Positions 1-64,000 of a stretch of 64,000 bases of DNA are shown here, one piece after another (position 1 is the first letter of the stretch; every line of letters starts with the position of its first letter). The translations under genes and the position numbers were made by a program. The notes below the pieces were generated by a model, which worked only from the letters and a program-made list of their open reading frames with translations, had not been told where the DNA came from and made no database searches. This DNA is from Luteitalea sp. (GTDB taxonomy: Bacteria > Acidobacteriota > Vicinamibacteria > Vicinamibacterales > Vicinamibacteraceae). The stretch covers positions 62,001 to 126,000 of the forward strand of contig WHTT01000002.1 in NCBI GenBank assembly GCA_009377605.1. Direction: 5' to 3'.

Positions 1-66
1 GAGATCGAGCGCCAGCTTGCTCTTTCCCGTAGCCGTGGTGCCGAGGATCGCGACGAGAAGCGGCAC
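1..66 (-). CDS. miaA: tRNA dimethylallyltransferase MiaA, N-terminal fragment (cut by window start)
   Basis: Only the first 22 codons lie in the window, reading leftward off the edge. They encode VPLLVAILGTTATGKSKLAL, which carries the P-loop (GTTATGKS) in the form and at the distance from the N-terminus typical of MiaA. That enzyme prenylates A37 of tRNAs reading UNN codons. I chose the GTG at 64-66 because it gives the usual short leader before PLLVAILG; in-frame GTG codons at 76-84 would add a few valines. It starts just after the stop of a 29-residue membrane peptide and follows a tonB-like gene. Another P-loop enzyme cannot be excluded from so short a piece. Confidence 0.72.
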   Translation of the reverse strand, partial: MPLLVAILGTTATGKSKLALDL

Positions 67-71
67 GTGCG

Positions 72-161
72 CTACCACCACCACCGGACTACTGCCAGCG
101 CCAGCAATCCGGCGAGCAGGATCAGCAGGCCAAGCTGCTGCGAACGTGTCGGCCCCGACAT
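72..161 (-). CDS. Small single-span membrane peptide (29 aa), unknown function
   Basis: A 29-codon frame starts with ATG at 159-161 and ends with TAG at 72-74. The peptide has a short polar head (MSGPTRSQQ), then about 16 hydrophobic residues from LGLLILLAGLLALAVV, then an Arg and three Trp at the end, as in a single-pass inner-membrane peptide with an interfacial Trp belt. An AAGGTGAT Shine-Dalgarno-like stretch sits 9-10 bases upstream and overlaps the tonB stop codon, and the peptide stop lies just before the miaA start. This suggests translational coupling between tonB and miaA. I do not recognise a family; translation is inferred from the ribosome binding site and composition. Confidence 0.5.
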   Translation of the reverse strand: MSGPTRSQQLGLLILLAGLLALAVVRWWW

Positions 162-176
162 CGTGAGCAGATCACC

Positions 177-1172
177 TTACTGCGACGATGGCCACTCGTT
201 GTAGTAGAAGGTCACGGTGAAGAAGACCCTGTCGTCCGGGTACGCCGGTGGAAGGGGCCTCGTGGGACTGGACCAGCGCAGCGCGTTGACCGCGGCTCGA
301 TCAAAGGCATCGACACCGGAGGGCTTCACCACACCGATGTCAGTGATACGGCCGTCCTTCCAGACGTTGAGTGTGATGACGACGTGCCCTTTCATCACCG
401 CCGCGGCCTCGGGCACCAGCCAATTGGAGCGCACTTGCGCGCGGAAGAAACGGATCCACGGGCCGAACTCGACGCCCTTCCGGTCGAAATCGAAGTCCTG
501 ACCGTAGCGCCCCGCGCCGCCGTCAGGATTCTCGAATGTCTCCTCGGGTACGTATCGCTCGAGGTTCTCCAGCGCGCGCCCAAGCACATCGCCGGGTGAG
601 TTGCGCGCCTGCGGCTTGACCGCCGGCGCCGTGTCGGAGCGCTGCGGCACTGGCTCGGAACGCTCACGCTCCGGCAACTCCAGTGGCGTGGCGCCGTTGG
701 TCTCGTTCTCGGCGCGCTGTGGCGGCTCAGCCGGTGACGCGGGCGGCGCCGTGTCCGCCTCTCGGCGAGGCGCCTCCGCAGGTCGTTCATCGACGAAATC
801 GGGCGAGTTGCCGCGCGAGAACGGCAGCTCGTTGGCAGGACGCTCGGCCCGTTCCGGCGCCCGTGCTTCACCGTCACTATCCGAGAGCATCGAATCAGGC
901 GGTGGCTTTGGCGGCGTCTCGGGGATGCGCGGCGTGAGAAAGACGAAGCGCGGCGCCTGTGCCAAACGCTTCTCCGCCTCTTCGACGGCCTGTGCACGGG
1001 CCTCGGCCGATTCTTTCAGCAGGGCCTGCACCCACGGCAGTCGCGGGCCCAGCAGGACCGCCACGAGCACCAGGAGGTGGAAAATGATCGAGAGAAGCAC
1101 CCCTTCGCGGCGCGAGATTGCGCTCTCGAGCGATTCCGGCTCCGGACGAAACTCGTCAATGATTAGGTGCAC
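177..1172 (-). CDS. tonB: TonB-family energy transducer (C-terminal TonB domain)
   Basis: The 331-residue protein has a cytoplasmic head of about 24 residues and one membrane anchor (GVLLSIIFHLLVLVAVLLG). A long Pro/Glu/Arg-rich periplasmic spacer covers roughly residues 65-200. The end is a TonB C-terminal domain (VVITLNVWKDGRITDIGVV, then AVNALRWSSP and FTVTFYYNE). This is the standard architecture of proteins that pass proton-motive-force energy to outer-membrane transporters or act in envelope protein interactions. No exbB or exbD is in the window, so the partner motor must lie elsewhere. It is the penultimate full gene of the minus-strand run after menG and is separated from it by a strong hairpin. 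The family assignment is firm; the transported substrate is unknown. Confidence 0.85.
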   Translation of the reverse strand: MHLIIDEFRPEPESLESAISRREGVLLSIIFHLLVLVAVLLGPRLPWVQALLKESAEARAQAVEEAEKRLAQAPRFVFLTPRIPETPPKPPPDSMLSDSDGEARAPERAERPANELPFSRGNSPDFVDERPAEAPRREADTAPPASPAEPPQRAENETNGATPLELPERERSEPVPQRSDTAPAVKPQARNSPGDVLGRALENLERYVPEETFENPDGGAGRYGQDFDFDRKGVEFGPWIRFFRAQVRSNWLVPEAAAVMKGHVVITLNVWKDGRITDIGVVKPSGVDAFDRAAVNALRWSSPTRPLPPAYPDDRVFFTVTFYYNEWPSSQ

Positions 1173-1261
1173 AGAGGTACTTACGCGAGTATAAATGCAA
1201 AAACGGCGCCGGGAACACGGCGACCCTCCCTCTAGCGCGTTTGTGGCGAAGGACGCGGAAG

Positions 1262-1290
1262 GGCCAAAAGGGGACTGTCCCCTTTTGGCC
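1262..1290 (-). terminator. 13-bp perfect hairpin after menG, likely terminator or palindromic repeat
   Basis: Bases 1262-1274 (GGCCAAAAGGGGA) pair perfectly with 1278-1290 across a 3-base loop. The hairpin lies 17 bases after the menG stop and before tonB on the same strand. A run of Ts does not follow, so intrinsic termination is not certain. A related imperfect palindrome (AAAAAGGACCGGGTCCCTTTT core) sits just after the mqnA stop near 6188-6212, which suggests a dispersed palindrome family placed at gene ends. Confidence 0.5.
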
Positions 1291-1307
1291 GCTCGAGCAG
1301 GAAACTA

Positions 1308-2093
1308 TCAGGCAGCGCGTGGTTCGGCGGTTAACTTCGCCGCGGCGTACATATAGACGACGCCAAGACTCAGTTGGACGATACGAACTGCTGACAGGCC
1401 CTGCGACTCGATTGCCGCAGCCACCTCTTCAGGTGGAACAAAGGCGTCGACCGACGCCGGCAGATACGTGTAGGCGTTGCGATGGCGGGACACCAACCGA
1501 CCAATGCGCGGCAAGACGTGCCGAAAGTACCAGAAATACAGCGATCGCACGACCGGCATGCGTGGCGCCCCAAACTCGAGAATGGCGATCCGCCCCCCCG
1601 GACGCAGCACCCGGGCCACCTCCGCCAGAGCGGTCGCCGGCACCTCCACGTTACGCAGACCGAACGCCATCGTCACCGCGTCGACGCTCGCGTCCGCAAG
1701 GGGAATGCGCATGGCATCACCGCGGAGGAGCGGCACGCGGCGCTCCTCCCGCTTCGCGCGTACTTTCCCCAGGCCCACACGTAGCATCTCCGCGGAAAAA
1801 TCCACGCCCACGACACGGCGCGCGCGACCACGGCGGCACAGGCCGAGCGCCAGGTCGCACGTGCCCGTGCAGAGATCGAGCACGACTTCATGACCCGTGA
1901 GCTGCAGGGCGCCGACGGCGCGCGCGCGCCAATAGAGGTCCAGGCCGCCGCTGAGCAGATGATTCAGCAGGTCGTACCGCCCCGCGATCGCATCGAACAT
2001 GCGAGCGATTTCACGGGGCTTCTTGCCGAGCAGGGGACTCGCTGCTGATGGGTCCCCACCGGTCCCCCTCCCCTGCCCCACGGCGGCAGTCAT
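1308..2093 (-). CDS. menG: Demethylmenaquinone methyltransferase MenG/UbiE
   Basis: This SAM-dependent C-methyltransferase makes the last step of menaquinone synthesis. The 261-residue protein carries the UbiE signature near its N-terminus (FDAIAGRYDLLNHLLS). The class I methyltransferase motifs follow: VVLDLCTGTCDLAL, GVDFSAEMLRVG, and the VTMAFGLRNVEVP block typical of UbiE/MenG. The length is close to the family norm. Its ATG overlaps the ubiX stop by four bases (ATGA), so it is translationally coupled. It closes a quinone run (mqnA, mqnC, mqnX, ubiA-type, ubiX), so demethylmenaquinone is the likely substrate rather than a ubiquinone precursor. This was decided from context. Confidence 0.93.
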   Translation of the reverse strand: MTAAVGQGRGTGGDPSAASPLLGKKPREIARMFDAIAGRYDLLNHLLSGGLDLYWRARAVGALQLTGHEVVLDLCTGTCDLALGLCRRGRARRVVGVDFSAEMLRVGLGKVRAKREERRVPLLRGDAMRIPLADASVDAVTMAFGLRNVEVPATALAEVARVLRPGGRIAILEFGAPRMPVVRSLYFWYFRHVLPRIGRLVSRHRNAYTYLPASVDAFVPPEEVAAAIESQGLSAVRIVQLSLGVVYMYAAAKLTAEPRAA

Positions 2094-2695
2094 CGTGGCT
2101 CCCAGCGCGGATAGAGATCGTGATCGAAGCCGAGCGCCGACAGCACCTTGCCAGCCATAAAATCGGCGAGATCGTCGAGCGTGCGCGGAAGCTGATAAAA
2201 GGCCGGCATGGCCGGGAGCACCAGCGCGCCCGCCTCACCGCACAGGAGCATGTTTCGCAACTGCGGCAGGCTGAGCGGCGTCTCCCGCGGAACCACCACC
2301 AGCCTCCTGCGCTCCTTCAGCATGACGTCCGCAGCACGTTCGACGAGGTTGCGCGACAGACCGTGGGCGATGCCCGCGAGCGTTTTCATCGAGCAGGGAA
2401 CGACGACCATCGCCTCTGCGCCGCCGCTGCCGCTCGCAATGCGTGCGCCGAGATCCTTGTTACTGTGCAAGGTCAGCCCGCCGTCGTTCACCCGTTCGCC
2501 GTACCGACTCACGAGGTATGCCGCGAGACGATCCACGGCCGCCTCATCGCCGAGCTCGTCCCGTAGCAGCCGCCGACCAAAATCGGTGACGATGAGATCG
2601 ATGGCGCAGCCACGCTCGAGTAGCGCGGCAAGCGTGCGCACGCCGTAGAGCGCTCCGCTGGCACCCGTGATGGCGACCGCGATGTTAGTGGACAT
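2090..2695 (-). CDS. ubiX: Flavin prenyltransferase UbiX
   Basis: UbiX prenylates FMN to make the cofactor of UbiD-type decarboxylases. The protein begins STNIAVAITGASGALYGVRT, the FMN-binding signature of the family, and has VVVPCSMKTLAGIAHG and RRRLVVVPRETPLS in the expected order. I start it at the ATG at 2693-2695, which gives the standard N-terminus; an ATG four codons upstream (2707) would only add MFPS. The start overlaps the end of the ubiA-type gene and the stop overlaps menG. In the futalosine route a UbiD-like decarboxylase (MqnL type) would use its product; none is visible here, so it must be encoded elsewhere. Confidence 0.93.
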   Translation of the reverse strand: MSTNIAVAITGASGALYGVRTLAALLERGCAIDLIVTDFGRRLLRDELGDEAAVDRLAAYLVSRYGERVNDGGLTLHSNKDLGARIASGSGGAEAMVVVPCSMKTLAGIAHGLSRNLVERAADVMLKERRRLVVVPRETPLSLPQLRNMLLCGEAGALVLPAMPAFYQLPRTLDDLADFMAGKVLSALGFDHDLYPRWEPR

Positions 2696-3545
2696 AGAGG
2701 GAAACACCCGTCGTGAGCAAGTACAGGATTCCGACGTAGCCGTTGAGATCGAAGGCCCGCTTTACCTGCGAGAGGTCATCGATCGACACCAACGATTGCT
2801 CGTAGGCCAGCAGCAGGCCGACCGCGATCACGCCGGCAAAGTAGATGGGACCCAGTTGAGTCACCACGCCGAGCACGCCGAGGAAAAGGACGGCAACAAC
2901 GTGGAGCCCTCGGGAGATCTGCAAAGCGGTCCGGATGCCGTAGCGCACAGGGATTGAATGGAGACCGTAAGTGCGGTCGAATTGCAGATCCTGGCACGCA
3001 TACAAGATGTCGAAGCCCGCCACCCAGGCGCCGATGGCGAGCGCAAGCAGCAGCGGCTCCCACGCCATGTGCCCACCGGCGGCGATCCAACCACCTACCG
3101 GCGCAACGGCAAGCGCCAATCCCAGGAAGAGCTGCGTCGCCCACGTATATCGCTTCGCGAGCGAGTACCAGAAGACGATGGCGAGCGCCAACGGCGAGAG
3201 CGCAAGACACATGGGGCCAAGCTGCCACGCAGCGTACACGAACACACCAGTCGCCACGGCCAGAAATGCGCTAGCCTCGGCCCACGACAGCGCGCCGCTT
3301 GGCAGCTCCCGCATCGACGTCCGCGGGTTCAGGGCATCGAAGCGAGCGTCGACCAAGCGGTTGAACGCCATGGCGGCACTGCGCGCGCCAACCATGGCCA
3401 CCACGATCCACAGCACACGGTGCCACGTCAGCGGCTCGTACCTACTCGCCAGCAGCGCGCCAACCAACGCGAACGGCAGTGCGAATACTGAGTGGCTGAC
3501 CCGCACGAACGACAGGTACGTACGGATGCGGGTTGCCCAACGCAT
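2685..3545 (-). CDS. UbiA-family polyprenyltransferase (MqnP-type)
   Basis: An integral membrane prenyltransferase that attaches the isoprenoid tail to the quinone head group. Both Asp-rich motifs are visible: NRLVDARFDALNPRT and, later, DLQFDRTYG. They are embedded in about eight hydrophobic helices over 286 residues. The ATG at 3543-3545 is preferred because it has a GGGAG ribosome binding site and gives the usual MRWATRIRTYLSFVRVSHS start; the frame is open further upstream but that segment is Arg-rich and overlaps the mqnX end. Placement between mqnX and ubiX suggests the MqnP role in futalosine-derived menaquinone synthesis. The family is sure; the exact acceptor is inferred. Confidence 0.88.
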   Translation of the reverse strand: MRWATRIRTYLSFVRVSHSVFALPFALVGALLASRYEPLTWHRVLWIVVAMVGARSAAMAFNRLVDARFDALNPRTSMRELPSGALSWAEASAFLAVATGVFVYAAWQLGPMCLALSPLALAIVFWYSLAKRYTWATQLFLGLALAVAPVGGWIAAGGHMAWEPLLLALAIGAWVAGFDILYACQDLQFDRTYGLHSIPVRYGIRTALQISRGLHVVAVLFLGVLGVVTQLGPIYFAGVIAVGLLLAYEQSLVSIDDLSQVKRAFDLNGYVGILYLLTTGVSLYVH

Positions 3546-3562
3546 GATTGCCACTCCCTGAC

Positions 3563-4798
3563 CTACGCAATCCACCGAATGCGGTCGGATGACACGCCCC
3601 GAACCAAGCATTCTTCGACACCGTCGATCTCGGCCGGAAGCTCGATCGAGATCAGGCGCGCCGCGAGTCCCTGGGCTATCGCTCCCAAATGATCGAAGCC
3701 TAACGCACACGCGCCGTTCAGCGTCGCCCACCGCAGCAGCTCTGCGGCGGGAACGCTGGGCGCCAAGCGTCTCACCTCGGCGAGCTCCGCGAAGAGGTTG
3801 AGATCCGGCGCGCTCGCCAGACTATCCGTGCCCACCGCCAGCCGCACACCGCTGGCCCAGAACCGCTCGATCGGGGGCGGCCCCACGCCCACCCATTGGT
3901 TACTGCGCGGGCAGGTGACCATCGTCGCTCCCGCTTTCGCCAGCATCCTCAGCTCGGTGTCCTCGAGCTGTACGCCGTGCACGACGATCGTCCTGGGCGT
4001 CAACCATCCCAGCTGGGCCAGAAACTCGACCGGTCGGCATCCTGGCGCCCGCCAGCTCTCAGGCCAGGCGCCCAGATCCTCCAACAGATCTCGCCAGCTC
4101 CCCCCAGCGGTATAAAGCAGCTCGACCTCTTCCGGCGATTCACCCAAGTGCACGCTCAGGCGACCGACCGGCTCCGCCCGACTCGCTTGCTCGATTGCGA
4201 CGAAGAGCTCCGGAGACGAGGAGTACGGCGCATGAGCCGCGAGTGCCTCACGCACCCTTCCTCTCGCATCGACCAGCCGCATGCCGGAACGGGCGTCAGT
4301 CACGATCGCGCGTGCGTCTCCGCGGAATCCAAGCAGCTCGTGGAAGCTCAACGCGTGGAGCGTGCTTTCCAGGAGCACCGTCACGGCTCCGCGCGTATTA
4401 CCGACGTCGCCAACGGCCGCGGTGCCGGCGCGCTCGAGCTGCTCCACCGCCGCCCGGATCGCGGGTGTCGGATCGTCTTGTGCCGCCGCGCGCTCGCGCA
4501 TCAGCACGCGGACCCACTCCGGCATCGATTGCGCCGGCGGCACGCGGCCTCGCAAGAACGAAAGCTCGAGATGTGTGTGCGCGTTGACGAGACCAGGCAG
4601 AATCGCGGCCCTACCCAGATCCCGCTCGTCGTCAACGACGACGTCCGGCGGCTCATCGCCAGGACGTCCGACACGCAGGATGCGCCCATCGGCAACGTCG
4701 AGCCAACCGTCGGCAATCGGCGGCTCGACGATAGGCAGGACACAGGCGGCTCGCCATCGGACGCACGCTGGCCTGTCTTGGTCGGCCGGCAATGGCAT
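3563..4798 (-). CDS. mqnX: Amidohydrolase, probable aminodeoxyfutalosine deaminase MqnX
   Basis: A 411-residue metal-dependent hydrolase of the amidohydrolase superfamily. The metal site residues are in place: VNAHTHLELS (two His), HLGES, HGVQLEDTEL, and the terminal Asp in GTDSLASAPDLNLFAEL. Similar proteins in futalosine clusters remove ammonia from 6-amino-6-deoxyfutalosine. The gene lies 90 bases downstream of mqnC and 17 bases ahead of the prenyltransferase, which supports that role. General alternatives within the family are guanine or S-adenosylhomocysteine deaminases, which I consider less likely because of the neighbours. Confidence 0.8.
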   Translation of the reverse strand: MPLPADQDRPACVRWRAACVLPIVEPPIADGWLDVADGRILRVGRPGDEPPDVVVDDERDLGRAAILPGLVNAHTHLELSFLRGRVPPAQSMPEWVRVLMRERAAAQDDPTPAIRAAVEQLERAGTAAVGDVGNTRGAVTVLLESTLHALSFHELLGFRGDARAIVTDARSGMRLVDARGRVREALAAHAPYSSSPELFVAIEQASRAEPVGRLSVHLGESPEEVELLYTAGGSWRDLLEDLGAWPESWRAPGCRPVEFLAQLGWLTPRTIVVHGVQLEDTELRMLAKAGATMVTCPRSNQWVGVGPPPIERFWASGVRLAVGTDSLASAPDLNLFAELAEVRRLAPSVPAAELLRWATLNGACALGFDHLGAIAQGLAARLISIELPAEIDGVEECLVRGVSSDRIRWIA

Positions 4799-4810
4799 GT
4801 CGATTACGAC

Positions 4811-4886
4811 GGACGCCTCGGCGAGGCGGCCCTACCGCGATGGCCCCGGCTACCGCGATGGTAGGGCGCGTTCGCCGAACGCGCCG
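4811..4886. repeat. Double-palindrome intergenic repeat, copy 1 (between mqnC and mqnX)
   Basis: The 90-base gap between mqnC and mqnX is nearly filled by this element. One palindrome is built on GGACGCCTCGGCGAGGCG. After a CCTACCGCGATGG spacer comes a second palindrome, GGCGCGTTCGCCGAACGCGCC (4865-4885). The same two-palindrome unit occurs at 6127-6183 and 10820-10875, with remnants near 31447-31506 and 38211-38227. It resembles REP-type elements in layout. Orientation is not meaningful because each half is self-complementary. Confidence 0.8.
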
Positions 4887-4888
4887 GG

Positions 4889-6100
4889 TTAAACCTGCCC
4901 CCGACCTACGCGGCCCGCGCGGCTGCGCGCCGGATAGTGAGCGAGCTCGTCTGGAATCAGCGGATCGTCGTCACCCTTGGCCGTGTCCAGCGTTCGACGA
5001 CGCGGAATACGCTGCTCACGAAACAGCGGATCGCCGAGCATGTCGTAGTGCATGTTGCGGCGCTTCGGCACGAAGCCGATGTTCTCGATGTTACGGACGA
5101 TCTCGACCTCGTCCATGCAATAGCTGGCGCCGGCTGCACGAACGACGTTCTCCTCGATCATGACGCTCCCCATGTCGTTGGCGCCAAAGAGGAGGCTGAG
5201 CTGCCCGACTTTCCCGCCTTGCGTCACCCAGGACGCCTGCAGATTGTCGAAATTGTCGAGGACGATCCGCGAAAGAGCAAGCGTGCGAAGGTATTCGAGC
5301 CCCGTCCGCTCGTATCCGCCGAGCTCCGTGTGGTCCGGCTGATAACTCCAGGTAATGAATGCGGTGAAGCCGCCGGTCTCGTCCTGCAAATCGCGCAGCC
5401 GTATCAAGTGCTCGATCCGCTCCGCTTCCGTGTCGACGCTCCCGTACATCATCGTCGCAGTTGTGCGGAGCCCGGCTCGATGAGCGTGGCGCATGACGTC
5501 GATCCACTCGTCGGCCGTGGCCTTGCCATAGCAATTGAGCTGTCGTCGCACGCGGTCGACGAGAATCTCAGCTCCACCACCCGGGACACTGTCCAAGCCG
5601 GCAGTCACCAGCCGGTCGATGACTCGCTCGACAGGCAGCCGGGACATGCGACTGATGTGCAGGATCTCCGGCGGGGAGAGCGCGTGCAGCTTGAAGAGAG
5701 GGTAGCGCTGCTTGACCGCTCGGAAGAGATCTTCGTACCACTCCAGCGGGAGGTCCGGATTGTGGCCACCTTGAAGCAGCATCTGCACGCCGCCGACGGC
5801 AATCGTCTCATCGATCTTCCGAAAGATCTCGTCGAACGAGAGGACATAGCCCTCGGACGATCCCACCGTGCGGTAGAAGGCGCAGAAGTTGCAGCGCGCC
5901 ACGCACACGTTGGTGTAGTTGACGTTGCGGTCGATGATGTAGGAGACAATTCCCCCAGGATGCTTGCGCGCACGAATCTCGTCCGCCGCCTGGCCAAGCA
6001 GCCACGTCGGTGCTTCGAGATACACGCGCAGCGCCTCGTCTGGCGTGACACGGCCGCCCGCGGCGGCTTTCTCGGCTATTGACCGAACGGTCATCGTCAC
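4889..6100 (-). CDS. mqnC: Cyclic dehypoxanthinyl futalosine synthase MqnC (radical SAM)
   Basis: A radical SAM enzyme of menaquinone synthesis that cyclises dehypoxanthine futalosine. The 403-residue protein has the cluster-binding motif CVARCNFCAF (CX3CX2C) near residue 70. It also has the family block LLQGGHNPDLPLEWY, and near the C-terminus the AGASYCMDEVEIVRNIENIG and KRRNMHYDML segments typical of MqnC. It begins TMTVRSIAEKAAAGGRVTPD, the usual N-terminal helix of the MqnC/MqnE/CofH group. The gene is flanked on both sides by copies of the double-palindrome repeat, so it forms its own unit within the menaquinone run. Confidence 0.93.
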   Translation of the reverse strand: MTMTVRSIAEKAAAGGRVTPDEALRVYLEAPTWLLGQAADEIRARKHPGGIVSYIIDRNVNYTNVCVARCNFCAFYRTVGSSEGYVLSFDEIFRKIDETIAVGGVQMLLQGGHNPDLPLEWYEDLFRAVKQRYPLFKLHALSPPEILHISRMSRLPVERVIDRLVTAGLDSVPGGGAEILVDRVRRQLNCYGKATADEWIDVMRHAHRAGLRTTATMMYGSVDTEAERIEHLIRLRDLQDETGGFTAFITWSYQPDHTELGGYERTGLEYLRTLALSRIVLDNFDNLQASWVTQGGKVGQLSLLFGANDMGSVMIEENVVRAAGASYCMDEVEIVRNIENIGFVPKRRNMHYDMLGDPLFREQRIPRRRTLDTAKGDDDPLIPDELAHYPARSRAGRVGRGQV

Positions 6101-6126
6101 CCTTCGAACCCTCGAGAACCCGAAGT

Positions 6127-6183
6127 GGACGCCTCGGCGAGGCGTCCCTACCTGCTGGGTAGGGCGCGTTCGCCGAACGCGCC
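6127..6183. repeat. Double-palindrome intergenic repeat, copy 2 (between mqnA and mqnC)
   Basis: The best preserved copy: GGACGCCTCGGCGAGGCGTCC, CTACCTGCTGGGTAG, then GGCGCGTTCGCCGAACGCGCC. The spacer is itself a small stem (CTACC/GGTAG), so the RNA could fold into three consecutive hairpins. It lies in the 115-base gap between mqnA and mqnC and is followed at 6188-6212 by an imperfect A-rich/T-rich palindrome right after the mqnA stop. Confidence 0.85.
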
Positions 6184-6215
6184 GTGTGGAAAAAGGACCG
6201 GGTCCCTTTTCCCCC

Positions 6216-7010
6216 TTAGAAGAAGCGTACCGGTCTCAATTCTGGCGCGAATCCGCCCTCCACCGCCAGCGTATGAAATCTGCGCAAACCTTCCAAGTAC
6301 TCCGGGCCGAGGCCGTATTTAATGTGCGTGCGCAGATATGTTGCCGCAACGGCGCAGCGCGTCCCGTTCCCCTGGCTGAAGTCACGCGCAATCTCATCGA
6401 CGGCAGCGACGCCGAGAGCGCGTGCCTCGCGTAAGCGCCCGCAGACCTGAGGAGAGATCAGGCCCGTCTCCGGCCCAGCCCAGAAGGCCCAGACAAACGG
6501 TAGCCTGGTCATGGTCGTCCACGCCTCACCCAGGTCGATCTTCGCCGCCCCGAGCCGCTCGTGCTCGGCAAAGAGCGCCAGGTCGCCAATCAACAGGGCG
6601 GCGTCACAATGAGCGAGCATGGCCGCGAGATCCGGGGCCTGCGCGTCGAATGTCGGTTGGATGCCGAAGTGGTGTCGACACAGAAGCTGGACGAGCACCA
6701 CCGATGTGCGCGAGCTCGTGTCGAGCGCAATCGATCGCACCAGGTGGAGGGGGCGTGTTGTAAACAGTGCGACCGAGCTCACCGGACCGTCCGAGCCGAT
6801 CGCAAGCTCTGGGACGACGCGGTATTCGGGCCGCTGCAGATACTCGAACGAAGGAATCATGCCAAGGTCGATCCGCCCTGCGTGTAGCAGATCAGCGCAC
6901 ACGGCCGGCGGGTCGAAGCGCAGGTCGAAGGTGCTGGCGTGATCGTCAAGACCGTGGACGAGCGGGCGCGCGTTGAGATAGCCGACCGCGCCTAGCCGGA
7001 CGCGCGTCAT
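6216..7010 (-). CDS. mqnA: Chorismate dehydratase MqnA
   Basis: MqnA converts chorismate to 3-[(1-carboxyvinyl)oxy]benzoate, the entry step of the futalosine pathway. The protein (264 residues) opens with GAVGYLNARPLVHGL, the characteristic MqnA start. It keeps the periplasmic-binding-protein-like fold markers of the family (GSDGPVSSVALFTTRPL, DLGEAWTTMTRLPFVWAFW). Its ATG overlaps the stop of the upstream mqnE-like gene by four bases, so the two are translationally coupled. Identification is confident from the N-terminus, length and neighbours. Confidence 0.93.
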   Translation of the reverse strand: MTRVRLGAVGYLNARPLVHGLDDHASTFDLRFDPPAVCADLLHAGRIDLGMIPSFEYLQRPEYRVVPELAIGSDGPVSSVALFTTRPLHLVRSIALDTSSRTSVVLVQLLCRHHFGIQPTFDAQAPDLAAMLAHCDAALLIGDLALFAEHERLGAAKIDLGEAWTTMTRLPFVWAFWAGPETGLISPQVCGRLREARALGVAAVDEIARDFSQGNGTRCAVAATYLRTHIKYGLGPEYLEGLRRFHTLAVEGGFAPELRPVRFF

Positions 7011-7909
7011 CGCATGAGCCTTTCGAAACGGGCGTTGCGCTCGATGGGCTCGAGCGACGCGGCACGGATGTTACGCCGGACTTCCTCGAGTGAGCTGCGG
7101 CGCGGGCCCAGGTCAGTCACATCCTGCGCCGGCACATCGTCGAGATCATCGGCCCCGAACATCAGCGTCACCTGCGCGAGCTTTGCACTCGAGCGGCGCC
7201 AGTTGGTCTGGATGCTCTCGACGTTGTCCAAGAGCAATCGCGTCAGCGCAACCACGCGCACATCGTCGTACCCTGTCGTCGGCGCGTCAGGCGGCTGCTG
7301 CCGCGCCAGCGGCGCCATAGCACGGATGACACCCGCTTCTTCCTGCAGGCGTCGCAGGCCGTCCAGCCAGGCCGGCGCGCCTGTCGGGTCGAGGGGATGC
7401 TCGACAACCAGGCGTGCGAGGAGCACGCCCGCATCGACTAGCGGCGCGAGTGCGGCGCCTCCGTCGCTCAGACGCTCGGCACTGGCTTCTGCGACGGCGG
7501 CAAGCCCGGCGTCCTTCAGCGAGACGAGCAACTCGGTCAGGGCTCGGTCGCTCCCAGCCAGACCGCCGAGCACATGCAAGGCAAATCCAGTGACCGGCAC
7601 CTCGCCCGCGCGCTCCACAAGGGCATGCACCGCTGCGAGGGACTCCGCAGCGCTCGCTGGCTCACCCACCAAGCGCAGCTCGCCCGCCGTTGCCAGTGGC
7701 AGCGCTGCGGTCCCGGCGTGCGCAAGAGGCACGTCACACACGCGAACGAACGTCGCACGCGCGCCATGGCGCCGGCTCCGCGCGTCGCTCGCCAGCATGC
7801 CAAGCTGAATCAGATCCCGCGTCTCCAAGAGAGCGCGACCATCGTCGACGGTCAAGCGAGCGCCGGCTGCCACCTTCGCCGCCAGCTCCGACAAAATCTC
7901 AGTGGCCAT
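7007..7909 (-). CDS. MqnE-like protein lacking the radical-SAM cysteines
   Basis: The 300-residue protein is collinear with aminofutalosine synthase MqnE. The N-terminal helix (KVAAGARLTVDDGRALLETR), a central GFALHVLGGL like the MqnE HIVGGL strand, and the C-terminal block are all recognisable. The C-terminal block includes TGYDDVRVVALTRLLLDNV, KLAQVTLMFGADDLDD and RRNIRAASLEPIERNARF. The CX3CX2C motif that should follow the first strand is absent: the region reads ATFVRVCDVPLA and Cys58 is the only cysteine in the whole protein. It also lacks about 80 residues compared with usual MqnE. It therefore cannot hold the 4Fe-4S cluster. It is coupled to mqnA by a 4-base overlap and overlaps the upstream dehydrogenase by 11 bases. 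Its role (regulatory or scaffolding partner, non-radical enzyme, or relic) is unknown. Confidence 0.8.
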   Translation of the reverse strand: MATEILSELAAKVAAGARLTVDDGRALLETRDLIQLGMLASDARSRRHGARATFVRVCDVPLAHAGTAALPLATAGELRLVGEPASAAESLAAVHALVERAGEVPVTGFALHVLGGLAGSDRALTELLVSLKDAGLAAVAEASAERLSDGGAALAPLVDAGVLLARLVVEHPLDPTGAPAWLDGLRRLQEEAGVIRAMAPLARQQPPDAPTTGYDDVRVVALTRLLLDNVESIQTNWRRSSAKLAQVTLMFGADDLDDVPAQDVTDLGPRRSSLEEVRRNIRAASLEPIERNARFERLMR

Positions 7910-8846
7910 GACGGGTCATCTCGCGATTGATGCGATCGGCCAGGGCGAGCGCACGGCGACCATCCTCGCCCGTAACACGAGGAGACCGCTCATCGCGGGT
8001 GGCCGCTACGAAGTCCGCTAGCTCGCGCTTGAGCGGTTCCTCTCGCTGCACATCGATCTTACCGCCCTCGATCTGGGGACGGCCACCATCACGGCGCACG
8101 AGCCGCCAGCACTCGACCTCCTGGCTCGCGTAGTCGATGGAGACGTAGGCCGCGGGCTCCATGAACCGGATCTTGCGCACCTTCTCCCTGCTAATGCGGC
8201 TCGCCGTCACGTTGGCGATACATCCGGAGCCGAACCGGAGCCGCGCGTTCGCGATGTCCACTCGATTGCTGAGTACCGGGATGCCCACCGCGTCGACGCT
8301 CACGACCTCGTCACCGAGCGTGGCCAGCAACAGGTCGAGGTCGTGAATCATCAAGTCGAAGACCACATCGATATCGAGGCTTCGCTCACTGAAGGTGCCG
8401 AGACGATGCACCTCGACAAAGCGAGGCCGCGTGAGAAACGGCAGCGCGGCGTCCACAGCAGGATTGAAGCGCTCGGTGTGGCCAACCGCAAGCGGCACGC
8501 CGCGACGGCTTGCTACCGCTACGAGCTCTTCAGCCTCGGCCAGGGTGCGCGCGAGTGGCTTCTCCACCAGCACCGAGGTTCCACGATCCAGGAAGTGGCG
8601 CGCCAGGTCGTGATGTGATGCGGTTGGCGTTGCGATCGTGACAGCGTCGACATCGGTCAACGCCGCGACATCCGTGAAGGCTCGGGTGCCGTACGCCTCG
8701 GCTACTTCCGCTGCCCGTGCTGCGTTCGAGTCGACAACAGCCACGAGGACCGCATCATCGAGCGCGGCGAGAATGCGTGCATGATGGCGGCCCAGAGCGC
8801 CAACGCCAACGACAGCCACCTGCACGCGCCGGATGTCTGCGCTCAT
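7899..8846 (-). CDS. Gfo/Idh/MocA-family oxidoreductase of the lipid A cluster (GnnA-like)
   Basis: An NAD(P)-dependent sugar dehydrogenase family protein of 315 residues. It has a Rossmann motif ([12 protein letters not shown]), the EKPLA active-site segment and [10 protein letters not shown], a form common in members encoded beside lpxA/lpxI. In bacteria with GlcN3N-type lipid A, GnnA oxidises UDP-GlcNAc at C3 and GnnB transaminates it; no gnnB is visible, so that function is only suggested. The start overlaps the lpxI stop and the end overlaps the mqnE-like gene, linking the lipid A and menaquinone parts into one transcription unit. The family is sure, the substrate is inferred. Confidence 0.82.
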
Positions 8847-9670
8847 CCCGCACCCCCGTGTGGGCGTCCGACCACCGCGATGCCGGCAGCATCCGCGGCG
8901 CGGTAGAACTCATCGCCATCCAAGACGAGCGTCTTCTCCGCGTCCACGGACAACACTTCTGCACCCACCTGCGCCATGCTCGCAACGGTCCGCACGCCAA
9001 CGACCGGCACGTCGAAGCGCATGTCCTGGCGTGGCTTGCGTACCTTGATGACGCAGGTCCCAGGTCCAGCCAGGCGGCCCGCGCGCACGATGGTTTCGTC
9101 GGTCCCTTCCATGGCCTCGACCGCCACGACGGCACAGTTCTTCACGACGATGGTCTGGCCAATGTCGAGGCCGGCGATCGCGTCTGCCATGCGGTAGCCA
9201 AAGGCAAGATCGTCCTGCTGCTCGCTACTGGGTTCTCGTCGGCTGAGGGTCCCCGGGCCCGCCATGAGCGGCTGGAGAAACGTCGTCGAGTCGAGCAGCT
9301 CGATACCGTGATCGCGCAACACATCCGCTACCGCAGCGATCAGCGCGTCGGTCGACTTCGCCTTGAGCCGCACCAGCACCTGCAACAGCGTCCAATCGGG
9401 AACGATGTCAGAGAAGATCTTGACGTGCTTGACTTGCCCGGCCATCACCGCCTGTTGGACACGCGCGCCTTCGAGGATACGAATCGCCCGCCCGAGCTGT
9501 CCCAGGGATACCCAGTGCAGCGAGGCGCCGCAGCCCTGCGCGGCCTGTTCGAGCTCCGCCGCTGCCTCCTCCTTGACGGCCACCACGACGACCTGGTGCC
9601 CCAGCGCCCGGGCGGCCTCGAGCACGAGAAATGGGAACCGCCCGTTTCCGGCGATTAGACCGATGGTCAT
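8843..9670 (-). CDS. lpxI: UDP-2,3-diacylglucosamine pyrophosphatase LpxI
   Basis: LpxI hydrolyses UDP-2,3-diacylglucosamine to lipid X in lipid A synthesis, replacing LpxH in many non-enteric bacteria. The 275-residue protein starts [17 protein letters not shown], the family hallmark. It continues with the two-domain arrangement known for LpxI ([14 protein letters not shown] in the first part; DNSTTFL-type and [13 protein letters not shown] segments in the second). It follows fabZ-lpxA by about 107 bases and overlaps the dehydrogenase gene by four. lpxD and lpxB, often nearby, are not in the window. Confidence 0.9.
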
Positions 9671-9726
9671 CGTATGCCGAGGTTGGCGGTCAGCGAGATT
9701 GCGTCAAAGGCCAGCAGCGTCGCAAA

Positions 9727-9775
9727 ACCACGAAGAGCATCACAAAGATTCAACCACGAAGCACGCGAACCTCGT
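9727..9775. repeat. CCACGAAG-type repeat at the 3' end of fabZ-lpxA
   Basis: The gap between lpxI and fabZ-lpxA contains two CCACGAAG units (AACCACGAAGAGCATCACAAAG, then TTCAACCACGAAGCACGCG as adjoining pieces) and ends in CCTCGTGGTCA, whose complement carries the stop codon of fabZ-lpxA. The same unit recurs at 30411-30540, 42271-42444 and 63551-63676. Confidence 0.7.
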
Positions 9776-9777
9776 GG

Positions 9778-11169
9778 TCACTCTTCTACCAGCATCTCTT
9801 CGACCCGCCGAGTCGGACGGCGAAGGATCACACCTCGCTTCGAGTCGCGGATGAACTCGACGAGATACCGCACGTCGGGACACTCCACCAGCCCGTCTTG
9901 CTCGATCTGCGCGAGCGCGCGGGATGCGTTGAGCTTCGAGAGCATGAGATAGCGATACGCCCGCTTGAGCCGCGCGATCACATCCTCCTGAAAGCCGCGA
10001 CGAATCAGACCGACCGTGTTCAGGCCGTAAAATCGCGCGCGGTTCCCTACCGTCTTCCCGTAGGGCAGCGCATCCTTGGTGACGACCGAATACCCGCCAA
10101 TGAACGCGTGACGCCCCACGCGGCAGAACTGGTGCACGCCGGAATAGGCGCTAATGGTCGCGAAGTCCTCGACCAGCACGTGTCCGCCGAGCGTTGCGCC
10201 ATTTCCGAAGATGGTGTGATTGCCGACGTGGCAATCGTGCGCCACGTGGGCGCAGGCCATGAAGACATTGTGGTCGCCGATCGAGGTGACGCCGCCACCG
10301 CCGCGCGTTCCGCGGTGGACCGTCACGAACTCGCGGAAGACGTTGTTGACCCCTATCACGAGCCGCGTCTGCTCGCCGCTGAACTTCAAGTCTTGCGGGA
10401 TGAGCCCAATCGACGCGGAGTGGAAGACCTCGCTGTGATCGCCAAGCTCTGTCCAGCCCTCGATCACGGCGTTGGGACCCACGCGGCAGGAGCGGCCGAT
10501 CTCGACATGCTCGCCAATCACCGCGTTCGGCCCGATGATCGTGCCCTCGCCGATGCGCGCGTTCGGGTGCACGATCGCTGCTGGGTGAATCTGCACCGGC
10601 TCGGCCTGGAGGCCGAGCAGCAGCTCCGCCTCGGCCACGAGCTGTGAGCCCACATGGGCAGCGCCAAATACTTTCGCGAGGCTCCGCCGCGCACGGACGA
10701 GGGTGACCTCGAGGTGCACCTGATCACCCGGCACGACCTGGCGGCGGAATTTCGCGCGGTTGACGCCGCGCAGATGGGCCCGGCGTCGCATGGCTTCGCC
10801 GACCTTCGCTGTAGCTTCAGGTAGGGACGCCTCGCCGAGGCGTCCAGACGGCGCGTTCGGCGAACCCGCCCTACCGCCGAGCAGGAGCAACGCCGCTACT
10901 TGCGCCAGCGCTTCGATCATCAGCACTCCCGGCATCAGCGGCGCCCCGGGAAAGTGTCCTTGAAAGAACTCCTCATTGACGGTGACGTTCTTCACCGCCA
11001 CGGCGCGCTCACCGGGCCGGAACTCTGTGACGGCATCAACCAGGGGCGAGGGATACCGGTAACAGAACCGCTCGAGCACTTGCGGGATATCGATCGACAC
11101 GGTCTCGTGGTTCCGAGCACTCTCCGGATACCGTGTGTACGGGCTCACCACGTGCCCGGCGCTGCTCAC
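9778..11169 (-). CDS. FabZ-LpxA fusion: 3-hydroxyacyl-ACP dehydratase + UDP-GlcNAc acyltransferase
   Basis: One 463-residue frame joins two enzymes usually encoded by adjacent genes. Residues about 22-195 are FabZ (hot-dog fold): YRYPSPLVDAV, the catalytic His in GHFPGAPLMPGV, the Glu in MIEALAQ, then KFRRQVVPGDQ. Residues about 205-463 are LpxA: left-handed beta-helix hexapeptides (IHPAAIVHPNARIGEGTIIG), the catalytic His region HVAHDCHVGNHTIFGNGA, and the C-terminal GLNTVGLIRRGF. Both active sites look intact. Residues about 99-117 of the FabZ part are encoded by a double-palindrome repeat inserted in frame. The gene is coupled to ompH (ATGA overlap). The stop TGA abuts a CCACGAAG repeat. 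A sequencing frameshift hiding two genes is unlikely because the frame runs smoothly through the linker. Confidence 0.87.
   Translation of the reverse strand: MSSAGHVVSPYTRYPESARNHETVSIDIPQVLERFCYRYPSPLVDAVTEFRPGERAVAVKNVTVNEEFFQGHFPGAPLMPGVLMIEALAQVAALLLLGGRAGSPNAPSGRLGEASLPEATAKVGEAMRRRAHLRGVNRAKFRRQVVPGDQVHLEVTLVRARRSLAKVFGAAHVGSQLVAEAELLLGLQAEPVQIHPAAIVHPNARIGEGTIIGPNAVIGEHVEIGRSCRVGPNAVIEGWTELGDHSEVFHSASIGLIPQDLKFSGEQTRLVIGVNNVFREFVTVHRGTRGGGGVTSIGDHNVFMACAHVAHDCHVGNHTIFGNGATLGGHVLVEDFATISAYSGVHQFCRVGRHAFIGGYSVVTKDALPYGKTVGNRARFYGLNTVGLIRRGFQEDVIARLKRAYRYLMLSKLNASRALAQIEQDGLVECPDVRYLVEFIRDSKRGVILRRPTRRVEEMLVEE
10820..10875. repeat. Double-palindrome repeat inside the FabZ coding region
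   Basis: This 56-base segment (GGTAGGGACGCCTCGCCGAG..., then GGCGCGTTCGGCGAACCCGCC, ending CCTACC) is the same two-palindrome element found between mqnC/mqnX and mqnA/mqnC. It lies within the fabZ-lpxA frame and adds about 19 residues rich in Gly, Ser, Pro and Ala between the FabZ central helix and the following strand. Confidence 0.85.
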
Positions 11170-11846
11170 TTCTTCGGCGGCGTGTTGGTTCCCGCCGCGG
11201 CATCGAGCGCCTTGATGACATCCGGTGTGATGTTGAGACCGCTATCGGCAAACAGCACGTCTGGGGTGAGGCTCAAGACGAAGTGAAGCCCCTTCTGTTG
11301 AGCCACCTTCCCAATAACCGGCAGCAGCTTCTGGATGAACTTCTGCTGGATGTCGGCGTTGAGCTGTTGCAACTCCCGTTGTGCGTCCTGCTGAGCGCGT
11401 TGCAGCTCGACGCGCTGTTGTTCCACGGACCGCTGCAACTGCGCGCGCACCTCCTCGCTCAGCACCGATCCGCCCTGTTCGAGCTTTTGCTCGGTGTCCT
11501 GCAGCGATTTCGTCTTTGGTTGCAGCTGGGTATTCATCTTGTCAGCAAACGACTGAATCTGACCCGACGCCGCTTTGCCCTCCGCGGACTCGCTGACGAT
11601 TGCCTGCACATCTACATAGGCCACCTTCGACCCCTCAGGGAATGGGCGTGGTGGCTGGCTCGGCCGGACGGGCGGCTCAATCGCTGGCGCTTCGACAGGC
11701 TGCTGCGGCGGTTCGGCCGCCGGCTTCTCGGCAGCCGGCTTTTCGGCCGCCGGCTTTTGATCGGTCTCTTGCGGGCTGGTTCCGGCAAACAAAGGAGTGG
11801 CCGTCAGCGTCAGGCTGAGAGCCACTGTCGTCAACACGCTCTTCAT
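11166..11846 (-). CDS. ompH: Skp/OmpH-family periplasmic chaperone
   Basis: A periplasmic chaperone that escorts unfolded outer-membrane proteins to BamA. The 226-residue product has a signal peptide (MKSVLTTVALSLTLTATPLF, cleavage near AGTSP). A low-complexity linker with three tandem EKPAA units and Pro-rich sequence follows, then the OmpH core: VAYVDVQAIVSESAEGKAA, a long Gln/Glu-rich coiled coil, and the C-terminal VLFADSGLNITPDVIKALD. The start at 11844-11846 was chosen because an AAAGGA ribosome binding site precedes it; a GTG six codons upstream overlaps that site. It sits between bamA and fabZ-lpxA, the common gene order. The Pro/Glu linker is longer than in enteric Skp. Confidence 0.88.
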   Translation of the reverse strand: MKSVLTTVALSLTLTATPLFAGTSPQETDQKPAAEKPAAEKPAAEPPQQPVEAPAIEPPVRPSQPPRPFPEGSKVAYVDVQAIVSESAEGKAASGQIQSFADKMNTQLQPKTKSLQDTEQKLEQGGSVLSEEVRAQLQRSVEQQRVELQRAQQDAQRELQQLNADIQQKFIQKLLPVIGKVAQQKGLHFVLSLTPDVLFADSGLNITPDVIKALDAAAGTNTPPKK

Positions 11847-11864
11847 GCACACGCGTCCTTTCAC

Positions 11865-12007
11865 AGTGGTCAGGGGTCAGTGGCCAGTGGTCAGCCGGTT
11901 TACCTCCGGTCGGGGGCTCGCGGCGTCCTTTCGTCGGCAATCGACGTCAACCCCCAGACGGTGGTGCACCGGCCGGCCACTGATCACTGGCCACTGACCA
12001 CTACTCA
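11865..12007. repeat. Inverted TGGTCAGTGGCCA repeats between bamA and ompH
   Basis: The gap holds two arms in opposite orientation: CAGTGGTCAGGGGTCAGTGG at about 11865-11897 and CACTGGCCACTGACCACTAC-type sequence at about 11971-12007. They flank about 75 bases that show no gene. Single arms with the same GAGTAGTGGTCAGTGGCCA block occur at 26016-26058 and 36066-36092. A stem of the two arms could separate bamA from ompH in the transcript. Confidence 0.75.
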
Positions 12008-12010
12008 TCG

Positions 12011-14665
12011 TCAGAAAGTAGACCCGACTGCAAAGCGGAACTGGAACTCGCGCTGCGGCTCGTTGTTGTTGTCGAGCACACCATCCCGCTGCGGATTGTA
12101 AGCGAAGATGAGCCGAAATGGCACGTTCAGGACCGGCATGAAGAACCGCACCTCGGCGCCGGTCGACGTCTTGAACTCATCCATCCGAAATGTCTCGTTG
12201 GAGTCCCGCACCTGACCCGCATCATAGAAGAAGACGAGGCGGACGGGTTCCGCGATCGTGATCGCATACTCAGCGTTGAACAGCAGGCTCTTGTTGCCGC
12301 CCAGGACCGCGCCGGTCGCCTGATCACGTGGGCCAATCGTACGGTAGTCGAAGCCACGCACACTGTACTCACCGCCCAGCCAGAGCCGCTCGAAGATGGG
12401 GAGCGACTCCGTGCCCGCGTACGGCGCAATGAACTGCGTTTGCCCGTGCACGCCAATCGAAGTGCGGCTCGTGTGCGGAATCCACCACGTACCCTCGAGC
12501 ACCGGCTTGATGAAGTTCACGTTCCCGCCGATGCCGGCAACATCGACCCCAGCTTGGAACCGCGCTCCCATGGTGGGAAAGATGGGGTGATTGACGGTGT
12601 CGAACCGGATCGTTGGCGTGATCTGACTCACCACGCGCGTCCCCTCATCGTCAAGCAGCAGAGCCTCCGCGAGAAACGGGTTGTTTGCGACCAACTGCTC
12701 GTAGAGCGGATTGAGATCGACGACGCGAATTCGCTCGTAGCTGTACGTCAAGAACGTCCGCGTGAAGTCGGCGACCGGGAAGCCAAAGCTCACGTTGCCG
12801 CCCGTTGATCGCTGCGTGAACGCACCAATGTACTGGACGTAACGACTGTGGAGCTCGAAGCCGGCCGTGATGGGCCGGTCGAACATGAACGGCTCGGTGA
12901 AGCCAAGCTGGTAGTTGGCCGATCGCGACCCGGCCGCAAGCATCAGCGAGAGCGTCTCACCGCGTCCCATGAAGTTGGCCGTCTGGAACTGGAGCTGACC
13001 GAACACACCCTCCCACTGCGACACGCCGGCACCAAACGTGATCTGGTTGCGGTTCTGCTCCTCCACCTTGAGCGTGACGTCGACCTTGTTCTTCTCGTTC
13101 GGCGTCTTCTCGACCTCGATGTCCTCCTGCTCTTCGAGCGGTGTGAAGTAGCCAAGCTGATTCAGTCGCCTGACGCTGTGCTTCAGCGCCGCCGTGTTGA
13201 AGACGCCACTCTCCAACAGCCGCATCTCACGCCGAATGACGTGGTCGCGCGTCGTCGTATTGCCCTGGAACGCGATCTTGTTGATGAAGTACTGCTCGCC
13301 TTCCTCGATGTGCATCGTCACATCGACGACGGCTGGCTTGCTCTCGTCCGTGTTCGCTGCGACCGGCGCGGCGTTCGGATCCTTCGTGTCCTCGTAGCTG
13401 AACTCTGGATAGGCTGTGAACTCGAAGTAGCCACCGGACCCATAGAGCTCGGTCGCCTGCTCGTACCCTTTCCGGATTCGGTCCTCGTCGTAGTAGTCGC
13501 CTTCGTCGATGGAAAAGAGCGACCGCAGCGCATCTTGCTTGACGACCTTGTTCTCCGCAAAGTCGAACTTGCCCACGCGGTAGCGTCGGCCCTCCGTGAT
13601 CGGAATCCGCACCTCGACCGAGCGCTTGTTCCCATCTTTCGAGGCGCTGAGCGATCGAATCTCGGGCTGCCCGACGCTCGCTTTGAGATAGCCCTCCTCG
13701 CGATAGTAGGCCATGATCCGCTGGGCGTCTTCTTCGAACTGCTCTTCCTTGTAGGTGCCCCCGCCGATGCCGATGAACCGGAAGAAGCCCGGTTGCTTGT
13801 TGTGCTCCATCTTGCCCCGGAGCTTCCGGTCGGACACGGCCTCGTTGCCGAGGAACGTAATGCGGTCGATCTTGACCTTCGGGCCGTCCTCGATGCTGAA
13901 CGTCAGGTGCACGAGCTTCGGCCCGGTCTTCAACGGCGTCAGGCTGTGGGTCACCTTCGCATCCAGGTGTCCCTTCTCCGCCAGCATGCTGCGGATGAGG
14001 CCTTCGACGCGCCGGATGCCCCCCTCATCGAGAAAGGTGTCCAGCCGAATCATCGCGCCCGCTTCACGCAGGTTGTCGTCGATGTCCGTGCTGTTGAGCG
14101 CCTCGGTGCCCTGATAGTCGACAATCTTCACCCGCTGGCGCTCCTCCATTTGAATGAGCGCGACCTTCCCCACCACCCCATTCTCGAACGCGTAGTCGCG
14201 GACCTCGACTGCCAGGTTGTCGAGAAAGTTGGTCCCCCACAGACGGCGGAAGTCGCCAATGAGGCTCTGCTCGATCTGTTCACTCCAGGGCGTCCACTGG
14301 TTCTGCGAAGGCCGACTGATCTTCCCGAGGCTCTGGATGTAGTAGACGTACGTCTGCGCGTCGACCACAGGCTGCCCCCCTTGCGCCTCGAAGCAGGGGA
14401 CGATCAGCCAGAAGACCGGCGGTGATCCGGCCGGCGGTAGGTTGTCCGGCGGGATAGCTTTCTGGCCGCAAATGTTGACCGGCCCCTTGACCTGCACCAC
14501 CTGGCCCTGAGAGGCGGCCGGCTCCGTGGGCGGGGACTCCTGCGTGGGCTGGGGTTGGGATTGCCCCTGACTGGTCGGCGGCGCTTGCTGTGTCTGGGCG
14601 CTAGCGAGGCCGGCTGCCAAGAACAAGCCGACCGCCGCCAGCACCACCTCGACCCGTCTCAACAT
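12011..14665 (-). CDS. bamA: Outer-membrane protein assembly factor BamA
   Basis: The central Omp85 subunit of the beta-barrel assembly machinery. The 884-residue precursor has a signal peptide (MLRRVEVVLAAVGLFLAAGL) and a Gln/Pro-rich stretch of about 50 residues. POTRA domains lie in the N-terminal half (for example ITFLGNEAVSDRKLRGKME and IAFQGNTTTRDHVIRREMR). A 16-strand barrel with the VRGFDYR signature (LWLGGEYSVRGFDYRTIGP) ends in an aromatic residue (FRFAVGSTF). It is the first gene of the long minus-strand envelope and quinone run. The N-terminal Pro/Gln-rich extension is longer than in proteobacterial BamA but similar low-complexity leaders recur in other exported proteins here. Confidence 0.95.
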   Translation of the reverse strand: MLRRVEVVLAAVGLFLAAGLASAQTQQAPPTSQGQSQPQPTQESPPTEPAASQGQVVQVKGPVNICGQKAIPPDNLPPAGSPPVFWLIVPCFEAQGGQPVVDAQTYVYYIQSLGKISRPSQNQWTPWSEQIEQSLIGDFRRLWGTNFLDNLAVEVRDYAFENGVVGKVALIQMEERQRVKIVDYQGTEALNSTDIDDNLREAGAMIRLDTFLDEGGIRRVEGLIRSMLAEKGHLDAKVTHSLTPLKTGPKLVHLTFSIEDGPKVKIDRITFLGNEAVSDRKLRGKMEHNKQPGFFRFIGIGGGTYKEEQFEEDAQRIMAYYREEGYLKASVGQPEIRSLSASKDGNKRSVEVRIPITEGRRYRVGKFDFAENKVVKQDALRSLFSIDEGDYYDEDRIRKGYEQATELYGSGGYFEFTAYPEFSYEDTKDPNAAPVAANTDESKPAVVDVTMHIEEGEQYFINKIAFQGNTTTRDHVIRREMRLLESGVFNTAALKHSVRRLNQLGYFTPLEEQEDIEVEKTPNEKNKVDVTLKVEEQNRNQITFGAGVSQWEGVFGQLQFQTANFMGRGETLSLMLAAGSRSANYQLGFTEPFMFDRPITAGFELHSRYVQYIGAFTQRSTGGNVSFGFPVADFTRTFLTYSYERIRVVDLNPLYEQLVANNPFLAEALLLDDEGTRVVSQITPTIRFDTVNHPIFPTMGARFQAGVDVAGIGGNVNFIKPVLEGTWWIPHTSRTSIGVHGQTQFIAPYAGTESLPIFERLWLGGEYSVRGFDYRTIGPRDQATGAVLGGNKSLLFNAEYAITIAEPVRLVFFYDAGQVRDSNETFRMDEFKTSTGAEVRFFMPVLNVPFRLIFAYNPQRDGVLDNNNEPQREFQFRFAVGSTF

Positions 14666-15142
14666 CGTGAGATCCTATCCGCAACGCCCACCTTCGCACT
14701 TCGCGCCTCGGCGGACTCCCAGCGGATTTCAAGAAAAAAAGTGTCTGCGTACACGCCTTCACGCCCTCGGGCTGCACAGCCGCCCGCGCGCGACCGTGCT
14801 CACGGCAAGCCGCTGGAGGCGCCAAGACTCACAAGACCGCCCCCAGGACTCGTCCGAAAATACAGGACTCCTTAGGGAGCCAGCCAAGCGTTCAGTCTAC
14901 AGGATGTTAGACGTTCCTGAACAGGCCGTGGCCGAGGGCAGGGAAGGAACGGGCGCCGGGGAAGATGGTGAACGGTGACAAGGTGACCTGGTGAGGGGGT
15001 GAGGCGCTGGCAGGGGTAGGGTGATCGGGCCTCGGGAGAGGATGGGCCGGGGCGACGCTCCCATTTCATGAGATGTGCTTGCCCAAGCTCCGAAAAACCC
15101 CCTGTCACCCCCCTGTCACCCCCCCACCCTGTCACCCTAGTC
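14666..15142. other. 477-base gap between clpC and bamA with an inverted heptamer element
   Basis: No supportable gene lies here. The part next to bamA (14666-14960) shows no clear promoter or structure that I can defend. The part next to clpC carries GGTGACA-type heptamers in one orientation (about 14966-15003) and TGTCACC-type heptamers in the other (about 15100-15137). Between them lies a core with TTTCATGAGATGTG and AGCTCCGAAAA (15063-15096) that resembles the cores at 27148-27182 and 33489-33524. Confidence 0.65.
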
Positions 15143-17587
15143 CTAGTTCCGGGCCGGCAGCTTCCGCCCGACCTCGGTGCTGCCGGAGGGGCGCCAGGCC
15201 AAGACGCCATCCTCGAGGTACACCTCCACCTTGGTACCCTGCTTGAGCTGTCCACGGATCAGCTCTTCCGACAGCGGATCCTCGATGAAGCGCTGAATGG
15301 CTCGACGCAGCGGTCGGGCGCCATACGTCCGGTCGTTGCAGGTGATGTGAATCACCCAGTCCACCACGTCTCCCGTGAGCTCGATGCGAAGCTGGCGATC
15401 GGCCAGGTTGATGTTGATCTGCTCGACGAGCAACTGCGCGATTCTCTGGAGGTCTTCGTCGGTCAGCGCCTCGAAGACGATGATCTCGTCGAGACGGTTG
15501 ATGAACTCCGGGTTGAACGTTCGCTTGACCTCACCCAGGACCATTTCCGACACCGACTTCGTGATCTCCCGGGTGTCGGCCGCCTGGAAGCCGACGGCCG
15601 CCTTCTTCTGGATGTAGCGTGCGCCGATGTTCGACGTCATGATCATAATCGCGTTCTTGAAGTTCACGCGATTGCCGAGGCCATCGGTCAGATGCCCGTC
15701 TTCGAACACCTGCAGGAGGATGTTGAACAGGTCCGGATGGGCCTTTTCAATCTCGTCGAGCAGTACGACAGAGTACGGGTGCCGCTTCACTTTTTCGGTC
15801 AGTTGACCGCCTTCCTCGTGACCGACGTAACCCGGCGGCGAGCCAATGAGCTTCGACACCGAATGCTTTTCCATGTACTCGGACATGTCGAAGCGGATCA
15901 GCGCGTTGTCGCTGCCGAACAAGAAGCTCGCCAGCGCGCGGGCCAGCTCGGTCTTGCCGACGCCGGTCGGACCGAGAAACAGGAAGCTCCCCACGGGCCG
16001 GTTCGGGTTCTTGAGGCCGGCGCGCGAGCGGCGAATCGCTCGCGAGAGCGCCGAGATCGCCCGCTCCTGGCTGACGACCCGCTTGTGCAGCTCCTCCTCC
16101 ATCCGTAGGAGCTTGCTCCCCTCGTCCTCATTAATGGACGTGATGGGGACGCCCGTCCACTTGGAAACCACCTCATCGATGTCCTGGCGAACGACAACGA
16201 TCCGGCGCCCAGGGACCTCGAACCTTTCGCGGACGTATTGGAGGTTCTCGCGGGCCACGAGCTCCTGGTCGCGATAGAACTGGGCCTTTTCGAAGTCCTT
16301 TTGGGCGACCGCATGTTCCATCTGCTCGGTGGCAATGCGGATGTTCTTGTTGATCTGGCCGAATTCCTCGCTATAGCCCGCCTCACGCAGCTTGGCCCGC
16401 GCACCGGCTTCGTCGATGAGGTCGATGGCCTTGTCGGGAAGGAAGCGGTCGGTGATGTAGCGGCTGGACTGATAGACAGCGGCCTCGATCGCGTCCCGCG
16501 TGTAGTCGACGTTGTGGAACCCTTCGTAGCGGTCCTTGACGCCCATGAGGATCTCGAGTGTCTCCTCCGGGGCTGGCGCCTCGACCCTGACCGCCTGGAA
16601 GCGACGCTCGAGCGAGCGATCCTTTTCGATGTATTTCCGGTATTCGGTCGGCGTGGTCGCCCCGATGCAGCGAATCTCACCGCGCGAGAGCGCAGGCTTC
16701 AGGATGTTGGCCGCATCGAGCGAGCCCTCGGCGGAGCCGGCACCTACCAGCGTGTGCAACTCGTCGATGAACACGATGATGTTCGGGTTCTCGACCAGCT
16801 CCTTCATGATCGCCTTGAGGCGTTCCTCGAACTGGCCGCGATACTTGGTCCCGGCAACGATGAGCGAGATATCGAGCGCAAGGATGCGCTTGTCGGCGAG
16901 GAAGTGTGGCACATCGCCACAGACGATTTTCTGGGCGATCCCCTCGACGATGGCGGTCTTGCCGACGCCAGGCTCGCCAATGAGCACCGCGTTGTTCTTG
17001 GTGCGGCGGCAGAGCACCTGCTGGACCCGCTCCACCTCCGTCTCACGCCCAACGAGCGGATCGAGCTGGTTCTTGAGCGCCGCCTCCGTCAAATCGCGGC
17101 TGAACTCGGACAAAAGCGGCGTTTCCTTGTTGCCGCGTGTGAGTGTCGTTTTTTCGTTCAGGAGGGCGATGACGTCATCGCGAACGGTGTTGAGCCGCAT
17201 CCCTTTTTCAATCAGGATGTTGGCCGCCACTGACCGCTCTTCGCGCAGGAGCCCCAAGAGGAGGTGCTCGGTGCCGATGTAGTTGTGAAGAAGCCGGTCG
17301 GCCTCCTCCGCGGCGAACGTGAGGACACGCTTGGTTTCCGCGCTGAACGGGATCTCGACCGACGTCGAGACCTTGTCGCGAAATCCTGCCCTGCCCTCGA
17401 TCTCTTTCCGGATGCCTTCAAGCGAGAGGTGACTCCGCTGAAAGATACGGCTCGTCAGCCCCTTACCTTCGCGGATCAGCCCGAGCAGAAGGTGCTCGGT
17501 CTCGATGGAGACGCTGCCCAACTGGCTCGCCTCGTAGCGTGCGAAAAAGAGCACGCGGCGCGCCCGCTCCGTGTACCGTTCGAACAT
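15143..17587 (-). CDS. clpC: ATP-dependent Clp protease ATP-binding subunit ClpC
   Basis: An AAA+ unfoldase that feeds substrates to ClpP. In its 814 residues the order is two Clp N-terminal repeats ([17 protein letters not shown] and [17 protein letters not shown]), NBD1 with Walker A GEPGVGKT near residue 205 and Walker [12 protein letters not shown], a UVR-containing middle domain ([14 protein letters not shown]), and NBD2 with GPTGVGKTE near residue 545. The UVR/middle domain separates it from ClpA and ClpB. A strong promoter lies 56 bases upstream. No mcsA/mcsB/ctsR is adjacent. The C-terminal end (about 15 residues after [11 protein letters not shown]) is short. Confidence 0.94.
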
Positions 17588-17642
17588 CCGCGTTCCTACG
17601 TCAGTCGTGATCCGCCGTCAACGTTGCTCGCACGATGTTCAC

Positions 17643-17671
17643 ATTATACGGCGGAACCGATGACCATCCAA
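17643..17671 (-). promoter_or_regulatory. Predicted sigma-70-type promoter of clpC
   Basis: On the minus strand a perfect -10 box TATAAT (17643-17648) follows TTGGAT (17666-17671, a weak -35) with a 17-base spacer. The -10 ends 56 bases before the clpC ATG, leaving room for a short leader. No CtsR- or HspR-type operator was recognised around it. Confidence 0.6.
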
Positions 17672-18006
17672 CCCGCCAGGTTCTGCGCCTGGCACACGCG
17701 CCGCCGAGGCGTGACTCGTCGCAGACACGTGCGCCGTTCATGCGGCCCTGTACTGCACAAACGATGCCGCGACCCCCAACCGAATGCCTCGAGCCGCACA
17801 CGGGTGCGACCTCGAGCGATGGCAGGACGGCCTGGCATTCCTTTCACTCGAATCGTGCAGGATTGTCGCGTCGAAAAAGGGAACGGGCAGCGGGGAGACA
17901 TTTTCGTCGCGAGTCCGTCCGAACGCCTCACCCCTGCTCGAGGTTCAGCTCCACCTGCCAGCAACCGAGCATCCGCCATCCGAGATCCGAGAAATCGGAT
18001 GCAGTA
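17672..18006. other. Non-coding gap between lolD and clpC
   Basis: This stretch of about 335 bases downstream of lolD holds no convincing gene on either strand; the open frames in it have Arg-rich, out-of-frame-like composition and no ribosome binding site. I see no repeat family member, hairpin or RNA gene in it. Confidence 0.5.
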
Positions 18007-18681
18007 TCAAGCGGCGTGCAGTCGGCCGTCCTCGAGACGCAGCACGCGATCGCACACGGCGGCCAGGCGCGGGTTATGTGTGGCGATGAGCGAGGTCACA
18101 CCCTGCTCGTGTTGCATCTCTCGGAGCAGATCGTGGAGCGCATCGGCCGTGTGCTCGTCGAGGTTGCCGGTCGGCTCGTCGGCCAGCAGCAACCGTGGCT
18201 CCATCACCAGCGCCCGCGCGATGGCCACGCGCTGCTGTTCCCCCCCGGACAGCAGCCCCGGCCGGTGGGTGAGACGCTCGCCGAGGCCGACGCGGCGCAA
18301 GAGCCGCTCGGCGCGCGCCCGTGCCTCACCCAACGGCAAGCGCGCGATGCGGAGCGGCATTTCCGTGTTCTCGAGCGCGTTGAACTCCGGCAAGAGGTGG
18401 TGAAATTGGAACACGAAGCCGATCCGTCGGTTGCGAAACGCCACCCGCTCGGGGTCCGACATGACGGCCACGTCGGTGCCCTCGATGAGAATCCGCCCCG
18501 CATCCGCCCTGTCCAGCCCGCCGAGCACGTGCAACAACGTACTCTTGCCGACGCCGCTGGCGCCCACGACCGCCACCAGCTCGCCCGCTGCGACCTCCGC
18601 GTCGAGCTCGCGCAGCACGTCGATGCGGCCGGTCGGGGTCGGATATCCCTTACAAAGGGCAGAAACCTGGATGAACGACAT
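18007..18681 (-). CDS. lolD: ABC transporter ATP-binding protein, LolD type
   Basis: ATPase of the lipoprotein-releasing system that extracts outer-membrane lipoproteins from the inner membrane. The 224-residue protein has Walker A GASGVGKST, the Q-loop region FVFQFHHLLPEFNALEN typical of LolD/MacB, the signature LLSGGEQQRVAIARAL, Walker B LLLADEPTGNLD and the switch His in IATHNPRL. The start at 18679-18681 lies two bases after the stop of the permease gene, so both are expressed together. The MacB family is an alternative, but the short length and adjacent LolC/E permease favour LolD. Confidence 0.9.
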   Translation of the reverse strand: MSFIQVSALCKGYPTPTGRIDVLRELDAEVAAGELVAVVGASGVGKSTLLHVLGGLDRADAGRILIEGTDVAVMSDPERVAFRNRRIGFVFQFHHLLPEFNALENTEMPLRIARLPLGEARARAERLLRRVGLGERLTHRPGLLSGGEQQRVAIARALVMEPRLLLADEPTGNLDEHTADALHDLLREMQHEQGVTSLIATHNPRLAAVCDRVLRLEDGRLHAA

Positions 18682-18683
18682 AA

Positions 18684-19910
18684 TCAGGAATAGCGCAGCG
18701 CCTCCGCCGGGTCGAGTCGTGCTGCTTGCCGCGAGGGATAGATGGTCGCGAGGAAGCAGACGAGCACCGCGCCGCAGAGCACGACCAGGAGGTCGCCGGT
18801 CTGCACCTCGAACGGCACGTACGATACCTGATAGACGTCCGATGGGATCGTGATGAGCCGGTAGCGATCGAGCACCCGCGCCATGCCCACGCCTCCCACG
18901 GCACCGACCAGCGTGCCCGTCACGCCAATGACCAGGCCCTGCAGGATGAAGATCCACGTGACGCTCCGCTTCGATGCGCCCATGGTCTTGAGAATGGCGA
19001 TGTCACGTGTTTTTTCCATGACCAAGAGGACGAGCGAGGCCACGATGTTGAGCGCCGCGACAATCACGATGAGACCAACGGCGATCGCAAAGGCGGTCTT
19101 CTCCAGCCACAGTGCCGAGAAGAGGGACTCGTTGACCTCGGCCCAATTCTGAGCAATATACCGCTGCACGCCGAACCGTCCGACGATGTCAGCGGCTACT
19201 TGGGGCGCACGAAACATGTCGTCGACCCGGAGCTGCACGAACGGCTGCGCCTCGCGGCCGACGACACGCAACGCCACGGGCATGGCGAGGAACGCCCACG
19301 CCGAATCGAACTCGAAATACCCCAACTCGAAGATGCCGGCGACCCGGAGCCGTCTGAAGCCGGTCATCACGCCCATCGGCGACAGCGACCCCGGCATCGT
19401 CAGCATTGTCACCGTCTCCCCCACGTCGACCCCGAGCGTCTCGGCAAGCGCATCGCCAATCACCACGCCGTCCAGTGAGCCGTCGCCGCGCGGCGTCAAC
19501 CCGTTCAGCTCGCCAGCCTGCATCGCGCCCTCCAGATCCGTGACCTGCCTCTCACGATCCGGGTCGATCCCCTTGAGCGTGACAACCGCGTCAGCAACGT
19601 CCGATCTCAGGATCGCTTTGCCAAGCACACCAGGCGCCGCACCGGTCACATGAGGCACCTGCTCGAGTCTCGCCAGATCCGCGGCCGGATCGGTAGCGCC
19701 AGCCATGCTGTACACGTAGATGTGTGGTTGCGAGCCGACAATGCGGCGTCGCAGCTCATCCTGCAGGCCGGTCATGAGCGCAAGCACCAGGATGAGAGCC
19801 ATAACGCCCACCGCAACGCCCAGGGTCGAGATGAACGAGATGAGCGAGATGAACGCCTGCTTGCGGCGGGCAAGCAGGTAGCGGAGGGCAATGTACAGCT
19901 CGAAGGGCAT
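18684..19910 (-). CDS. lolC: Lipoprotein-releasing ABC permease, LolC/LolE family
   Basis: A 408-residue FtsX-type permease with the N-terminal MPFELYIALRYLLARRKQAF and the first transmembrane segment (LGVAVGVMALILVLALMTGL). A large periplasmic domain spans about residues 50-270, and three C-terminal membrane helices complete the fold. The EKTRDIAILKTMGAS segment before the penultimate helix is the coupling-helix motif of LolC/LolE. A single permease gene beside lolD suggests a homodimeric (LolF-like) arrangement rather than LolC plus LolE. Confidence 0.9.
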   Translation of the reverse strand: MPFELYIALRYLLARRKQAFISLISFISTLGVAVGVMALILVLALMTGLQDELRRRIVGSQPHIYVYSMAGATDPAADLARLEQVPHVTGAAPGVLGKAILRSDVADAVVTLKGIDPDRERQVTDLEGAMQAGELNGLTPRGDGSLDGVVIGDALAETLGVDVGETVTMLTMPGSLSPMGVMTGFRRLRVAGIFELGYFEFDSAWAFLAMPVALRVVGREAQPFVQLRVDDMFRAPQVAADIVGRFGVQRYIAQNWAEVNESLFSALWLEKTAFAIAVGLIVIVAALNIVASLVLLVMEKTRDIAILKTMGASKRSVTWIFILQGLVIGVTGTLVGAVGGVGMARVLDRYRLITIPSDVYQVSYVPFEVQTGDLLVVLCGAVLVCFLATIYPSRQAARLDPAEALRYS

Positions 19911-19918
19911 GGTTGGTA

Positions 19919-20172
19919 GGTGACCGGGTGATGGGGTGACCGGGTGACAGGGTGAAGGTGGTTACTCCGTTGGTCTAGGTGACCGTCCAGCGTTAGGGCG
20001 ATTTCGCCCGCATTCACGCCATGAAGGCCACAACACACTAGTAGTCGTCTTCTCGTCTCGTTTCGAACATCGCCAACGAAGTTACAGACGCAGCCGACGT
20101 TCCCACCGCACTCGGAAGCACCCCGTTCACCTTGTCACCTTGTCACCTTGTCACCCCTCACCTTGTCACCCT
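19919..20172. repeat. Inverted heptamer repeats between lysS and lolC
   Basis: GGTGACA-like heptamers read on the plus strand at about 19919-19955. TGTCACC-like heptamers follow at about 20128-20172, the latter running through the lysS stop codon. About 170 bases between the arms carry no gene and no clear copy of the conserved core seen at the other heptamer loci. Confidence 0.75.
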
Positions 20173-21664
20173 TCACAGGTCGCATCTGCGGAAACAAAAT
20201 GACGTCGCGAATCGACGGGCTGTTGGTCAGGACCATCACCAGACGATCGATACCCACCCCCTCGCCGCCGGTCGGCGGCAGCCCATACTCGAGCGCGCGA
20301 ATGTAGTCCTCGTCCATGGCGTGCGCCTCATGGTCTCCCTTCGCCCGTTCGGCCAGCTGCGCCTCGAACCGGCGGCGCTGCTCCGCGGGATCGTTCAGCT
20401 CACTGAACGCGTTCGCCAGCTCGAACCCTCCGGCGTACAGCTCGAAACGCTCGACCGTCTCCGGCTCACCAGGTTTCTGTTTGGCAAAGGGCGACACCTC
20501 CGTGGGAAGGTCGTAGACGAAGGTGGGCTGGATCAGCTCTGCCTCCCACAAGTGCTCGAAGATCGCTTGGGCTGTCTTGCCGGCCCCTTGGTCACGTGGC
20601 ACGTCGAGCCCGAGATGGTCGGCGACGGCCCGTGCCCCTTCCGCCGATCGGAGCTCCGCCTCGGTCACCGGTCGACCAAGACGCTCACTGGCACGCTCGG
20701 CTGCTGCCGCGCGGAGAGCGAGCCGCCGATAGGGGGACGCAAAGGAAATCTGATGCGGCTCGAACGTGACTTCAGTGCCACCGGTGGCTTCACGCACCGC
20801 AAACGCCAGCATCTCTTCGGTCAGCACCATCAACGACTGATAGTCCGCGTACGCCTGGTAGAACTCCAGCATCGTGAACTCGGGATTGTGCTGCGTCGAG
20901 ATCCCCTCGTTGCGGAAATTGCGGCTGATCTCGTAGACACGCTCCATGCCGCCGACCACCAAGCGCTTGAGATAGAGCTCCGGCGCAATGCGCAAGTACA
21001 GATCGATGTCGAGCGCATTGTGATGCGTGACGAACGGCCTCGCCAGCGCCCCGCCTGCGACCGCCTGCATCATCGGCGTCTCGACCTCGAGGAAGTCTCG
21101 CGCCTCCATGAAGCTCCGAATCGCTTTGATGACTCGACTGCGTATCTCGAATACACGGCGCGAAGAGCTCGAGACGATTAAATCGAGATACCGCTGCCGG
21201 TAGCGGATCTCGACGTCCTGCAGGCCATGCCACTTCTCCGGGAGCGGCAGAAGACATTTGACGAGGAACTCGATCCGCGAAGCCCAGATCGTGAGCTCGT
21301 TCGTCTTGGTGCGGAACATGTGGCCCTCGACACCGATCATGTCCCCGAAATCGAGCTGCTTCAGCATCTCGAAATCGCGCGCGGCCACGGAGTCTTGGCG
21401 CACGTACACCTGAATGCGCGCCAGACCATCGGAGAGCACCAAGAAGTTGGCCTTCCCAAACGTCCGCACGCCGAGAATACGGCCCGCCGTCGCGACCTGC
21501 ACCTGCCGCGTGTCGAGCGTCGGGCCGTCGAGCGTCCCACAGGTGTCGACGAGCGCATGCACCGTATGCGTCTGGTCGAAACGATGCGGGTAGACCGGCA
21601 CGCCGAGTCGTTCCAACTCCTGCAGCTTCGCACGGCGCTGCGCTACTTGATCCGATTCATGCAT
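20135..21664 (-). CDS. lysS: Lysyl-tRNA synthetase, class II
   Basis: The 509-residue enzyme charges tRNA-Lys. The OB-fold anticodon domain (GRILGVRTFGKANFLVLSDG) precedes the class II catalytic core with motif 1 (FEIRSRVIKAIRSFMEARDF), motif 2 (FRNEGISTQHNPEFTMLEFY) and motif 3 (GLPPTGGEGVGIDRLVM). LysS proteins normally end shortly after IRDVILFPQMRP. Here the frame continues VKGDKVRGDKVTR and stops, and this tail is encoded by the GGTGACA heptamer array, which supplies the stop. The tail is therefore probably a by-product of the repeat. Confidence 0.95.
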   Translation of the reverse strand: MHESDQVAQRRAKLQELERLGVPVYPHRFDQTHTVHALVDTCGTLDGPTLDTRQVQVATAGRILGVRTFGKANFLVLSDGLARIQVYVRQDSVAARDFEMLKQLDFGDMIGVEGHMFRTKTNELTIWASRIEFLVKCLLPLPEKWHGLQDVEIRYRQRYLDLIVSSSSRRVFEIRSRVIKAIRSFMEARDFLEVETPMMQAVAGGALARPFVTHHNALDIDLYLRIAPELYLKRLVVGGMERVYEISRNFRNEGISTQHNPEFTMLEFYQAYADYQSLMVLTEEMLAFAVREATGGTEVTFEPHQISFASPYRRLALRAAAAERASERLGRPVTEAELRSAEGARAVADHLGLDVPRDQGAGKTAQAIFEHLWEAELIQPTFVYDLPTEVSPFAKQKPGEPETVERFELYAGGFELANAFSELNDPAEQRRRFEAQLAERAKGDHEAHAMDEDYIRALEYGLPPTGGEGVGIDRLVMVLTNSPSIRDVILFPQMRPVKGDKVRGDKVTR

Positions 21665-21701
21665 AGAAGATCGATACGCGAACGTCTGATCTACGGAGCT
21701 T

Positions 21702-21771
21702 GCCCGACCTAAAGATCGGGCCTACACGACCACTCGACGATCCGCATGTAGGCCCGACCTTTAGGTCGGGC
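21702..21771. repeat. CCTTTAGG palindromic element, copy 1 (between lysS and nusB)
   Basis: Two self-complementary blocks, GCCCGACCTAAAGATCGGGC and GCCCGACCTTTAGGTCGGGC, face each other across a 30-base middle ending in GCATGTAGGC, giving a compound inverted repeat of 70 bases. A close copy occupies 51361-51435 between convergent argS and the RNA methyltransferase, and the shorter hairpin at 52818-52847 shares the CCTTTAGG centre. Confidence 0.85.
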
Positions 21772-21773
21772 GT

Positions 21774-21795
21774 GTCACTCGTCACTCGTCACTCT
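21774..21795 (-). repeat. AGTGACG heptamers at the 3' end of nusB
   Basis: Three tandem units (AGTGACGAGTGACGAGTGAC on the coding strand) encode the final Ser-Asp-Glu of NusB and its TGA stop. The same unit forms inverted arms at 34453-34516. Confidence 0.75.
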
Positions 21796-22222
21796 TTGAT
21801 TCGAGCCGCTGCCGAATCGCGTCGAGCACGCCGTTGATGAACTTCACGGCGTCCTCGGTGCTGAAGGCCCGTGCCAGATCGAGCGCCTCGTCGATGACGA
21901 CAGGTGCCGGCGCCTCGGGCCGCGCGACCAGCTCGTAGACGGCGAGCCGGAGAATGAGTCGATCGATAATCGACAGCCGCTCGATGCGCCAGTTGTGCAC
22001 GGCTTCGGCGATGAGCGCGTCCAGGCGATCGAGCGCCGCCACGGTGCCACGGACGAGCGCTCGCGCCAGGTGATCGCGTTTCTCGTCCGGCGGCTCGAGC
22101 TGCAGCAACCGGTAGCCGTCGATCGCGTCGGCCAGATCGACACGGCCGAGCTCCCAGCCGTAGAGCATCTGCAGAGCGCTTCGGCGCGCCTGCGACCGCG
22201 GATCGGGCGCGCCAGCGGTCAC
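21782..22222 (-). CDS. nusB: Transcription antitermination factor NusB
   Basis: A small all-helical RNA-binding protein that acts with NusE at boxA in rRNA antitermination. The 146-residue product has the family start RSQARRSALQMLYGWELG. Its C-terminal block reads ERLSIIDRLILRLAVYEL, then PAPVVIDEALDLARAFS and KFINGVLDAI. The ATG overlaps the ribH stop by four bases, the widespread ribH-nusB arrangement. The last residues and the stop come from AGTGACG repeats, so the true functional C-terminus is probably around RLES. Confidence 0.94.
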   Translation of the reverse strand: MTAGAPDPRSQARRSALQMLYGWELGRVDLADAIDGYRLLQLEPPDEKRDHLARALVRGTVAALDRLDALIAEAVHNWRIERLSIIDRLILRLAVYELVARPEAPAPVVIDEALDLARAFSTEDAVKFINGVLDAIRQRLESKSDE

Positions 22223-22707
22223 CCGCCCTGGCCCTGCAGCGGCAGCTCACGGCCGCCGACGCGGCGCACGAGCAACGCAACGGCGATTGCGGCGGCGGCC
22301 GCTTCATAGCCTTTGTTGGCCGGGCCCTGGCCCGCGCGCGCCAAGGCCTCGTCCGCGCTGTTCGTGGTCAGCACGCCAAAGGTCATCGGGACATGGGTCG
22401 CCCCCGATGCCTCCGTGATCCCGTGCGCCACCGCAGACGCGATGACCTCGAAGTGTGGCGTCTCACCGCGGATCAGGCATCCCAAGCACACCACGGCGTC
22501 GAAACGGCCGGTGGCCGCCACGAGACGAGCCGCAAACGGAATCTCGAACGCACCCGGGACCTCGAAGACCTCCGCCTGTGTTGCGCCGACGCCGGCCGCC
22601 TTCAACGCTTCGAGCGCCCCGAGGCGCAGCCGATCAGTCACGAACTCGTTGAAGCGCGACACCACGAGGGCAACGCGCAAGCCGCGCGCCTGCTCCAGCG
22701 GAGGCAT
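22219..22707 (-). CDS. ribH: 6,7-dimethyl-8-ribityllumazine synthase RibH
   Basis: Lumazine synthase, the penultimate step of riboflavin synthesis. From the ATG at 22705-22707 the protein has 162 residues, the family size. It shows VALVVSRFNEFVTDRL, VFEVPGAFEIPFAARL, CLGCLIRGETPHFEVI with the catalytic His in GETPH, and VPMTFGVLTTNSADEAL. The start lacks a clear ribosome binding site; a TTG 13 codons upstream has purine-rich sequence in front of it and is an alternative. It is coupled to nusB. Other riboflavin genes are not in the window. Confidence 0.94.
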   Translation of the reverse strand: MPPLEQARGLRVALVVSRFNEFVTDRLRLGALEALKAAGVGATQAEVFEVPGAFEIPFAARLVAATGRFDAVVCLGCLIRGETPHFEVIASAVAHGITEASGATHVPMTFGVLTTNSADEALARAGQGPANKGYEAAAAAIAVALLVRRVGGRELPLQGQGG

Positions 22708-22748
22708 GGCCCGGGGATCGGAATGCAGAATGCTCAAGAAGCCATCTC

Positions 22749-23531
22749 TTACCGCCCCTCGAACCGCGGCGGGCGCTTCTCCAGGAAGGCTCGTGTGCCT
22801 TCCTTCATGTCGTCGGTCGAGGCAACCAGGCCAAACAGTGTCGCTTCGTAGGCGCACGCGTCTGCGAGCGGCAGGTCCCCGCCGCGGAGAATGGCCTCCA
22901 TGGCACAGCGGAGCGCGACCGGAGCGCGGCTCGCCAGGTCAGCCGCGAGCTGCTGCGCCTCGTCGAGGAGGCGAGAGGCCGACACGACCCGGGTCACCAG
23001 GCCCATCGCCAACGCCTCCTCCGCGGTCACTTGCCGTCCGGTGAGGATCAGATCGAGCGCACGGCCGCGTCCGACGAGCCGCGTCAACCGCTGCGTGCCG
23101 GCGTAGCCAGGGATCAGGCCGAGTGTCACCTCCGGCAGGCCAAGCTTGGCCGTGTCCGCCGCCAGGCGGAAGGTGCAGGCCATCGCCAGCTCGAGCCCTC
23201 CGCCGAGCGCGTAGCCGTTGATTGCGGCGACCACCGGCTTGCCGAGCTGCTCGAGCGCCTCGAAGACGCGTTGGCCGCGCCGCGCGTACGCACAGCCCAT
23301 CACCGGCGAGAGATCGGCGAGCTCACGAATGTCAGCCCCGGCAACGAACGCCTTGGTGCCGCTGCCGGTCACGATCACCGCGCGGACGGCGTCATCCGCG
23401 CCGAGCTCGCCTACGACGGTCTCGATCTCCTCGAGCGTTGCGCGACTGAGCGCGTTGAGCACAGCGGGCCGGTTGACGGTGATCGTTGCCGTCGCGCCCT
23501 CGCGCGCGACCAGCACATGCTCGTACGCCAT
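22749..23531 (-). CDS. Enoyl-CoA hydratase/isomerase family protein (crotonase)
   Basis: A 260-residue crotonase-fold enzyme that hydrates trans-2-enoyl-CoA in acyl-CoA oxidation. It has the oxyanion-hole segments AFVAGADIREL and NGYALGGGLELAMACTFRL and both catalytic Glu candidates in the usual places, including PEVTLGLIPGYAGTQRL. The ATG at 23529-23531 gives the standard MAYEHVLVAREGATATITVN start; the open frame upstream is not family-like. Short-chain 3-hydroxyacyl-CoA dehydratase is the most likely activity, consistent with the acyl-CoA dehydrogenase and mutase genes elsewhere in the window. The true substrate cannot be read from sequence. Confidence 0.88.
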   Translation of the reverse strand: MAYEHVLVAREGATATITVNRPAVLNALSRATLEEIETVVGELGADDAVRAVIVTGSGTKAFVAGADIRELADLSPVMGCAYARRGQRVFEALEQLGKPVVAAINGYALGGGLELAMACTFRLAADTAKLGLPEVTLGLIPGYAGTQRLTRLVGRGRALDLILTGRQVTAEEALAMGLVTRVVSASRLLDEAQQLAADLASRAPVALRCAMEAILRGGDLPLADACAYEATLFGLVASTDDMKEGTRAFLEKRPPRFEGR

Positions 23532-23563
23532 GAGGCGATCCTGGATGGTGTCCGACTGACGCG

Positions 23564-23944
23564 TCAGGACGAACGACGCCGGGTGGCAGCGATTATAGCG
23601 CACGCCCACAGGAGCCCTACGCCAATGAGGGCGCCAGCCGCATCCGCGGCCAGATCACTCCACGACGGGTGGCGCCCCGGCACGAACACCTGGTGCAGCT
23701 CGTCGGTCAAACCGTAGAGCACGGCAAATCCGGTCGCGAGGCAGGCATGCCGCCATCTCACGGCGCCCCAGATGCCCGACGCAAGCGCATGCGCCGTGAG
23801 CGACGCCAGCACGGCATAGGTAATGAAGTGCGCGTACTTGTCGCCGGAATCGGAGGGTATCTTGGGCAGCTCCGAGAACGAGGAGAGCACGAAAATCACT
23901 GCCGCCCACGCGACGACCCAGATCCACGACACGAAAGCACGCAT
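23564..23944 (-). CDS. VanZ-family membrane protein
   Basis: A 126-residue protein with about four membrane segments, starting MRAFVSWIWVVAWAAVIFVL. It carries the VanZ signature pattern: DKYAHFITYAVLASL (conserved Asp-Lys and His) and YGLTDELHQVFVPGRHPSW (Asp-Glu-His-Gln). VanZ-type proteins are named after a teicoplanin-resistance accessory gene, but most bacterial members have no known function. It opens a run of small membrane proteins extending to 25072. Confidence 0.85.
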   Translation of the reverse strand: MRAFVSWIWVVAWAAVIFVLSSFSELPKIPSDSGDKYAHFITYAVLASLTAHALASGIWGAVRWRHACLATGFAVLYGLTDELHQVFVPGRHPSWSDLAADAAGALIGVGLLWACAIIAATRRRSS

Positions 23945-24010
23945 GACGTCCGAAGGTGACAAGGAGGTAGACCACAGACACACAGGAATTCGCAAGCGAC
24001 CCTGCATGCG

Positions 24011-24184
24011 TTACAACGGGAAGGGGTACATCAACCAGCCCAGGATGAGCGCGGACCCGACGAATGCGCCGGCGAGCCACAGACCGAAGCGTACCTGTGC
24101 GCCCGGCGTATCGCGCTGCAGCACCGCCAGCACAGTAGACACGCACGAGGCGAAGACGACGAGCAGGAGAAGATGATCCGCCAT
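24011..24184 (-). CDS. Small membrane protein (57 aa), unknown
   Basis: A 57-codon frame from ATG at 24182-24184 to TAA at 24011. It encodes two hydrophobic segments (HLLLLVVFASCVSTVLAVL and FGLWLAGAFVGSALILGWLM) joined by a short polar loop (QRDTPGAQVR). It begins three bases after the stop of the DUF6677-type gene and precedes VanZ, and the spacing and hydrophobic pattern support it as a real gene of the same unit. I do not recognise a family. Confidence 0.6.
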   Translation of the reverse strand: MADHLLLLVVFASCVSTVLAVLQRDTPGAQVRFGLWLAGAFVGSALILGWLMYPFPL

Positions 24185-24187
24185 GCC

Positions 24188-24595
24188 CTACGCCCCGCCC
24201 TCCTTCCGTCCCACCGCGATGTCGTACGTGTCGAGCACGACGAGCATGTTCAACAGCCCGGCGACAATCAGGAACGTGTTACCGTACTCGAAGGTCACGG
24301 CGACGACATCGCCGGCACCATAGCCAAGGAGCTTGGCGACCACCCACGGCAGGCCCAACCCCAGATCGGCAATCGCTGCCATCACGACGAGCGGCTCGAA
24401 GACGTGGAAGGGAAACAGCCGGCCGCTCAGCCCCAAGCCGAACACGAACATGAAGAGCAGCACCAGGCAGAGGGCCGCACCCTTTTGCCGCCGGCCCAGC
24501 AGCAGGTGCCCGCTACCCGGCAGGAGCCAGGCCGCCAGGCACAGGAGGAGCAGTTGCGTGCGACCAGCCTCATCACGTGTCGTCGTCGCTACCAT
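24188..24595 (-). CDS. DUF6677-type small membrane protein
   Basis: A 135-residue protein with about four membrane segments. The N-terminal LCLAAWLLPGSGHLLLGRRQKG is the TM2-like turn (Pro-Gly-x-Gly-His followed by Gly-Arg) seen in small acidobacterial membrane proteins placed in DUF6677. The C-terminal part has YGNTFLIVAGLLNMLVVLDT. No enzymatic residues are apparent. It lies in a tight unit with the DUF2085 gene (12-base gap) and the 57-residue peptide (3-base gap). Function unknown. Confidence 0.7.
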   Translation of the reverse strand: MVATTTRDEAGRTQLLLLCLAAWLLPGSGHLLLGRRQKGAALCLVLLFMFVFGLGLSGRLFPFHVFEPLVVMAAIADLGLGLPWVVAKLLGYGAGDVVAVTFEYGNTFLIVAGLLNMLVVLDTYDIAVGRKEGGA

Positions 24596-24607
24596 CGCCC
24601 CGCCAGT

Positions 24608-25072
24608 CTAGCACTCCGCCAGCAGGCCGCGTCCGATCAGGTAGGCGCCGACGGCTGCCAGCGGCAGCGCGGCCGCGAATCGCGCGACGTTGCCCGGCTC
24701 GGCTATCGCCGCCCACTCCACCGCGAGCGTGGCCACTGTCGGCAGGGCTGCGAGGAGCAAGCCCGCGCGCGGCGATACGCGAGCCAACCCGAGACCCAAG
24801 CCACCCAGGGCGGCCGCCAAGCCAATCGGCGCCGCCGCATAGAGTCCCAAGCAGCGCGCGCAGACCGGCACGGGTGATCCATGCACGTGAAACGAGCGCT
24901 CTGGCCGTTGGTGGCAGACGAAGCTCCCAACGACGTACACCATGAGAGGAACGAGGCGGGGGACTGTCTCCCCGTCTCCGCCACGCGTGAGCAGGAGCGG
25001 CGCCGCGACAATCGCCGCGGCCCACGCTATGGATGTCACGAGCAAGAGCGCGACCGCTGTGCGGCGCCACAT
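24608..25072 (-). CDS. DUF2085 family membrane protein
   Basis: A 154-residue protein with about four membrane helices. It has the conserved block CHQRPERSFHVHGSPVPVC followed by ARCLGLY, which is diagnostic of DUF2085. The Cys-His pattern (CHQ, CARC) could bind a metal or haem, but no function is established for the family that I can cite. It begins nine bases after the kinase gene and is followed at 12 bases by the DUF6677-type gene. Confidence 0.85.
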   Translation of the reverse strand: MWRRTAVALLLVTSIAWAAAIVAAPLLLTRGGDGETVPRLVPLMVYVVGSFVCHQRPERSFHVHGSPVPVCARCLGLYAAAPIGLAAALGGLGLGLARVSPRAGLLLAALPTVATLAVEWAAIAEPGNVARFAAALPLAAVGAYLIGRGLLAEC

Positions 25073-25081
25073 AAGGCGAAC

Positions 25082-26017
25082 TCACATTGAAAGCGGCCCG
25101 AAGTGTGCCTCGTAACGCGTCTTGAAATCCTGCCACGTGTACGCATGACTCTGCGGGCCGAGGTGCTCGAGCGCATAGGTTGCCGCGACGCTGGCCAGCC
25201 GTCCACTCACCTCCCACGACGCCCCGATGGCAAGCCCTTTCATCAGGCCTCCACGAAACGCATCGCCCACGCCCGTGGGATCCACCACACGTTCCTCGGG
25301 AACCGCGGGAATGTCCAAGACCCGATCCGGCAGATGAATGCTCGACCCCTTCGCTCCCTTCGTGATCACCAGGGCCTCGCTCTTCTCCAGGATCTCCGCC
25401 TCACCGAGGCTGGTCTTCTGCCGAATGAGCTCGAACTCGTAGTCGTTGCAGATGACGATGCTCGCGCCGATGAGGCCCGCCTTGAGCTGCTCTCCACTCA
25501 ATCGAGCGCACTGTTGGCCTGGGTCGAAGATATGACGGATCCCGAGCGCTCGGCACTCTTCGGCGTACTGAATCATCGCGTCTGGATCATTTGGCGAGAT
25601 GATCGCCAGGTCGCAGTCGCGTGCCGTGCGAAATGAGAGCTCGCCGGCGTTGGCCATCGCCCCCGTATAGAACGACGCAATCTGATTGTTCTCGCGGTCC
25701 GTGCTGCAAAAGAACGATGCCGTGAACTTGCCCGGAATCTGCTTGATGAGCGAGGTCTCGATACCTGCGGCGTCGAGCCATTGCCGGTACTCTTCGAAGT
25801 CTTGGCCTGCGGTGCCCATCAGCATCGGCCGCTCACCGAGCAGCGCAAGGGTATACGCAATGTTGGGCGCGCAACCGCCGCGTCGCTTGTCCATGCGATC
25901 GACGAGAAAGCTCAAGCTGACTCGGGACAGGTGCTCCGGCAGGAAGTGCTCGGTGAAGCTGCCGGGAAACGACATCAGATAATCGTACGCGATCGAGCCG
26001 GTAACAATGATTTTCAT
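25082..26017 (-). CDS. PfkB-family sugar/nucleoside kinase, adenosine-kinase-like
   Basis: A 311-residue ribokinase-fold enzyme. It has the N-terminal substrate-binding Gly-Gly region (RRGGCAPNIAYTLALLG) and the C-terminal signature with the catalytic Asp (VVDPTGVGDAFRGGLMKGL). The combination with NDYEFELIRQKTSL resembles bacterial adenosine kinase-like members of the family. It sits directly downstream of MTA phosphorylase, which fits purine salvage. The family is certain; ribokinase- or fructokinase-like specificity cannot be excluded. Confidence 0.83.
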   Translation of the reverse strand: MKIIVTGSIAYDYLMSFPGSFTEHFLPEHLSRVSLSFLVDRMDKRRGGCAPNIAYTLALLGERPMLMGTAGQDFEEYRQWLDAAGIETSLIKQIPGKFTASFFCSTDRENNQIASFYTGAMANAGELSFRTARDCDLAIISPNDPDAMIQYAEECRALGIRHIFDPGQQCARLSGEQLKAGLIGASIVICNDYEFELIRQKTSLGEAEILEKSEALVITKGAKGSSIHLPDRVLDIPAVPEERVVDPTGVGDAFRGGLMKGLAIGASWEVSGRLASVAATYALEHLGPQSHAYTWQDFKTRYEAHFGPLSM

Positions 26018-26058
26018 TATGAGTAGTGGTCAGTGGCCAGTGGCCAGTGATCACTGTT
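26016..26058. repeat. TGGTCAGTGGCCA repeat between the PfkB kinase and mtaP genes
   Basis: The 33-base gap and the mtaP stop consist of GAGTAGTGGTCAGTGGCC, then AGTGGCCAGTGATCACTG. The mtaP TGA stop is the one inside the CAGTGATCACTG palindrome. The same GAGTAGTGGTCAGTGGCCA block occurs in both arms at 11865-12007 and at 36066-36092. Confidence 0.75.
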
Positions 26059-26917
26059 GAAGATACTTTCCCACGATCGGCGCGAGCTTGGCCTTCGTCT
26101 CTGGAGGCACAGCACTCGGCTGGGTAATGATCGCCGAAGCGAGCGCGGTGCCGCAGCCACACGTGCGCGGCTCGGTAGCGAGCCGTTCGGTGGCACCTGC
26201 GATGACCTTCTGGGCCACGCGCGCATTCTGCAGCAGATTGCCCACCACCATGTCCACGGTCACCGCGTCATGGTCGGGATGCCAACAATCGTAGTCCGTG
26301 ACCAGCGCAATCGTCACATAGCAGATCTCCGCCTCACGCGCGAGCTTGGCTTCCTGGAGGTTGGTCATGCCGATGACATCCATTCCCCACGAGCGATACA
26401 ACAGCGACTCTGCGCGCGTCGAGAATTGTGGCCCCTCCATACAGACATATGTTCCCCCGCGGTGTGTCGTCACGTCCATGGCGGACGCCGCCCCCTCGAC
26501 CACGCGGGCGAGGCGGTCACAGATCGGGTGTGCGAACGCCACGTGAGCAACCAAGCCGTCACCGAAGAAGGTGCTCACACGCCCCTTCGTCCGGTCGAAG
26601 AACTGATCTGGCAGCACGAGATCGAGCGGCTTGTACTCTGCCTTCAGGCTGCCAACGGCACTCGCGGAGAGAATCTCCTGCACGCCGAGCGTCTTGAAGC
26701 CATAAATGTTCGCCCGAAAGTTGAGCTCCGACGGCAGGAGCCGATGACCAACGCCGTGCCGAGACAAGAACGCGACGCGACGCCCGGCGAGCGTGCCCAG
26801 GATGTAGGGTCCGGATGGTGCCCCGAACGGTGTCTCGACTGGCACCTCTTCTCGATCCACCAACTCCGGCATCTCGTACAGACCACTTCCACCAATGATT
26901 CCAATCTCGACTGTCAT
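26051..26917 (-). CDS. mtnP: S-methyl-5'-thioadenosine phosphorylase
   Basis: This enzyme cleaves methylthioadenosine to adenine and methylthioribose-1-phosphate. From the ATG at 26915-26917 it has 288 residues. It starts [15 protein letters not shown] and carries [20 protein letters not shown] and [12 protein letters not shown], then [20 protein letters not shown] and [14 protein letters not shown], all typical of the PNP/MTAP family. The Asp in YDCWH favours 6-aminopurine, that is MTA, specificity. The frame is open for 73 codons upstream, but that part is repeat-derived ([10 protein letters not shown]-type) and is not the start. It is paired with a PfkB kinase. Confidence 0.92.
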
Positions 26918-26968
26918 GGGACGTTCGTTCGTGCTCCGCGGGGGGTCGGTAAGGCCAAATCGACAGGC

Positions 26969-26974
26969 ACTATA
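26969..26974 (-). promoter_or_regulatory. Possible -10 box of mtnP next to the heptamer array
   Basis: TATAGT on the minus strand lies about 50 bases before the mtnP ATG. No good -35 box is found at 16-18 bases; that position already falls in the edge of the GGTGACA heptamer array. Weak support only. Confidence 0.3.
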
Positions 26975-26984
26975 CCATACCGCA

Positions 26985-27253
26985 GGGTGAGCGGGTGGGG
27001 GTGAGGGGGTGAGGGGGTGACAGGGTGACAGGGTGACAGGGTGACGGGGTGACAGGGTGACAGGGGTGAAGGGGTGACAGGGTGACAGGGTGAAGGGGTG
27101 ACAAGGTGACAAGGTGACAAGGTGACAAGGTGACAAGGTGATGGGCAGTTTCAGCGTGTGTGGCTAACGTCGAACGCCGCGGCAACGTCAACCACCGTCA
27201 CCCCCTTCACCCCTTCACCCTGTCACCCCTTCACCCTGTCACCCTGTCACCCG
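26985..27253. repeat. Large inverted GGTGACA heptamer element between mtnP and mce
   Basis: About 155 bases of tandem heptamers (GGTGACA, with AGGTGACA, GGTGAAG and GGTGAGG variants) run on the plus strand from about 26985 to 27141. A 55-base core follows, then about 57 bases of the complementary unit (TGTCACC, TTCACCC) to 27253. The core contains GTTTCAGCGTGTGTGGCTA then ACGTCGAACGCCGCGG (27148-27182). The right arm overlaps the mce 3' end and provides its stop codon. The two arms could pair over tens of bases. Confidence 0.9.
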
Positions 27254-27653
27254 TCCTTCCCTCCTTGAGCTCCACCAGCACCCCGTGCGTGCTCGACGGG
27301 TGAATGAAGGCAATCAGCGCGCCACCGGCACCAGGTCGCGGCTCCTCGTCAATCAGACGCACGCCGCGGCTCCGGAGGTCGGCCAGCGTCGCGCGGATGT
27401 CGTCCACCCGTAGCGCAACATGGTGCATGCCTGGTCCGCGCTTCTCGAGAAAGCCCGCCACCGGTGAGCTCGGCCCGAGAGGTTCGACGAGCTCCAACGA
27501 AGCGGATCCGGCTCGTAAGAAATGGACGCGCACACCCTGCGGCGGCACCTCCTCGGAGAGCTCGAGCTCCAGGCCAAGCGTGTCTCGGAAGAACGCGAAG
27601 GCCTGCTCCAGATCGCGGACGGCAATGCCGACGTGGTCAAGGACTGCTTTCAT
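27231..27653 (-). CDS. mce: Methylmalonyl-CoA epimerase
   Basis: A vicinal-oxygen-chelate enzyme that interconverts (2R)- and (2S)-methylmalonyl-CoA. The 140-residue protein has the metal ligands in order: His in LDHVGIAVRDL, Glu in SLELVEPL, His in GMHHVALRVDD and Glu in GVLVELKE. Epimerases usually end after VELKE or a few residues more. The remaining GRTGDRVTG and the stop codon come from the GGTGACA array. It lies nine bases from meaB, the standard pairing in propionyl-CoA metabolism. Confidence 0.92.
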   Translation of the reverse strand: MKAVLDHVGIAVRDLEQAFAFFRDTLGLELELSEEVPPQGVRVHFLRAGSASLELVEPLGPSSPVAGFLEKRGPGMHHVALRVDDIRATLADLRSRGVRLIDEEPRPGAGGALIAFIHPSSTHGVLVELKEGRTGDRVTG

Positions 27654-27662
27654 GCGAGGACA

Positions 27663-28616
27663 TTACGAACGGCGTTGGCTCAACGCCCGCTGCACGATCT
27701 CGTCCACGGCGCCGTACGGATCCTGTGTCCGCTCGGCGATTCGCTCCACGTATCGATCCAGCTCGTTGGGCTCCAGCACATCGTGCTCGACATGCTGCCG
27801 CAAGCGATCCCCAAGCAGGTCACGCAGCCGAAAGGCCGCACGAGCGCGGGCGCGCGCCGGCGCCTGTGCAGCCGTGTGTGCGCGGAATCGCTCAACCGTT
27901 TGTGCCAGCTCCGCAACGCCGCGTCCGGTAACAGCCTCAGTGGTGACGACGGGCGGACGCCAGTCGCGCGGACCGAAGGACTGTAGGCCAAGCATTGCCT
28001 CGATCGTGGCCACGGTGCGATCCGCGCCCTCTCGGTCGGCCTTGTTCACGACGTAAATATCGCCAATTTCCATGATCCCAGCCTTGAGCGCCTGGATGTC
28101 ATCGCCGGCCCCCGGCACGACGACCACGAGCGAGACATCGGCCGTACGGACGACGTCGACTTCATCCTGTCCGACGCCCACGGTCTCAATGAGCACCAGG
28201 TCACGCCCCGAGCCGTCCAAGAGAAGCGCCACGTCACTCGTCGCGCGCGCCAGACCGCCCAGGTGTCCGCGCGTGGCCATGCTCCGGATGTACACGCCAG
28301 GGTCACCGGCATGCTGTTGCATGCGCACACGGTCACCCAAGATGGCGCCGCCGGTGAAGGGGCTGGTGGGATCGACGGCAATGATGCCGACCGTTTGGCC
28401 CTGCTGCCGCAGCACCTCCGTGAGTCGATCCACCAGCGTGCTCTTCCCGGCGCCCGGTGGGCCCGTTACGCCAATCAAGTAGGCGCGTCCCGTGTGAGGA
28501 AACACCGCCCGGATCAGCGCATCACGCTCCGGGGCTTCGTCTTCGATGAGGCTAATCGCCCGCGCGAGCGCACGCGCGTCTCCGCTGATCAGCCGTTCGA
28601 AGAGAGAGTCACTCAC
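27663..28616 (-). CDS. meaB: MeaB-type G-protein chaperone of B12-dependent acyl-CoA mutase
   Basis: A G3E-family GTPase that loads and protects adenosylcobalamin-dependent mutases. The 317-residue protein has Walker [18 protein letters not shown], the [11 protein letters not shown] and [11 protein letters not shown] switch segments typical of MeaB/ArgK, a [14 protein letters not shown] block, and the NKAD base-recognition motif. The start is GTG at 28614-28616, overlapping the acyl-CoA dehydrogenase stop as GTGA; upstream codons in the frame are not family-like. The partner mutase is probably the two-subunit enzyme at 58001-60066, 30 kb away, although another mutase may exist outside the window. 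Confidence 0.92.
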
Positions 28617-29752
28617 GTCAGGAGCTGCCGAGCAATGACGAGCCGCTGTATCTCGCTCGTGCCTTCGCCAATTGTGAGGAGCTTGACGTCGCGATAGTAC
28701 TTCTCGGCCGGATAGTCTTTGACGAAGCCGTAGCCCCCGTGGATCTGCACGCACTCCTCGGCGGCGCGGACGGCCATCTCGCTGGCGAACAACTTGGCCA
28801 TCGCGGCTTCGCGCGTCATCCTGGCATCCCTGTCCTTGAGCCATGCCGCCCGATACGTGAGCAGCCGCGCCGCCTCGATGCGCGTGGCCATGTCGGCCAA
28901 CTTCCACCGAATGGCCTGAAAGGATGCAATCGCGCGACCGAACTGTCGGCGCTCGAGCGCGTAGCGACGCGCGGCTTCGTACGCGCCCTGCGCCAGGCCG
29001 ACCGACAGGGCGGCGATGCTGATGCGACCGGCGTCGAGCACCTGCAGGGCGTTGATGAAGCCCTCGCCTTGCTCGCCCAGGAGGTGATCGTGCGGCACGC
29101 GGCAGGCCTGGAACACGACCTCGCTCGTATCGCTGGCGCGCATGCCCAGCTTGTTCTCCTTCTTTCCGGCGGCCATCCCTGGCGCGCCTCGCTCGACGAT
29201 GAACGCCGAGATGCCGCGATTACCGAGGGCACGATCGGTGACCGCCATGATGACGAGGAGACCGGCGATCGCGCCGTGCGTCATGAACGTCTTGGCGCCG
29301 TTGATCACCCAGCCATCATCGTCACGCGAGGCCACCGTACGCATGCCGGCGGCATCGCTTCCTGCGTCCGGCTCGGTCAGCCCCCACGCGCCGAGCCGCT
29401 CGCCCCGCGCAAGCGCAGGCACGAACCGGCGCCTCTGGGCCTCGGTGCCGAATCGGAACAGATGCGCTGTGCAAAGACCGTTGTGCGCCGCAACGCTGAG
29501 CGCAATCGCAGGATCGACACGCGCGAGCTCTTCGATGCAAATGCAGTAGTCCACGGCAGAGAGACCAGCGCCGCCGTAGTCCTCCGGAATCTGGATCCCC
29601 AGCAAGCCGAGCTCTGCGAGCCGCCCGAACAGCGCCGGCGGAAAGGCCTGGGCCTCATCCCACACCATCACGTGCGGTCGAATCTCGGCTTCGCCGAGCT
29701 CCCGCACGCTCCGGCGTAGCAACTGCTGTTCGTCACTGAGGCGAAAATCCAT
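28613..29752 (-). CDS. Acyl-CoA dehydrogenase
   Basis: An FAD-dependent acyl-CoA dehydrogenase of 379 residues, starting [19 protein letters not shown]. It shows [18 protein letters not shown] (FAD binding), [15 protein letters not shown] and, near the end, [19 protein letters not shown] and the catalytic Glu in [15 protein letters not shown]. The start at 29750-29752 matches the family; the first seven codons of the longer frame do not. It is translationally coupled to meaB, which ties it to branched-chain or odd-chain acyl-CoA breakdown. Substrate length cannot be fixed from sequence. Confidence 0.9.
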
Positions 29753-29882
29753 GGATTCGGTTTCAGGCCGCATCAGCGTGTGTATCCGACGCAGCCATGG
29801 CGCCTCTCCTGCGGGGCCTCAATCTTGCATGCCGGCAGAGCAACCCCCGTCTCTACAGCTGGCGGCGGGGGAAAGGACAACC

Positions 29883-30401
29883 ATGCGTGATAATACCACC
29901 GTGAAATTGCGACACTTGTTTGCGCTGGTGCTCTTCTTCCTGGTTGCGAGCGAAGCCTCAGCGCGCGCCGACGCCACGATCTTTCTCGGCGCCAACACGA
30001 CTCCGAACGCCAGAACGAACTGGGGGGCGGCGGTTGGAGGTGGATTCGTAATCGTCGGCTGGGAGATCGAATACAGCAGAACGAGTGAAGATGTCGAAGA
30101 CGAGGCGCCCTCACTGACCACCACGACGGGCAACGTCTACTTGCAGACGCCGATTCCCATCGCCGGCATGCAGTTCTACGGCGCGCTCGGTTGGGGTTTC
30201 TATCGCGAACGGCTAAATGACGACGAAGGCACGAAGCTTCACCAAGAGACCAGCGTGACCTCGAACATCGGCGGCGGCGTGAAGGTCGGTCTTGCCGGCC
30301 CACTCCGGCTACGACTCGACTATCGCTACTTCACGTTGCACGGCGATCCGCTGTACGATCACGCACACCGCGTCTACGCCGGCGTGAACCTAGGCTTCTA
30401 A
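29883..30401 (+). CDS. Small outer-membrane beta-barrel protein, unknown
   Basis: A 172-residue exported protein. A signal peptide (LRHLFALVLFFLVASEASARA) is followed by alternating amphipathic strands ending in an aromatic residue (AHRVYAGVNLGF), as in small eight-stranded OmpA/OmpW/OprF-like barrels. Gly-aromatic patterns such as GALGWGFYRERL and LRLRLDYRYFTLHG support the barrel. An AAAGGA ribosome binding site precedes the ATG at 29883. It is monocistronic, divergent from the acyl-CoA dehydrogenase, and faces two minus-strand genes across a strong hairpin. Function unknown. Confidence 0.78.
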   Translation: MRDNTTVKLRHLFALVLFFLVASEASARADATIFLGANTTPNARTNWGAAVGGGFVIVGWEIEYSRTSEDVEDEAPSLTTTTGNVYLQTPIPIAGMQFYGALGWGFYRERLNDDEGTKLHQETSVTSNIGGGVKVGLAGPLRLRLDYRYFTLHGDPLYDHAHRVYAGVNLGF

Positions 30402-30410
30402 GCCTCGGCT

Positions 30411-30540
30411 CAACCACGAAGGGCACGAAGGTCACAAAGAATCAACCACGAAGAACACGAAGTTCACGAAGAAGAAAGCTCAATGGTTTTCTTCGTGAAC
30501 TTCGTGTTCTTCGTGGTTGATTCTTCGTACCCCTTCGTGG
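30411..30540. repeat. CCACGAAG repeats with a perfect 33-bp inverted repeat between convergent genes
   Basis: The gap between the barrel gene (+) and the first secreted paralogue (-) is built of CCACGAAG/CACGAAG units. Bases 30440-30472 (AATCAACCACGAAGAACACG...) are the exact reverse complement of 30490-30522 across a 17-base loop, giving a long perfect stem. Its place at the convergent ends suggests a two-way terminator or RNA-stabilising stem. Confidence 0.85.
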
Positions 30541-30598
30541 TCAGCCCTTTCCGTCCTTCGTGGTTCGACCTCGTTCTCGGACCTCGAACTTCAAACCT

Positions 30599-31228
30599 TC
30601 ACTTGCTGAACTCGAGGACCGACTCGAGCTCCATGGCGCCGGTCAGGCCGCCCTCTTTAAAGAGCGACGTGAACTCCCCGAAGAGCTTGTTGGCCTCTGA
30701 GGGGAACACCTCATAGACCAGCATCCCGGGGGCGTACTCGGTGTCTTTCACCACCGGGTGGACGATGAGGGTGTACTGAATCGACCCGTCAGGGCCAGGC
30801 TTGCTCGCCTTCAACAACCGCATCCCCTCCGCCTGCTGCTTCCGGCTCGGATTGTCGCTCTTCTGCATCGCCTCTTTGACTTTGTTCATCAGCTGCTCGA
30901 ACTGCGTCACCTTGTCCGGGAGAACCGCGTAGAAGATGATCGCCGTGTCGCTCGTGAACGTTTGCTGTGGCGGCTGATCGGCGCCCGCCTTCTGACCAGG
31001 CTGCGACGGGGACGCCGGCTGCTCGGGCTGCCCCGGCTCGGTCGGCTGGGCAGGCTGCTGCGGGGGCTGCGTCGGCTCCTGATCCGGCGTTTGAGCCGCA
31101 CTGGTGCTCTGGGCTTGGTCGCCCGTCTCGGTATGTGCTGAAAGACCCGCACCCAGGAACAGGCCCAGCGTCAGAGCGGCGGACGTACCGGCAGCACGGC
31201 GCAACCGCAAGTTAGTCGTCACACGCAT
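30599..31228 (-). CDS. Secreted protein of unknown function, tandem paralogue A
   Basis: A 209-residue exported protein. A signal peptide (LTLGLFLGAGLSAHT, after a basic head) and a Gln/Pro/Glu-rich linker of about 60 residues come first. A compact domain from about residue 90 to the end follows: DTAIIFYAVLPDKVTQFEQL, NPSRKQQAEGMRLLKASKP, QYTLIVHPVVKDTEYAPGML, VYEVFPSEANKLFGEF. The alternation of strands and helices suggests a ferredoxin-like dimeric alpha/beta-barrel domain; this is a pattern judgement, not a family match. A strong AGGAGG ribosome binding site precedes the ATG. The next gene upstream (31517-32179) is a clear paralogue, so the pair arose by duplication. Confidence 0.75.
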   Translation of the reverse strand: MRVTTNLRLRRAAGTSAALTLGLFLGAGLSAHTETGDQAQSTSAAQTPDQEPTQPPQQPAQPTEPGQPEQPASPSQPGQKAGADQPPQQTFTSDTAIIFYAVLPDKVTQFEQLMNKVKEAMQKSDNPSRKQQAEGMRLLKASKPGPDGSIQYTLIVHPVVKDTEYAPGMLVYEVFPSEANKLFGEFTSLFKEGGLTGAMELESVLEFSK

Positions 31229-31268
31229 TCTTGTCTCCTCCTACAGCATGAAGTCGCAGTGCGAGGTT

Positions 31269-31308
31269 GATACTCTACGTCAACGTCAGATCTTACACAA
31301 ACCGCTGC
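31269..31308 (-). promoter_or_regulatory. Conserved upstream block of paralogue A (putative promoter)
   Basis: The region about 40-80 bases before the start of paralogue A is similar to that before paralogue B (32223-32262). Both read GTTTGTGTA, a variable stretch of 15-17 bases, then GTAGAGTRTC, and both are followed about 35 bases later by TGTAGGAGG and the ATG. Conservation of non-coding sequence between the paralogues suggests a shared promoter or operator. TAGAGT could serve as a -10 box. Confidence 0.45.
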
Positions 31309-31516
31309 AAGATCTCTGAACCTTGGCCACGGGCCAATCGCCCCACAAACAGAAAAACGAGAGCGAAAGTCGCCTTCGACCTGCTCCGGCCGAACGACTG
31401 TGCGACTCGCGATCTCGTTTCTCCAAAACGTGCCTGGGGACCAGAGGGTGCCTTCGCCGAACGCGCCCTCCCACCGGACGGGGAAAGGTAGCGACGCCTC
31501 GCCGACCTGTCTGCCC

Positions 31517-32179
31517 TCAGTTCCCTCCGCCGGCGGCGCCCGAGCCGAACTCGAAGACCGGAACGAACTCCATGACGCCGGTCATGCCGTCCTTCTTCAC
31601 CAACGATTCGAAGTCCGAGAACAGCTTGTTCGCTTCGTCCGGGAACGCCTCATAGACGAGCATCCCGGGCTCGTACTCCGTGTCCTTCATCACCGGATGG
31701 ACAATGACGGCGTACTGCACCGAGCCGTCCGGCGAGGGCTTGGCACTCTTCAGCAACCGCATCCCCTCGGCCTGCTGCTTCCGCGCCGGGTTCTCGCTCT
31801 TCTGCATGGCTTCCTTGACTTTGGTGAGCACCTGCTCGAACTGCTGTGTCTTATCAGCTAGAACCTGGTAGAAGATCATCACCGTATCGCTACTGAACGT
31901 CAGTTGCGGCGGCTTCGCCCCTTCCTGGCCCTGAGACTGTTGGCCGGGCTCCGCCGGCGCCGCAGGCTCCTGCCCCGGCTCGGTGGGCTGGGCAGGCTGC
32001 TGCGGCTCCTGACCAGCCGGCGGCTCCTGTCCGTCAGGCGCCTGGACGGTGGCGGGATCCTGTCCTTGGTCATTCGTCTGAGCCCGTGCCATTGTGCCCA
32101 CACTTAGTAGTAGGCCCAGCGTTACGGCAACGGACGTGCCGGCAACGCGGCGTGCCGGCGGGTGATTGGTCAAACGCAT
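31517..32179 (-). CDS. Secreted protein of unknown function, tandem paralogue B
   Basis: A 220-residue paralogue of the neighbouring gene with the same layout. A signal peptide (SVAVTLGLLLSVGTMARAQ) and a Gln/Pro/Glu-rich linker to about residue 95 lead into the domain DTVMIFYQVLADKTQQFEQV, NPARKQQAEGMRLLKSAKP, QYAVIVHPVMKDTEYEPGML, VYEAFPDEANKLFSDF. The domains are highly similar while the linkers differ. A TAGGAGGAAAA ribosome binding site precedes the ATG. The putative promoter block lies within the last codons of hemW. No motif points to an enzyme; the name stays open. Confidence 0.75.
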   Translation of the reverse strand: MRLTNHPPARRVAGTSVAVTLGLLLSVGTMARAQTNDQGQDPATVQAPDGQEPPAGQEPQQPAQPTEPGQEPAAPAEPGQQSQGQEGAKPPQLTFSSDTVMIFYQVLADKTQQFEQVLTKVKEAMQKSENPARKQQAEGMRLLKSAKPSPDGSVQYAVIVHPVMKDTEYEPGMLVYEAFPDEANKLFSDFESLVKKDGMTGVMEFVPVFEFGSGAAGGGN

Positions 32180-32222
32180 TCTCGTTTTCCTCCTACACGG
32201 TGATGTTGCGATCGTGGGGGCG

Positions 32223-32262
32223 AGACACTCTACCCCAGCCGCAAGAGGCTACACAAACAGCT
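32223..32262 (-). promoter_or_regulatory. Conserved upstream block of paralogue B (overlaps hemW 3' end)
   Basis: The block has GTTTGTGTA, a variable stretch and GTAGAGTGTC, matching the block before paralogue A, with TAGGAGG and ATG about 40 bases downstream. It overlaps the last codons and stop of hemW, which implies that paralogue B is transcribed separately from hemW. Confidence 0.4.
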
Positions 32263-33394
32263 CCATGACTTCGTTTGCAATGAGCATGCCGGCGCGAGTG
32301 AGCCGGACGCAGGGCCATTCGAGGCGCAAATAACCCATTTCGAGGAACGGCTGCAGAGCCGCAGCGTAGCGTTGCTGAACATCGATACCATAACGTTCCC
32401 GGATTCGCGCGGTGTTTACACCACTCGTCAACCTCAAGGCCGTAATGATCGCTTCCGATCCCGCCACCTCGGACTCGAGCACCCGTCTCTCGACGGCCGT
32501 CGGCTGACCCGCCTCCACGCGCCGAACGTACTCCGCGGTGGACTGGACGTTCCACCAGCGTGTGCCCGCTCGCGTTCCATGTGCGCCACAGCCGAACGCG
32601 AGCCATTCGCCATCGGTCCAGTACTTCAGATTGTGGCGAGAGGCACGGCCCGGCCGTGCCACGTTCGAGATTTCGTACTGCTCGTAACCAGCGGCGTCGA
32701 GGTAAGCCAGGCCGTCCATGTACATCATGGCGGCGTCCTCGTCCGGCGCTTGGCTCCAACCGCCCCTCGCCATGTCCTCCTTGAGCGGAGCATTTGGGTA
32801 CAGCTCCAACAAGTACAGCGAGGCGTGCTCCGGCTCGAGCTCGACGAGGGCACGAACCGATTCGAGCCAGTGCGCGACGGTTTGCTGGGGTAGCCACAGC
32901 ATCAGATCGAGACTGATGTTGTCGAACCCAGCCGCGCGCGCGGTGTCGTACGCGGCGCGTGCTCGCGCGGCATCGTGGAGTCGGCCGAGCCGGCGCAGCT
33001 CTTCGTCTCGAAACGATTGCACGCCGTAGCTGAGGCGCGTGACGCCCGCCGCTTTGAACGCCGCCAGACGATCTTTCGACACGGTTTCCGGGTTCGCCTC
33101 GATCGTGATCTCCGCGTCGGCCGCGACACGAAACGCACGGCGGCATGCGTCGAGAATCGCCTCGAGCTCATGAGGCTCCAAGAGGGACGGCGTGCCACCG
33201 CCCAGGTAGATCGTATCGATCGGATCTGGCCCCCCCGCGCGACGGATCTCGTCAACGAGCGCCCGCACGTACCGCGCCTTGAGCGCCGCGTCCAGTAAAC
33301 CGCGATTGAAGTTACAGTAATGACAGATCGCGCTGCAAAAGGGGACGTGGATGTACGCCCCTAAAGGCGCGGGGCCCGAGGGTGATGGGAGCAC
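32249..33394 (-). CDS. hemW: HemW-family radical SAM protein (haem chaperone / coproporphyrinogen oxidase-like)
   Basis: A radical SAM protein of about 381 residues related to HemN; HemW binds haem and is thought to insert it into client proteins. The cluster motif is PFCSAICHYCNF (CX3CX2C), followed by IDTIYLGGGTPSLLEPHEL and YGVQSFRDEELRRLGRLHD. The HemW hallmark RHNLKYWTDGEWLAFGCGAH is present. I start it at the GTG at 33392-33394, shortly before GAYIHVPFC. The frame stays open upstream, but those residues (SPPHLVTPSP) come from the heptamer repeat. The start is therefore uncertain by a few codons. Confidence 0.87.
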   Translation of the reverse strand: MLPSPSGPAPLGAYIHVPFCSAICHYCNFNRGLLDAALKARYVRALVDEIRRAGGPDPIDTIYLGGGTPSLLEPHELEAILDACRRAFRVAADAEITIEANPETVSKDRLAAFKAAGVTRLSYGVQSFRDEELRRLGRLHDAARARAAYDTARAAGFDNISLDLMLWLPQQTVAHWLESVRALVELEPEHASLYLLELYPNAPLKEDMARGGWSQAPDEDAAMMYMDGLAYLDAAGYEQYEISNVARPGRASRHNLKYWTDGEWLAFGCGAHGTRAGTRWWNVQSTAEYVRRVEAGQPTAVERRVLESEVAGSEAIITALRLTSGVNTARIRERYGIDVQQRYAAALQPFLEMGYLRLEWPCVRLTRAGMLIANEVMELFV

Positions 33395-33403
33395 GGGGCA
33401 ATT

Positions 33404-33563
33404 CGGTGACGGGGTGACAAGGTGAGGGGGTGACCAGGTGAGCGGGTGAGAGGCGATCCGCTGAGCGGGGTTGAAGTCGTGTGCGGTACCGCAGCTTTCG
33501 ACGCTAGCCCACATACGCTGAAACAACCCCCATCACCTTGTCACCCCGTTCACCTTGTCACCC
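33404..33563. repeat. Inverted GGTGACA heptamer element between hemW and the DnaC-like gene
   Basis: Heptamers on the plus strand (about 33404-33451) and their complements (about 33531-33563) flank a core of 80 bases. On the minus strand the core reads GTTTCAGCGTATGTGGGCTA then GCGTCGAAAGCTGCGG (33489-33524), nearly identical to the core at 27148-27182. It fills the gap between the two genes almost completely. Confidence 0.88.
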
Positions 33564-33564
33564 G

Positions 33565-34428
33565 TTACGACCCTGCCCGGCCACCTGGCCACTTGACGTC
33601 CAGCGGCTCTGCCGGTAGCTGTGCGCGGGTGGCGCGCAACTGCGCCCGAACTTGCGCGCTGGTGCGCGAAGGCAATCGTCTCAGCGTCGATTTTCGCATC
33701 TCCCACATCGTCCGCAAGCTTTCCTCGTCATCGGCATTGGGCGGACGCGGCTCGCGATAATCGAGCCCTTCGAGATGGACCGGCTCGCACATCTCGAGCA
33801 AGCGCGAGTACATGCGGAAGCCGATACGGGCGCGGAGCGAATCCGGATCGACCAGATCGCCCGTGTCGGGATAGTTCGACGTGAAGAGTGTCAGTCGCTG
33901 GTTACTGTAGCGGTTGTTGACGATGAGATTGAGAGTCTCGTCGACCCATTCGGACGTCTTTTCGGCGCCAAGGTCGTCCAGAACGAGCACCTGGCTCTCC
34001 ATGACCGGCCGCAGCACCTCTGGCTCGGTGGCATGAACGCTCGAACCGTAGGTGCTGCGAATGAGACGCAAGAGATCGCGCGTGTCATAGAAGGTTGCAC
34101 GCAACCCGTAGCGCAGCACGAGCTCGCGAAGCACACCGACGCTCAAGTGTGTCTTGCCGACACCCGGGGGACCGAGTAGCAACAACCCCTTCTCAGCCAG
34201 CGGCCCCTGGTCGACGAGCGTCCGCGCATGCTTGAGCGCGACACGCAGCCGTTCATTGTACGGGGTGAAGCTGTCGAGGGTACAGTGCTGATATCGTCGC
34301 GGCACATTCGCCTGCTCGTGCAACCGCATGGAGGCATCGCGCTTCCAGCACTCGCATCGCATCACGCGACGCACGCCGTCGATTTCCATCGGCCGCCAAC
34401 CCGTGTCGTCGCAGAGTGGGCACGCCAT
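33565..34428 (-). CDS. DnaC/DnaI-like ATPase with N-terminal zinc ribbon (helicase-loader-like)
   Basis: A 287-residue AAA+ ATPase. The N-terminus has a Cys cluster (ACPLCDDTGWRP and RCECW) suited to bind zinc, then Walker A GPPGVGKTHLSVG, Walker B LVLDDLGAEKTSEW, sensor-1 FTSNYPD and a C-terminal Arg-rich tail. This layout matches DnaC/DnaI/IstB-type proteins that load the replicative helicase; IstB partners of IS21 have no such zinc-binding head and no transposase is nearby. The ATG at 34426-34428 is the family start. It is downstream of the hspR operon, separated by an AGTGACG inverted repeat. Confidence 0.82.
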   Translation of the reverse strand: MACPLCDDTGWRPMEIDGVRRVMRCECWKRDASMRLHEQANVPRRYQHCTLDSFTPYNERLRVALKHARTLVDQGPLAEKGLLLLGPPGVGKTHLSVGVLRELVLRYGLRATFYDTRDLLRLIRSTYGSSVHATEPEVLRPVMESQVLVLDDLGAEKTSEWVDETLNLIVNNRYSNQRLTLFTSNYPDTGDLVDPDSLRARIGFRMYSRLLEMCEPVHLEGLDYREPRPPNADDEESLRTMWEMRKSTLRRLPSRTSAQVRAQLRATRAQLPAEPLDVKWPGGRAGS

Positions 34429-34452
34429 GGGGACGATGATACAGCAGATCAA

Positions 34453-34516
34453 AATCAGTGACGAGTGACGAGTCACGAGCCGGCGCTTCGCGGCTCGTCA
34501 CTCGTCACTCGTCACT
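34453..34516. repeat. Inverted AGTGACG heptamers between the DnaC-like gene and hspR
   Basis: AGTGACGAGTGACGAGTCACGAGCC on one side faces GGCTCGTCACTCGTCACTCG on the other across a short GC-rich loop (described here in parts). The arms pair over about 20 bases. The hspR stop codon (TGA) is part of the first repeat unit, as for nusB. Confidence 0.8.
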
Positions 34517-34967
34517 TCTCAGTCCTGACCGTCTCGACATCAATGGTCGGTTGCGTCGATTGATCGGCGCGAGGTGCGGGTGGGGGGTGCGACGCGCGCA
34601 CGAGCGTCGTTGGTGTGGAGCGGACAAGGGCCGTCGAGAGCCGCTGCTCCCAGTCACCCAGACCGCGCGCCAGCTCGCGCTTGACGTACTCCATGAACTC
34701 GTTGACCTCGTGCTGCATCTGCTCGATCCGCTCGCGCATGTTGAGGATGATCTCGACACCGGCGAGATTCACGCCGAGCTCGCGCGTGAGCGACAAGATG
34801 GTCTCGAGCCGCTCGAGGTCTTCGTCCGAATAGAGCCGCGTATTGCCTTCGGTCCGCGACGGCTTGAGGAGTCCTTCGCGCTCGTACAGACGGAGGGTCT
34901 GCGGGTGAATATCGTACCGCTTCGCCACCGCGCTAATCATGTAGTACGCCTTGCCGTGTTTGGCCAT
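34512..34967 (-). CDS. hspR: MerR-family heat-shock repressor HspR
   Basis: A 151-residue MerR-type regulator. The N-terminal winged helix reads YMISAVAKRYDIHPQTLR then LYEREGLLKPSRTEGNTR and LYSDEDLERL, followed by a dimerisation helix (ILNMRERIEQMQHEVNEFM) and a disordered tail. In actinobacteria HspR sits at the end of dnaK-grpE-dnaJ-hspR and represses it by binding HAIR operators (CTTGAGT-N7-ACTCAAG) with DnaK as co-repressor. Here it directly follows dnaJ with a 2-base gap, which makes the same autoregulatory role likely. I could not find a convincing HAIR operator at the dnaK promoter. The last codon and stop lie in an AGTGACG repeat. Confidence 0.88.
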   Translation of the reverse strand: MAKHGKAYYMISAVAKRYDIHPQTLRLYEREGLLKPSRTEGNTRLYSDEDLERLETILSLTRELGVNLAGVEIILNMRERIEQMQHEVNEFMEYVKRELARGLGDWEQRLSTALVRSTPTTLVRASHPPPAPRADQSTQPTIDVETVRTEK

Positions 34968-34969
34968 AG

Positions 34970-36061
34970 CTAGGTGCTATGCCCCTTCCTGCTCTCTTCG
35001 TTCCAAATCGACGCAAGCTCGCGCATGAGCGCACGCGCACGCTCATCGACCAGCGGCGGCAGCACGAGTCGGACGTGCACGATGAGATCCCCCCGGCGAC
35101 CGAGCCGCAAGGAGTGCATCCCACGCTCGCGCACGCGAAACCGCTGGCCCCCCTGCGTGCCCGGCGGGATGCGCAGCATTGTGGTACCGTCCGGTGTGGG
35201 CACCTCCAGGCGCGCACCCAAGGCGGCCTCGTGCACGCCCACCGCGAGCTCCAGCGCCAAATCGTCCCCGTCGCGCTGAAACAGCTCGTGCGGCGCGACA
35301 CGTACGCGCACCCGCAGGTCACCGCGCGGCCCACCGTAGCGCCCGGCATGTCCCTGGGCGCTCACGGTGATCTCGTCGCCGTCGGCAACGCCAGGCGACA
35401 CGGGAACCTCCCTCGCGTGACTGCGCGTGATCACACCTTCGCCGTGGCACGCCTGGCAGCGCGCCGCTCGCTGGTACCCATCACCATGGCACTGTGAGCA
35501 CGTCTTGGAAAACACCATGTGCCCACGAGCCCCACGGACGATGCCCTCACCACGACACCTCGGGCAAACGGCTTCGGGCACCGCGATCCAGCCCGCACCA
35601 AAGCAGGCATCACATGGGTCGTGGCGTGTCACGGTGACCGAGTGCTGGCCGCCGGCGGAGGCTGTCTCGAAGGGCGCGGTGATCTCCACGTGCAGATCGG
35701 CCCCGCGCTCCGGTGCCCTGGCAGAGCCTCGCTGCTGCGGCCGAAACATGTCCGCAAACAGCTCACCAAACGTCGAGGCTGCCATCCCCTCCGCCGACGC
35801 GCTGAAGTCGAAGCGCTCGAACGCAAACGTCACCCCGCCCGCCTGCGCCAACATCGCGTCCCCGCGCTGGTCGTACTCGCGCCGCTGATTCGGATCGCTC
35901 AAAATCTCGTACGCGAGGGTCACGACGCGAAAGCGCACTGCCGCCGCCTCATCACCCGGATTGATGTTGGGATGATACCGGCGAGCAAGCCGACGATATG
36001 CCCGGCGCACATCCGTGAGCGTTGCGTCCGCCGGCACCCCGAGGATGGCATACAGGTTCAT
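34970..36061 (-). CDS. dnaJ: DnaJ co-chaperone with HPN in place of HPD
   Basis: A 363-residue type I J-protein. The J domain covers residues 1-65 (MNLYAILGVPADATLTDVRR). The zinc-binding domain has all four CXXCXGXG-type repeats (CDACFGAG, CPRCRGEG, CSQCHGDG, CQACHGEG), and the C-terminal substrate-binding domains follow (APHELFQRDGDDLALEL, PPGTQGGQRFRVRERG). The catalytic HPD tripeptide reads His30-Pro31-Asn32 (RRYHPNINPGD); the codon is AAC. In E. coli DnaJ the matching Asp-to-Asn change prevents stimulation of DnaK ATPase. The Gly/Phe linker is short. grpE is absent between dnaK and dnaJ. Start at 36059-36061. Confidence 0.9.
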   Translation of the reverse strand: MNLYAILGVPADATLTDVRRAYRRLARRYHPNINPGDEAAAVRFRVVTLAYEILSDPNQRREYDQRGDAMLAQAGGVTFAFERFDFSASAEGMAASTFGELFADMFRPQQRGSARAPERGADLHVEITAPFETASAGGQHSVTVTRHDPCDACFGAGWIAVPEAVCPRCRGEGIVRGARGHMVFSKTCSQCHGDGYQRAARCQACHGEGVITRSHAREVPVSPGVADGDEITVSAQGHAGRYGGPRGDLRVRVRVAPHELFQRDGDDLALELAVGVHEAALGARLEVPTPDGTTMLRIPPGTQGGQRFRVRERGMHSLRLGRRGDLIVHVRLVLPPLVDERARALMRELASIWNEESRKGHST

Positions 36062-36065
36062 GACA

Positions 36066-36092
36066 ATCAGTGGCCACTGACCACTACTCGGG
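36066..36092. repeat. TGGTCAGTGGCCA repeat between dnaJ and dnaK
   Basis: The 37-base gap is filled by AATCAGTGGCCACTGACCAC then TACTCGG, the complement of GAGTAGTGGTCAGTGGCCA found at 26016-26058 and 11971-12007. The core AGTGGCCACT is itself palindromic. Confidence 0.7.
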
Positions 36093-36098
36093 TCGGGC

Positions 36099-38000
36099 CT
36101 ACTTCTCGTCGACGACCTCGGCGTCGATGACCTCCCCATCGCCGCGGTCTGTGGCACCGCCGGCACCCGGGCCGGCATCACCACCAGGCGTGTCCGCCGG
36201 CCCGGCCGTCTGCTGATACAGATGTGACGCGAGCGCGTGCTGTGCCTGAGTCAGACGCTCCATGGCTTTGTTCGTCGCGGCGACGTCGTTGGCCTCGAGC
36301 GCCTTCTTGACGTCGTTGATGGCCGCTTCGACCGTCGCGCGATCCGCAGCGGGCACCTTGTCACCCGCATCCTGCAACGCGCGCTCGGCGACATAGACGG
36401 CCTGGTCGGCACGATTGCGGGTCTCCGCCTCGTCACGCCGCGCCTTGTCCTCTTCGACGTGGAGCTCCGCATCCTGGCGCATCCGCTCGACCTCGTCCTT
36501 GCTGAGGCCGCTCGATGCGGTAATGGTGATCTTCTGCTCTTTGCCGGTCGCGCGATCCTTCGCCGAGACGTTGACGATGCCGTTCGCGTCGATGTCGAAG
36601 GTCACCTCGACCTGTGGCACGCCACGCGGCGCTGGCGGGATGCCGTCCAGGATGAACCGTCCCAGCGCTCGATTATCACGCGCCATCTGACGCTCGCCCT
36701 GCAACACGTGCACCTCGACGCTCGTTTGACTGTCGGCCGCTGTCGAGAAGACCTCGCTCTTGCGAGTCGGAATCGTCGTGTTCCGCGAGATCAGCGTCGT
36801 CATGACGCCGCCCAGCGTTTCGATGCCCAAAGACAGTGGCGTCACGTCGAGCAGGAGCAGATCCTTCACCTCCCCGCCCAGGACGCCTGCCTGGACCCCC
36901 GCCCCGACCGCCACGACCTCGTCCGGATTCACGCCTTTGTGTGGCTCTTTGCCGAACAGCTCCTTGACGATCTGGTTCACGCGTGGAATGCGCGTGGAGC
37001 CACCCACGAGGACGACCTCGTCGATGGCGGACGGCTGGAGTCCTGAATCGGCCAGCGCCTGCTTGCACGGGCCAACCGTCTTCTGCAGCAGGTCATCGAC
37101 GAGCGACTCGAACTTCGCCCGCGTGAGCTTCATCGAGAGATGTTTGGGCCCGGTTTGATCCGCCGTGATGAAGGGCAGGTTGACCTCGGTCTCCATCAAC
37201 GTCGACAGCTCCATCTTGGCCTTCTCGGCCGCTTCCTTCAATCGCTGGAGCGCCATACGGTCCTTGCCGAGATCGATGCCTTCGGCCTTCTTGAACTCGG
37301 TGATGATCCAATCGATGATGCGCTGGTCGAGGTTGTCGCCGCCGAGGTGCGTGTCACCGTTGGTCGCCTTGACCTCGACAACGCCTTCGCCCACCTCGAG
37401 AATCGAGATGTCGAACGTGCCGCCGCCGAAGTCGTAGACCGCAATCTTCTCGTCCTTCTTCTTGTCGAGGCCATACGCAAGCGCCGCGGCCGTCGGCTCG
37501 TTGACGATCCGTACGACCTCGAGACCGGCAATCTCGCCGGCTTCCTTCGTCGCTTGGCGCTGCGCATCGTTGAAGTAGGCAGGCACGGTAAGGACGGCCC
37601 TCGCGACCGGCTGTCCGAGATAGTCCTCCGCCGCCTGCTTCAGCTTCTGCAGCACCATGGCCGAGATCTGCGGCGGCGCCCACTTCTGAGCCCCAGCGTC
37701 GATACGCACGTCCTGCCCCAGGGGCGCCACCTTGTACGGCACCATCTTCATCTCTTCCGAGACTTCGTCGTACCGACGGCCCATGAAGCGCTTGATGGAG
37801 AACACCGTGTTCTCCGGGTTGGTGACCGCCTGCCGTTTGGCCACCTGGCCGACGAGACGCTCACCCGACTTGGTGAACGCCACGACCGACGGGGTCAGCC
37901 GACTCCCTTCCTGATTGGTGACAACGGTCGGCTCGCCGCCCTCCATGACCGCCACCACCGAGTTGGTTGTACCCAAGTCGATGCCAATGATCTTGCTCAT
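36099..38000 (-). CDS. dnaK: Molecular chaperone DnaK (Hsp70)
   Basis: A 633-residue Hsp70. The N-terminus is [20 protein letters not shown]. The ATPase signatures [19 protein letters not shown] and [20 protein letters not shown] are intact, the interdomain linker is [20 protein letters not shown], and the C-terminal tail is acidic ([12 protein letters not shown]). The start at 37998-38000 has a GAGGATC ribosome binding site; an ATG 14 codons earlier gives a non-family leader. It leads the dnaK-dnaJ-hspR operon from the strong promoter at 38137-38165. grpE is not in the cluster. Confidence 0.96.
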
Positions 38001-38136
38001 AGCTATTGATCCTCGCTCCTCTGTGACTACCCGAGAAGGCACGGCTCAGCGTGCCCGCCGTTGGCGCGGCGCAGGCTCGGGCGTGGGCCGGCCACGCCCT
38101 CGGGCGCTCACCGGAGGTCCCATTAACATAGCGACT
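38001..38136. other. 5' leader region of dnaK
   Basis: About 130 bases between the predicted -10 box and the dnaK ATG. I see no HAIR (CTTGAGT-N7-ACTCAAG) or CIRCE (TTAGCACTC-N9-GAGTGCTAA) operator here. The leader is GC-rich with several short complementary stretches (GGGCGTGGCC and similar) that could fold, but no defined RNA element is recognised. Confidence 0.4.
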
Positions 38137-38165
38137 AGCATAAAATATGAGTGTCATCCTGTCAA
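38137..38165 (-). promoter_or_regulatory. Predicted sigma-70-type promoter of dnaK-dnaJ-hspR
   Basis: On the minus strand a perfect -35 TTGACA (38160-38165) is followed after exactly 17 bases by TATGCT (38137-38142). The AT-rich segment stands out from the GC-rich surroundings. An ACTCAT half-site lies in the spacer, but a full HspR inverted repeat is not visible. Confidence 0.7.
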
Positions 38166-38315
38166 TGCCATCCCTCGCCACGGCCACCGTCGGCGGCAGG
38201 CCGTTGCACGGCGCGTTCGGCGAGCGTCAGTCCTCCGCACGAGATTTCCCTGAACGCTCTCGCTTTTCTGCTACACTGAACCTGTCAGCCTGCCTGAGTA
38301 CACGTCGAGGGCTTC
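38166..38315 (+). promoter_or_regulatory. Upstream region of the FecR-domain gene
   Basis: This region contains a remnant of the double-palindrome repeat (GGCGCGTTCGGCGAGCG near 38211-38227) and a possible -10 box TACACT at 38272-38277 without a clear -35. A GAGGG ribosome binding site lies just before the ATG at 38316. Support for the promoter is weak. Confidence 0.3.
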
Positions 38316-40259
38316 ATGCGTCCCCGTGCCCTTCTATCTCTGTCACTAGGATCCGTCGTTTGTCTGGCCGCCCTGTTGGCGCTCGGGCTCGAGGCTCCAG
38401 CCTTCGCTCAGCTCCGAGACAGCGGGGCAATCGAGCAGGGCGACGGCGTTCCTCGTGTGGACGAGTACACGCAGGAACCGGTGTCCGTGGATGTGCCACC
38501 GCCATCCGTTTCAGACGTCGATGGCAGCGCGAGGCTGGTGCGCCGCGGCGAAGAGGAGTCGGTGTCCATCGGCAGTCCGTTGCTCGCCGGCGACTCGATT
38601 GCGACCGACAGAGGTCGCGTCGAGCTTGTCTGGGGGAACGGCAGCATCCTGTCGCTGGACGAGGGTTCTCGCGTCGATCTCTTGTCGGACGATCTGGTTC
38701 GTCTGGTCGCGGGTGGCCTCCGCGTGGAGCTCGCACTACGCGACCGCACCGAGCAGAACGGGCGAGCCGCTCCGTTCCGTGTCGATACCCCTGACGTCAC
38801 CGTCCAGATGCAGGACGGGGGCGACTACCGTATCGATGCAACGGGGAACGAGCGAGCCGGCGAAACGATGGTCGCGGTGCTCCGCGGAGAAGTCGACGTC
38901 GTTCGTGATGGCGATCAGGTGACGCTGATCGCTGGCGAGCGCGTCGTGGCGCGTGCCGATGAGCCGCTGGCGCCCATGACGTACAACGTGGCACGCTTCG
39001 ACGCCTTCGACACGTGGGTGGATGCGCGCCAGCGTAATCGCCAGGACAGTGCCTCGGCGGAGCACCTGCCGTCCGAGCTCGAACCCTATGGGCCGTCGTT
39101 CGACACACACGGCACCTGGCGCCGCGACCCCACATATGGCTCGGTCTGGTACCCACGCGCGTCTTCCGGTTGGCGTCCGTATTTCGATGGTGGATGGCGC
39201 TATTACCCAACATACGGGTGGACCTGGATCGTTGGGTCACGGTGGGGCTGGGTCACACATCACTACGGACGCTGGGGCGTCGGTGTTGGCGGCGCCTGGT
39301 TCTGGATTCCTGCGCGACGTTGGTCGGGGGCTTGGGTCTCCTGGGCCTGGACACCGAGCTATGTCGGCTGGAGCCCGCTTGGCTGGAACGGACGGCCGCT
39401 CTACGCGTTTGGCTCGTGGCGCTCCGGGTACGTTCGTGGGCACCGGCGCGGATATCGTGATGGATACTTCGACGGCCGGCACGCCTGGAGCGTCGTCCGC
39501 TGGGACCACTTCGGGCACCGGCGCTTGGATCGCCGGTACGCGGTGCGGGTGACGGACGTCGATTGGAGTCGCTCGCGCGTGACGGCAGGCCGTCGGTTGC
39601 CGCGTGCGGTCACGCGAAGCTATGCATCGCGCTCGGTGGCCGTACGCCGCGGCACGGGAACAGCTGTCCGTCGTGACCGGATCGTCTCGTCCTCTGCAGC
39701 CGCGCGCAGGTCGAGCGCGCGTGGCTCGTACGTGGCCGCGCCGCGCAACTCAGAGCGGGCGCGCACGCGCGCTGCGCGTGAGTCGGCGGTAGTGAGCGGC
39801 CGCCGCGCACAGCCACGCGCGCCGAACGCCGTGTCATCGACACTGGAACGGTCCCGCAGGATGGACAGCTCGCAGTCTCGGGACCTCGCACGGCGTCGCG
39901 CCGTCCCGAGGGCGGACCGAACGGTCTCGCCGACGCCGTCGTCTCGTGAGAGGCGGGGCACGGACAGACTCGATCGGCCCAGCGCAGCTTCTGAGCGGCG
40001 TAGCCTGCGGCGGGCGGTGCCTCGAGCCGCACCAGACACGCGGGTCGAGGCACGCTCCCGGGCGCGCTCGGCGTCACCGTCGCCACGGGGATCGTCGCGG
40101 GCGCGCTCGGCGTCACCGTCGCCACGGGGATCGTCGCAGGTGCGCTCGGCACCGCGGTCACGTGAGGCGGCAAGGGCGCGGTCCGCTCCGCCGCGCCAGT
40201 CCAAGGCGGAAGGCAACCGGGGCGGCAGCGAACGCCGGGCCGTCCGGCGGAAGAGGTAG
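38316..40259 (+). CDS. Exported FecR-domain / DUF6600-like protein with Arg-Ser-rich tail
   Basis: A 647-residue exported protein. A signal peptide (LLSLSLGSVVCLAALLALGL) is followed by a FecR-type beta-sandwich at about residues 75-215 (GSARLVRRGEEESVSIG, DRGRVELVWGNGSILSLDE, RGEVDVVRDGDQVTLIAGER). A Trp/Tyr/Gly-rich segment with repeated WYPR/GWRPY/GWTWIVG units (residues about 265-400) resembles DUF6600. The last 230 residues are extremely Arg/Ser/Ala-rich and include a perfect-looking 13-residue tandem repeat (ARSASPSPRGSSR, DNA 40062-40139). FecR domains elsewhere signal to ECF sigma factors, but no sigma factor or anti-sigma motif is adjacent. Codon use does not break across the tail, so a frameshift is unlikely. 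Function unknown. Confidence 0.75.
   Translation: MRPRALLSLSLGSVVCLAALLALGLEAPAFAQLRDSGAIEQGDGVPRVDEYTQEPVSVDVPPPSVSDVDGSARLVRRGEEESVSIGSPLLAGDSIATDRGRVELVWGNGSILSLDEGSRVDLLSDDLVRLVAGGLRVELALRDRTEQNGRAAPFRVDTPDVTVQMQDGGDYRIDATGNERAGETMVAVLRGEVDVVRDGDQVTLIAGERVVARADEPLAPMTYNVARFDAFDTWVDARQRNRQDSASAEHLPSELEPYGPSFDTHGTWRRDPTYGSVWYPRASSGWRPYFDGGWRYYPTYGWTWIVGSRWGWVTHHYGRWGVGVGGAWFWIPARRWSGAWVSWAWTPSYVGWSPLGWNGRPLYAFGSWRSGYVRGHRRGYRDGYFDGRHAWSVVRWDHFGHRRLDRRYAVRVTDVDWSRSRVTAGRRLPRAVTRSYASRSVAVRRGTGTAVRRDRIVSSSAAARRSSARGSYVAAPRNSERARTRAARESAVVSGRRAQPRAPNAVSSTLERSRRMDSSQSRDLARRRAVPRADRTVSPTPSSRERRGTDRLDRPSAASERRSLRRAVPRAAPDTRVEARSRARSASPSPRGSSRARSASPSPRGSSQVRSAPRSREAARARSAPPRQSKAEGNRGGSERRAVRRKR
40062..40139 (+). 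repeat. Two tandem 39-bp units in the FecR-domain gene
   Basis: Bases 40062-40100 and 40101-40139 are the same 39-base sequence with one difference near the end (GTCGCGG versus GTCGCAG). Each encodes ARSASPSPRGSSR/Q. The near identity at DNA level suggests a recent slippage duplication. Confidence 0.9.
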
Positions 40260-40263
40260 GAGG

Positions 40264-40312
40264 CTAGGGTCAAGGGATCAAGGGATCCTCGATCCCTTGA
40301 TCCCTGATTAAG
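40264..40312. repeat. GGGATCAA inverted repeat between the FecR gene and the penicillin-binding protein gene
   Basis: GGGTCAAGGGATCAAGGGATC faces GATCCCTTGATCCCTGAT across the centre CTCG, giving a stem of about 17 bases (AAGGGATCAAGGGATC with GATCCCTTGATCCCT). It ends two bases before the ATG of the penicillin-binding protein gene and occupies the place of its ribosome binding site. Confidence 0.75.
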
Positions 40313-40314
40313 AG

Positions 40315-42258
40315 ATGACAAATCACGTCATTCGTGCAGCGCGTCAACTGACGATTGCTTTGGCGTTCGTGATTGCGATTGCCCTCGGCGCCGCCTGCGG
40401 CGTTCTCTTCGTCTACGCAGGCGACCTGCCGCAGATCTCGGCGCTCGACGACCAGGCGCTTCCAACGATCTCGCGTATCTACGCGACCGATAACAAAGTA
40501 ATTGGCGAGTTCGCCACCGAACGGCGTGTCATCGTCCGCTACGACCAAATCCCACCGGTGCTCAGAAACGCCATCGTTGCCGCGGAGGATTCCGGCTTTT
40601 TCACACACATCGGATTGAGCATCCCCAGCATCGTCGTAGCACTCATCAGGGACATCATCAAGCGGGAGCTGTATGCCGGTGGAAGCACGCTCTCGCAGCA
40701 GCTTGCCCGACAGCTCTTCCTCACGCTCGAAAAGACCTGGGAGCGAAAGATCAAAGAGGCCATCCTGGCCATTCAGATTGAGAAGCGGTACACGAAGGAA
40801 GAAATCTTCACGATGTACTGCAACAAGATGTACTTCGGGCATGGCGCACACGGCGTCGAGCAAGCGTCGCGGCTGTATTTCGACAAGTCCGCGAAAGATC
40901 TGAACCTCGAAGAAGCGGCGCTCATTGCCGGTATCCTCCAAGGAAACGTTCGCCAGAGCCCCTACGTGAACATGCGGGCCGCCGTGTGGCGACGCAACTA
41001 CACGCTGCAGCGCATGGCAGACGAAGGGTTCATCACGCACGCACAAGCGGATGCGAGCAAGAAGAAGCCGATCGTCACACGCGGCGGCCTGCAGCGGCCC
41101 GACTCGCCTGCACCGTATTTCGTGGAAGAGGTTCGCCAAGCGCTGGAGGCAGAGTACGGCGCCAAGCAACTCTACGAAAACGGACTGCAGGTTCACACGT
41201 CGCTCGATCTGGAGCTCCAAGAGGCTGCGACGCAAGCGCTCGGGGCCGGCCTCGCGCGTCTCAACAAGGGCCGTAAGGATCCCGCCGTTGAAGGCGCGGT
41301 GCTCGCGCTGCACAATGACACGGGTCAGGTGCTCGCGATGGTTGGCGGCTCGGATTTCGATCGCACGAAGTTCAACCGCGCCGTTCAAGCCAAGCGACAG
41401 ATCGGATCCACCTTCAAGCCAATCGTCTACACCGCTGCGGTGGATCGCGGCTATACCGCGCGTTCCCAGCTGAAAGATGAGCCCGTCTGGTACATGGTGG
41501 GCCCGGGACAGCCGCTCTATGCTCCCGAGAACTACGACCACCAGTACGAGGGGGTGGTGACGCTTCGCCGTGCGATCGAGCAGTCACGGAACGTGCCGAC
41601 AGTTGGCTTGATGCACGACCTCGGCCCGCGCCAGGTGGCAGACTACGCGCGCCGGCTGGGCTTCGCGTCAGAGGTCCGCCCGTATCTCTCGAGCGCGCTC
41701 GGGTCGAGTGAAGCGACCTTGCTGGAAGTCGTGAACGCGTTCTCGGTGTTCCCCAACCAGGGCGTACGCATGCAGCCGTACTCTGTCCTGCGGATAGCCG
41801 ATCGGTCAGGAAGCGTGCTGCAGGAGAACCGGCCGGAGCCGCATGCCGCCATCCGGGCGGACACCGCGTATGTCATGTTGAGCCTGCTCCAGGGCGTCAC
41901 GGCCCGGGGGACGGCGGCACGCGCCTCATCGCTTGGCTGGCCGCTCGGAGGGAAGACCGGAACGACCAACGACTATACGGACGCCTGGATGGTTGGCTTC
42001 GACCCCGACATCACGGTTGGCGTCTGGGTGGGCTACGACGCCAAGAAGAAGCTCGGGGCCTCCATGACCGGTTCGGTCGCGGCGCTGCCCATATGGCTCG
42101 ATGTGATGAAAGCACACGTCGCACGGCACAAGGGCCAGCCCAAGCCAGCGTTCGCCTCGCCGGGCAACATCGTGTTCGTTCAGCTCGATAACGGCGTCCG
42201 CGAAGCCTTCATCGCGGGCACGCAGCCAGGCGCAGCGTTCGGAGAAACTGGCGGGTGA
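40315..42258 (+). CDS. Penicillin-binding protein 1A family (bifunctional transglycosylase/transpeptidase)
   Basis: Class A PBP that polymerises and cross-links peptidoglycan. The 647-residue protein has one N-terminal anchor (LTIALAFVIAIALGAACGVL). The glycosyltransferase domain has the catalytic Glu in AAEDSGFFTHIGLS, GGSTLSQQLARQLFL and KEAILAIQIEKRYTKEEI. The transpeptidase domain has the SXXK serine in IGSTFKPIVYTA, the SXN motif in EQSRNVPTV and KTGTTNDYTDAWMVGF. It is at the short end for class A PBPs and lacks a long C-terminal extension. No ribosome binding site is visible because a GGGATCAA hairpin occupies that position. Confidence 0.92.
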   Translation: MTNHVIRAARQLTIALAFVIAIALGAACGVLFVYAGDLPQISALDDQALPTISRIYATDNKVIGEFATERRVIVRYDQIPPVLRNAIVAAEDSGFFTHIGLSIPSIVVALIRDIIKRELYAGGSTLSQQLARQLFLTLEKTWERKIKEAILAIQIEKRYTKEEIFTMYCNKMYFGHGAHGVEQASRLYFDKSAKDLNLEEAALIAGILQGNVRQSPYVNMRAAVWRRNYTLQRMADEGFITHAQADASKKKPIVTRGGLQRPDSPAPYFVEEVRQALEAEYGAKQLYENGLQVHTSLDLELQEAATQALGAGLARLNKGRKDPAVEGAVLALHNDTGQVLAMVGGSDFDRTKFNRAVQAKRQIGSTFKPIVYTAAVDRGYTARSQLKDEPVWYMVGPGQPLYAPENYDHQYEGVVTLRRAIEQSRNVPTVGLMHDLGPRQVADYARRLGFASEVRPYLSSALGSSEATLLEVVNAFSVFPNQGVRMQPYSVLRIADRSGSVLQENRPEPHAAIRADTAYVMLSLLQGVTARGTAARASSLGWPLGGKTGTTNDYTDAWMVGFDPDITVGVWVGYDAKKKLGASMTGSVAALPIWLDVMKAHVARHKGQPKPAFASPGNIVFVQLDNGVREAFIAGTQPGAAFGETGG

Positions 42259-42270
42259 CAAGGCTAACCA

Positions 42271-42444
42271 CGAAGGACGCGAAGGATCAACCACGAAGGA
42301 CACGAAGCTCACGAAGAAAGAAAATTCAAATCAAAGACTTCATGCTCTTCGTGTTCGTCAGACTTCGTGCTCTTCGTGTTCTTCGTGGTTGAATCTTCTT
42401 CGTGTCCTTCCTGGTTAAATCCTTCGCGTCCTTCGTGGTTATCC
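42271..42444. repeat. CCACGAAG repeats between convergent PBP and prfB genes
   Basis: AACCACGAAGGACGCGAAGG and AACCACGAAGGACACGAAG units on the left face TTCGTGTTCTTCGTGGTTGA and CCTTCGTGGTTAT units on the right, so the two halves can pair. The middle (AGAAAATTCAAATCAAAG) is AT-rich. The prfB stop lies just outside the right edge. The arrangement repeats that at 30411-30540: inverted CCACGAAG arrays between converging genes. Confidence 0.85.
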
Positions 42445-43582
42445 CTAGTCTTCGTCGCCAGCCCCTACCGCCTCGAGCGTCCCGCTAGCCCGCGCCATCA
42501 AATAGGACTTGATGTACTCGTCAAGATCGCCGTCCAGCACTCGCGTCACGTCGCCGACCTGGTACTTGGTGCGATGGTCCTTCACCATTTGGTATGGATG
42601 CAGGACGTAGCTGCGAATCTGGCTGCCAAACGCAATCTCCTTCTTCTCTCCCCCGATCCGACTGAGCTCCGCTTGTTGATCCTTGAGCTTGAGATCGTAG
42701 AGCCGGGCCTTCAGCACTTTCATGGCCGAGGAACGATTCTTGTGCTGTGACCGCTCGTTTTGGCAGGAGACGACGATGCCCGTGGGAAAGTGGGTGATGC
42801 GGACGGCTGAGTCCGTGACATTGACATGCTGACCACCTGCGCCACTCGATCGAAACGTATCGATGCGAAGATCGTTCTCGTCGATCTCGATGCCCACGTC
42901 CTCGGGCAGCTCCGGCCAGATATACAACGACGCGAATGACGTGTGCCGTCGCGCGGCGGCGTCGAACGGCGAGATACGGACCAGACGATGGACACCTGCC
43001 TCGGCCGACAGGAGACCGTAGGCGAACTCTCCCGTGATGGCCACGGTCGCGCTCTTGATACCCGCCTCTTCGCCAGGTTGCAGGTCGAGCACCTCTCGCG
43101 TGAAGCCGCGCCGCTCGGCCCAGCGCAAGTACATTCGCAGCAGCATCTCCGCCCAATCCTGCGACTCGGTCCCGCCAGCGCCGGGGTGAATGCTGATGAT
43201 GGCATTCTTGCGGTCGTGCTCGCCGCCGAGCATCTTCTTGATTTCGCCCGCTTCGACCTCGGTTTCGAGCTCGTCCAGGACGCGCTCGACATCGGCGCCC
43301 ACGTCCTCGCCGTGCTCGAGCCACTCGACCAGCACGCCCAAGTCGTCACTCCGCCTCTTCAGCGACGTCACGAGCGCAAGATCCTGCTCGAGGCGACGCC
43401 GGCGCTGTAGCACCTTCTGCGCTTCGGCTTGGTCCTTCCAGAAATCGGGCACGCCAACGCGGTCTTCTAACCGCGACAACTCTTGCTCGAGCTTTGCAGC
43501 GTCAAAGATAGCTCCTGAGACCGGCGGCCCGTGTGAGGAGCTCTTCGTAACGTCGAACCAGATCTTCAGGACTAACAGGCAT
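42445..43582 (-). CDS. prfB: Peptide chain release factor 2, expressed by programmed +1 frameshift
   Basis: RF2 terminates translation at UGA and UAA. The gene is in two frames: 26 codons from the ATG at 43580-43582 (MPVSPEDLVRRYEELLTRAA...) end at TGA 43502-43504. The +1 frame then continues from GAC at 43501-43503 (DAAKLEQELSRLEDRVG...) to the stop at 42445, giving a 378-residue RF2. The body shows the UGA/UAA-reading SPF tripeptide (RISPFDAAAR) and the catalytic GGQ (GAGGQHVNVTDSAVRI). The shift site is AGGAGCTATCTTTGAC, with the internal Shine-Dalgarno AGGAG three bases before CTA. Regulation is therefore autoregulatory through RF2 level. The gene converges with the PBP gene. Confidence 0.95.
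43500..43516 (-). other. prfB programmed +1 frameshift site
   Basis: On the coding strand the sequence is AGG AGC TAT CTT TGA C, with an internal Shine-Dalgarno-like AGGAG, the slippery CTT codon and the in-frame UGA read by RF2 itself. The spacing of AGGAG to CTT matches the well-studied bacterial site. The next frame encodes the conserved continuation DAAKLEQEL. Confidence 0.95.
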
Positions 43583-43611
43583 GATTGCAATCCTCGGGAT
43601 AGCGCGTTTTC

Positions 43612-45222
43612 TCAATCTCCGTACGCAGCGCGCGGCTTGACGCTGATGACGACCACGAGCGCCGTGAGCAACAGACAAGCATACGCGAAAAGGTCGCCGA
43701 TACGCGAATACAACGTTCTGTCTGTGATGAGGCGTACCTCGCCGACAGCCACTCTGGGCTGAAAGAGCGGTGTCCGCGTCACAACGCGGCCGTACGGATC
43801 CACGATTCCGCTGATACCCGTGTTCGCGGCACGGACCAGATACCGTCCCTGCTCGATGGATCGCAGCCGTGCTTGCTCGAAGTGCTGATAGGGAGCAGAG
43901 CTGTCGCCGTACCACGCATCATTCGTGATCGTCGTCAGGAGCTCGCTCCCGCGCACAACAGCCTCTCGCACGAGCGGCGGGAAGATGATCTCGTAGCAGA
44001 TAGCGGTCGAGACCCGCCCCCTCCTGATCGGTAGGAGCGTTACCGCCTCCCCCGGTGTGAAATCTCCGACACCTTCGACCAGCGGACGGGCGAAGAAGAG
44101 CAGCTGTCGAAAGGGCACGTACTCACCGAAAGGCACCAGATGCATCTTGCGATAGACGGGCGTCTCGTTTACGGCACGCGGCGACACCATGAATGCCGCA
44201 TTGTAGTAGCGGGGCGTTGTACCGTCGCCACGCACGACCTCGCTACTGCCAATCAGCATGTCCGCGCCACCCTCCGACGCCACCTCGGCGATCAGCCGTC
44301 GCCCAACGGGGTCTTCCTCCAGCATGAAGGGCGTCGAGGATTCCGGCCACACGACCAACGTCGCGCCATCCCGTACCGCTTGTCGGCTCATCCTGAGATA
44401 ACGATCGAAGATCTCCACGGCATGAGCCCGGTCCCACTTCTGATCCTGCGGCACGTTGCCTTGGACGATGCCTACCATGAGCCGCTGTCCCTTTGCGGTC
44501 CACTCATTGGACGCGATGCGCGCCCGTCCCCAGAGTGCGACGAACAAGACGACGACGCCGACGAGGCCAAGAGCGGCCCAGGCGTGGCGCTTCCGTGAGC
44601 AGACGACCCAGGCCAGCGCCGCACTACTCGCGGCTGCCAGCCCCGAGAGGCCGTAGACCCCGGTCACGCTGGCGAGCTGCGCTATCGACAGCACGTCGGT
44701 TTGGCTATAGCCGAGCAGCACCCACGGAAAACCGCTCAGTAAGACGCCTCGCATCCACTCGCTGGCCACCCAGACGGCGGGCGCCGTCAAACAGGCTACC
44801 GCTGTGCCCGACGCCACAGCCACTCGCGCGACGATGAGCGCGAACGCAGCAGGAAACAGTGCGAGATAGGCCACGAGCAGAGCGGCAAGGAGGATGGACA
44901 CGATCCGTGACAATTCGCCATAAACGGCGAGCACATCGGCAGTCCAATAAATCGTCCCCGCAAAGTACGCAAAGCCCGTGACGAGGCCCAACATCCACGC
45001 TCGCAGACTGGACTCACGGGCCCACACCGCCGGCGACGCCACGCTGACGAGCAGCGGTGTCAAGGCGATCCACGCAAAGACTGGATGACCAAACTTGGGG
45101 AAGCTGAGTGTCAGGAGTAGGCCCGACAGGAGGGCCAACGCCGCGTCCCAGTGAGTGCGCGCATGGATCGAGCCGCCCCGGGCGCGATTGGCTGGGGTAG
45201 GAGAAGGATGCCGAGGCCGCAA
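43612..45222 (-). CDS. lnt: Apolipoprotein N-acyltransferase Lnt
   Basis: An inner-membrane enzyme that adds the third acyl chain to lipoproteins. The 536-residue protein has about six N-terminal membrane helices (ALALLSGLLLTLSFPKFGHP onwards) and a periplasmic nitrilase-like domain. The catalytic residues are in family context: Glu in VVWPESSTPF, Lys in the YRKMHLVPFGEYVPF block and Cys in TAICYEIIFPP. A C-terminal helix (LFAYACLLLTALVVVISV) ends the protein. It sits 29 bases upstream of prfB on the same strand. It works downstream of the Lol and lipoprotein-processing steps. Confidence 0.93.
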   Translation of the reverse strand: MRPRHPSPTPANRARGGSIHARTHWDAALALLSGLLLTLSFPKFGHPVFAWIALTPLLVSVASPAVWARESSLRAWMLGLVTGFAYFAGTIYWTADVLAVYGELSRIVSILLAALLVAYLALFPAAFALIVARVAVASGTAVACLTAPAVWVASEWMRGVLLSGFPWVLLGYSQTDVLSIAQLASVTGVYGLSGLAAASSAALAWVVCSRKRHAWAALGLVGVVVLFVALWGRARIASNEWTAKGQRLMVGIVQGNVPQDQKWDRAHAVEIFDRYLRMSRQAVRDGATLVVWPESSTPFMLEEDPVGRRLIAEVASEGGADMLIGSSEVVRGDGTTPRYYNAAFMVSPRAVNETPVYRKMHLVPFGEYVPFRQLLFFARPLVEGVGDFTPGEAVTLLPIRRGRVSTAICYEIIFPPLVREAVVRGSELLTTITNDAWYGDSSAPYQHFEQARLRSIEQGRYLVRAANTGISGIVDPYGRVVTRTPLFQPRVAVGEVRLITDRTLYSRIGDLFAYACLLLTALVVVISVKPRAAYGD

Positions 45223-45251
45223 CTCATGCCGCGGCTCAGCGGGAGGGGACT

Positions 45252-46079
45252 CTAACGCGTAATCCAGGGCTTCAACCGCTCTTCTTGGGCCAGTCGACGC
45301 ATCACGCGCTCGGCATCCGCCCGGTCGCTGTAGTTCCCGACACGTACGCGGTACATTTGCGCGCCCCCACCGGAAGGTCCGACGAGAAACGCAAGATACC
45401 CTTTGGATTGCAGACGCTTAGCAACGGCTTCCGCTTCGTCGCGCTTGCTGAGCGCTGCGACCTGGACCGTCCAATTGCCGGACCCACTCTCGGCCGATGT
45501 TTTCGTTGGGACCGGCTTGGCCGATTTTCCGGTGGCGCTGTCAGCCAGTGTCGCGGGCGTCGAGGGTGAAGGCGCTTCCTCGGACGCTTCCGTCGCCGGT
45601 TCCTCTTCGGCATCGGTGGCGGGTGTCTCGGCGGGCTTCGACTCGGCCCGCTCGGGCTTATCAGGCGCCGGCTTTTCAGGGGCCGGCTTTTCAGGGGCCG
45701 GCTCTTCCGAGGGCGCAGGCTTGACTTCTGCGCGCGGTTTCAACTCCTCGGCTGGCGGCTGCGGGTCGGCAAGACGGTCGGGATAGCTGAGCCCCGCCTC
45801 CGACGTTGGCTGCGTCTCGGCCGGGGAGGGTATCGAGGCATCGGCAGCGGCACCACCTGCGCCCCCTGCCGCCGACGAGCCCGACTCGCCGCCAGCCTGC
45901 AGCGCGGCGTCCGACGCCATGCCGCTGGCCTCGGTATCTCCCGGCACTCCGCGCCCAACGAGGACGCCGCAGAGGAAGATCACGATCGAAACGACCGTGG
46001 TCGCCATGAACAGGAACACGAGCTGCTTCCCGCTCAGTTGAATCTCGTGGAAGCCGTCATCCTGTGGGTCGTACGCCAT
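45252..46079 (-). CDS. SPOR-domain membrane protein
   Basis: A 275-residue bitopic protein. A short cytoplasmic head and one membrane helix (LVFLFMATTVVSIVIFLCGV) are followed by a long Pro/Glu/Ala-rich periplasmic linker with tandem EKPAP units. The C-terminal SPOR domain reads WTVQVAALSKRDEAEAVAKR, then GYLAFLVG and MYRVRVGNYSDRADAERVM. SPOR domains bind denuded glycan strands at division septa, so a role in cell division or wall remodelling is plausible. It is close to lnt and downstream of the TPR gene on the same strand. Confidence 0.9.
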   Translation of the reverse strand: MAYDPQDDGFHEIQLSGKQLVFLFMATTVVSIVIFLCGVLVGRGVPGDTEASGMASDAALQAGGESGSSAAGGAGGAAADASIPSPAETQPTSEAGLSYPDRLADPQPPAEELKPRAEVKPAPSEEPAPEKPAPEKPAPDKPERAESKPAETPATDAEEEPATEASEEAPSPSTPATLADSATGKSAKPVPTKTSAESGSGNWTVQVAALSKRDEAEAVAKRLQSKGYLAFLVGPSGGGAQMYRVRVGNYSDRADAERVMRRLAQEERLKPWITR

Positions 46080-46102
46080 ACGCGAAACCTCGCGTTATTC
46101 TA

Positions 46103-47788
46103 TCACTTAGCGCGGTTCATCCGTGCGCGCAGCACGGCGCCTTCCTCGGAGGTGGGATCCAGCTGCAAGGCTCGCTCGACGTGCTCCCGCGCCCCGCCCG
46201 AGTCGCCCGACTCCACGAGCACCGTGGCGAGCGCAATCCGCGCAGCCGCACTGTCGCGACTCCAAATCGAAATCTTTAGACTGTCGATGGCCTCTCGCAG
46301 CCGGCCCGCCTGCGTTAACGCTCGTCCGAGCCACAAATGGGTGGAGGCCTCGTACGGCTCCAGATACAGCGCCTTCCGGAGCTCCGCTAGAGCCTCGCGA
46401 TTGTGCTGCTGCTCGTAGAAGCGCCGCCCGCGATCGCGGTGGAAGCGCGCAAGCTCGGCATGCTCCTCCTGACTCGCCTGGACCACGACGCTGTCCAAGA
46501 GGCGCGTCGGCACGTCGTCGAGCCCTTCGCTCAGGCGCTCGAGACCGCCTGGCACGGGATTGCCCGTCCCGCCACTGGCCTGGCGTTCCCACTGGACGTA
46601 CGTGGATGACAGCTGCCGGGCAAGCTCCCGTTCACGCGCCGCCTCCGTGGCTCGGCCACTCTCGTCCAACGCCGCGGCGAGCACGTAATGGGCGTCGCCG
46701 TCGGCGGGGTTCCGCCGGACCACTTCGCGCAGCCAATAGATGGCGGCCTGCATGTCGCGCTCGAGCCAGAAGGCATACCCTAGATTGAAGAAGAAGTCGG
46801 CGTTCTCGGGCTGGAGCTTTGCCGCCTTGCTGAAATATGCGGTGGGCGTTTCGGTCTCGGGCGGAGGCGTCTCACGCCGTACCTGGACGATGCCAAGGTC
46901 GTTATAGAGTGCCGCCGTGGGCTGCGCCCCCAGAAGGTCCTTCAACGCGCCAATGGCGTCGTCGTAGCGAGAGAGCGAGATGAGGGAGCGGGCCGCCAGA
47001 AATCGAGCGTGGCGGGCGAGCCGCGAGTGGCCAGGCACCGCGGTGGCGGTTTCGAGCGCGCGCTCGTGATCCTGCTGCTCCGTGTACACGTCCCACAGGG
47101 CAATCTGGGCGCGCGCATACCCGGGATGACGCTTGAGCGTCGCTTCGAGGAACTTCGCGCGCGTCTCGGGACTCTCCGCAATCAGCCCCTTGATGTAGGA
47201 CTCGAACGCGTCCAGCGGCGGCGGTGCATCAGGTCCTGACGACTGGGTAATGGACGGCTCCACGGCCCGGCCAACCAGCCGTCGAACCACCCGCTCGGTG
47301 ATCGCGAAAAGGTCTGACACCGGACCCCGCTCGACAATCTCCGGCTCTGCGCGACCAGAGTCAACGTCCAGGCTCCTGGTGCGGACGATCAAGCGTTCCT
47401 GGTCGAGCTCGATTGTCCCGGTGACGAGACTGGCGGCACCCACCACCTCTGCGACACGCACGACGGTGGCGTAGCTCAAGCGCGCTCCCGTCGGCAACTG
47501 CATGCCCTCCAAGATGCGAGCCCGTTCGCGCCCGCTGTACGTCGGTCGACCGGCCCTCCTGAGGCCGTCGGCGACCAGCGTGGCAACCCCCTCGCCCAGC
47601 CAGACGAGGCGGGGATCGTCGCCCGCTCCCTCGAAGGCAACGACGAGGTCGTGGCCCATGTCCGCCGGAACAGTTAGGTTCGGCGCCGCAAGAGCGCACG
47701 TGCCGGCGGGCGTGACGAGGTAGGCCGCAAGCAGCCCCAATGCGCTCGCGACGGTCCGAAGAGAGCCCACTCTACCAATCCGGATCAC
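46103..47788 (-). CDS. Exported TPR-repeat protein with N-terminal TolB/FlgO-like domain
   Basis: A 561-residue protein starting at the GTG at 47786-47788, which overlaps the upstream stop (GTGA). A signal peptide (LRTVASALGLLAAYLVTPAG) precedes a domain at about residues 35-165 (VAFEGAGDDPRLVWLGEGVA, GAASLVTGTIELDQERLIV) that resembles the N-terminal part of TolB/FlgO-like or adenylate-cyclase-associated TPR proteins. At least six TPR-like helix pairs follow (KLQPENADFFFNLGYAFWLE, NPADGDAHYVLAAALDESGR, EPYEASTHLWLGRALTQAGR). It is probably a periplasmic scaffold. No enzyme motif is seen. Confidence 0.75.
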   Translation of the reverse strand: MIRIGRVGSLRTVASALGLLAAYLVTPAGTCALAAPNLTVPADMGHDLVVAFEGAGDDPRLVWLGEGVATLVADGLRRAGRPTYSGRERARILEGMQLPTGARLSYATVVRVAEVVGAASLVTGTIELDQERLIVRTRSLDVDSGRAEPEIVERGPVSDLFAITERVVRRLVGRAVEPSITQSSGPDAPPPLDAFESYIKGLIAESPETRAKFLEATLKRHPGYARAQIALWDVYTEQQDHERALETATAVPGHSRLARHARFLAARSLISLSRYDDAIGALKDLLGAQPTAALYNDLGIVQVRRETPPPETETPTAYFSKAAKLQPENADFFFNLGYAFWLERDMQAAIYWLREVVRRNPADGDAHYVLAAALDESGRATEAARERELARQLSSTYVQWERQASGGTGNPVPGGLERLSEGLDDVPTRLLDSVVVQASQEEHAELARFHRDRGRRFYEQQHNREALAELRKALYLEPYEASTHLWLGRALTQAGRLREAIDSLKISIWSRDSAAARIALATVLVESGDSGGAREHVERALQLDPTSEEGAVLRARMNRAK

Positions 47789-48432
47789 GAAACATTCTCC
47801 CCTGCTTGGATCAGACGACCGTGCTCCGCAGGCTGCTGCCGTGGCACGTCGGTCGCCGTACGGTCGCCGACAGTTATTGTCAATGTGCAACAGCCGGCAC
47901 CCATGGCGCGGCAGGTGACGATGGACACGGTGCAGTGAAAACGGTCGAGTCGAAACAGATGCTCGATGGCGTCGGCGTAGTAAGCGCACAAGGGTGCGCC
48001 GGACACGCGGCGCACCTCGCAAAATACCGAGCCGGCGAGCTCAATCACCGGCACCTGGCCACGCATGCGAACCGTCAGGCGCCCTTCGCGTGAGGTCGTT
48101 CCGACGAGCTGACTCGCCAGGCGCAGCAGCCTGCGAATGCGGAACGCGCGCGGCACCAGCCGTTGGCCGAGGACCCGCGTCGACCAAGGGAGATCATCGT
48201 AGGTCCACTGGGCGGCGTACCGACCGGCAGTCTTCACGACTTCGCGGTACGCGTGTCCCTCCTGTCGGAGAAAGCTCAGAACGGCGGAGACCGAAGCGAC
48301 GCTCAGCTCGCTCTTCCGCCAATTGAAGGGCTTCAGCCAGGTCTCGTAGAACTCGAGCTGCAGCGGCAGGCAGTCGGCGATCGCCTGGTGGATGCTCGCC
48401 GCGACGAGACGGTCGATTCTCCCTTCACCCAT
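47785..48432 (-). CDS. V4R-like domain protein, unknown function
   Basis: A 215-residue soluble protein. The N-terminal half is helical (RIDRLVAASIHQAIADCLPL). The C-terminal half has the pattern of 4-vinyl-reductase (V4R) small-molecule-binding domains: ELAGSVFCEVRR, APLCAYYADAIEHLF and the terminal Cys-Gly-Cys motif TCRAMGAGCCTLTITV. V4R-like domains act as sensors in several bacteria. It is translationally coupled to the TPR gene. The domain call rests on pattern recognition and is moderate; the ligand is unknown. Confidence 0.45.
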   Translation of the reverse strand: MGEGRIDRLVAASIHQAIADCLPLQLEFYETWLKPFNWRKSELSVASVSAVLSFLRQEGHAYREVVKTAGRYAAQWTYDDLPWSTRVLGQRLVPRAFRIRRLLRLASQLVGTTSREGRLTVRMRGQVPVIELAGSVFCEVRRVSGAPLCAYYADAIEHLFRLDRFHCTVSIVTCRAMGAGCCTLTITVGDRTATDVPRQQPAEHGRLIQAGENVS

Positions 48433-48458
48433 TCTTTGATAGTGTTACGACGACCACA

Positions 48459-48533
48459 GTACGTAGCGAGGGGCCCCTTCGACAAGCTCAGGGCCCGCTC
48501 GCACGCGCGGCTCGAGGGCCGCGCGCTACGTAC
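48459..48533. repeat. TACGTAGCG inverted repeat between the V4R-like gene and mobA
   Basis: GTACGTAGCGAGGGGCCC on the left faces GGGCCGCGCGCTACGTAC on the right. The middle carries CCTTCGACAAGCTCAGGGCC. A shorter relative (GTACGTAGCGCGGGGCC) is at 52818-52847. It lies between divergently transcribed genes, so it may also hold their promoters, which I could not identify. Confidence 0.65.
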
Positions 48534-48562
48534 GAGACCAATGTGCTGCTGGCAATCCGCCC

Positions 48563-49216
48563 TTGGTTGACAGGCCCAGCGATCACCCGACAAACGACTG
48601 GGACGCAGCGATCCTGGCCGGCGGCCGGAGCCGTCGGCTCGGCGGCTGCGACAAGGCGCAGCTGCTCGTCGGCGGCACGCGGGTGATCGATCGACTCGTT
48701 GCGGCCATCGGCCCGCACGTTCGGCATCTGGCAATTGTGACGAACGTGCCGGGAGCCTATCCAGAGTTGGGGCTGCCTGCGATTGCCGACCGGCTGCCGG
48801 GCCGCGGCGTGCTGGCCGGCATCGAGGCGGCGCTGGCGGCAAGCGACGCCTCGCAGCTGCTCGTCGTGGCGTGCGATATGCCCTTTCTCCACAGCGCGTT
48901 CGTGGCGGATTTGATGTGCGCCGGGCGCGATGCCCCAATCGCGGTGCCTCGAGCGCCTGACGGCCGTTATCCCGTCTGCGCCTCGATTGCGCGGACATGT
49001 CACGAGACGGTCCGCGAGCTGCTCGAGGCTGGCCACTTGTCGTTCCGCGATTTGCTCGGCTCGCTGCAGGTCCACGAGCTCGAGCCAGAGGCGCTTCGCA
49101 AGCATGACCCGGACGGTGTGCTCCTGCTCAACGTCAACACACCGTTCGACTACGCGCGCGCCTTGACCGCGTGCGGACCTGATTGGCGGGCATCGTACCC
49201 GCATGACGCAACGTGA
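48563..49216 (+). CDS. mobA: Molybdenum cofactor guanylyltransferase MobA
   Basis: A nucleotidyltransferase that attaches GMP to molybdopterin. The 217-residue protein has the MobA nucleotide-binding motif AAILAGGRSRRLGGCDKAQL, a second signature VACDMPFLHSAFV and the C-terminal LLNVNTPFDYARA (Asn-Thr-Pro motif). The frame starts with TTG at 48563; no ATG or GTG is available before the conserved region, so a rare start is likely. A member of the related GlmU/IspD-type nucleotidyltransferases is less likely because of the NVNTP ending. No other molybdenum cofactor gene is visible in the window. Confidence 0.85.
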   Translation: MVDRPSDHPTNDWDAAILAGGRSRRLGGCDKAQLLVGGTRVIDRLVAAIGPHVRHLAIVTNVPGAYPELGLPAIADRLPGRGVLAGIEAALAASDASQLLVVACDMPFLHSAFVADLMCAGRDAPIAVPRAPDGRYPVCASIARTCHETVRELLEAGHLSFRDLLGSLQVHELEPEALRKHDPDGVLLLNVNTPFDYARALTACGPDWRASYPHDAT

Positions 49217-49235
49217 GTCAAACCATTCGAAGGGC

Positions 49236-49290
49236 CGTTTCCTGTTTCCTGTTTCCCGTTTCCCGAATCCTGATTCCCGATTCCTGATTC
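49236..49290 (+). repeat. TTTCCTG/ATTCCTG short tandem repeats before argS
   Basis: About seven direct 7-8-base units (TTTCCTG, TTTCCCG, AATCCTG, ATTCCCG, ATTCCTG) fill the gap between mobA and argS up to the ATG. A related, less regular run (CCCTGTTCCCTACTGTTCCC) lies between birA and nadC at 54484-54525. No ribosome binding site is left for argS. Confidence 0.7.
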
Positions 49291-49291
49291 C

Positions 49292-51343
49292 ATGATCCTA
49301 CCGATTCAACAGCAGATTCGCGTCCGGCTCACGGAACTGCTCAGGCGCCGGTACGAGCTCTCCGCCAACGACCTTCCTGCGCTGGTTATCGAAGCGCCGC
49401 CACGACGCGCGTTCGGCGATCTTGCCCTGCCCGTGGCATTCGAGCTGGCGCGCCGGCTCAAGCGGCCACCGCGCGTGATCGCTCAGGAGATCGTCGATAC
49501 GCTCGGCCCCCTCGACGGCATCGCCCGCGCTGTCGCCGCACCCAACGGCTACGTGAACGTATTCCTCGATCGGGCCATCCTCCTGCGAGCCGGCCTGGCC
49601 AGCGCTACGGAGCCCACCTCGTCCTCCAGCGCCGTCCCCCAGGTCAAGACGATTGTCGAGCACACGTCCATCAACCCCAACAAGGCGGCCCATATCGGCC
49701 ATCTCCGCAACGCAGCAATTGGCGACACGCTCGTGCGCCTCCTCCGCTTCCTTGGTGCTCCCGTCGAGGTGCACAACTACATCGACGACACCGGCGTACA
49801 AGTCGCAGATGTCGTCGTCGGCTTTCGTGAGCTGGAACAGAAGACGCTCGTCGATGTTCGCCGGTTGGCGGAGGAAGCGCGGTTCGACTATTACTGCTGG
49901 GATCTCTATGCGCGGGTGACCGAATGGTACGAGGAGGATCGCGCGCGCCTCGCGAAGCGCTCGGCCACGCTTCACGCCATCGAGCACGGCGGGGGTGACG
50001 CGCCAGCCATGGCCGCCTTCATCGCGGAACACATTGTCCGTGCGCACCTGCGGACGATGGGGCGGCTCGGCGTCGACTATGACCTGCTGACGTGGGAAGG
50101 CGACATTCTGCGCCTGAAGTTTTGGGCGACCGCATTTGAAACGTTGAAACGAGAGGGCGTGATCTTCCTGCAGCAGGAGGGGCGTCTTGTCGGCTGTTGG
50201 GTCATGCGCATCGACGAGGACGTCGACACGAACGTGAGCCCCGGCGAGGTAGATGCGGCAGACCTCTACGCCGACCAAGCTCGCGTTGACGACGCTCAGG
50301 ATGAAGCGGAGACGCGTGAGAAGGTGATCGTGCGCTCGGACGGCACCGTCACGTATGTCGGCAAGGACATCGCGTATCAATTCTGGAAGTTCGGGCTGCT
50401 CGGAGCGGACTTCAACTATCGACCATTCGCTTCCCGCCTCGACAGCGGCACGGTGTGGGCCACGGCAACAGCGCCGACGAGTGGTGCCACGTCGCCATCG
50501 TTTGGTGGCGCAGCAATCGCATACAACGTGATCGATACGCGTCAGTCCTATCTGCAGAAGCTGCTCAAGCAAGCATTGAAGACGATGGGGCACGTGCGGG
50601 AGGCGGAGCGGTCCATTCATTTCGCCTATGAGATGGTGGCGCTGTCGCACCGCACGGCCCGCGAGCTCGGCTACCAGGCCAGCGACGAGGGCAAGCCATT
50701 CGTCGAGGTGTCTGGCCGCAAAGGACGGGGCGTCAAAGCGGATGACCTCCTCGATCGCCTCGTTCAAAAAGCAGCCGAGGAAGTAACGCGACGTAACCCC
50801 GGCTTCTCCGCCGAGGATGTCCGGCGGACTGCAGAGGTCATCGGGGTCGCGGCTCTGCGCTATTTCATGGTCAAGTTCTCGCGCACCAAGATCATTACGT
50901 TCGACATAGACGAGGCGCTCAGCTTCGAGGGTGAGAGCGGGCCTTACGTGCAGTACGCGGTCGTTCGGGCCAACAACATCTTCAACAAGCTGCGCGACCG
51001 GGACGGTGTGACTGAAGACGACATTGCCGATTCGATCCAGGCGACGCCGGCCACCGTGCTGGAAAGCGGATCGGAGGCCGACGAGCTGTGGGATCTCGTG
51101 CTCGCTTCTGCTCGCTTGGACGAAGTGGTGGAGCAAGCGTTACGAACGCTCGAGCTCTCGGTCTTGGCGAAGTATGCGTTCTCGGTCGCGCAGATGTTCA
51201 ACGCCTGGTACCACAAGTATCCCATCCTCAACGAAGAGCAACCGGAACGACGCATCTGGCGCGCCGCCGCCGCCAGCTACTTCCGGCGCCAAATGACACG
51301 CGCCCTCGAGCTGATGGGCGCCGCCGTGCCGCCGCGCATGTGA
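49292..51343 (+). CDS. argS: Arginyl-tRNA synthetase
   Basis: A class I synthetase of 683 residues. An N-terminal Add-1 domain (FGDLALPVAFELARRLKRPP) is followed by the HIGH signature SINPNKAAHIGHLRNAAIGD, DDTGVQVADVVVGF, the degenerate KMSKS region SGRKGRGVKADDLLDRL and the C-terminal anticodon-binding domain (YVQYAVVRANNIFNKL). It is longer than enteric ArgS (about 577), mostly because of an insertion around residues 150-370 that includes a flexible segment (TAPTSGATSPSFGGAA). The stop is followed at once by the CCTTTAGG element shared with the convergent neighbour. Confidence 0.93.
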   Translation: MILPIQQQIRVRLTELLRRRYELSANDLPALVIEAPPRRAFGDLALPVAFELARRLKRPPRVIAQEIVDTLGPLDGIARAVAAPNGYVNVFLDRAILLRAGLASATEPTSSSSAVPQVKTIVEHTSINPNKAAHIGHLRNAAIGDTLVRLLRFLGAPVEVHNYIDDTGVQVADVVVGFRELEQKTLVDVRRLAEEARFDYYCWDLYARVTEWYEEDRARLAKRSATLHAIEHGGGDAPAMAAFIAEHIVRAHLRTMGRLGVDYDLLTWEGDILRLKFWATAFETLKREGVIFLQQEGRLVGCWVMRIDEDVDTNVSPGEVDAADLYADQARVDDAQDEAETREKVIVRSDGTVTYVGKDIAYQFWKFGLLGADFNYRPFASRLDSGTVWATATAPTSGATSPSFGGAAIAYNVIDTRQSYLQKLLKQALKTMGHVREAERSIHFAYEMVALSHRTARELGYQASDEGKPFVEVSGRKGRGVKADDLLDRLVQKAAEEVTRRNPGFSAEDVRRTAEVIGVAALRYFMVKFSRTKIITFDIDEALSFEGESGPYVQYAVVRANNIFNKLRDRDGVTEDDIADSIQATPATVLESGSEADELWDLVLASARLDEVVEQALRTLELSVLAKYAFSVAQMFNAWYHKYPILNEEQPERRIWRAAAASYFRRQMTRALELMGAAVPPRM

Positions 51344-51360
51344 AAACCACGAAACCGCAC

Positions 51361-51435
51361 GCCCGACCTAAAGGTCGGGCCTACACTTGATTTGACCAGA
51401 CGATGCGCATGTAGGCCCGACCTTTAGGTTCGGGC
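51361..51435. repeat. CCTTTAGG palindromic element, copy 2 (between convergent argS and rlm gene)
   Basis: GCCCGACCTAAAGGTCGGGC and GCCCGACCTTTAGGTTCGGG-type blocks flank a middle ending GCATGTAGGC, matching 21702-21771. Each block is a stem of nine pairs and the two blocks can also pair with each other. Position between two gene ends suggests a bidirectional terminator, without a run of Ts. Confidence 0.85.
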
Positions 51436-51445
51436 GTGCAGCGGT

Positions 51446-52744
51446 CTAACCTCGTTCGAGGGCCGCTACGACCTCAACATGCCCGGTATTTGGAAACAGA
51501 TCAAATCCTTCCAGGTGGGCTAGCGCATAGCCGGCGTCCAGGAGACGTCGCACGTCACGCGCGAAGGTTGCAACATCGCACGACACGTACACGAGGCGCG
51601 GGGCATTGGCAGCGATGATGCCTTGCATGGCCGGCCGAGAGATGCCGGTTCGTGGCGGATCGACGATGAGCGTGGAACGCGGTCCGAGCCCCTGGGCGCC
51701 AGCGAAGAAGCGCTCGACCGGGTCGTGTACCACTCGCAGCTTAGGAGAGAAGGGGCGCGCGTTCTCTTCGAGGTCGCGCGCGCTCACCGCATCACCCTCG
51801 ACGGCAATCACCTCCGCTGCCCCGCGCACGCAGGCAGCCAGGGCAAACAGCCCGACACCCGCATAGAGATCGACGAGGAGACCATCACCTGTCCACCGCG
51901 TCACAGCGTCCACGAGCGCCGGCAGCAGGTAACGGTTCGCCTGAAAGAACGACGGCGCGTGACGCCGTACCTCGAGCCCCGTCGAGCTGGTCGCGCCCGG
52001 CACGATGGCTTCGATGGCATCCGCCACCCAAGGCTCGCCGCACAACGCTTCGACGCTGTCGTCCCGCTGGCGCGACCACGAGATTCCCGTGACGTCCGGT
52101 CCGGACGCCTCACGCCACGCCAGCCCTGGTCCGAAGCGTGCGCCACGTCTCGGGGTGAGGTGCAATACACGCGACGTGGCGGGCAGGTTCTCGGCAAGTT
52201 CGATCGTGTCGACGGTGTCTCGAACCGACGCGGGCAGGCGTGAGACCAACCGATCGACGGCGTCGAGGGCCTGGTCCATGATCTGGCCGCTGCCGCGCGC
52301 GCTGCAGAGAACGTGCGTGCCCTCGCGAAACCAGCCGGCCCGTCCGCCACGGACGTGAAAGCGCGCCCGGAGCCGGTACGCCTGCTCCGACGATGGGGTG
52401 ACCGATGGCGGATCTGCAAGCTGCACGCGGCCGATCCGCCACAGCGCGTCGGCAATCACCTCCCGTTTGAGCTGGACCTGCGCTGGATAGGCAATGTGCG
52501 CATACGAGAGCCCACCACAGGCGGGATCCCTGGCAAGCGGCCGCCGATTGGCGGACGCCTCGATCACCTGCACGGTCATGGCATGCGCAACGTCGCGCGT
52601 AGTGCGCTCGACGCGCGCCAGCACCTGCTCGCCCGGAATCGCACCGGAAACGAGCACGACGCCGTCCGAAGACCGCGCCATCATGCGGCCTCCCACGACA
52701 GGCTTCTGGATCGTCAGCTCGACGAGATCGCCCGGCTTCAGCAC
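51446..52744 (-). CDS. TrmA/RumA-family RNA (uracil-5-)-methyltransferase
   Basis: A SAM-dependent RNA m5U methyltransferase of 432 residues. A TRAM domain (PGDLVELTIQKPVVGGRMMA) opens the protein. The methyltransferase domain has LVDLYAGVGLFALAAC, IVDPPRTGISRPAMQ and the catalytic Cys in LVYVSCDVATFARD, with the general-base Glu near the C-terminus (HLEGFDLFPNTGHVE). The N-terminal 4Fe-4S site of RlmD is reduced to CGGLSYAHI, with the other Cys ligands missing. It therefore probably lacks the cluster. Target (23S rRNA U1939-like or tRNA U54) cannot be decided. Confidence 0.88.
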   Translation of the reverse strand: MLKPGDLVELTIQKPVVGGRMMARSSDGVVLVSGAIPGEQVLARVERTTRDVAHAMTVQVIEASANRRPLARDPACGGLSYAHIAYPAQVQLKREVIADALWRIGRVQLADPPSVTPSSEQAYRLRARFHVRGGRAGWFREGTHVLCSARGSGQIMDQALDAVDRLVSRLPASVRDTVDTIELAENLPATSRVLHLTPRRGARFGPGLAWREASGPDVTGISWSRQRDDSVEALCGEPWVADAIEAIVPGATSSTGLEVRRHAPSFFQANRYLLPALVDAVTRWTGDGLLVDLYAGVGLFALAACVRGAAEVIAVEGDAVSARDLEENARPFSPKLRVVHDPVERFFAGAQGLGPRSTLIVDPPRTGISRPAMQGIIAANAPRLVYVSCDVATFARDVRRLLDAGYALAHLEGFDLFPNTGHVEVVAALERG

Positions 52745-52755
52745 AGTTTGGATTT

Positions 52756-52847
52756 GGCGCGGCCAAAGCCGCGCCCCTGGAGTTCCTACATTCGCGCGCT
52801 ACAAACGAAATGTGGAGTACGTAGCGCGGGGCCTTTAGGCTCCCGCG
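52756..52847. repeat. Two hairpins between the RNA methyltransferase and the unknown gene
   Basis: The first is GGCGCGG/CCGCGCC around 52756-52775 and the second is GCGCGGGGCCTTTAGGCTCC followed by CGCG around 52823-52847, sharing GTACGTAGCG and CCTTTAGG with other elements. They fill most of the gap. No promoter was seen. Confidence 0.6.
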
Positions 52848-52850
52848 TCG

Positions 52851-53624
52851 TCAGCCCAGCGCGATCAGCGGCAGCTGCAGATGGTCGCGCACCAGCTTCT
52901 CCACCGCCGCGTCACGCAATCGTCGGTAGTCTTCGGCCGACATGTGATCCCGATGCGAGGCCAACCGCGCCTCGGCCTCTTGCTCACACCGGGCGCTCTC
53001 CGACGCCGGCAGCGCGGCGCGTGCTGCCACCATCAGGCGAGAGTCGACGTCGACGAGGCGCTCCAGCATCTCCGCGCGGCGCGCACCGCGCGCCCGGCGC
53101 GATGCATCGTGCACGGCACCGAGCTCCCCGATCGCGACGTCCAGCGCCGCCTCGAACGCCGGTGAGTGCTGGACGGCTGCTCGAACCGACGTCAATCGCA
53201 CCAACACACGTCGGAGGTGTTCAGGGAGCGAGGCTCGGTTCGAACCCGCCGCTTGCGCGCTCGCGGCAGCGACCTCGCGCACGGTGCTGGCTCCGCCATC
53301 AGCGGTTCGGGCGAAGAGCGGGCCCATGGCACGGCGCCATTCCTCGAAGGCCTCAAGCACCTCCGGCTCACAAAACTCGATGCGCACTGGCCGGCCGGGC
53401 CTGCGGCCGTGGGCACGCCGCTCGACGAGCCGATCGATGCCGCGCTGTGCGATCGGCAGCGGCACACCGCGTGCGTACCAACCGCTGACCATCTCGAACC
53501 CGGGACCAACGATTCGAATGAGATGCCCGCCATTCTTGCGGCACAAATACGCTTCGAGATCCCGGCAGTACTGACCGAGATCCATACCACCAGGACTGGG
53601 AACCGTGACCTCGGGACTCGCCAT
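52851..53624 (-). CDS. Protein of unknown function next to birA
   Basis: A 257-residue soluble protein starting at the ATG at 53622-53624, two bases after the birA stop. The N-terminal region (CRDLEAYLCRKNGGHLIRIV, then GPGFEMVSGWYARGVPLPIA) looks like a small alpha/beta domain. The C-terminal half is helical and rich in Arg, Ala and Glu (RRARGARRAEMLERLVDV). I do not recognise a family and see no signal peptide or catalytic motif. Coupling to birA suggests a shared role or merely shared expression. Confidence 0.65.
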   Translation of the reverse strand: MASPEVTVPSPGGMDLGQYCRDLEAYLCRKNGGHLIRIVGPGFEMVSGWYARGVPLPIAQRGIDRLVERRAHGRRPGRPVRIEFCEPEVLEAFEEWRRAMGPLFARTADGGASTVREVAAASAQAAGSNRASLPEHLRRVLVRLTSVRAAVQHSPAFEAALDVAIGELGAVHDASRRARGARRAEMLERLVDVDSRLMVAARAALPASESARCEQEAEARLASHRDHMSAEDYRRLRDAAVEKLVRDHLQLPLIALG

Positions 53625-53625
53625 C

Positions 53626-54480
53626 TCACCACTCCCACGACAGCTCACCCGCGACAACGCGTTCGCGGCCCTCTGGTGTGTCGACGAGCAACGCGCCGGT
53701 GCTGTCGATGCCAGCGGTCACGCCGCGCCGCAGCCGACCTTGCGCCTCCCATCCGACACGCACGCCACGACTAGAGGGTGAGAGCTCGCGCCAGCGCTGC
53801 AGGACAGCCTGTAGGTCTCCAGCCAATGTCCGCCGGCGCCAGAACGCCAGCGCCGCGACAATGGCCGCAACCAACGCGCCGCGCTCACACGACCGCCCCA
53901 GCTCCCCCTCGATCGAGGTGGCAAGCTGCACGATCTCCCGTGGTCGTGGCGCTTCTCGCACGTTGACGCCGATGCCCACGATCACATGCTGCAGCTGCTC
54001 GCCAGTCACTGCCGCCTCCGCCAGGATCCCGGCCAGCTTCCTGCGACGCGCGCGTCCTGTAACGGGCACACGCGCCTCGACCACGACGTCGTTCGGCCAC
54101 TTGATGGCAACAGCGAGGCCGGAAGCCTGCCGAATGCCCTCCGCGACCGCCACGCCGCTCATCACCGTCAGGAGTGCGGTCGCCGATCCGCCGCCCTGTG
54201 TCGTCAGGGACTCCGCACCCGTTGGACGAAAGACGATCGAGAAGTAGACGCCAGCTCCAGCCGGTGAGTGCCAGGTCCGGCCCCGGCGGCCGCGTCCAGC
54301 AGTCTGCTCCTCGGCGATGACAATCGTTCCCTCAGGTGCGCCGCCGGCTGCGAGCGCCGCCGCCTCGTCATTCGTCGATGCGACGATGGGACGAAACAGA
54401 ACTCTGGTGGCAAAGGCGCCAGCATGTTGGACCACACCAGCCAGCGCTACGCCAAGATCGTTTGGGAGCTCTGACATCAC
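53626..54480 (-). CDS. birA: Biotin-[acetyl-CoA-carboxylase] ligase BirA
   Basis: A biotin protein ligase of 284 residues that biotinylates carrier proteins. The biotinyl-5'-AMP binding loop is GRGRRGRTWHSPAGAGVYFS and the catalytic Lys is in VAIKWPNDVVV; the C-terminal SH3-like domain (LRRGVTAGIDSTGALLVDT) is present. The DNA-binding domain of E. coli BirA is missing, so this is a monofunctional ligase without a repressor role. Its product serves biotin carboxylases (for example acetyl- and propionyl-CoA carboxylase) not seen in the window. Confidence 0.92.
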   Translation of the reverse strand: MMSELPNDLGVALAGVVQHAGAFATRVLFRPIVASTNDEAAALAAGGAPEGTIVIAEEQTAGRGRRGRTWHSPAGAGVYFSIVFRPTGAESLTTQGGGSATALLTVMSGVAVAEGIRQASGLAVAIKWPNDVVVEARVPVTGRARRRKLAGILAEAAVTGEQLQHVIVGIGVNVREAPRPREIVQLATSIEGELGRSCERGALVAAIVAALAFWRRRTLAGDLQAVLQRWRELSPSSRGVRVGWEAQGRLRRGVTAGIDSTGALLVDTPEGRERVVAGELSWEW

Positions 54481-54525
54481 AGGGGTCCCTGTTCCCTACT
54501 GTTCCCTGCCCCCTGACCCCTGTAT

Positions 54526-55380
54526 TCAAAGCGCCTCGATGCTGAAAGTGAGATCGATGGCGCGCGCCGAATGAGTGATCGCGCCGACCGAGATGAACTC
54601 GGCGCCGAGGATCGCCAGCTCCGGCACACGGTCGAGCGTGACTCCGCCTGAGATCTCCACACGTGCGCGGCCGCGCGTCCGTTTGACCACTTCTCGCAAG
54701 GCGTCGACCTCCATGTTGTCGGCGAGGATGCGGTCCGCCCCGGCCTCGAGAGCCGCGTCGAGCTCATCGAGCGTCTTGACCTCGACCTCGATGGGCATGT
54801 CCTGGCCGGCTTCCTTCATGCGGGCCACGGCGCTCCGAACTCCACCTGCCACGGTCACGTGGTTGTCCTTGATGAGGATCCCGTCGTCGAGCGCCAGGCG
54901 GTGATTCACGCCTCCGCCGGCACGAACGGCGTACTTGTCCAGCGCACGCAGGGTCGGCGCGGTCTTGCGGGTATCGAGCACTGTCGTCCGACCGCCAGCG
55001 GCCTCCACGAAGGAACGGGTCAACGTCGCGATACCGCAAAGTCGCTGGAGGAAGTTCAACGCAGTGCGCTCCGCCGTGAGGAGCGCCACCGCGCGGCCAA
55101 CCACCTCTCCAAGCTGAGTGCCAGCGCTGATCCGTGCGCCATCTTGCACGGCCCATGTCGCCACGGCATTCGGGTCGAGCTGCCGGAACGTCTCTGCCGC
55201 GATGTCGAGGCCGGCCACCACACACGGCTCGTTGGCAACGAGACGGCCGCGGCCGCGCAGGTCGCTCGGAACGGTCGCTTCCGTCGTCACGTCGCCCCAA
55301 CCGAGATCTTCGGCGAGCGCGCGCCGCACCACCTCTCGGTAGAAGCCTGGCTCGAGTGGCGCAAATGGCGCGACCTTCAT
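54526..55380 (-). CDS. nadC: Nicotinate-nucleotide pyrophosphorylase (carboxylating) NadC
   Basis: Quinolinate phosphoribosyltransferase of NAD synthesis, 284 residues. Motifs VLDTRKTAPTLRALDKYAVR, GGGVNHRLALDDGILIKDNH and VEVEVKTLDELDAALEAGAD are in order, followed by VEISGGVTLDRVPEL and FISVGAITHSARAIDLTFSI. The start overlaps the valS end by four bases. nadA and nadB are not in the window. Between birA and nadC lies a short run of CCCTGTTCCC-type repeats. Confidence 0.94.
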   Translation of the reverse strand: MKVAPFAPLEPGFYREVVRRALAEDLGWGDVTTEATVPSDLRGRGRLVANEPCVVAGLDIAAETFRQLDPNAVATWAVQDGARISAGTQLGEVVGRAVALLTAERTALNFLQRLCGIATLTRSFVEAAGGRTTVLDTRKTAPTLRALDKYAVRAGGGVNHRLALDDGILIKDNHVTVAGGVRSAVARMKEAGQDMPIEVEVKTLDELDAALEAGADRILADNMEVDALREVVKRTRGRARVEISGGVTLDRVPELAILGAEFISVGAITHSARAIDLTFSIEAL

Positions 55381-57950
55381 GCGACCAACTCCACCTCCAC
55401 CCTGAATTGATCGCTTGCGACCAGTTCAAGTACTTGAATGAGGGCTGCGGCGCGCAAATCCGCATCTGCAGCGCGCAGGCGCTCGAGGCGAGCCGGCCTG
55501 TCGTGGACGATCGCACGCGCGACCGGCGCTTTGAGCGGCCGCTGGCCTTCCGACTTCGCACGGCGCACCTCGCCCAGCACCTCGACCGCCACCTCGAGTG
55601 TCTCGAGACCGGCCACGTGCTCGCCGCCAATGGCCGCCAGCACGTCATCGCTCGTGGGCCACTTGGCGCGGTGAACGGAATCAGTGTGCCACCAGGACCA
55701 GACCTCCTCGGTGGCAAAAGGGAGATACGGCGCGAACAGGCGGAGCATGACCGGCAGCGCGACCAGCATGGCACCGTTTGCCGAGGATGCGAGCTGCACA
55801 CCTTGGTCGCCGTAGCGTCGCGACTTCACCAACTCGAGGTAATCGTCACAGAATCCCCAGAACAAGCGCTCGATACGATCGAGCGCACGCGCATATTCGT
55901 ACTGCTCCAGATCGCGGGTGGTGTCGGCAACGACACGTGCCAGGCGCGTCAAGAGGCCGCGGTCCACCGACTCCGTCACCGGACCGCTCGGCTCCGGCCG
56001 GCTCAGCACGAACTTCGATGCGTTCAAGAGCTTGATGGCCAACCGGCGGCCTACGCGCATCTGCGCCGTTTCGAACGCGGTGTCCACGCCCGGCCCGCCG
56101 CTTGCCGCCCAGTAGCGCACGCCATCGGATCCGAACTCCTGAAGCAGGCCGAGCGGCGTCACCACGTTGCCCTTCGACTTCGACATCTTCTTGCGATCCG
56201 GGTCGAGCACCCAGCCAGAGATGGCGACGTGGCTCCACGGCAGCGAGTCGTGCTCCAGGTGAGCGCGCAGGACGGTGGTGAAGAGCCACGTTCGGATGAT
56301 GTCGTGCGCCTGGGGCCGCAAATCCATCGGAAAGACGCGCTCGAACAAGCTCTCGTCCTCTTCCCACCCGGCCGCGATTTGCGGTGACAGCGACGAGGTG
56401 GCCCACGTATCCATCACGTCCGGGTCCGCCTGGAACCCTCCGGCCTGGCCCCGCTGCTCCGGACCGTATCCCTCCGGAGTGTCCGTCGACGGATCGATCG
56501 GCAGGCGGGTCTCGGACGGGACGATGGGATGGTCGTAGTCGGTCAGGCCGTCGGCGCCGACCGGATACCACACGGGAAACGGCACGCCAAAGAATCGCTG
56601 CCGGCTCACGCACCAGTCTCCCGTGAGACCATTCACCCAAGCCTCATAGCGGTGCCGCATGTGATCCGGCACCCACGTGAGCTCGCGACCACGCTCCAGC
56701 ATCGCCTCGCGGAGCTCCGTCGCTTTGATGAACCACTGGCGACTCGTCACGATCTCGAGCGGGCGGTCACCCTTCTCGTAGAACTTGACGGCGTGCGTGA
56801 TCGGGCGAGGCTCACCAACGAGATCACCGCTCTCCCGCAGGTCCTGGACGATGCGCGCACGCGCCTTGGCGATAGGGACCCCTTCGAGCGCCTCATAGAA
56901 GCGCCGCGCACGCTCGGGGTCGATCGACTCCCAGCCCGCGGCGCCCCAGCTCAACGGGCGCAGGCGCCCGTTCGATGCGATCACGCTGCGCACGGGCAGG
57001 TGCAGCTCTCGCCACCAGGTCACGTCGGTCAGGTCGCCGAACGTGCAGATCATGGCGATGCCCGTGCCTTTCTCAGGATCGGCAAGCTCGTGCGCACGTA
57101 CGGGCACGCGTACGCCGAAGAGCGGTGTCACCACCTCCGATCCCACCAGCGGCCGATACCGCTCGTCGTTCGGATGTGCCACGAGGGCAACGCACGCTGG
57201 AATGAGCTCGGGCCTGGTCGTCTCGATCTCGACGGCGCCCTGCCGGTCCTGGTGAGCAAATCGGATGCGGTGATAAGCGCCCGGGACTTCGCGATCCTCC
57301 AGCTCTGCCTGCGCAACAGCCGTCCGGAAATCGACGTCCCAGAGAGTAGGGGCTTCCACTTGGTAGGCGAGACCACGCCCGAGCAACCGGAGGAATGCCC
57401 GCTGCGAAGCGCGTTGGGCCCGCGTGTCGATCGTGGCGTAGGTCATCGACCAATCGACGGACAGTCCCAAGTAGCGCCACAGCTCCTCGAACGCCTTCTC
57501 ATCCTGTTGTGTGAGCTTGGAACAGAGCTCGATGAAGTTGGGGCGCGAGACGGCAATGACCTCTCGGCCAGGCTTCTCGGGCGGCGCGAAATGCGGGTCG
57601 TACGGCAGCGATGGATCGCACCGCACCCCGTAGTAGTTCTGCACGCGGCGCTCGGTCGGCAGCCCGTTGTCGTCCCACCCCATTGGGTAGAAGACAGACT
57701 TGCCTCGCATCCTCTGAAACCGCGCCACGACGTCGGTGTGCGTATACGACGCCACATGGCCGATGTGCAGGGTGCCACTCACAGTGGGAGGCGGCGTGTC
57801 GACCGCGTAGACCTCGGCCCGCGGACGAGATCTGTCGAAGCGATAGATCCCTTCAGCCTCCCACCGCGTCATCCACTTGGCCTCGAGGCCTTCGAGCGCT
57901 GGCTTATCGGGAGCGATGATAGGACTGTCGAGCGTCCGGCCGTCCGCCAT
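55377..57950 (-). CDS. valS: Valyl-tRNA synthetase
   Basis: A class I synthetase of 857 residues. It has the HIGH motif in TVSGTLHIGHVASYTHTDVV, the ValS signature GWDDNGLPTERRVQN, an editing domain (residues about 200-400) and the KMSKS loop KKMSKSKGNVVTPL. An anticodon-binding domain ends the protein. The usual C-terminal coiled-coil arm of ValS appears absent or very short, as in some actinobacterial enzymes. It overlaps nadC. Specificity for Val rather than Ile or Leu rests on the GWDDNGLPTERRVQ segment. Confidence 0.92.
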   Translation of the reverse strand: MADGRTLDSPIIAPDKPALEGLEAKWMTRWEAEGIYRFDRSRPRAEVYAVDTPPPTVSGTLHIGHVASYTHTDVVARFQRMRGKSVFYPMGWDDNGLPTERRVQNYYGVRCDPSLPYDPHFAPPEKPGREVIAVSRPNFIELCSKLTQQDEKAFEELWRYLGLSVDWSMTYATIDTRAQRASQRAFLRLLGRGLAYQVEAPTLWDVDFRTAVAQAELEDREVPGAYHRIRFAHQDRQGAVEIETTRPELIPACVALVAHPNDERYRPLVGSEVVTPLFGVRVPVRAHELADPEKGTGIAMICTFGDLTDVTWWRELHLPVRSVIASNGRLRPLSWGAAGWESIDPERARRFYEALEGVPIAKARARIVQDLRESGDLVGEPRPITHAVKFYEKGDRPLEIVTSRQWFIKATELREAMLERGRELTWVPDHMRHRYEAWVNGLTGDWCVSRQRFFGVPFPVWYPVGADGLTDYDHPIVPSETRLPIDPSTDTPEGYGPEQRGQAGGFQADPDVMDTWATSSLSPQIAAGWEEDESLFERVFPMDLRPQAHDIIRTWLFTTVLRAHLEHDSLPWSHVAISGWVLDPDRKKMSKSKGNVVTPLGLLQEFGSDGVRYWAASGGPGVDTAFETAQMRVGRRLAIKLLNASKFVLSRPEPSGPVTESVDRGLLTRLARVVADTTRDLEQYEYARALDRIERLFWGFCDDYLELVKSRRYGDQGVQLASSANGAMLVALPVMLRLFAPYLPFATEEVWSWWHTDSVHRAKWPTSDDVLAAIGGEHVAGLETLEVAVEVLGEVRRAKSEGQRPLKAPVARAIVHDRPARLERLRAADADLRAAALIQVLELVASDQFRVEVELVA

Positions 57951-58000
57951 AGAGCCACATCGTACTGGGTTCAGGCTGATGGGTCAAAAGGGAGGGCTTT

Positions 58001-58393
58001 CTACTTACGGACGTTGCCGCTGATGAAGTCCACGATCTGCTGCATGGGCGTACCGGGGATGAAGATCCCGCGGACGCCCATTCTCTGCAGCTTCTCGACG
58101 TCCTGGTCTGGGATGATTCCGCCCACCACGACCAATACGTCGTCCAGCTGGTGCTGCTCGAGAAGCGCCATCACTCGTGGGCAGATGTGGAGGTGCGCGC
58201 CCGAGAGAATCGACAAGCCGATGACGTCGGCGTCCTCTTGCAGGGCGGCTGCCACGATCTGCTCCGGTGTCTGTCGCAGACCGGTATAAATCACCTCCAT
58301 GCCCGCATCCCGGAGGGCCCGAGCAATGACCTTTGCCCCTCGGTCGTGCCCATCGAGACCAGGTTTGGCGACAATGACACGTATCTTGCGCAT
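58001..58393 (-). CDS. B12-binding small subunit of acyl-CoA mutase (IcmB/McmB type)
   Basis: A 130-residue cobalamin-binding domain that binds adenosylcobalamin for its partner catalytic subunit. The DXHXXG motif is Asp14-Gly-His16-Asp-Arg-Gly19 ([16 protein letters not shown]), followed by [14 protein letters not shown] (the SXL motif) and [15 protein letters not shown] (the GG motif). The stop of the large subunit overlaps its ATG by one base (TAATG), so the two subunits are made together. Size matches stand-alone IcmB, HcmB or archaeal-type McmB. Confidence 0.93.
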
Positions 58394-60066
58394 TAGACCG
58401 TGGGCTGTTCCTCGTACTCGCCCCAGACTTCACGCAGCGCGTCGCACATCTCACCGAGGGTCGCGTAGGCTCGTACGGCATCGAGAATTGGGTACATCAC
58501 GTTGTCGTGGCCCACGGCGGCCCGTTGCAAGGCGTCCAATGCCTGTTGCACGGCCGCGGGATCGCGGGTCGCGCGCAGCTCGTGCAGCCGTTGGCATTGT
58601 GTGTCCGACGCTTCTTCGTCGATGTAGAGGATGTCGATCGGCGACTGTTCCTCCTGGGCGAACTCGTTCACGCCCACGATGATCTGTTCCTTGCGCTCCA
58701 CGGCCTGCTGGAATTGATACGCGCTCTCAGCAATCTCGCGCTGCGGATAGCCCTGTTCGACGGCCGTGACCATCCCGCCCATCCGGTCGATCGTCTCGAA
58801 GTAGCGGTACGCCTCCGCCTCGAGATCCCGCGTCAGCGCTTCGACGAAGTACGAGCCGCCTAGAGGGTCGACAACGTTGCTCACGCCGCTCTCGTTGGCG
58901 ATGATCTGTTGTGTCCGCAAGGCGAGCGTGGCGGCCTGCGCGCTCGGCAAGGCGAGCGCCTCGTCCAACGAGTTGGTGTGGAGCGACTGCGTACCACCGA
59001 GCACCGCGGCAAGGGCTTGGATCGTCGTGCGCACGACGTTGTTGTAGGGCTGTTGGGCGCTCAACGAGACGCCCGCCGTTTGGCTGTGGAAGCGCAGCTT
59101 CCACGATCGCTCCGCTGTCGCACGGAATCGATCGCGCATCACATGCGCCCAGATGCGGCGCGCCGCGCGGTACTTGGCAATCTCCTCGAAGAAGTCGTTG
59201 TGGGCATTGAAGAAGAACGAGATGCGCGGTGCGAAGTCGTCCACATCGAGCCCTGCGTCGACGCCCCATTGCACGTACTCGATGCCGTCGCGCAAGGTGA
59301 ATGCCAGCTCCTGCGCAGCCGTCGCGCCCGCTTCACGAATGTGATAGCCGCTGACCGAGATCGAGTTCCACCGCGGCACCTCCCGCGTGCAGAAGGCAAA
59401 CACGTCGGTGATGAACCGCATGGAGGGCCGCGGCGGATAGATGTACTCCTTCTGCGCGATGTACTCCTTCAGGATGTCGTTCTGTATCGTGCCCGATAGT
59501 TGGCGCCAACTCGCCCCGGCCTTCTCCGCAACCACCAGGTACATCGCGAAGATCATGGCGGCCGGCGAATTGATGGTCATCGACGTGGTCACCGCCGAAA
59601 GGTCGATCCCCTCGAAGAGACGCTCCATGTCGGCTAGCGACGCCACGCTCACGCCGCACTTCCCTACCTCGCCGAGCGACATCGCATGGTCCGGATCGCG
59701 TCCCATCAACGTGGGCAAATCGAAGGCCACGCTCAGACCGGTTCCGCCGGCCGCCAGCAGCTCCTTGTAGCGCCCGTTTGTCGCCTCCGGCGTCCCGAAG
59801 CCCGCGAACTGCCGCATCGTCCATGGCTTGCCACGATAGCCGGTGGCGTGGATACCGCGGGTGTAGGGAAAGACACCCGGATCGGCGAGGTCACGCGTGT
59901 AGTCCCAGTTCGGCAGGTCTTCCGGCGTGTAGAGCCGCCCGACCTCACGGCCGGATACGGTCTTGAAAGAGGCGCGACGCTCCGGCGCTTTCTCGAGCGC
60001 CGGTGCCAATGTGTCTCGCTCCCAGTCGGCGCGGGTTGATTGTTGCGGCTCGATCGTCTTGCTCAC
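58393..60066 (-). CDS. Catalytic large subunit of B12-dependent acyl-CoA mutase, isobutyryl-CoA-mutase-like residues
   Basis: A 557-residue TIM-barrel subunit without a B12 domain. It starts at the GTG at 60064-60066 after a GGGAG ribosome binding site; the longer frame upstream lies in the previous gene. Family segments are [67 protein letters not shown] and [19 protein letters not shown]. At the two substrate-specificity positions of methylmalonyl-CoA mutase (Tyr89 and Arg207 in the Propionibacterium enzyme) this protein has Phe87 and Gln205. This Phe/Gln pair, with the same spacing of 118 residues, is that of isobutyryl-CoA mutase (Phe80/Gln198). It is often annotated as methylmalonyl-CoA mutase, but isobutyryl-CoA or a related acyl-CoA is the better prediction. 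Confidence 0.87.
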
Positions 60067-60071
60067 ACCAA

Positions 60072-62261
60072 TCAGCTCCCAACCCTGAAGCCTACGAGCT
60101 GGCGGGCGGATTTTTCGCCAGCCGCGGCCTTCAGCTCGACGAGAAAGTCTCCTGGTGGCAGGCCGGCCAACGGGAGATCGACCTGCCACGTGTACAGCCC
60201 GCCCTGGGGCGCCTCTCCCACTTGCAGATCCGACATCGGCTGGCCCTGCCGATTGAGCAGACGAGCCGAAGGCTGGAGGCCTCGATTGCCGCCAGGTCCG
60301 GCCCCGGCAAACCGGATCAACAGCCGCTCGGTGCGGCTGAACTGGCGTGATGGCGTCGGCACGGCGTTGGGACTCTTGCTCGCCTCTCGAAACTCGACGG
60401 CGGTCCGCATGCGGTACACGGCCGGCGTGGCGACGTGAACCTCCGGCGTGGTGAAGTCCGGGACACTGATATCCAGGAGATCGGAGTCCACCACACCGCC
60501 GTCCTTACCCTCCGCGGCGAGCCTGACCTGCATCGGACCAGGCGGTGCGGTGAAGGTCACCGGGGCATTGGCCGAGCCGTTCTCCGGGACAACACCGCGG
60601 AAGTACGGTGTACCGCCGCTGCCCGCCGCGGTGACGCGGACACGCGCCACGCGATCCTCCCGCCCAGTGACCGCGCCGGAGGCCGGCTCCCAGACGAACA
60701 TGACCTGCGATTGCCCGTTCTCGCCTGGCGACGAGCCAACCCACGTCCGAATCACCTCCGCCCGGCCTGGCCGCTCGACCGCCGCGAGCGCGTCGGTGAC
60801 GTCGCGTGGTGGTCCAGGCTTGGTCGCTTCCGTCATACGCTTCACGTCCGCCTCGTTGTAGGCCCAATAGCCGCGCCGCGCCCGTACGTCGACATCGTCG
60901 CGCTTCACGCGCACTTTGATTTCGTGGAACTTGCCATCGGTCGCTTTGGTGGTCGTGTAACCCAAGAGATAATAGGCGCTCGAATCGCGCAACATCTGAT
61001 TCAGCCCGCTCATGAGGTCGTTCTGGTTGACGATGGCGCGGCCGTCGGTCTCGTCGGCCAGGACCCGCAGCGTGTCCATCGTCTCGCGGAGCGAGCCCGC
61101 GTCGGTGGTGAGCGGCACGGAGGGTTGGCTCACATCGTACTCGAATGCCGCGAGGCCGCGCGGATCGAGCGCGTAGATCGACGTGTTATTGCGGTTGGCC
61201 GAGGCAAAGGCTTCGCGCACATAGACGTGTAAGTCGCTGTTCGCGAAGAAGCGCGCACGATCCTCGTTCATATCCCCACCCAACGTGGGATTGCGCCGAT
61301 TGGTGTTGCCGAAGCCTGGCATCGACGCGACCGGATCGTTCATCTGCGGCGGGACGTAGTTCGAGTAGCCTTCACTCACGAGCACGACCGTCTTGCGTCC
61401 CTCGCGCATGCCGCCGAGCTTCACCATCAAGCCCTCCAGGGCGGAGAGGCTCACCTGATTGCGAATGCGCTCCACGACCTCGACCGGATAGTTGGCGTAC
61501 CGCTCCTCGAACTCGTTGCGTGGAAAGTAGTCGCCCTTGCGTCCGAGAAAGCTGCGCATCGCGGACGCGACGAGACGGCGGTTCCGCGTGAACTTCACCT
61601 CCGACAGTGAGGTGAGCGGGGTCATCACGGCCACCATGTCCGTCGTACCGAGATGGTTGTCGACCCAGTCGGCCAAGACCTGCCGGACGAAGAGGTCTGC
61701 GCCGCGGCGCACATGGTAATCGTCCAAGAAGATGACCATGAGGCGGACGTCCTCGCGCGCGGCTTCCGACTCCTCGACATAGTCAGACGTGATGGCGCGC
61801 GGCGACGCTTCACCCGGATCTGGCTCACCGGTCACACGGATGAGGCGAAACGCCTCGATGCGCTGTGGCTCACCGTCTTCTCGCAGCTCGAAGTCACGGG
61901 CCGTCAGATCGGTAATGGGATTGCCCTTCCGATCGGTGACGATCGCGTCGACCCGCACGAAGTTGATGCCGGTACGAAACGTCGGCTGCTCGGGAGCCTC
62001 GGCTTGCTCCTGATTGCCCGCTTGACCGGGCTCCTGCTTCTGCTCCTGCTCCTGCTCGGTTGGCGCGGCGGGCGGCTTTTCCGCCTGCTCGGCCGGTGGG
62101 CGCTCTGGCGGCGGCGCCTGCGGGCTCTGGCCCGCTGCATCGCGAGACGCCGCCGCGGCGGCTTCGGCGCCATGATGCACCACCTGGACGGCTGCGGCGC
62201 CCGCGAGGACGCACGCCACCCAGGCGGCAACGAATCGCTTGCGTAAGTGCCTGGAAGTCAT
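60072..62261 (-). CDS. Exported VWFA-related acidobacterial domain protein
   Basis: A 729-residue secreted protein. A signal peptide ([20 protein letters not shown]) and a Gln/Glu/Pro-rich linker lead into the acidobacterial VWFA-related domain: [48 protein letters not shown] (the MIDAS-like Asp), [16 protein letters not shown] and [21 protein letters not shown]-terminal region of beta-sandwich type follows. This family is expanded in Acidobacteria and is a marker for the phylum. Function unknown; metal-dependent adhesion is conceivable. The ATG at 62259-62261 gives a correct signal peptide; the longer frame does not. Confidence 0.88.
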
Positions 62262-62372
62262 TGGACTCTTGCCTCGAGTGTGCCACGCTCGGTGGGGATA
62301 TTTGGTAATGATAACATTCACGCGGATTCTTGCGGGCCGCAGCTTCGCAAAAGTTCTTGCACCGGCGGACAC

Positions 62373-63542
62373 ATGGGTGACCCTTTACTCGACACGCCCC
62401 TCCCTCTGACGCGTCTGTCGGAAGACGAAACCCTCTTCCGTGACAGCATCCGGCAGTTTGCCGACGAAAAGGTCCGGCCGCGCGTCGGCGAGATGGACGA
62501 GCACGCCCTGTTGGACGCCGACCTCGTGCGGCAGCTCTTCGAGCTCGGCGTGATGGGCATCGAGATCCCGGAGTCGGACGGCGGGGCCGGTGGGCGGTTC
62601 TTCCATGCCGTGCTCGCGGTCGAGGAACTGTCGCGTGTCGATCCGTCCGTTGGTGTTCTCGTGGATGTCCAGAACACGCTCGTCATCAACGCGCTGCTGC
62701 GTTGGGGCCACGACAGCGTGAAGCGACGGTACCTCCCAAAGCTCGCAACCACCTGGATCGGCGCTTACGCGCTCTCGGAAGCCGGCTCCGGCAGCGACGC
62801 CTTTGCCATGGGCGCACGCGCCGTCGAAACCGACGATGGCTTTCGACTCTCCGGACAGAAGCTCTGGATCACCAACGGGAACGAAGCGACCCTCTTCCTC
62901 GTCTTTGCGAACCTCAATCCAGAGGCGGGCTACCGTGGTATCACGGCCTTTCTGGTCGAGCGCGGCTTCGAAGGCTTCACCGTGGGCAAGAAGGAAGACA
63001 AGCTTGGTATTCGCGCGAGCAGTACGTGCGAGCTCCTCTTCGAGCAGTGTCGAGTGCCGCACGACAACCTGGTCGGTGAGCGCGGCAAGGGGTACAAGGT
63101 CGCCATCGATACGCTGAACGAAGGCCGCATTGGCATTGGCGCGCAGATGGTCGGGCTCGCGCGTGGCGCGCTCGAGCAGGCGATCAAGCACACGAAGGAG
63201 CGCAAGCAGTTCGGCAAGCCGGTCGCGGAATTCCAGGGCGTTCAGTTCCAGCTCGCCCGCGCGGCTACCGAGGTCGAGGCCGCGCGCCTGCTCGTCTACA
63301 ACGCCGCGCGGCTGCGCGACGCCGGCCATCCCTTCCTCACGGAGGCAGCAATGTGCAAGCTCTTCTCCTCCGAGGTGGCAGAACGGACGGCGTCGCTCGC
63401 AGTGAACCTGCTGGGCGGATACGGCTTCGTCAGGGACTATCCCGTCGAGAAGCTCTATCGCGACGCCAAGATCGGGCAGATCTACGAGGGCACCTCGAAT
63501 CTGCAGCTTCAAACGATCGCCAAGCAGATTCTCGGTGGTTAG
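62373..63542 (+). CDS. Short/branched-chain acyl-CoA dehydrogenase
   Basis: An FAD-dependent acyl-CoA dehydrogenase of 389 residues starting at the ATG at 62373. Segments are LSEDETLFRDSIRQFADEKV, SRVDPSVGVLVDVQNTLVIN, YALSEAGSGSDAFAMG, KLWITNGNEATLFLVFA, ERKQFGKPVAEFQGVQFQLA and the catalytic Glu in YEGTSNLQLQTIAKQ. The VQNTL context resembles 2-methylbutyryl/short-branched-chain dehydrogenases (ACADSB type) and fits isoleucine or valine catabolism. It is divergent from the VWFA gene and is followed by a second dehydrogenase gene. Confidence 0.88.
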   Translation: MGDPLLDTPLPLTRLSEDETLFRDSIRQFADEKVRPRVGEMDEHALLDADLVRQLFELGVMGIEIPESDGGAGGRFFHAVLAVEELSRVDPSVGVLVDVQNTLVINALLRWGHDSVKRRYLPKLATTWIGAYALSEAGSGSDAFAMGARAVETDDGFRLSGQKLWITNGNEATLFLVFANLNPEAGYRGITAFLVERGFEGFTVGKKEDKLGIRASSTCELLFEQCRVPHDNLVGERGKGYKVAIDTLNEGRIGIGAQMVGLARGALEQAIKHTKERKQFGKPVAEFQGVQFQLARAATEVEAARLLVYNAARLRDAGHPFLTEAAMCKLFSSEVAERTASLAVNLLGGYGFVRDYPVEKLYRDAKIGQIYEGTSNLQLQTIAKQILGG

Positions 63543-63550
63543 TCACACTA

Positions 63551-63676
63551 CGAAGCCTTCTTCGTGAGCTTCGTGTTCTTCGTGATTCAATCTTCGTAAC
63601 CTTCGTGCGCTTCGTGGTTTGGTCTTCGTGATCTTCGTGTCCTTCGTGGTTTCGACTTTGTGATCTTCGTGGTTTC
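63551..63676. repeat. CTTCGTGG/CCACGAAG repeats between the two acyl-CoA dehydrogenase genes
   Basis: About a dozen units of CTTCGTG, TTCTTCGTG and CTTCGTGGTTT are arranged head to tail in one orientation. They end two bases before the ATG at 63679, so the Shine-Dalgarno position of the downstream gene is repeat sequence. Unlike the copies at 30411-30540 and 42271-42444 this array is not inverted. Confidence 0.85.
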
Positions 63677-63678
63677 GA

Positions 63679-64000
63679 ATGGACTTCGACCTCAGCCCGG
63701 AGCAGCAAGCATTCTTGGAGCTCGTCGAGCGGTTCGCGCGTGAGGAGGTGTCGCCGTGCGCAGCCGCGATCGATGAGCACGACGAGTTTCCGCGCGATCT
63801 CGTCAGTCGGGCAGCTGCCCTTGGCCTGATGGGGATTACGGTGCCGGACGCGTACGGCGGCGGGGGTCGCGACCATGTCACGTATGCGCTCGCGCTCGAG
63901 GCGGTCGCTCGCGCGAGCGCCACCCTCGCGGTGATCCTCGCCGTGAACAACTCGCTGCTCGCATCCCCCCTCGTTGCCTTTGCGGACGCCGACCAGAAAA
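63679..64000 (+). CDS. Acyl-CoA dehydrogenase, N-terminal part (cut by window end)
   Basis: The frame from ATG at 63679 is open to the window edge and encodes the first 107 residues of another acyl-CoA dehydrogenase. It begins MDFDLSPEQQAFLELVERFA and has REEVSPCAAAIDEHDEFPRD, LMGITVPDAYGGGGRDHVTY and ARASATLAVILAVNNSLLAS, the usual N-terminal helical domain. The start lies directly after the CCACGAAG repeat and no ribosome binding site is visible. It is probably co-transcribed with the preceding dehydrogenase. Substrate unknown. Confidence 0.85.
   Translation, partial: MDFDLSPEQQAFLELVERFAREEVSPCAAAIDEHDEFPRDLVSRAAALGLMGITVPDAYGGGGRDHVTYALALEAVARASATLAVILAVNNSLLASPLVAFADADQK

Follow-up and report, generated by a model that had tools for sequence, protein, structure and literature searches.

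J proteins with altered HPD motifs or MerR-type partners

Few functional residues of J proteins are as strongly conserved as the aspartate of the HPD motif, whose replacement by asparagine constitutes the standard dead control. Escherichia coli DnaJ (TIGR02349/PRK10767) combines a J domain, four zinc repeats, and two C-terminal beta domains, and its gene adjoins dnaK. Its aspartate, D35, touches R167 and Q378 of DnaK, and the D-to-N exchange abolishes ATPase stimulation in every system tested (PMC8215388). The D35N mutant is suppressed by DnaK R167H in E. coli (Suh et al. 1998, cited in PMC5519331).

Natural deviations from HPD are found in type IV J proteins, such as DNAJB13 (HPL), Pam16, and the Plasmodium type IV proteins, which have a recognisable J domain with a changed motif and probably do not stimulate Hsp70 (PMC13254874). 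The type IV proteins of this 2026 review belong to class B or C by their domains and are mainly eukaryotic, and the review treats it as unknown whether J proteins that deviate from HPD arose by accident or by selection (PMC13254874).

Other J proteins are encoded beside a MerR-type partner that binds them, for example, CbpA with CbpM in E. coli and CbpA with HspR in Helicobacter pylori; both CbpA proteins lack a zinc domain and are active co-chaperones of DnaK. CbpM, which has a MerR fold, binds the CbpA J domain via helix 2 and the HPD loop; Tyr25, Arg26, Ala29, His33, Val36, and Phe46 of CbpA are important by mutagenesis, and the changes K26R/M30R/R36V give DnaJ weak CbpM binding (PMC4063869). 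The H. pylori CbpA is encoded in the hspR operon; it binds HspR and modulates the binding of HspR to DNA (PMC7074700).

The protein analyzed here, DnaJ2 of Luteitalea sp., shares its domains, length, and neighbouring dnaK with E. coli DnaJ, but carries HPN and scores below the NCBI equivalog cut-offs (317.3 bits vs. 377.2 for TIGR02349, 316 vs. 338 for PRK10767), which are passed by DnaJ1, its paralogue in the same genome (413.1 bits for TIGR02349). The exchange is identical to that of the laboratory D35N mutant and lies at the same position, although here it is natural, fixed in several lineages, and found with an unchanged R167 in DnaK. As in type IV proteins, a recognisable J domain contains a substituted HPD motif; DnaJ2 is, however, a full class A bacterial protein, with recurrent loss of the aspartate only, and is a bacterial class A counterpart of these HPD-less J proteins. 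Like the two CbpA proteins, it is encoded beside a MerR-type protein, its putative partner HspR; unlike CbpA, DnaJ2 has a zinc domain.

The dnaK-dnaJ2-hspR operon and the paralogue DnaJ1

The window, the whole 64,000-nucleotide stretch analyzed, corresponds to positions 62001-126000 of contig 2 (Table 1). The earlier note had described an otherwise complete DnaJ with HPN, in the gene order dnaK-dnaJ-hspR, and this description is borne out. The open reading frame starts with ATG, the protein begins MNLYAILGVPADATLTDVRRAYRRLARRYHPNINPGD, and the J domain reads RRYHPNINPGD, with the AAC codon at the position where class A proteins have an intact HPD. The four CxxCxGxG repeats (CDACFGAG, CPRCRGEG, CSQCHGDG, and CQACHGEG) and both beta domains are present, as that note had also stated, and the zinc-repeat cysteines show no variation across 22 DnaJ2 orthologues. 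All three Pfam models are above their cut-offs, namely DnaJ (PF00226, 76.4 bits vs. 27.8), which corresponds to the J-domain fold, and DnaJ_CXXCXGXG (PF00684) and DnaJ_C (PF01556), which provide the zinc-repeat and beta-sandwich client-binding part of class A. The J-domain helices are predicted by AF2 to be well folded (pLDDT about 81-93, residues 1-70). Asparagine is a conservative replacement of the aspartate, whereas the glycine or arginine found in relatives is non-conservative.

Table 1. Features of the dnaJ2 operon and other J proteins of the genome; coordinates are those of the window unless another contig or locus is named.
Feature	Position	Strand	Remarks
dnaJ2	34970..36061	(-)	class A DnaJ, 363 aa, HPN replacing HPD
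Altered HPD motif, His30-Pro31-Asn32	35966..35974	(-)	codons CAT CCC AAC
hspR	34512..34967	(-)	MerR-family heat-shock repressor; passes the NCBIfam HspR equivalog; weak CbpM homology
dnaK	36099..38000	(-)	sole Hsp70 of the genome to pass the DnaK equivalog; no change at the tested J-domain contacts
Candidate HAIR-like operator, ATTGACAGGATGACACTCATA	38146..38166	(-)	conserved upstream of dnaK in relatives
dnaJ1	34431 of C2 (the window's contig)		class A with HPD; downstream of grpE and an hrcA-like ORF
CbpA-like protein			HPD; third J protein of the genome
J-domain-only protein	L357:2496-2786 (C136), outside the window		96 aa; CPPD replacing HPD

A sequencing error at the AAC codon or a one-off change, which the earlier note had considered, is refuted by the second species of the genus, where HPN uses other codons for its H and P (CACCCGAAC against CATCCCAAC) in a DnaJ that is 79% identical. 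The wider explanation that the HPN proteins reflect sequencing errors or pseudogenes is scarcely credible. It could draw on the draft genome G080, whose DnaJ2 (L354, G080:C29) has an in-frame TAG immediately before HPN, a sign of a pseudogene or an assembly error that makes this particular HPN doubtful; against it stand the codons of the second species, the 3-contig assembly of another HPN genome (G147), and the open frames and low dN/dS found elsewhere.

A J-domain search of the 6.8-Mb, 382-contig genome yields four J proteins. The dnaK-dnaJ-hspR operon contains no grpE; that gene accompanies the second dnaJ on the same contig, some 28 kb beyond the window. The alternative DnaJ that the earlier note had envisaged is thus present, with HPD, in what looks like an hrcA-grpE-dnaJ locus, since the ORF beside grpE-dnaJ1 resembles hrcA. 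DnaJ1 from 110 loci of the order always keeps the aspartate (109 with HPD, and one with a masked His but D), including 35/35 genomes that combine a non-D DnaJ2 with a detected DnaJ1; in three genomes with a non-D DnaJ2, all drafts (G043, G075, and G089), DnaJ1 was not found. That part of the earlier proposal is, therefore, well supported, while its other part, a DnaJ2 acting as regulator of HspR, is plausible by inference.

The J-domain-only protein with CPPD is encoded a short distance upstream of a divergent Hsp70 (L357:3492-5411), which falls below the DnaK cut-offs; with these two, the genome has another noncanonical pair of J protein and Hsp70.

HspR scores 107.9 bits, above the NCBIfam HspR equivalog cut-off of 105, and matches the CbpM model weakly (E 6e-4). 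An hspR-like ORF lies near dnaJ2 in most orthologous loci. HspR is near-invariantly hydrophobic at the positions aligned with CbpM L59, L63, V72, and L76, and its residues show no difference between HPD and non-HPD lineages. At the positions that correspond to 26, 30, and 36 of E. coli DnaJ, DnaJ2 has R, R, and I (R23, R27, and I33), and DnaJ1 has K, L, and R. The arginine at the M30 position, R27, occurs in 135/135 rows; many bacterial J domains share this pattern of two arginines and a hydrophobic residue, which is not peculiar to partners of HspR and so weighs against an HspR-specific reading. By analogy with CbpA and CbpM, docking of the DnaJ2 J domain on HspR is plausible. HspR also matches Thermus DafA weakly (PDB 9dvi chain S, E 0.018), in an entry that also contains Thermus DnaJ, and DafA is possibly a further MerR-like partner of a DnaJ.

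Searching with the canonical HAIR consensus, with up to 3 mismatches, gives no match at the operon, and the acidobacterial variant emerged only by comparison. TTGACA-N7-(A/G)CTCA precedes dnaK in most named relatives (L038-L117), above shuffled controls, and is a candidate acidobacterial variant of the HAIR operator. A genome-wide search for an HspR regulon with this pattern gives 3 exact matches, which is about chance, and the one at dnaK alone adjoins a chaperone gene; such a regulon is, on this evidence, rejected. Its TTGACA, as a -35 hexamer, and TATGCT 17 bp downstream, as a -10, form by eye a plausible sigma-70 promoter.

Recurrence of the aspartate loss and selection on the J domain

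DnaJ2 was collected from 162 genomes of the order Vicinamibacterales, with 138 strong matches, 136 of them showing the J-domain motif. At the third position of HPD, 98 of these orthologues have D, 29 have G, 7 have N, and 2 have R. The aspartate is, therefore, missing from 38/136 copies of DnaJ2, as against 0/110 copies of DnaJ1, and its loss from DnaJ2 is more than chance. Non-D proteins are present in 9 of 15 families; family f10 has HPG or HPR throughout (13/13), and arginine is found only there. HPN is distributed over Luteitalea (2), f12 (2), f6 (1), f8 (1, G147), and f4 (1, the doubtful G080).

The maximum-likelihood DnaJ2 gene tree, made without the third HPD column, requires 11 changes between D and non-D (10 without G080 and the N-masked G135), loss and regain being only partly separable, and offers 8 phylogenetically independent contrasts on strongly supported branches. 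The same rows contain zero changes at R24, R27, H30, P31, N34, P35, A50, L54, and R60. Some of the changes are recent and scattered, for example, within one genus, in which G147 has HPN and G145 and G146 have HPD. The DnaJ of the HspR operon has, thus, repeatedly lost the HPD aspartate, and specifically this residue, in one bacterial order, an independent recurrence as N, G, and R of which the earlier note was unaware. No report of such a loss in acidobacteria was found in the open-licence literature.

HPG also occurs in two genomes of another family of the phylum (G226 and G245), so the pattern is concentrated in the order, rather than strictly confined to it. Elsewhere in the phylum, the sole HPN match (G361) belongs to an ORF unlike DnaJ and was discarded. 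On the gene tree, DnaJ2 of Luteitalea clusters with family f6 (support 87), apart from the second genus of its own family, a matter of transfer or of family assignment.

Branch lengths of the J domain and the C-terminal part were compared on a fixed topology. The J/C-terminal ratio is 0.98 on HPD branches (95% 0.88-1.08), 1.10 on non-HPD branches outside f10 (0.93-1.26), and 1.14 in f10 (0.82-1.47), with overlapping intervals for all three classes. Pairwise J-domain dN/dS is mostly 0.05-0.22 where both members lack the aspartate, similar to HPD pairs. It is 0.146 between the two Luteitalea species, 0.30 between G147 and its HPD congeners, and 0.69 in the near-identical pair G036/G075, where it comes from very few changes. 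Decay of the J domain is rejected, as the rise in rate is not significant and dN/dS is low; judged from these sequence comparisons, purifying selection acts on the remainder of the domain.

Two lineages show additional changes. Family f10 (e.g., L209, L210, L212, and L217) has an acidic residue in place of R22 and, in 9/13 sequences, Leu in place of K26, while His and Pro are kept; these substitutions suggest a fuller loss of DnaK docking in this family. The basic residue at K48 is mostly lost from HPG sequences outside f10. Raw counts of basic residue loss are 13/38 in non-D against 15/98 in D sequences at K48, and 18/37 against 2/98 at R22, mostly from f10, but the correlation of either loss with that of the aspartate is non-significant after phylogenetic correction, as the independent pairs are too few.

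Triggering, docking, and regulation as possible functions of DnaJ2

As one of two options, the earlier note had suggested that DnaK compensates. Two full-length Hsp70 proteins of the genome were scanned, and that of the window alone passes the DnaK equivalog cut-offs, so that DnaJ1, GrpE, and DnaJ2 presumably share one DnaK. Every readable operon DnaK retains R167, N170, T173, E217, Q378, L391, P419, and D477, and E206 is nearly invariant, in HPD and non-HPD lineages alike. Compensation of the known type is, therefore, absent at all known J-domain contacts tested, in a DnaK that must also serve the HPD-bearing DnaJ1, and the suggestion finds no support.

The HPN and HPG J domains could still stimulate their cognate DnaK adequately through other contacts. 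HPD/AAA mutants leave residual stimulation in some systems, as noted in one MD paper (PMC13012618), and Hsp70 responds to a de novo J-domain analogue that lacks HPD (PMC13254874). A still-active co-chaperone is, nevertheless, very unlikely, given the inactivity of D-to-N proteins in every system tested (PMC8215388), the unchanged DnaK partners of the aspartate, R167 and Q378, and the restriction of the loss of D to the paralogue with a back-up. That back-up could also have relaxed the constraint: with DnaJ1 making triggering by DnaJ2 redundant, the aspartate would drift through the easiest mutations, from GAY to AAY or GGN, and DnaJ2 would be an ATP-independent holdase with no regulatory role. 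N and G are indeed single-transition neighbours of the Asp codons; R is confined to the HPG family f10, and changes are scattered and partly recent, as in G147. Drift should, however, reach His and Pro, neither of which has changed on the non-HPD branches, although these amount to about 9.6 substitutions per J-domain site, and the low J-domain dN/dS and the persistence of dnaJ2 in the operon throughout also make this explanation an improbable one.

The invariance of His30 and Pro31 could equally fit a DnaK that is still engaged. DnaJ2 might bind DnaK via helix II, His, and Pro, be unable to fire hydrolysis, and thereby recruit DnaK or compete for it, for example, by holding it at HspR as co-repressor or by dampening DnaJ1. 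Helix II is basic in most non-f10 sequences, DnaK keeps L391, P419, D477, E206, and E217, DnaK serves HspR as co-repressor in Streptomyces (cited in PMC4063869), and competitor or recruiter roles of just this kind are proposed in the 2026 review (PMC13254874). Family f10, however, replaces the R22 and K26 equivalents yet retains His and Pro, and most HPG sequences outside it no longer have the basic residue at K48. Such a non-triggering DnaK docker is fairly unlikely, if less so than drift.

The repeated exchange of the aspartate in DnaJ2, together with its retention in DnaJ1, suggests that DnaJ2 has taken on another job. The reading that we tentatively prefer is that DnaJ2 is a subfunctionalised class A J protein, a non-triggering client binder that modulates HspR. 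Without the Asp-R167 contact, DnaJ2 would trigger ATP hydrolysis by DnaK weakly or not at all, a loss strongly predicted from the published D-to-N results, which would leave DnaJ1 as the triggering co-chaperone. With fold and surface retained, DnaJ2 would be kept as an ATPase-uncoupled client-binding protein, whose Tyr25, Arg26, Arg30, His33, hydrophobic residue 36, and Phe47 (E. coli numbering) would dock HspR, in the manner of the CbpA J domain and CbpM. Repression of the operon by HspR, via the HAIR-like box, would then vary with the client load of DnaJ2. Homology and synteny argue with moderate strength for the retention of DnaJ2 as such an HspR-linked client-binding regulator. Several points count against this reading: 98/136 orthologues have HPD with the same hspR neighbour, so regulation of HspR does not require the loss of the aspartate; HspR itself is alike in HPD and non-HPD lineages at the residues compared; and, as Asp35 forms part of the CbpM interface, a contact of that type might well be affected by losing it.

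A bolder version, possible but doubtful, is that a class A DnaJ has repeatedly been turned from a DnaK trigger into a DnaK-uncoupled, client-titrated partner of HspR, with the J domain as docking surface for a MerR-type regulator. If true, this would be a chaperone-sensor circuit separate from the folding cycle. The order offers a natural experiment, in which one gene has undergone at least 10 separate changes at only the HPD aspartate. As the same cells hold an HPD paralogue and an unchanged DnaK, the question of accident or selection becomes testable, and matched HPD, HPN, and HPG orthologues exist, some of them from the same genus.
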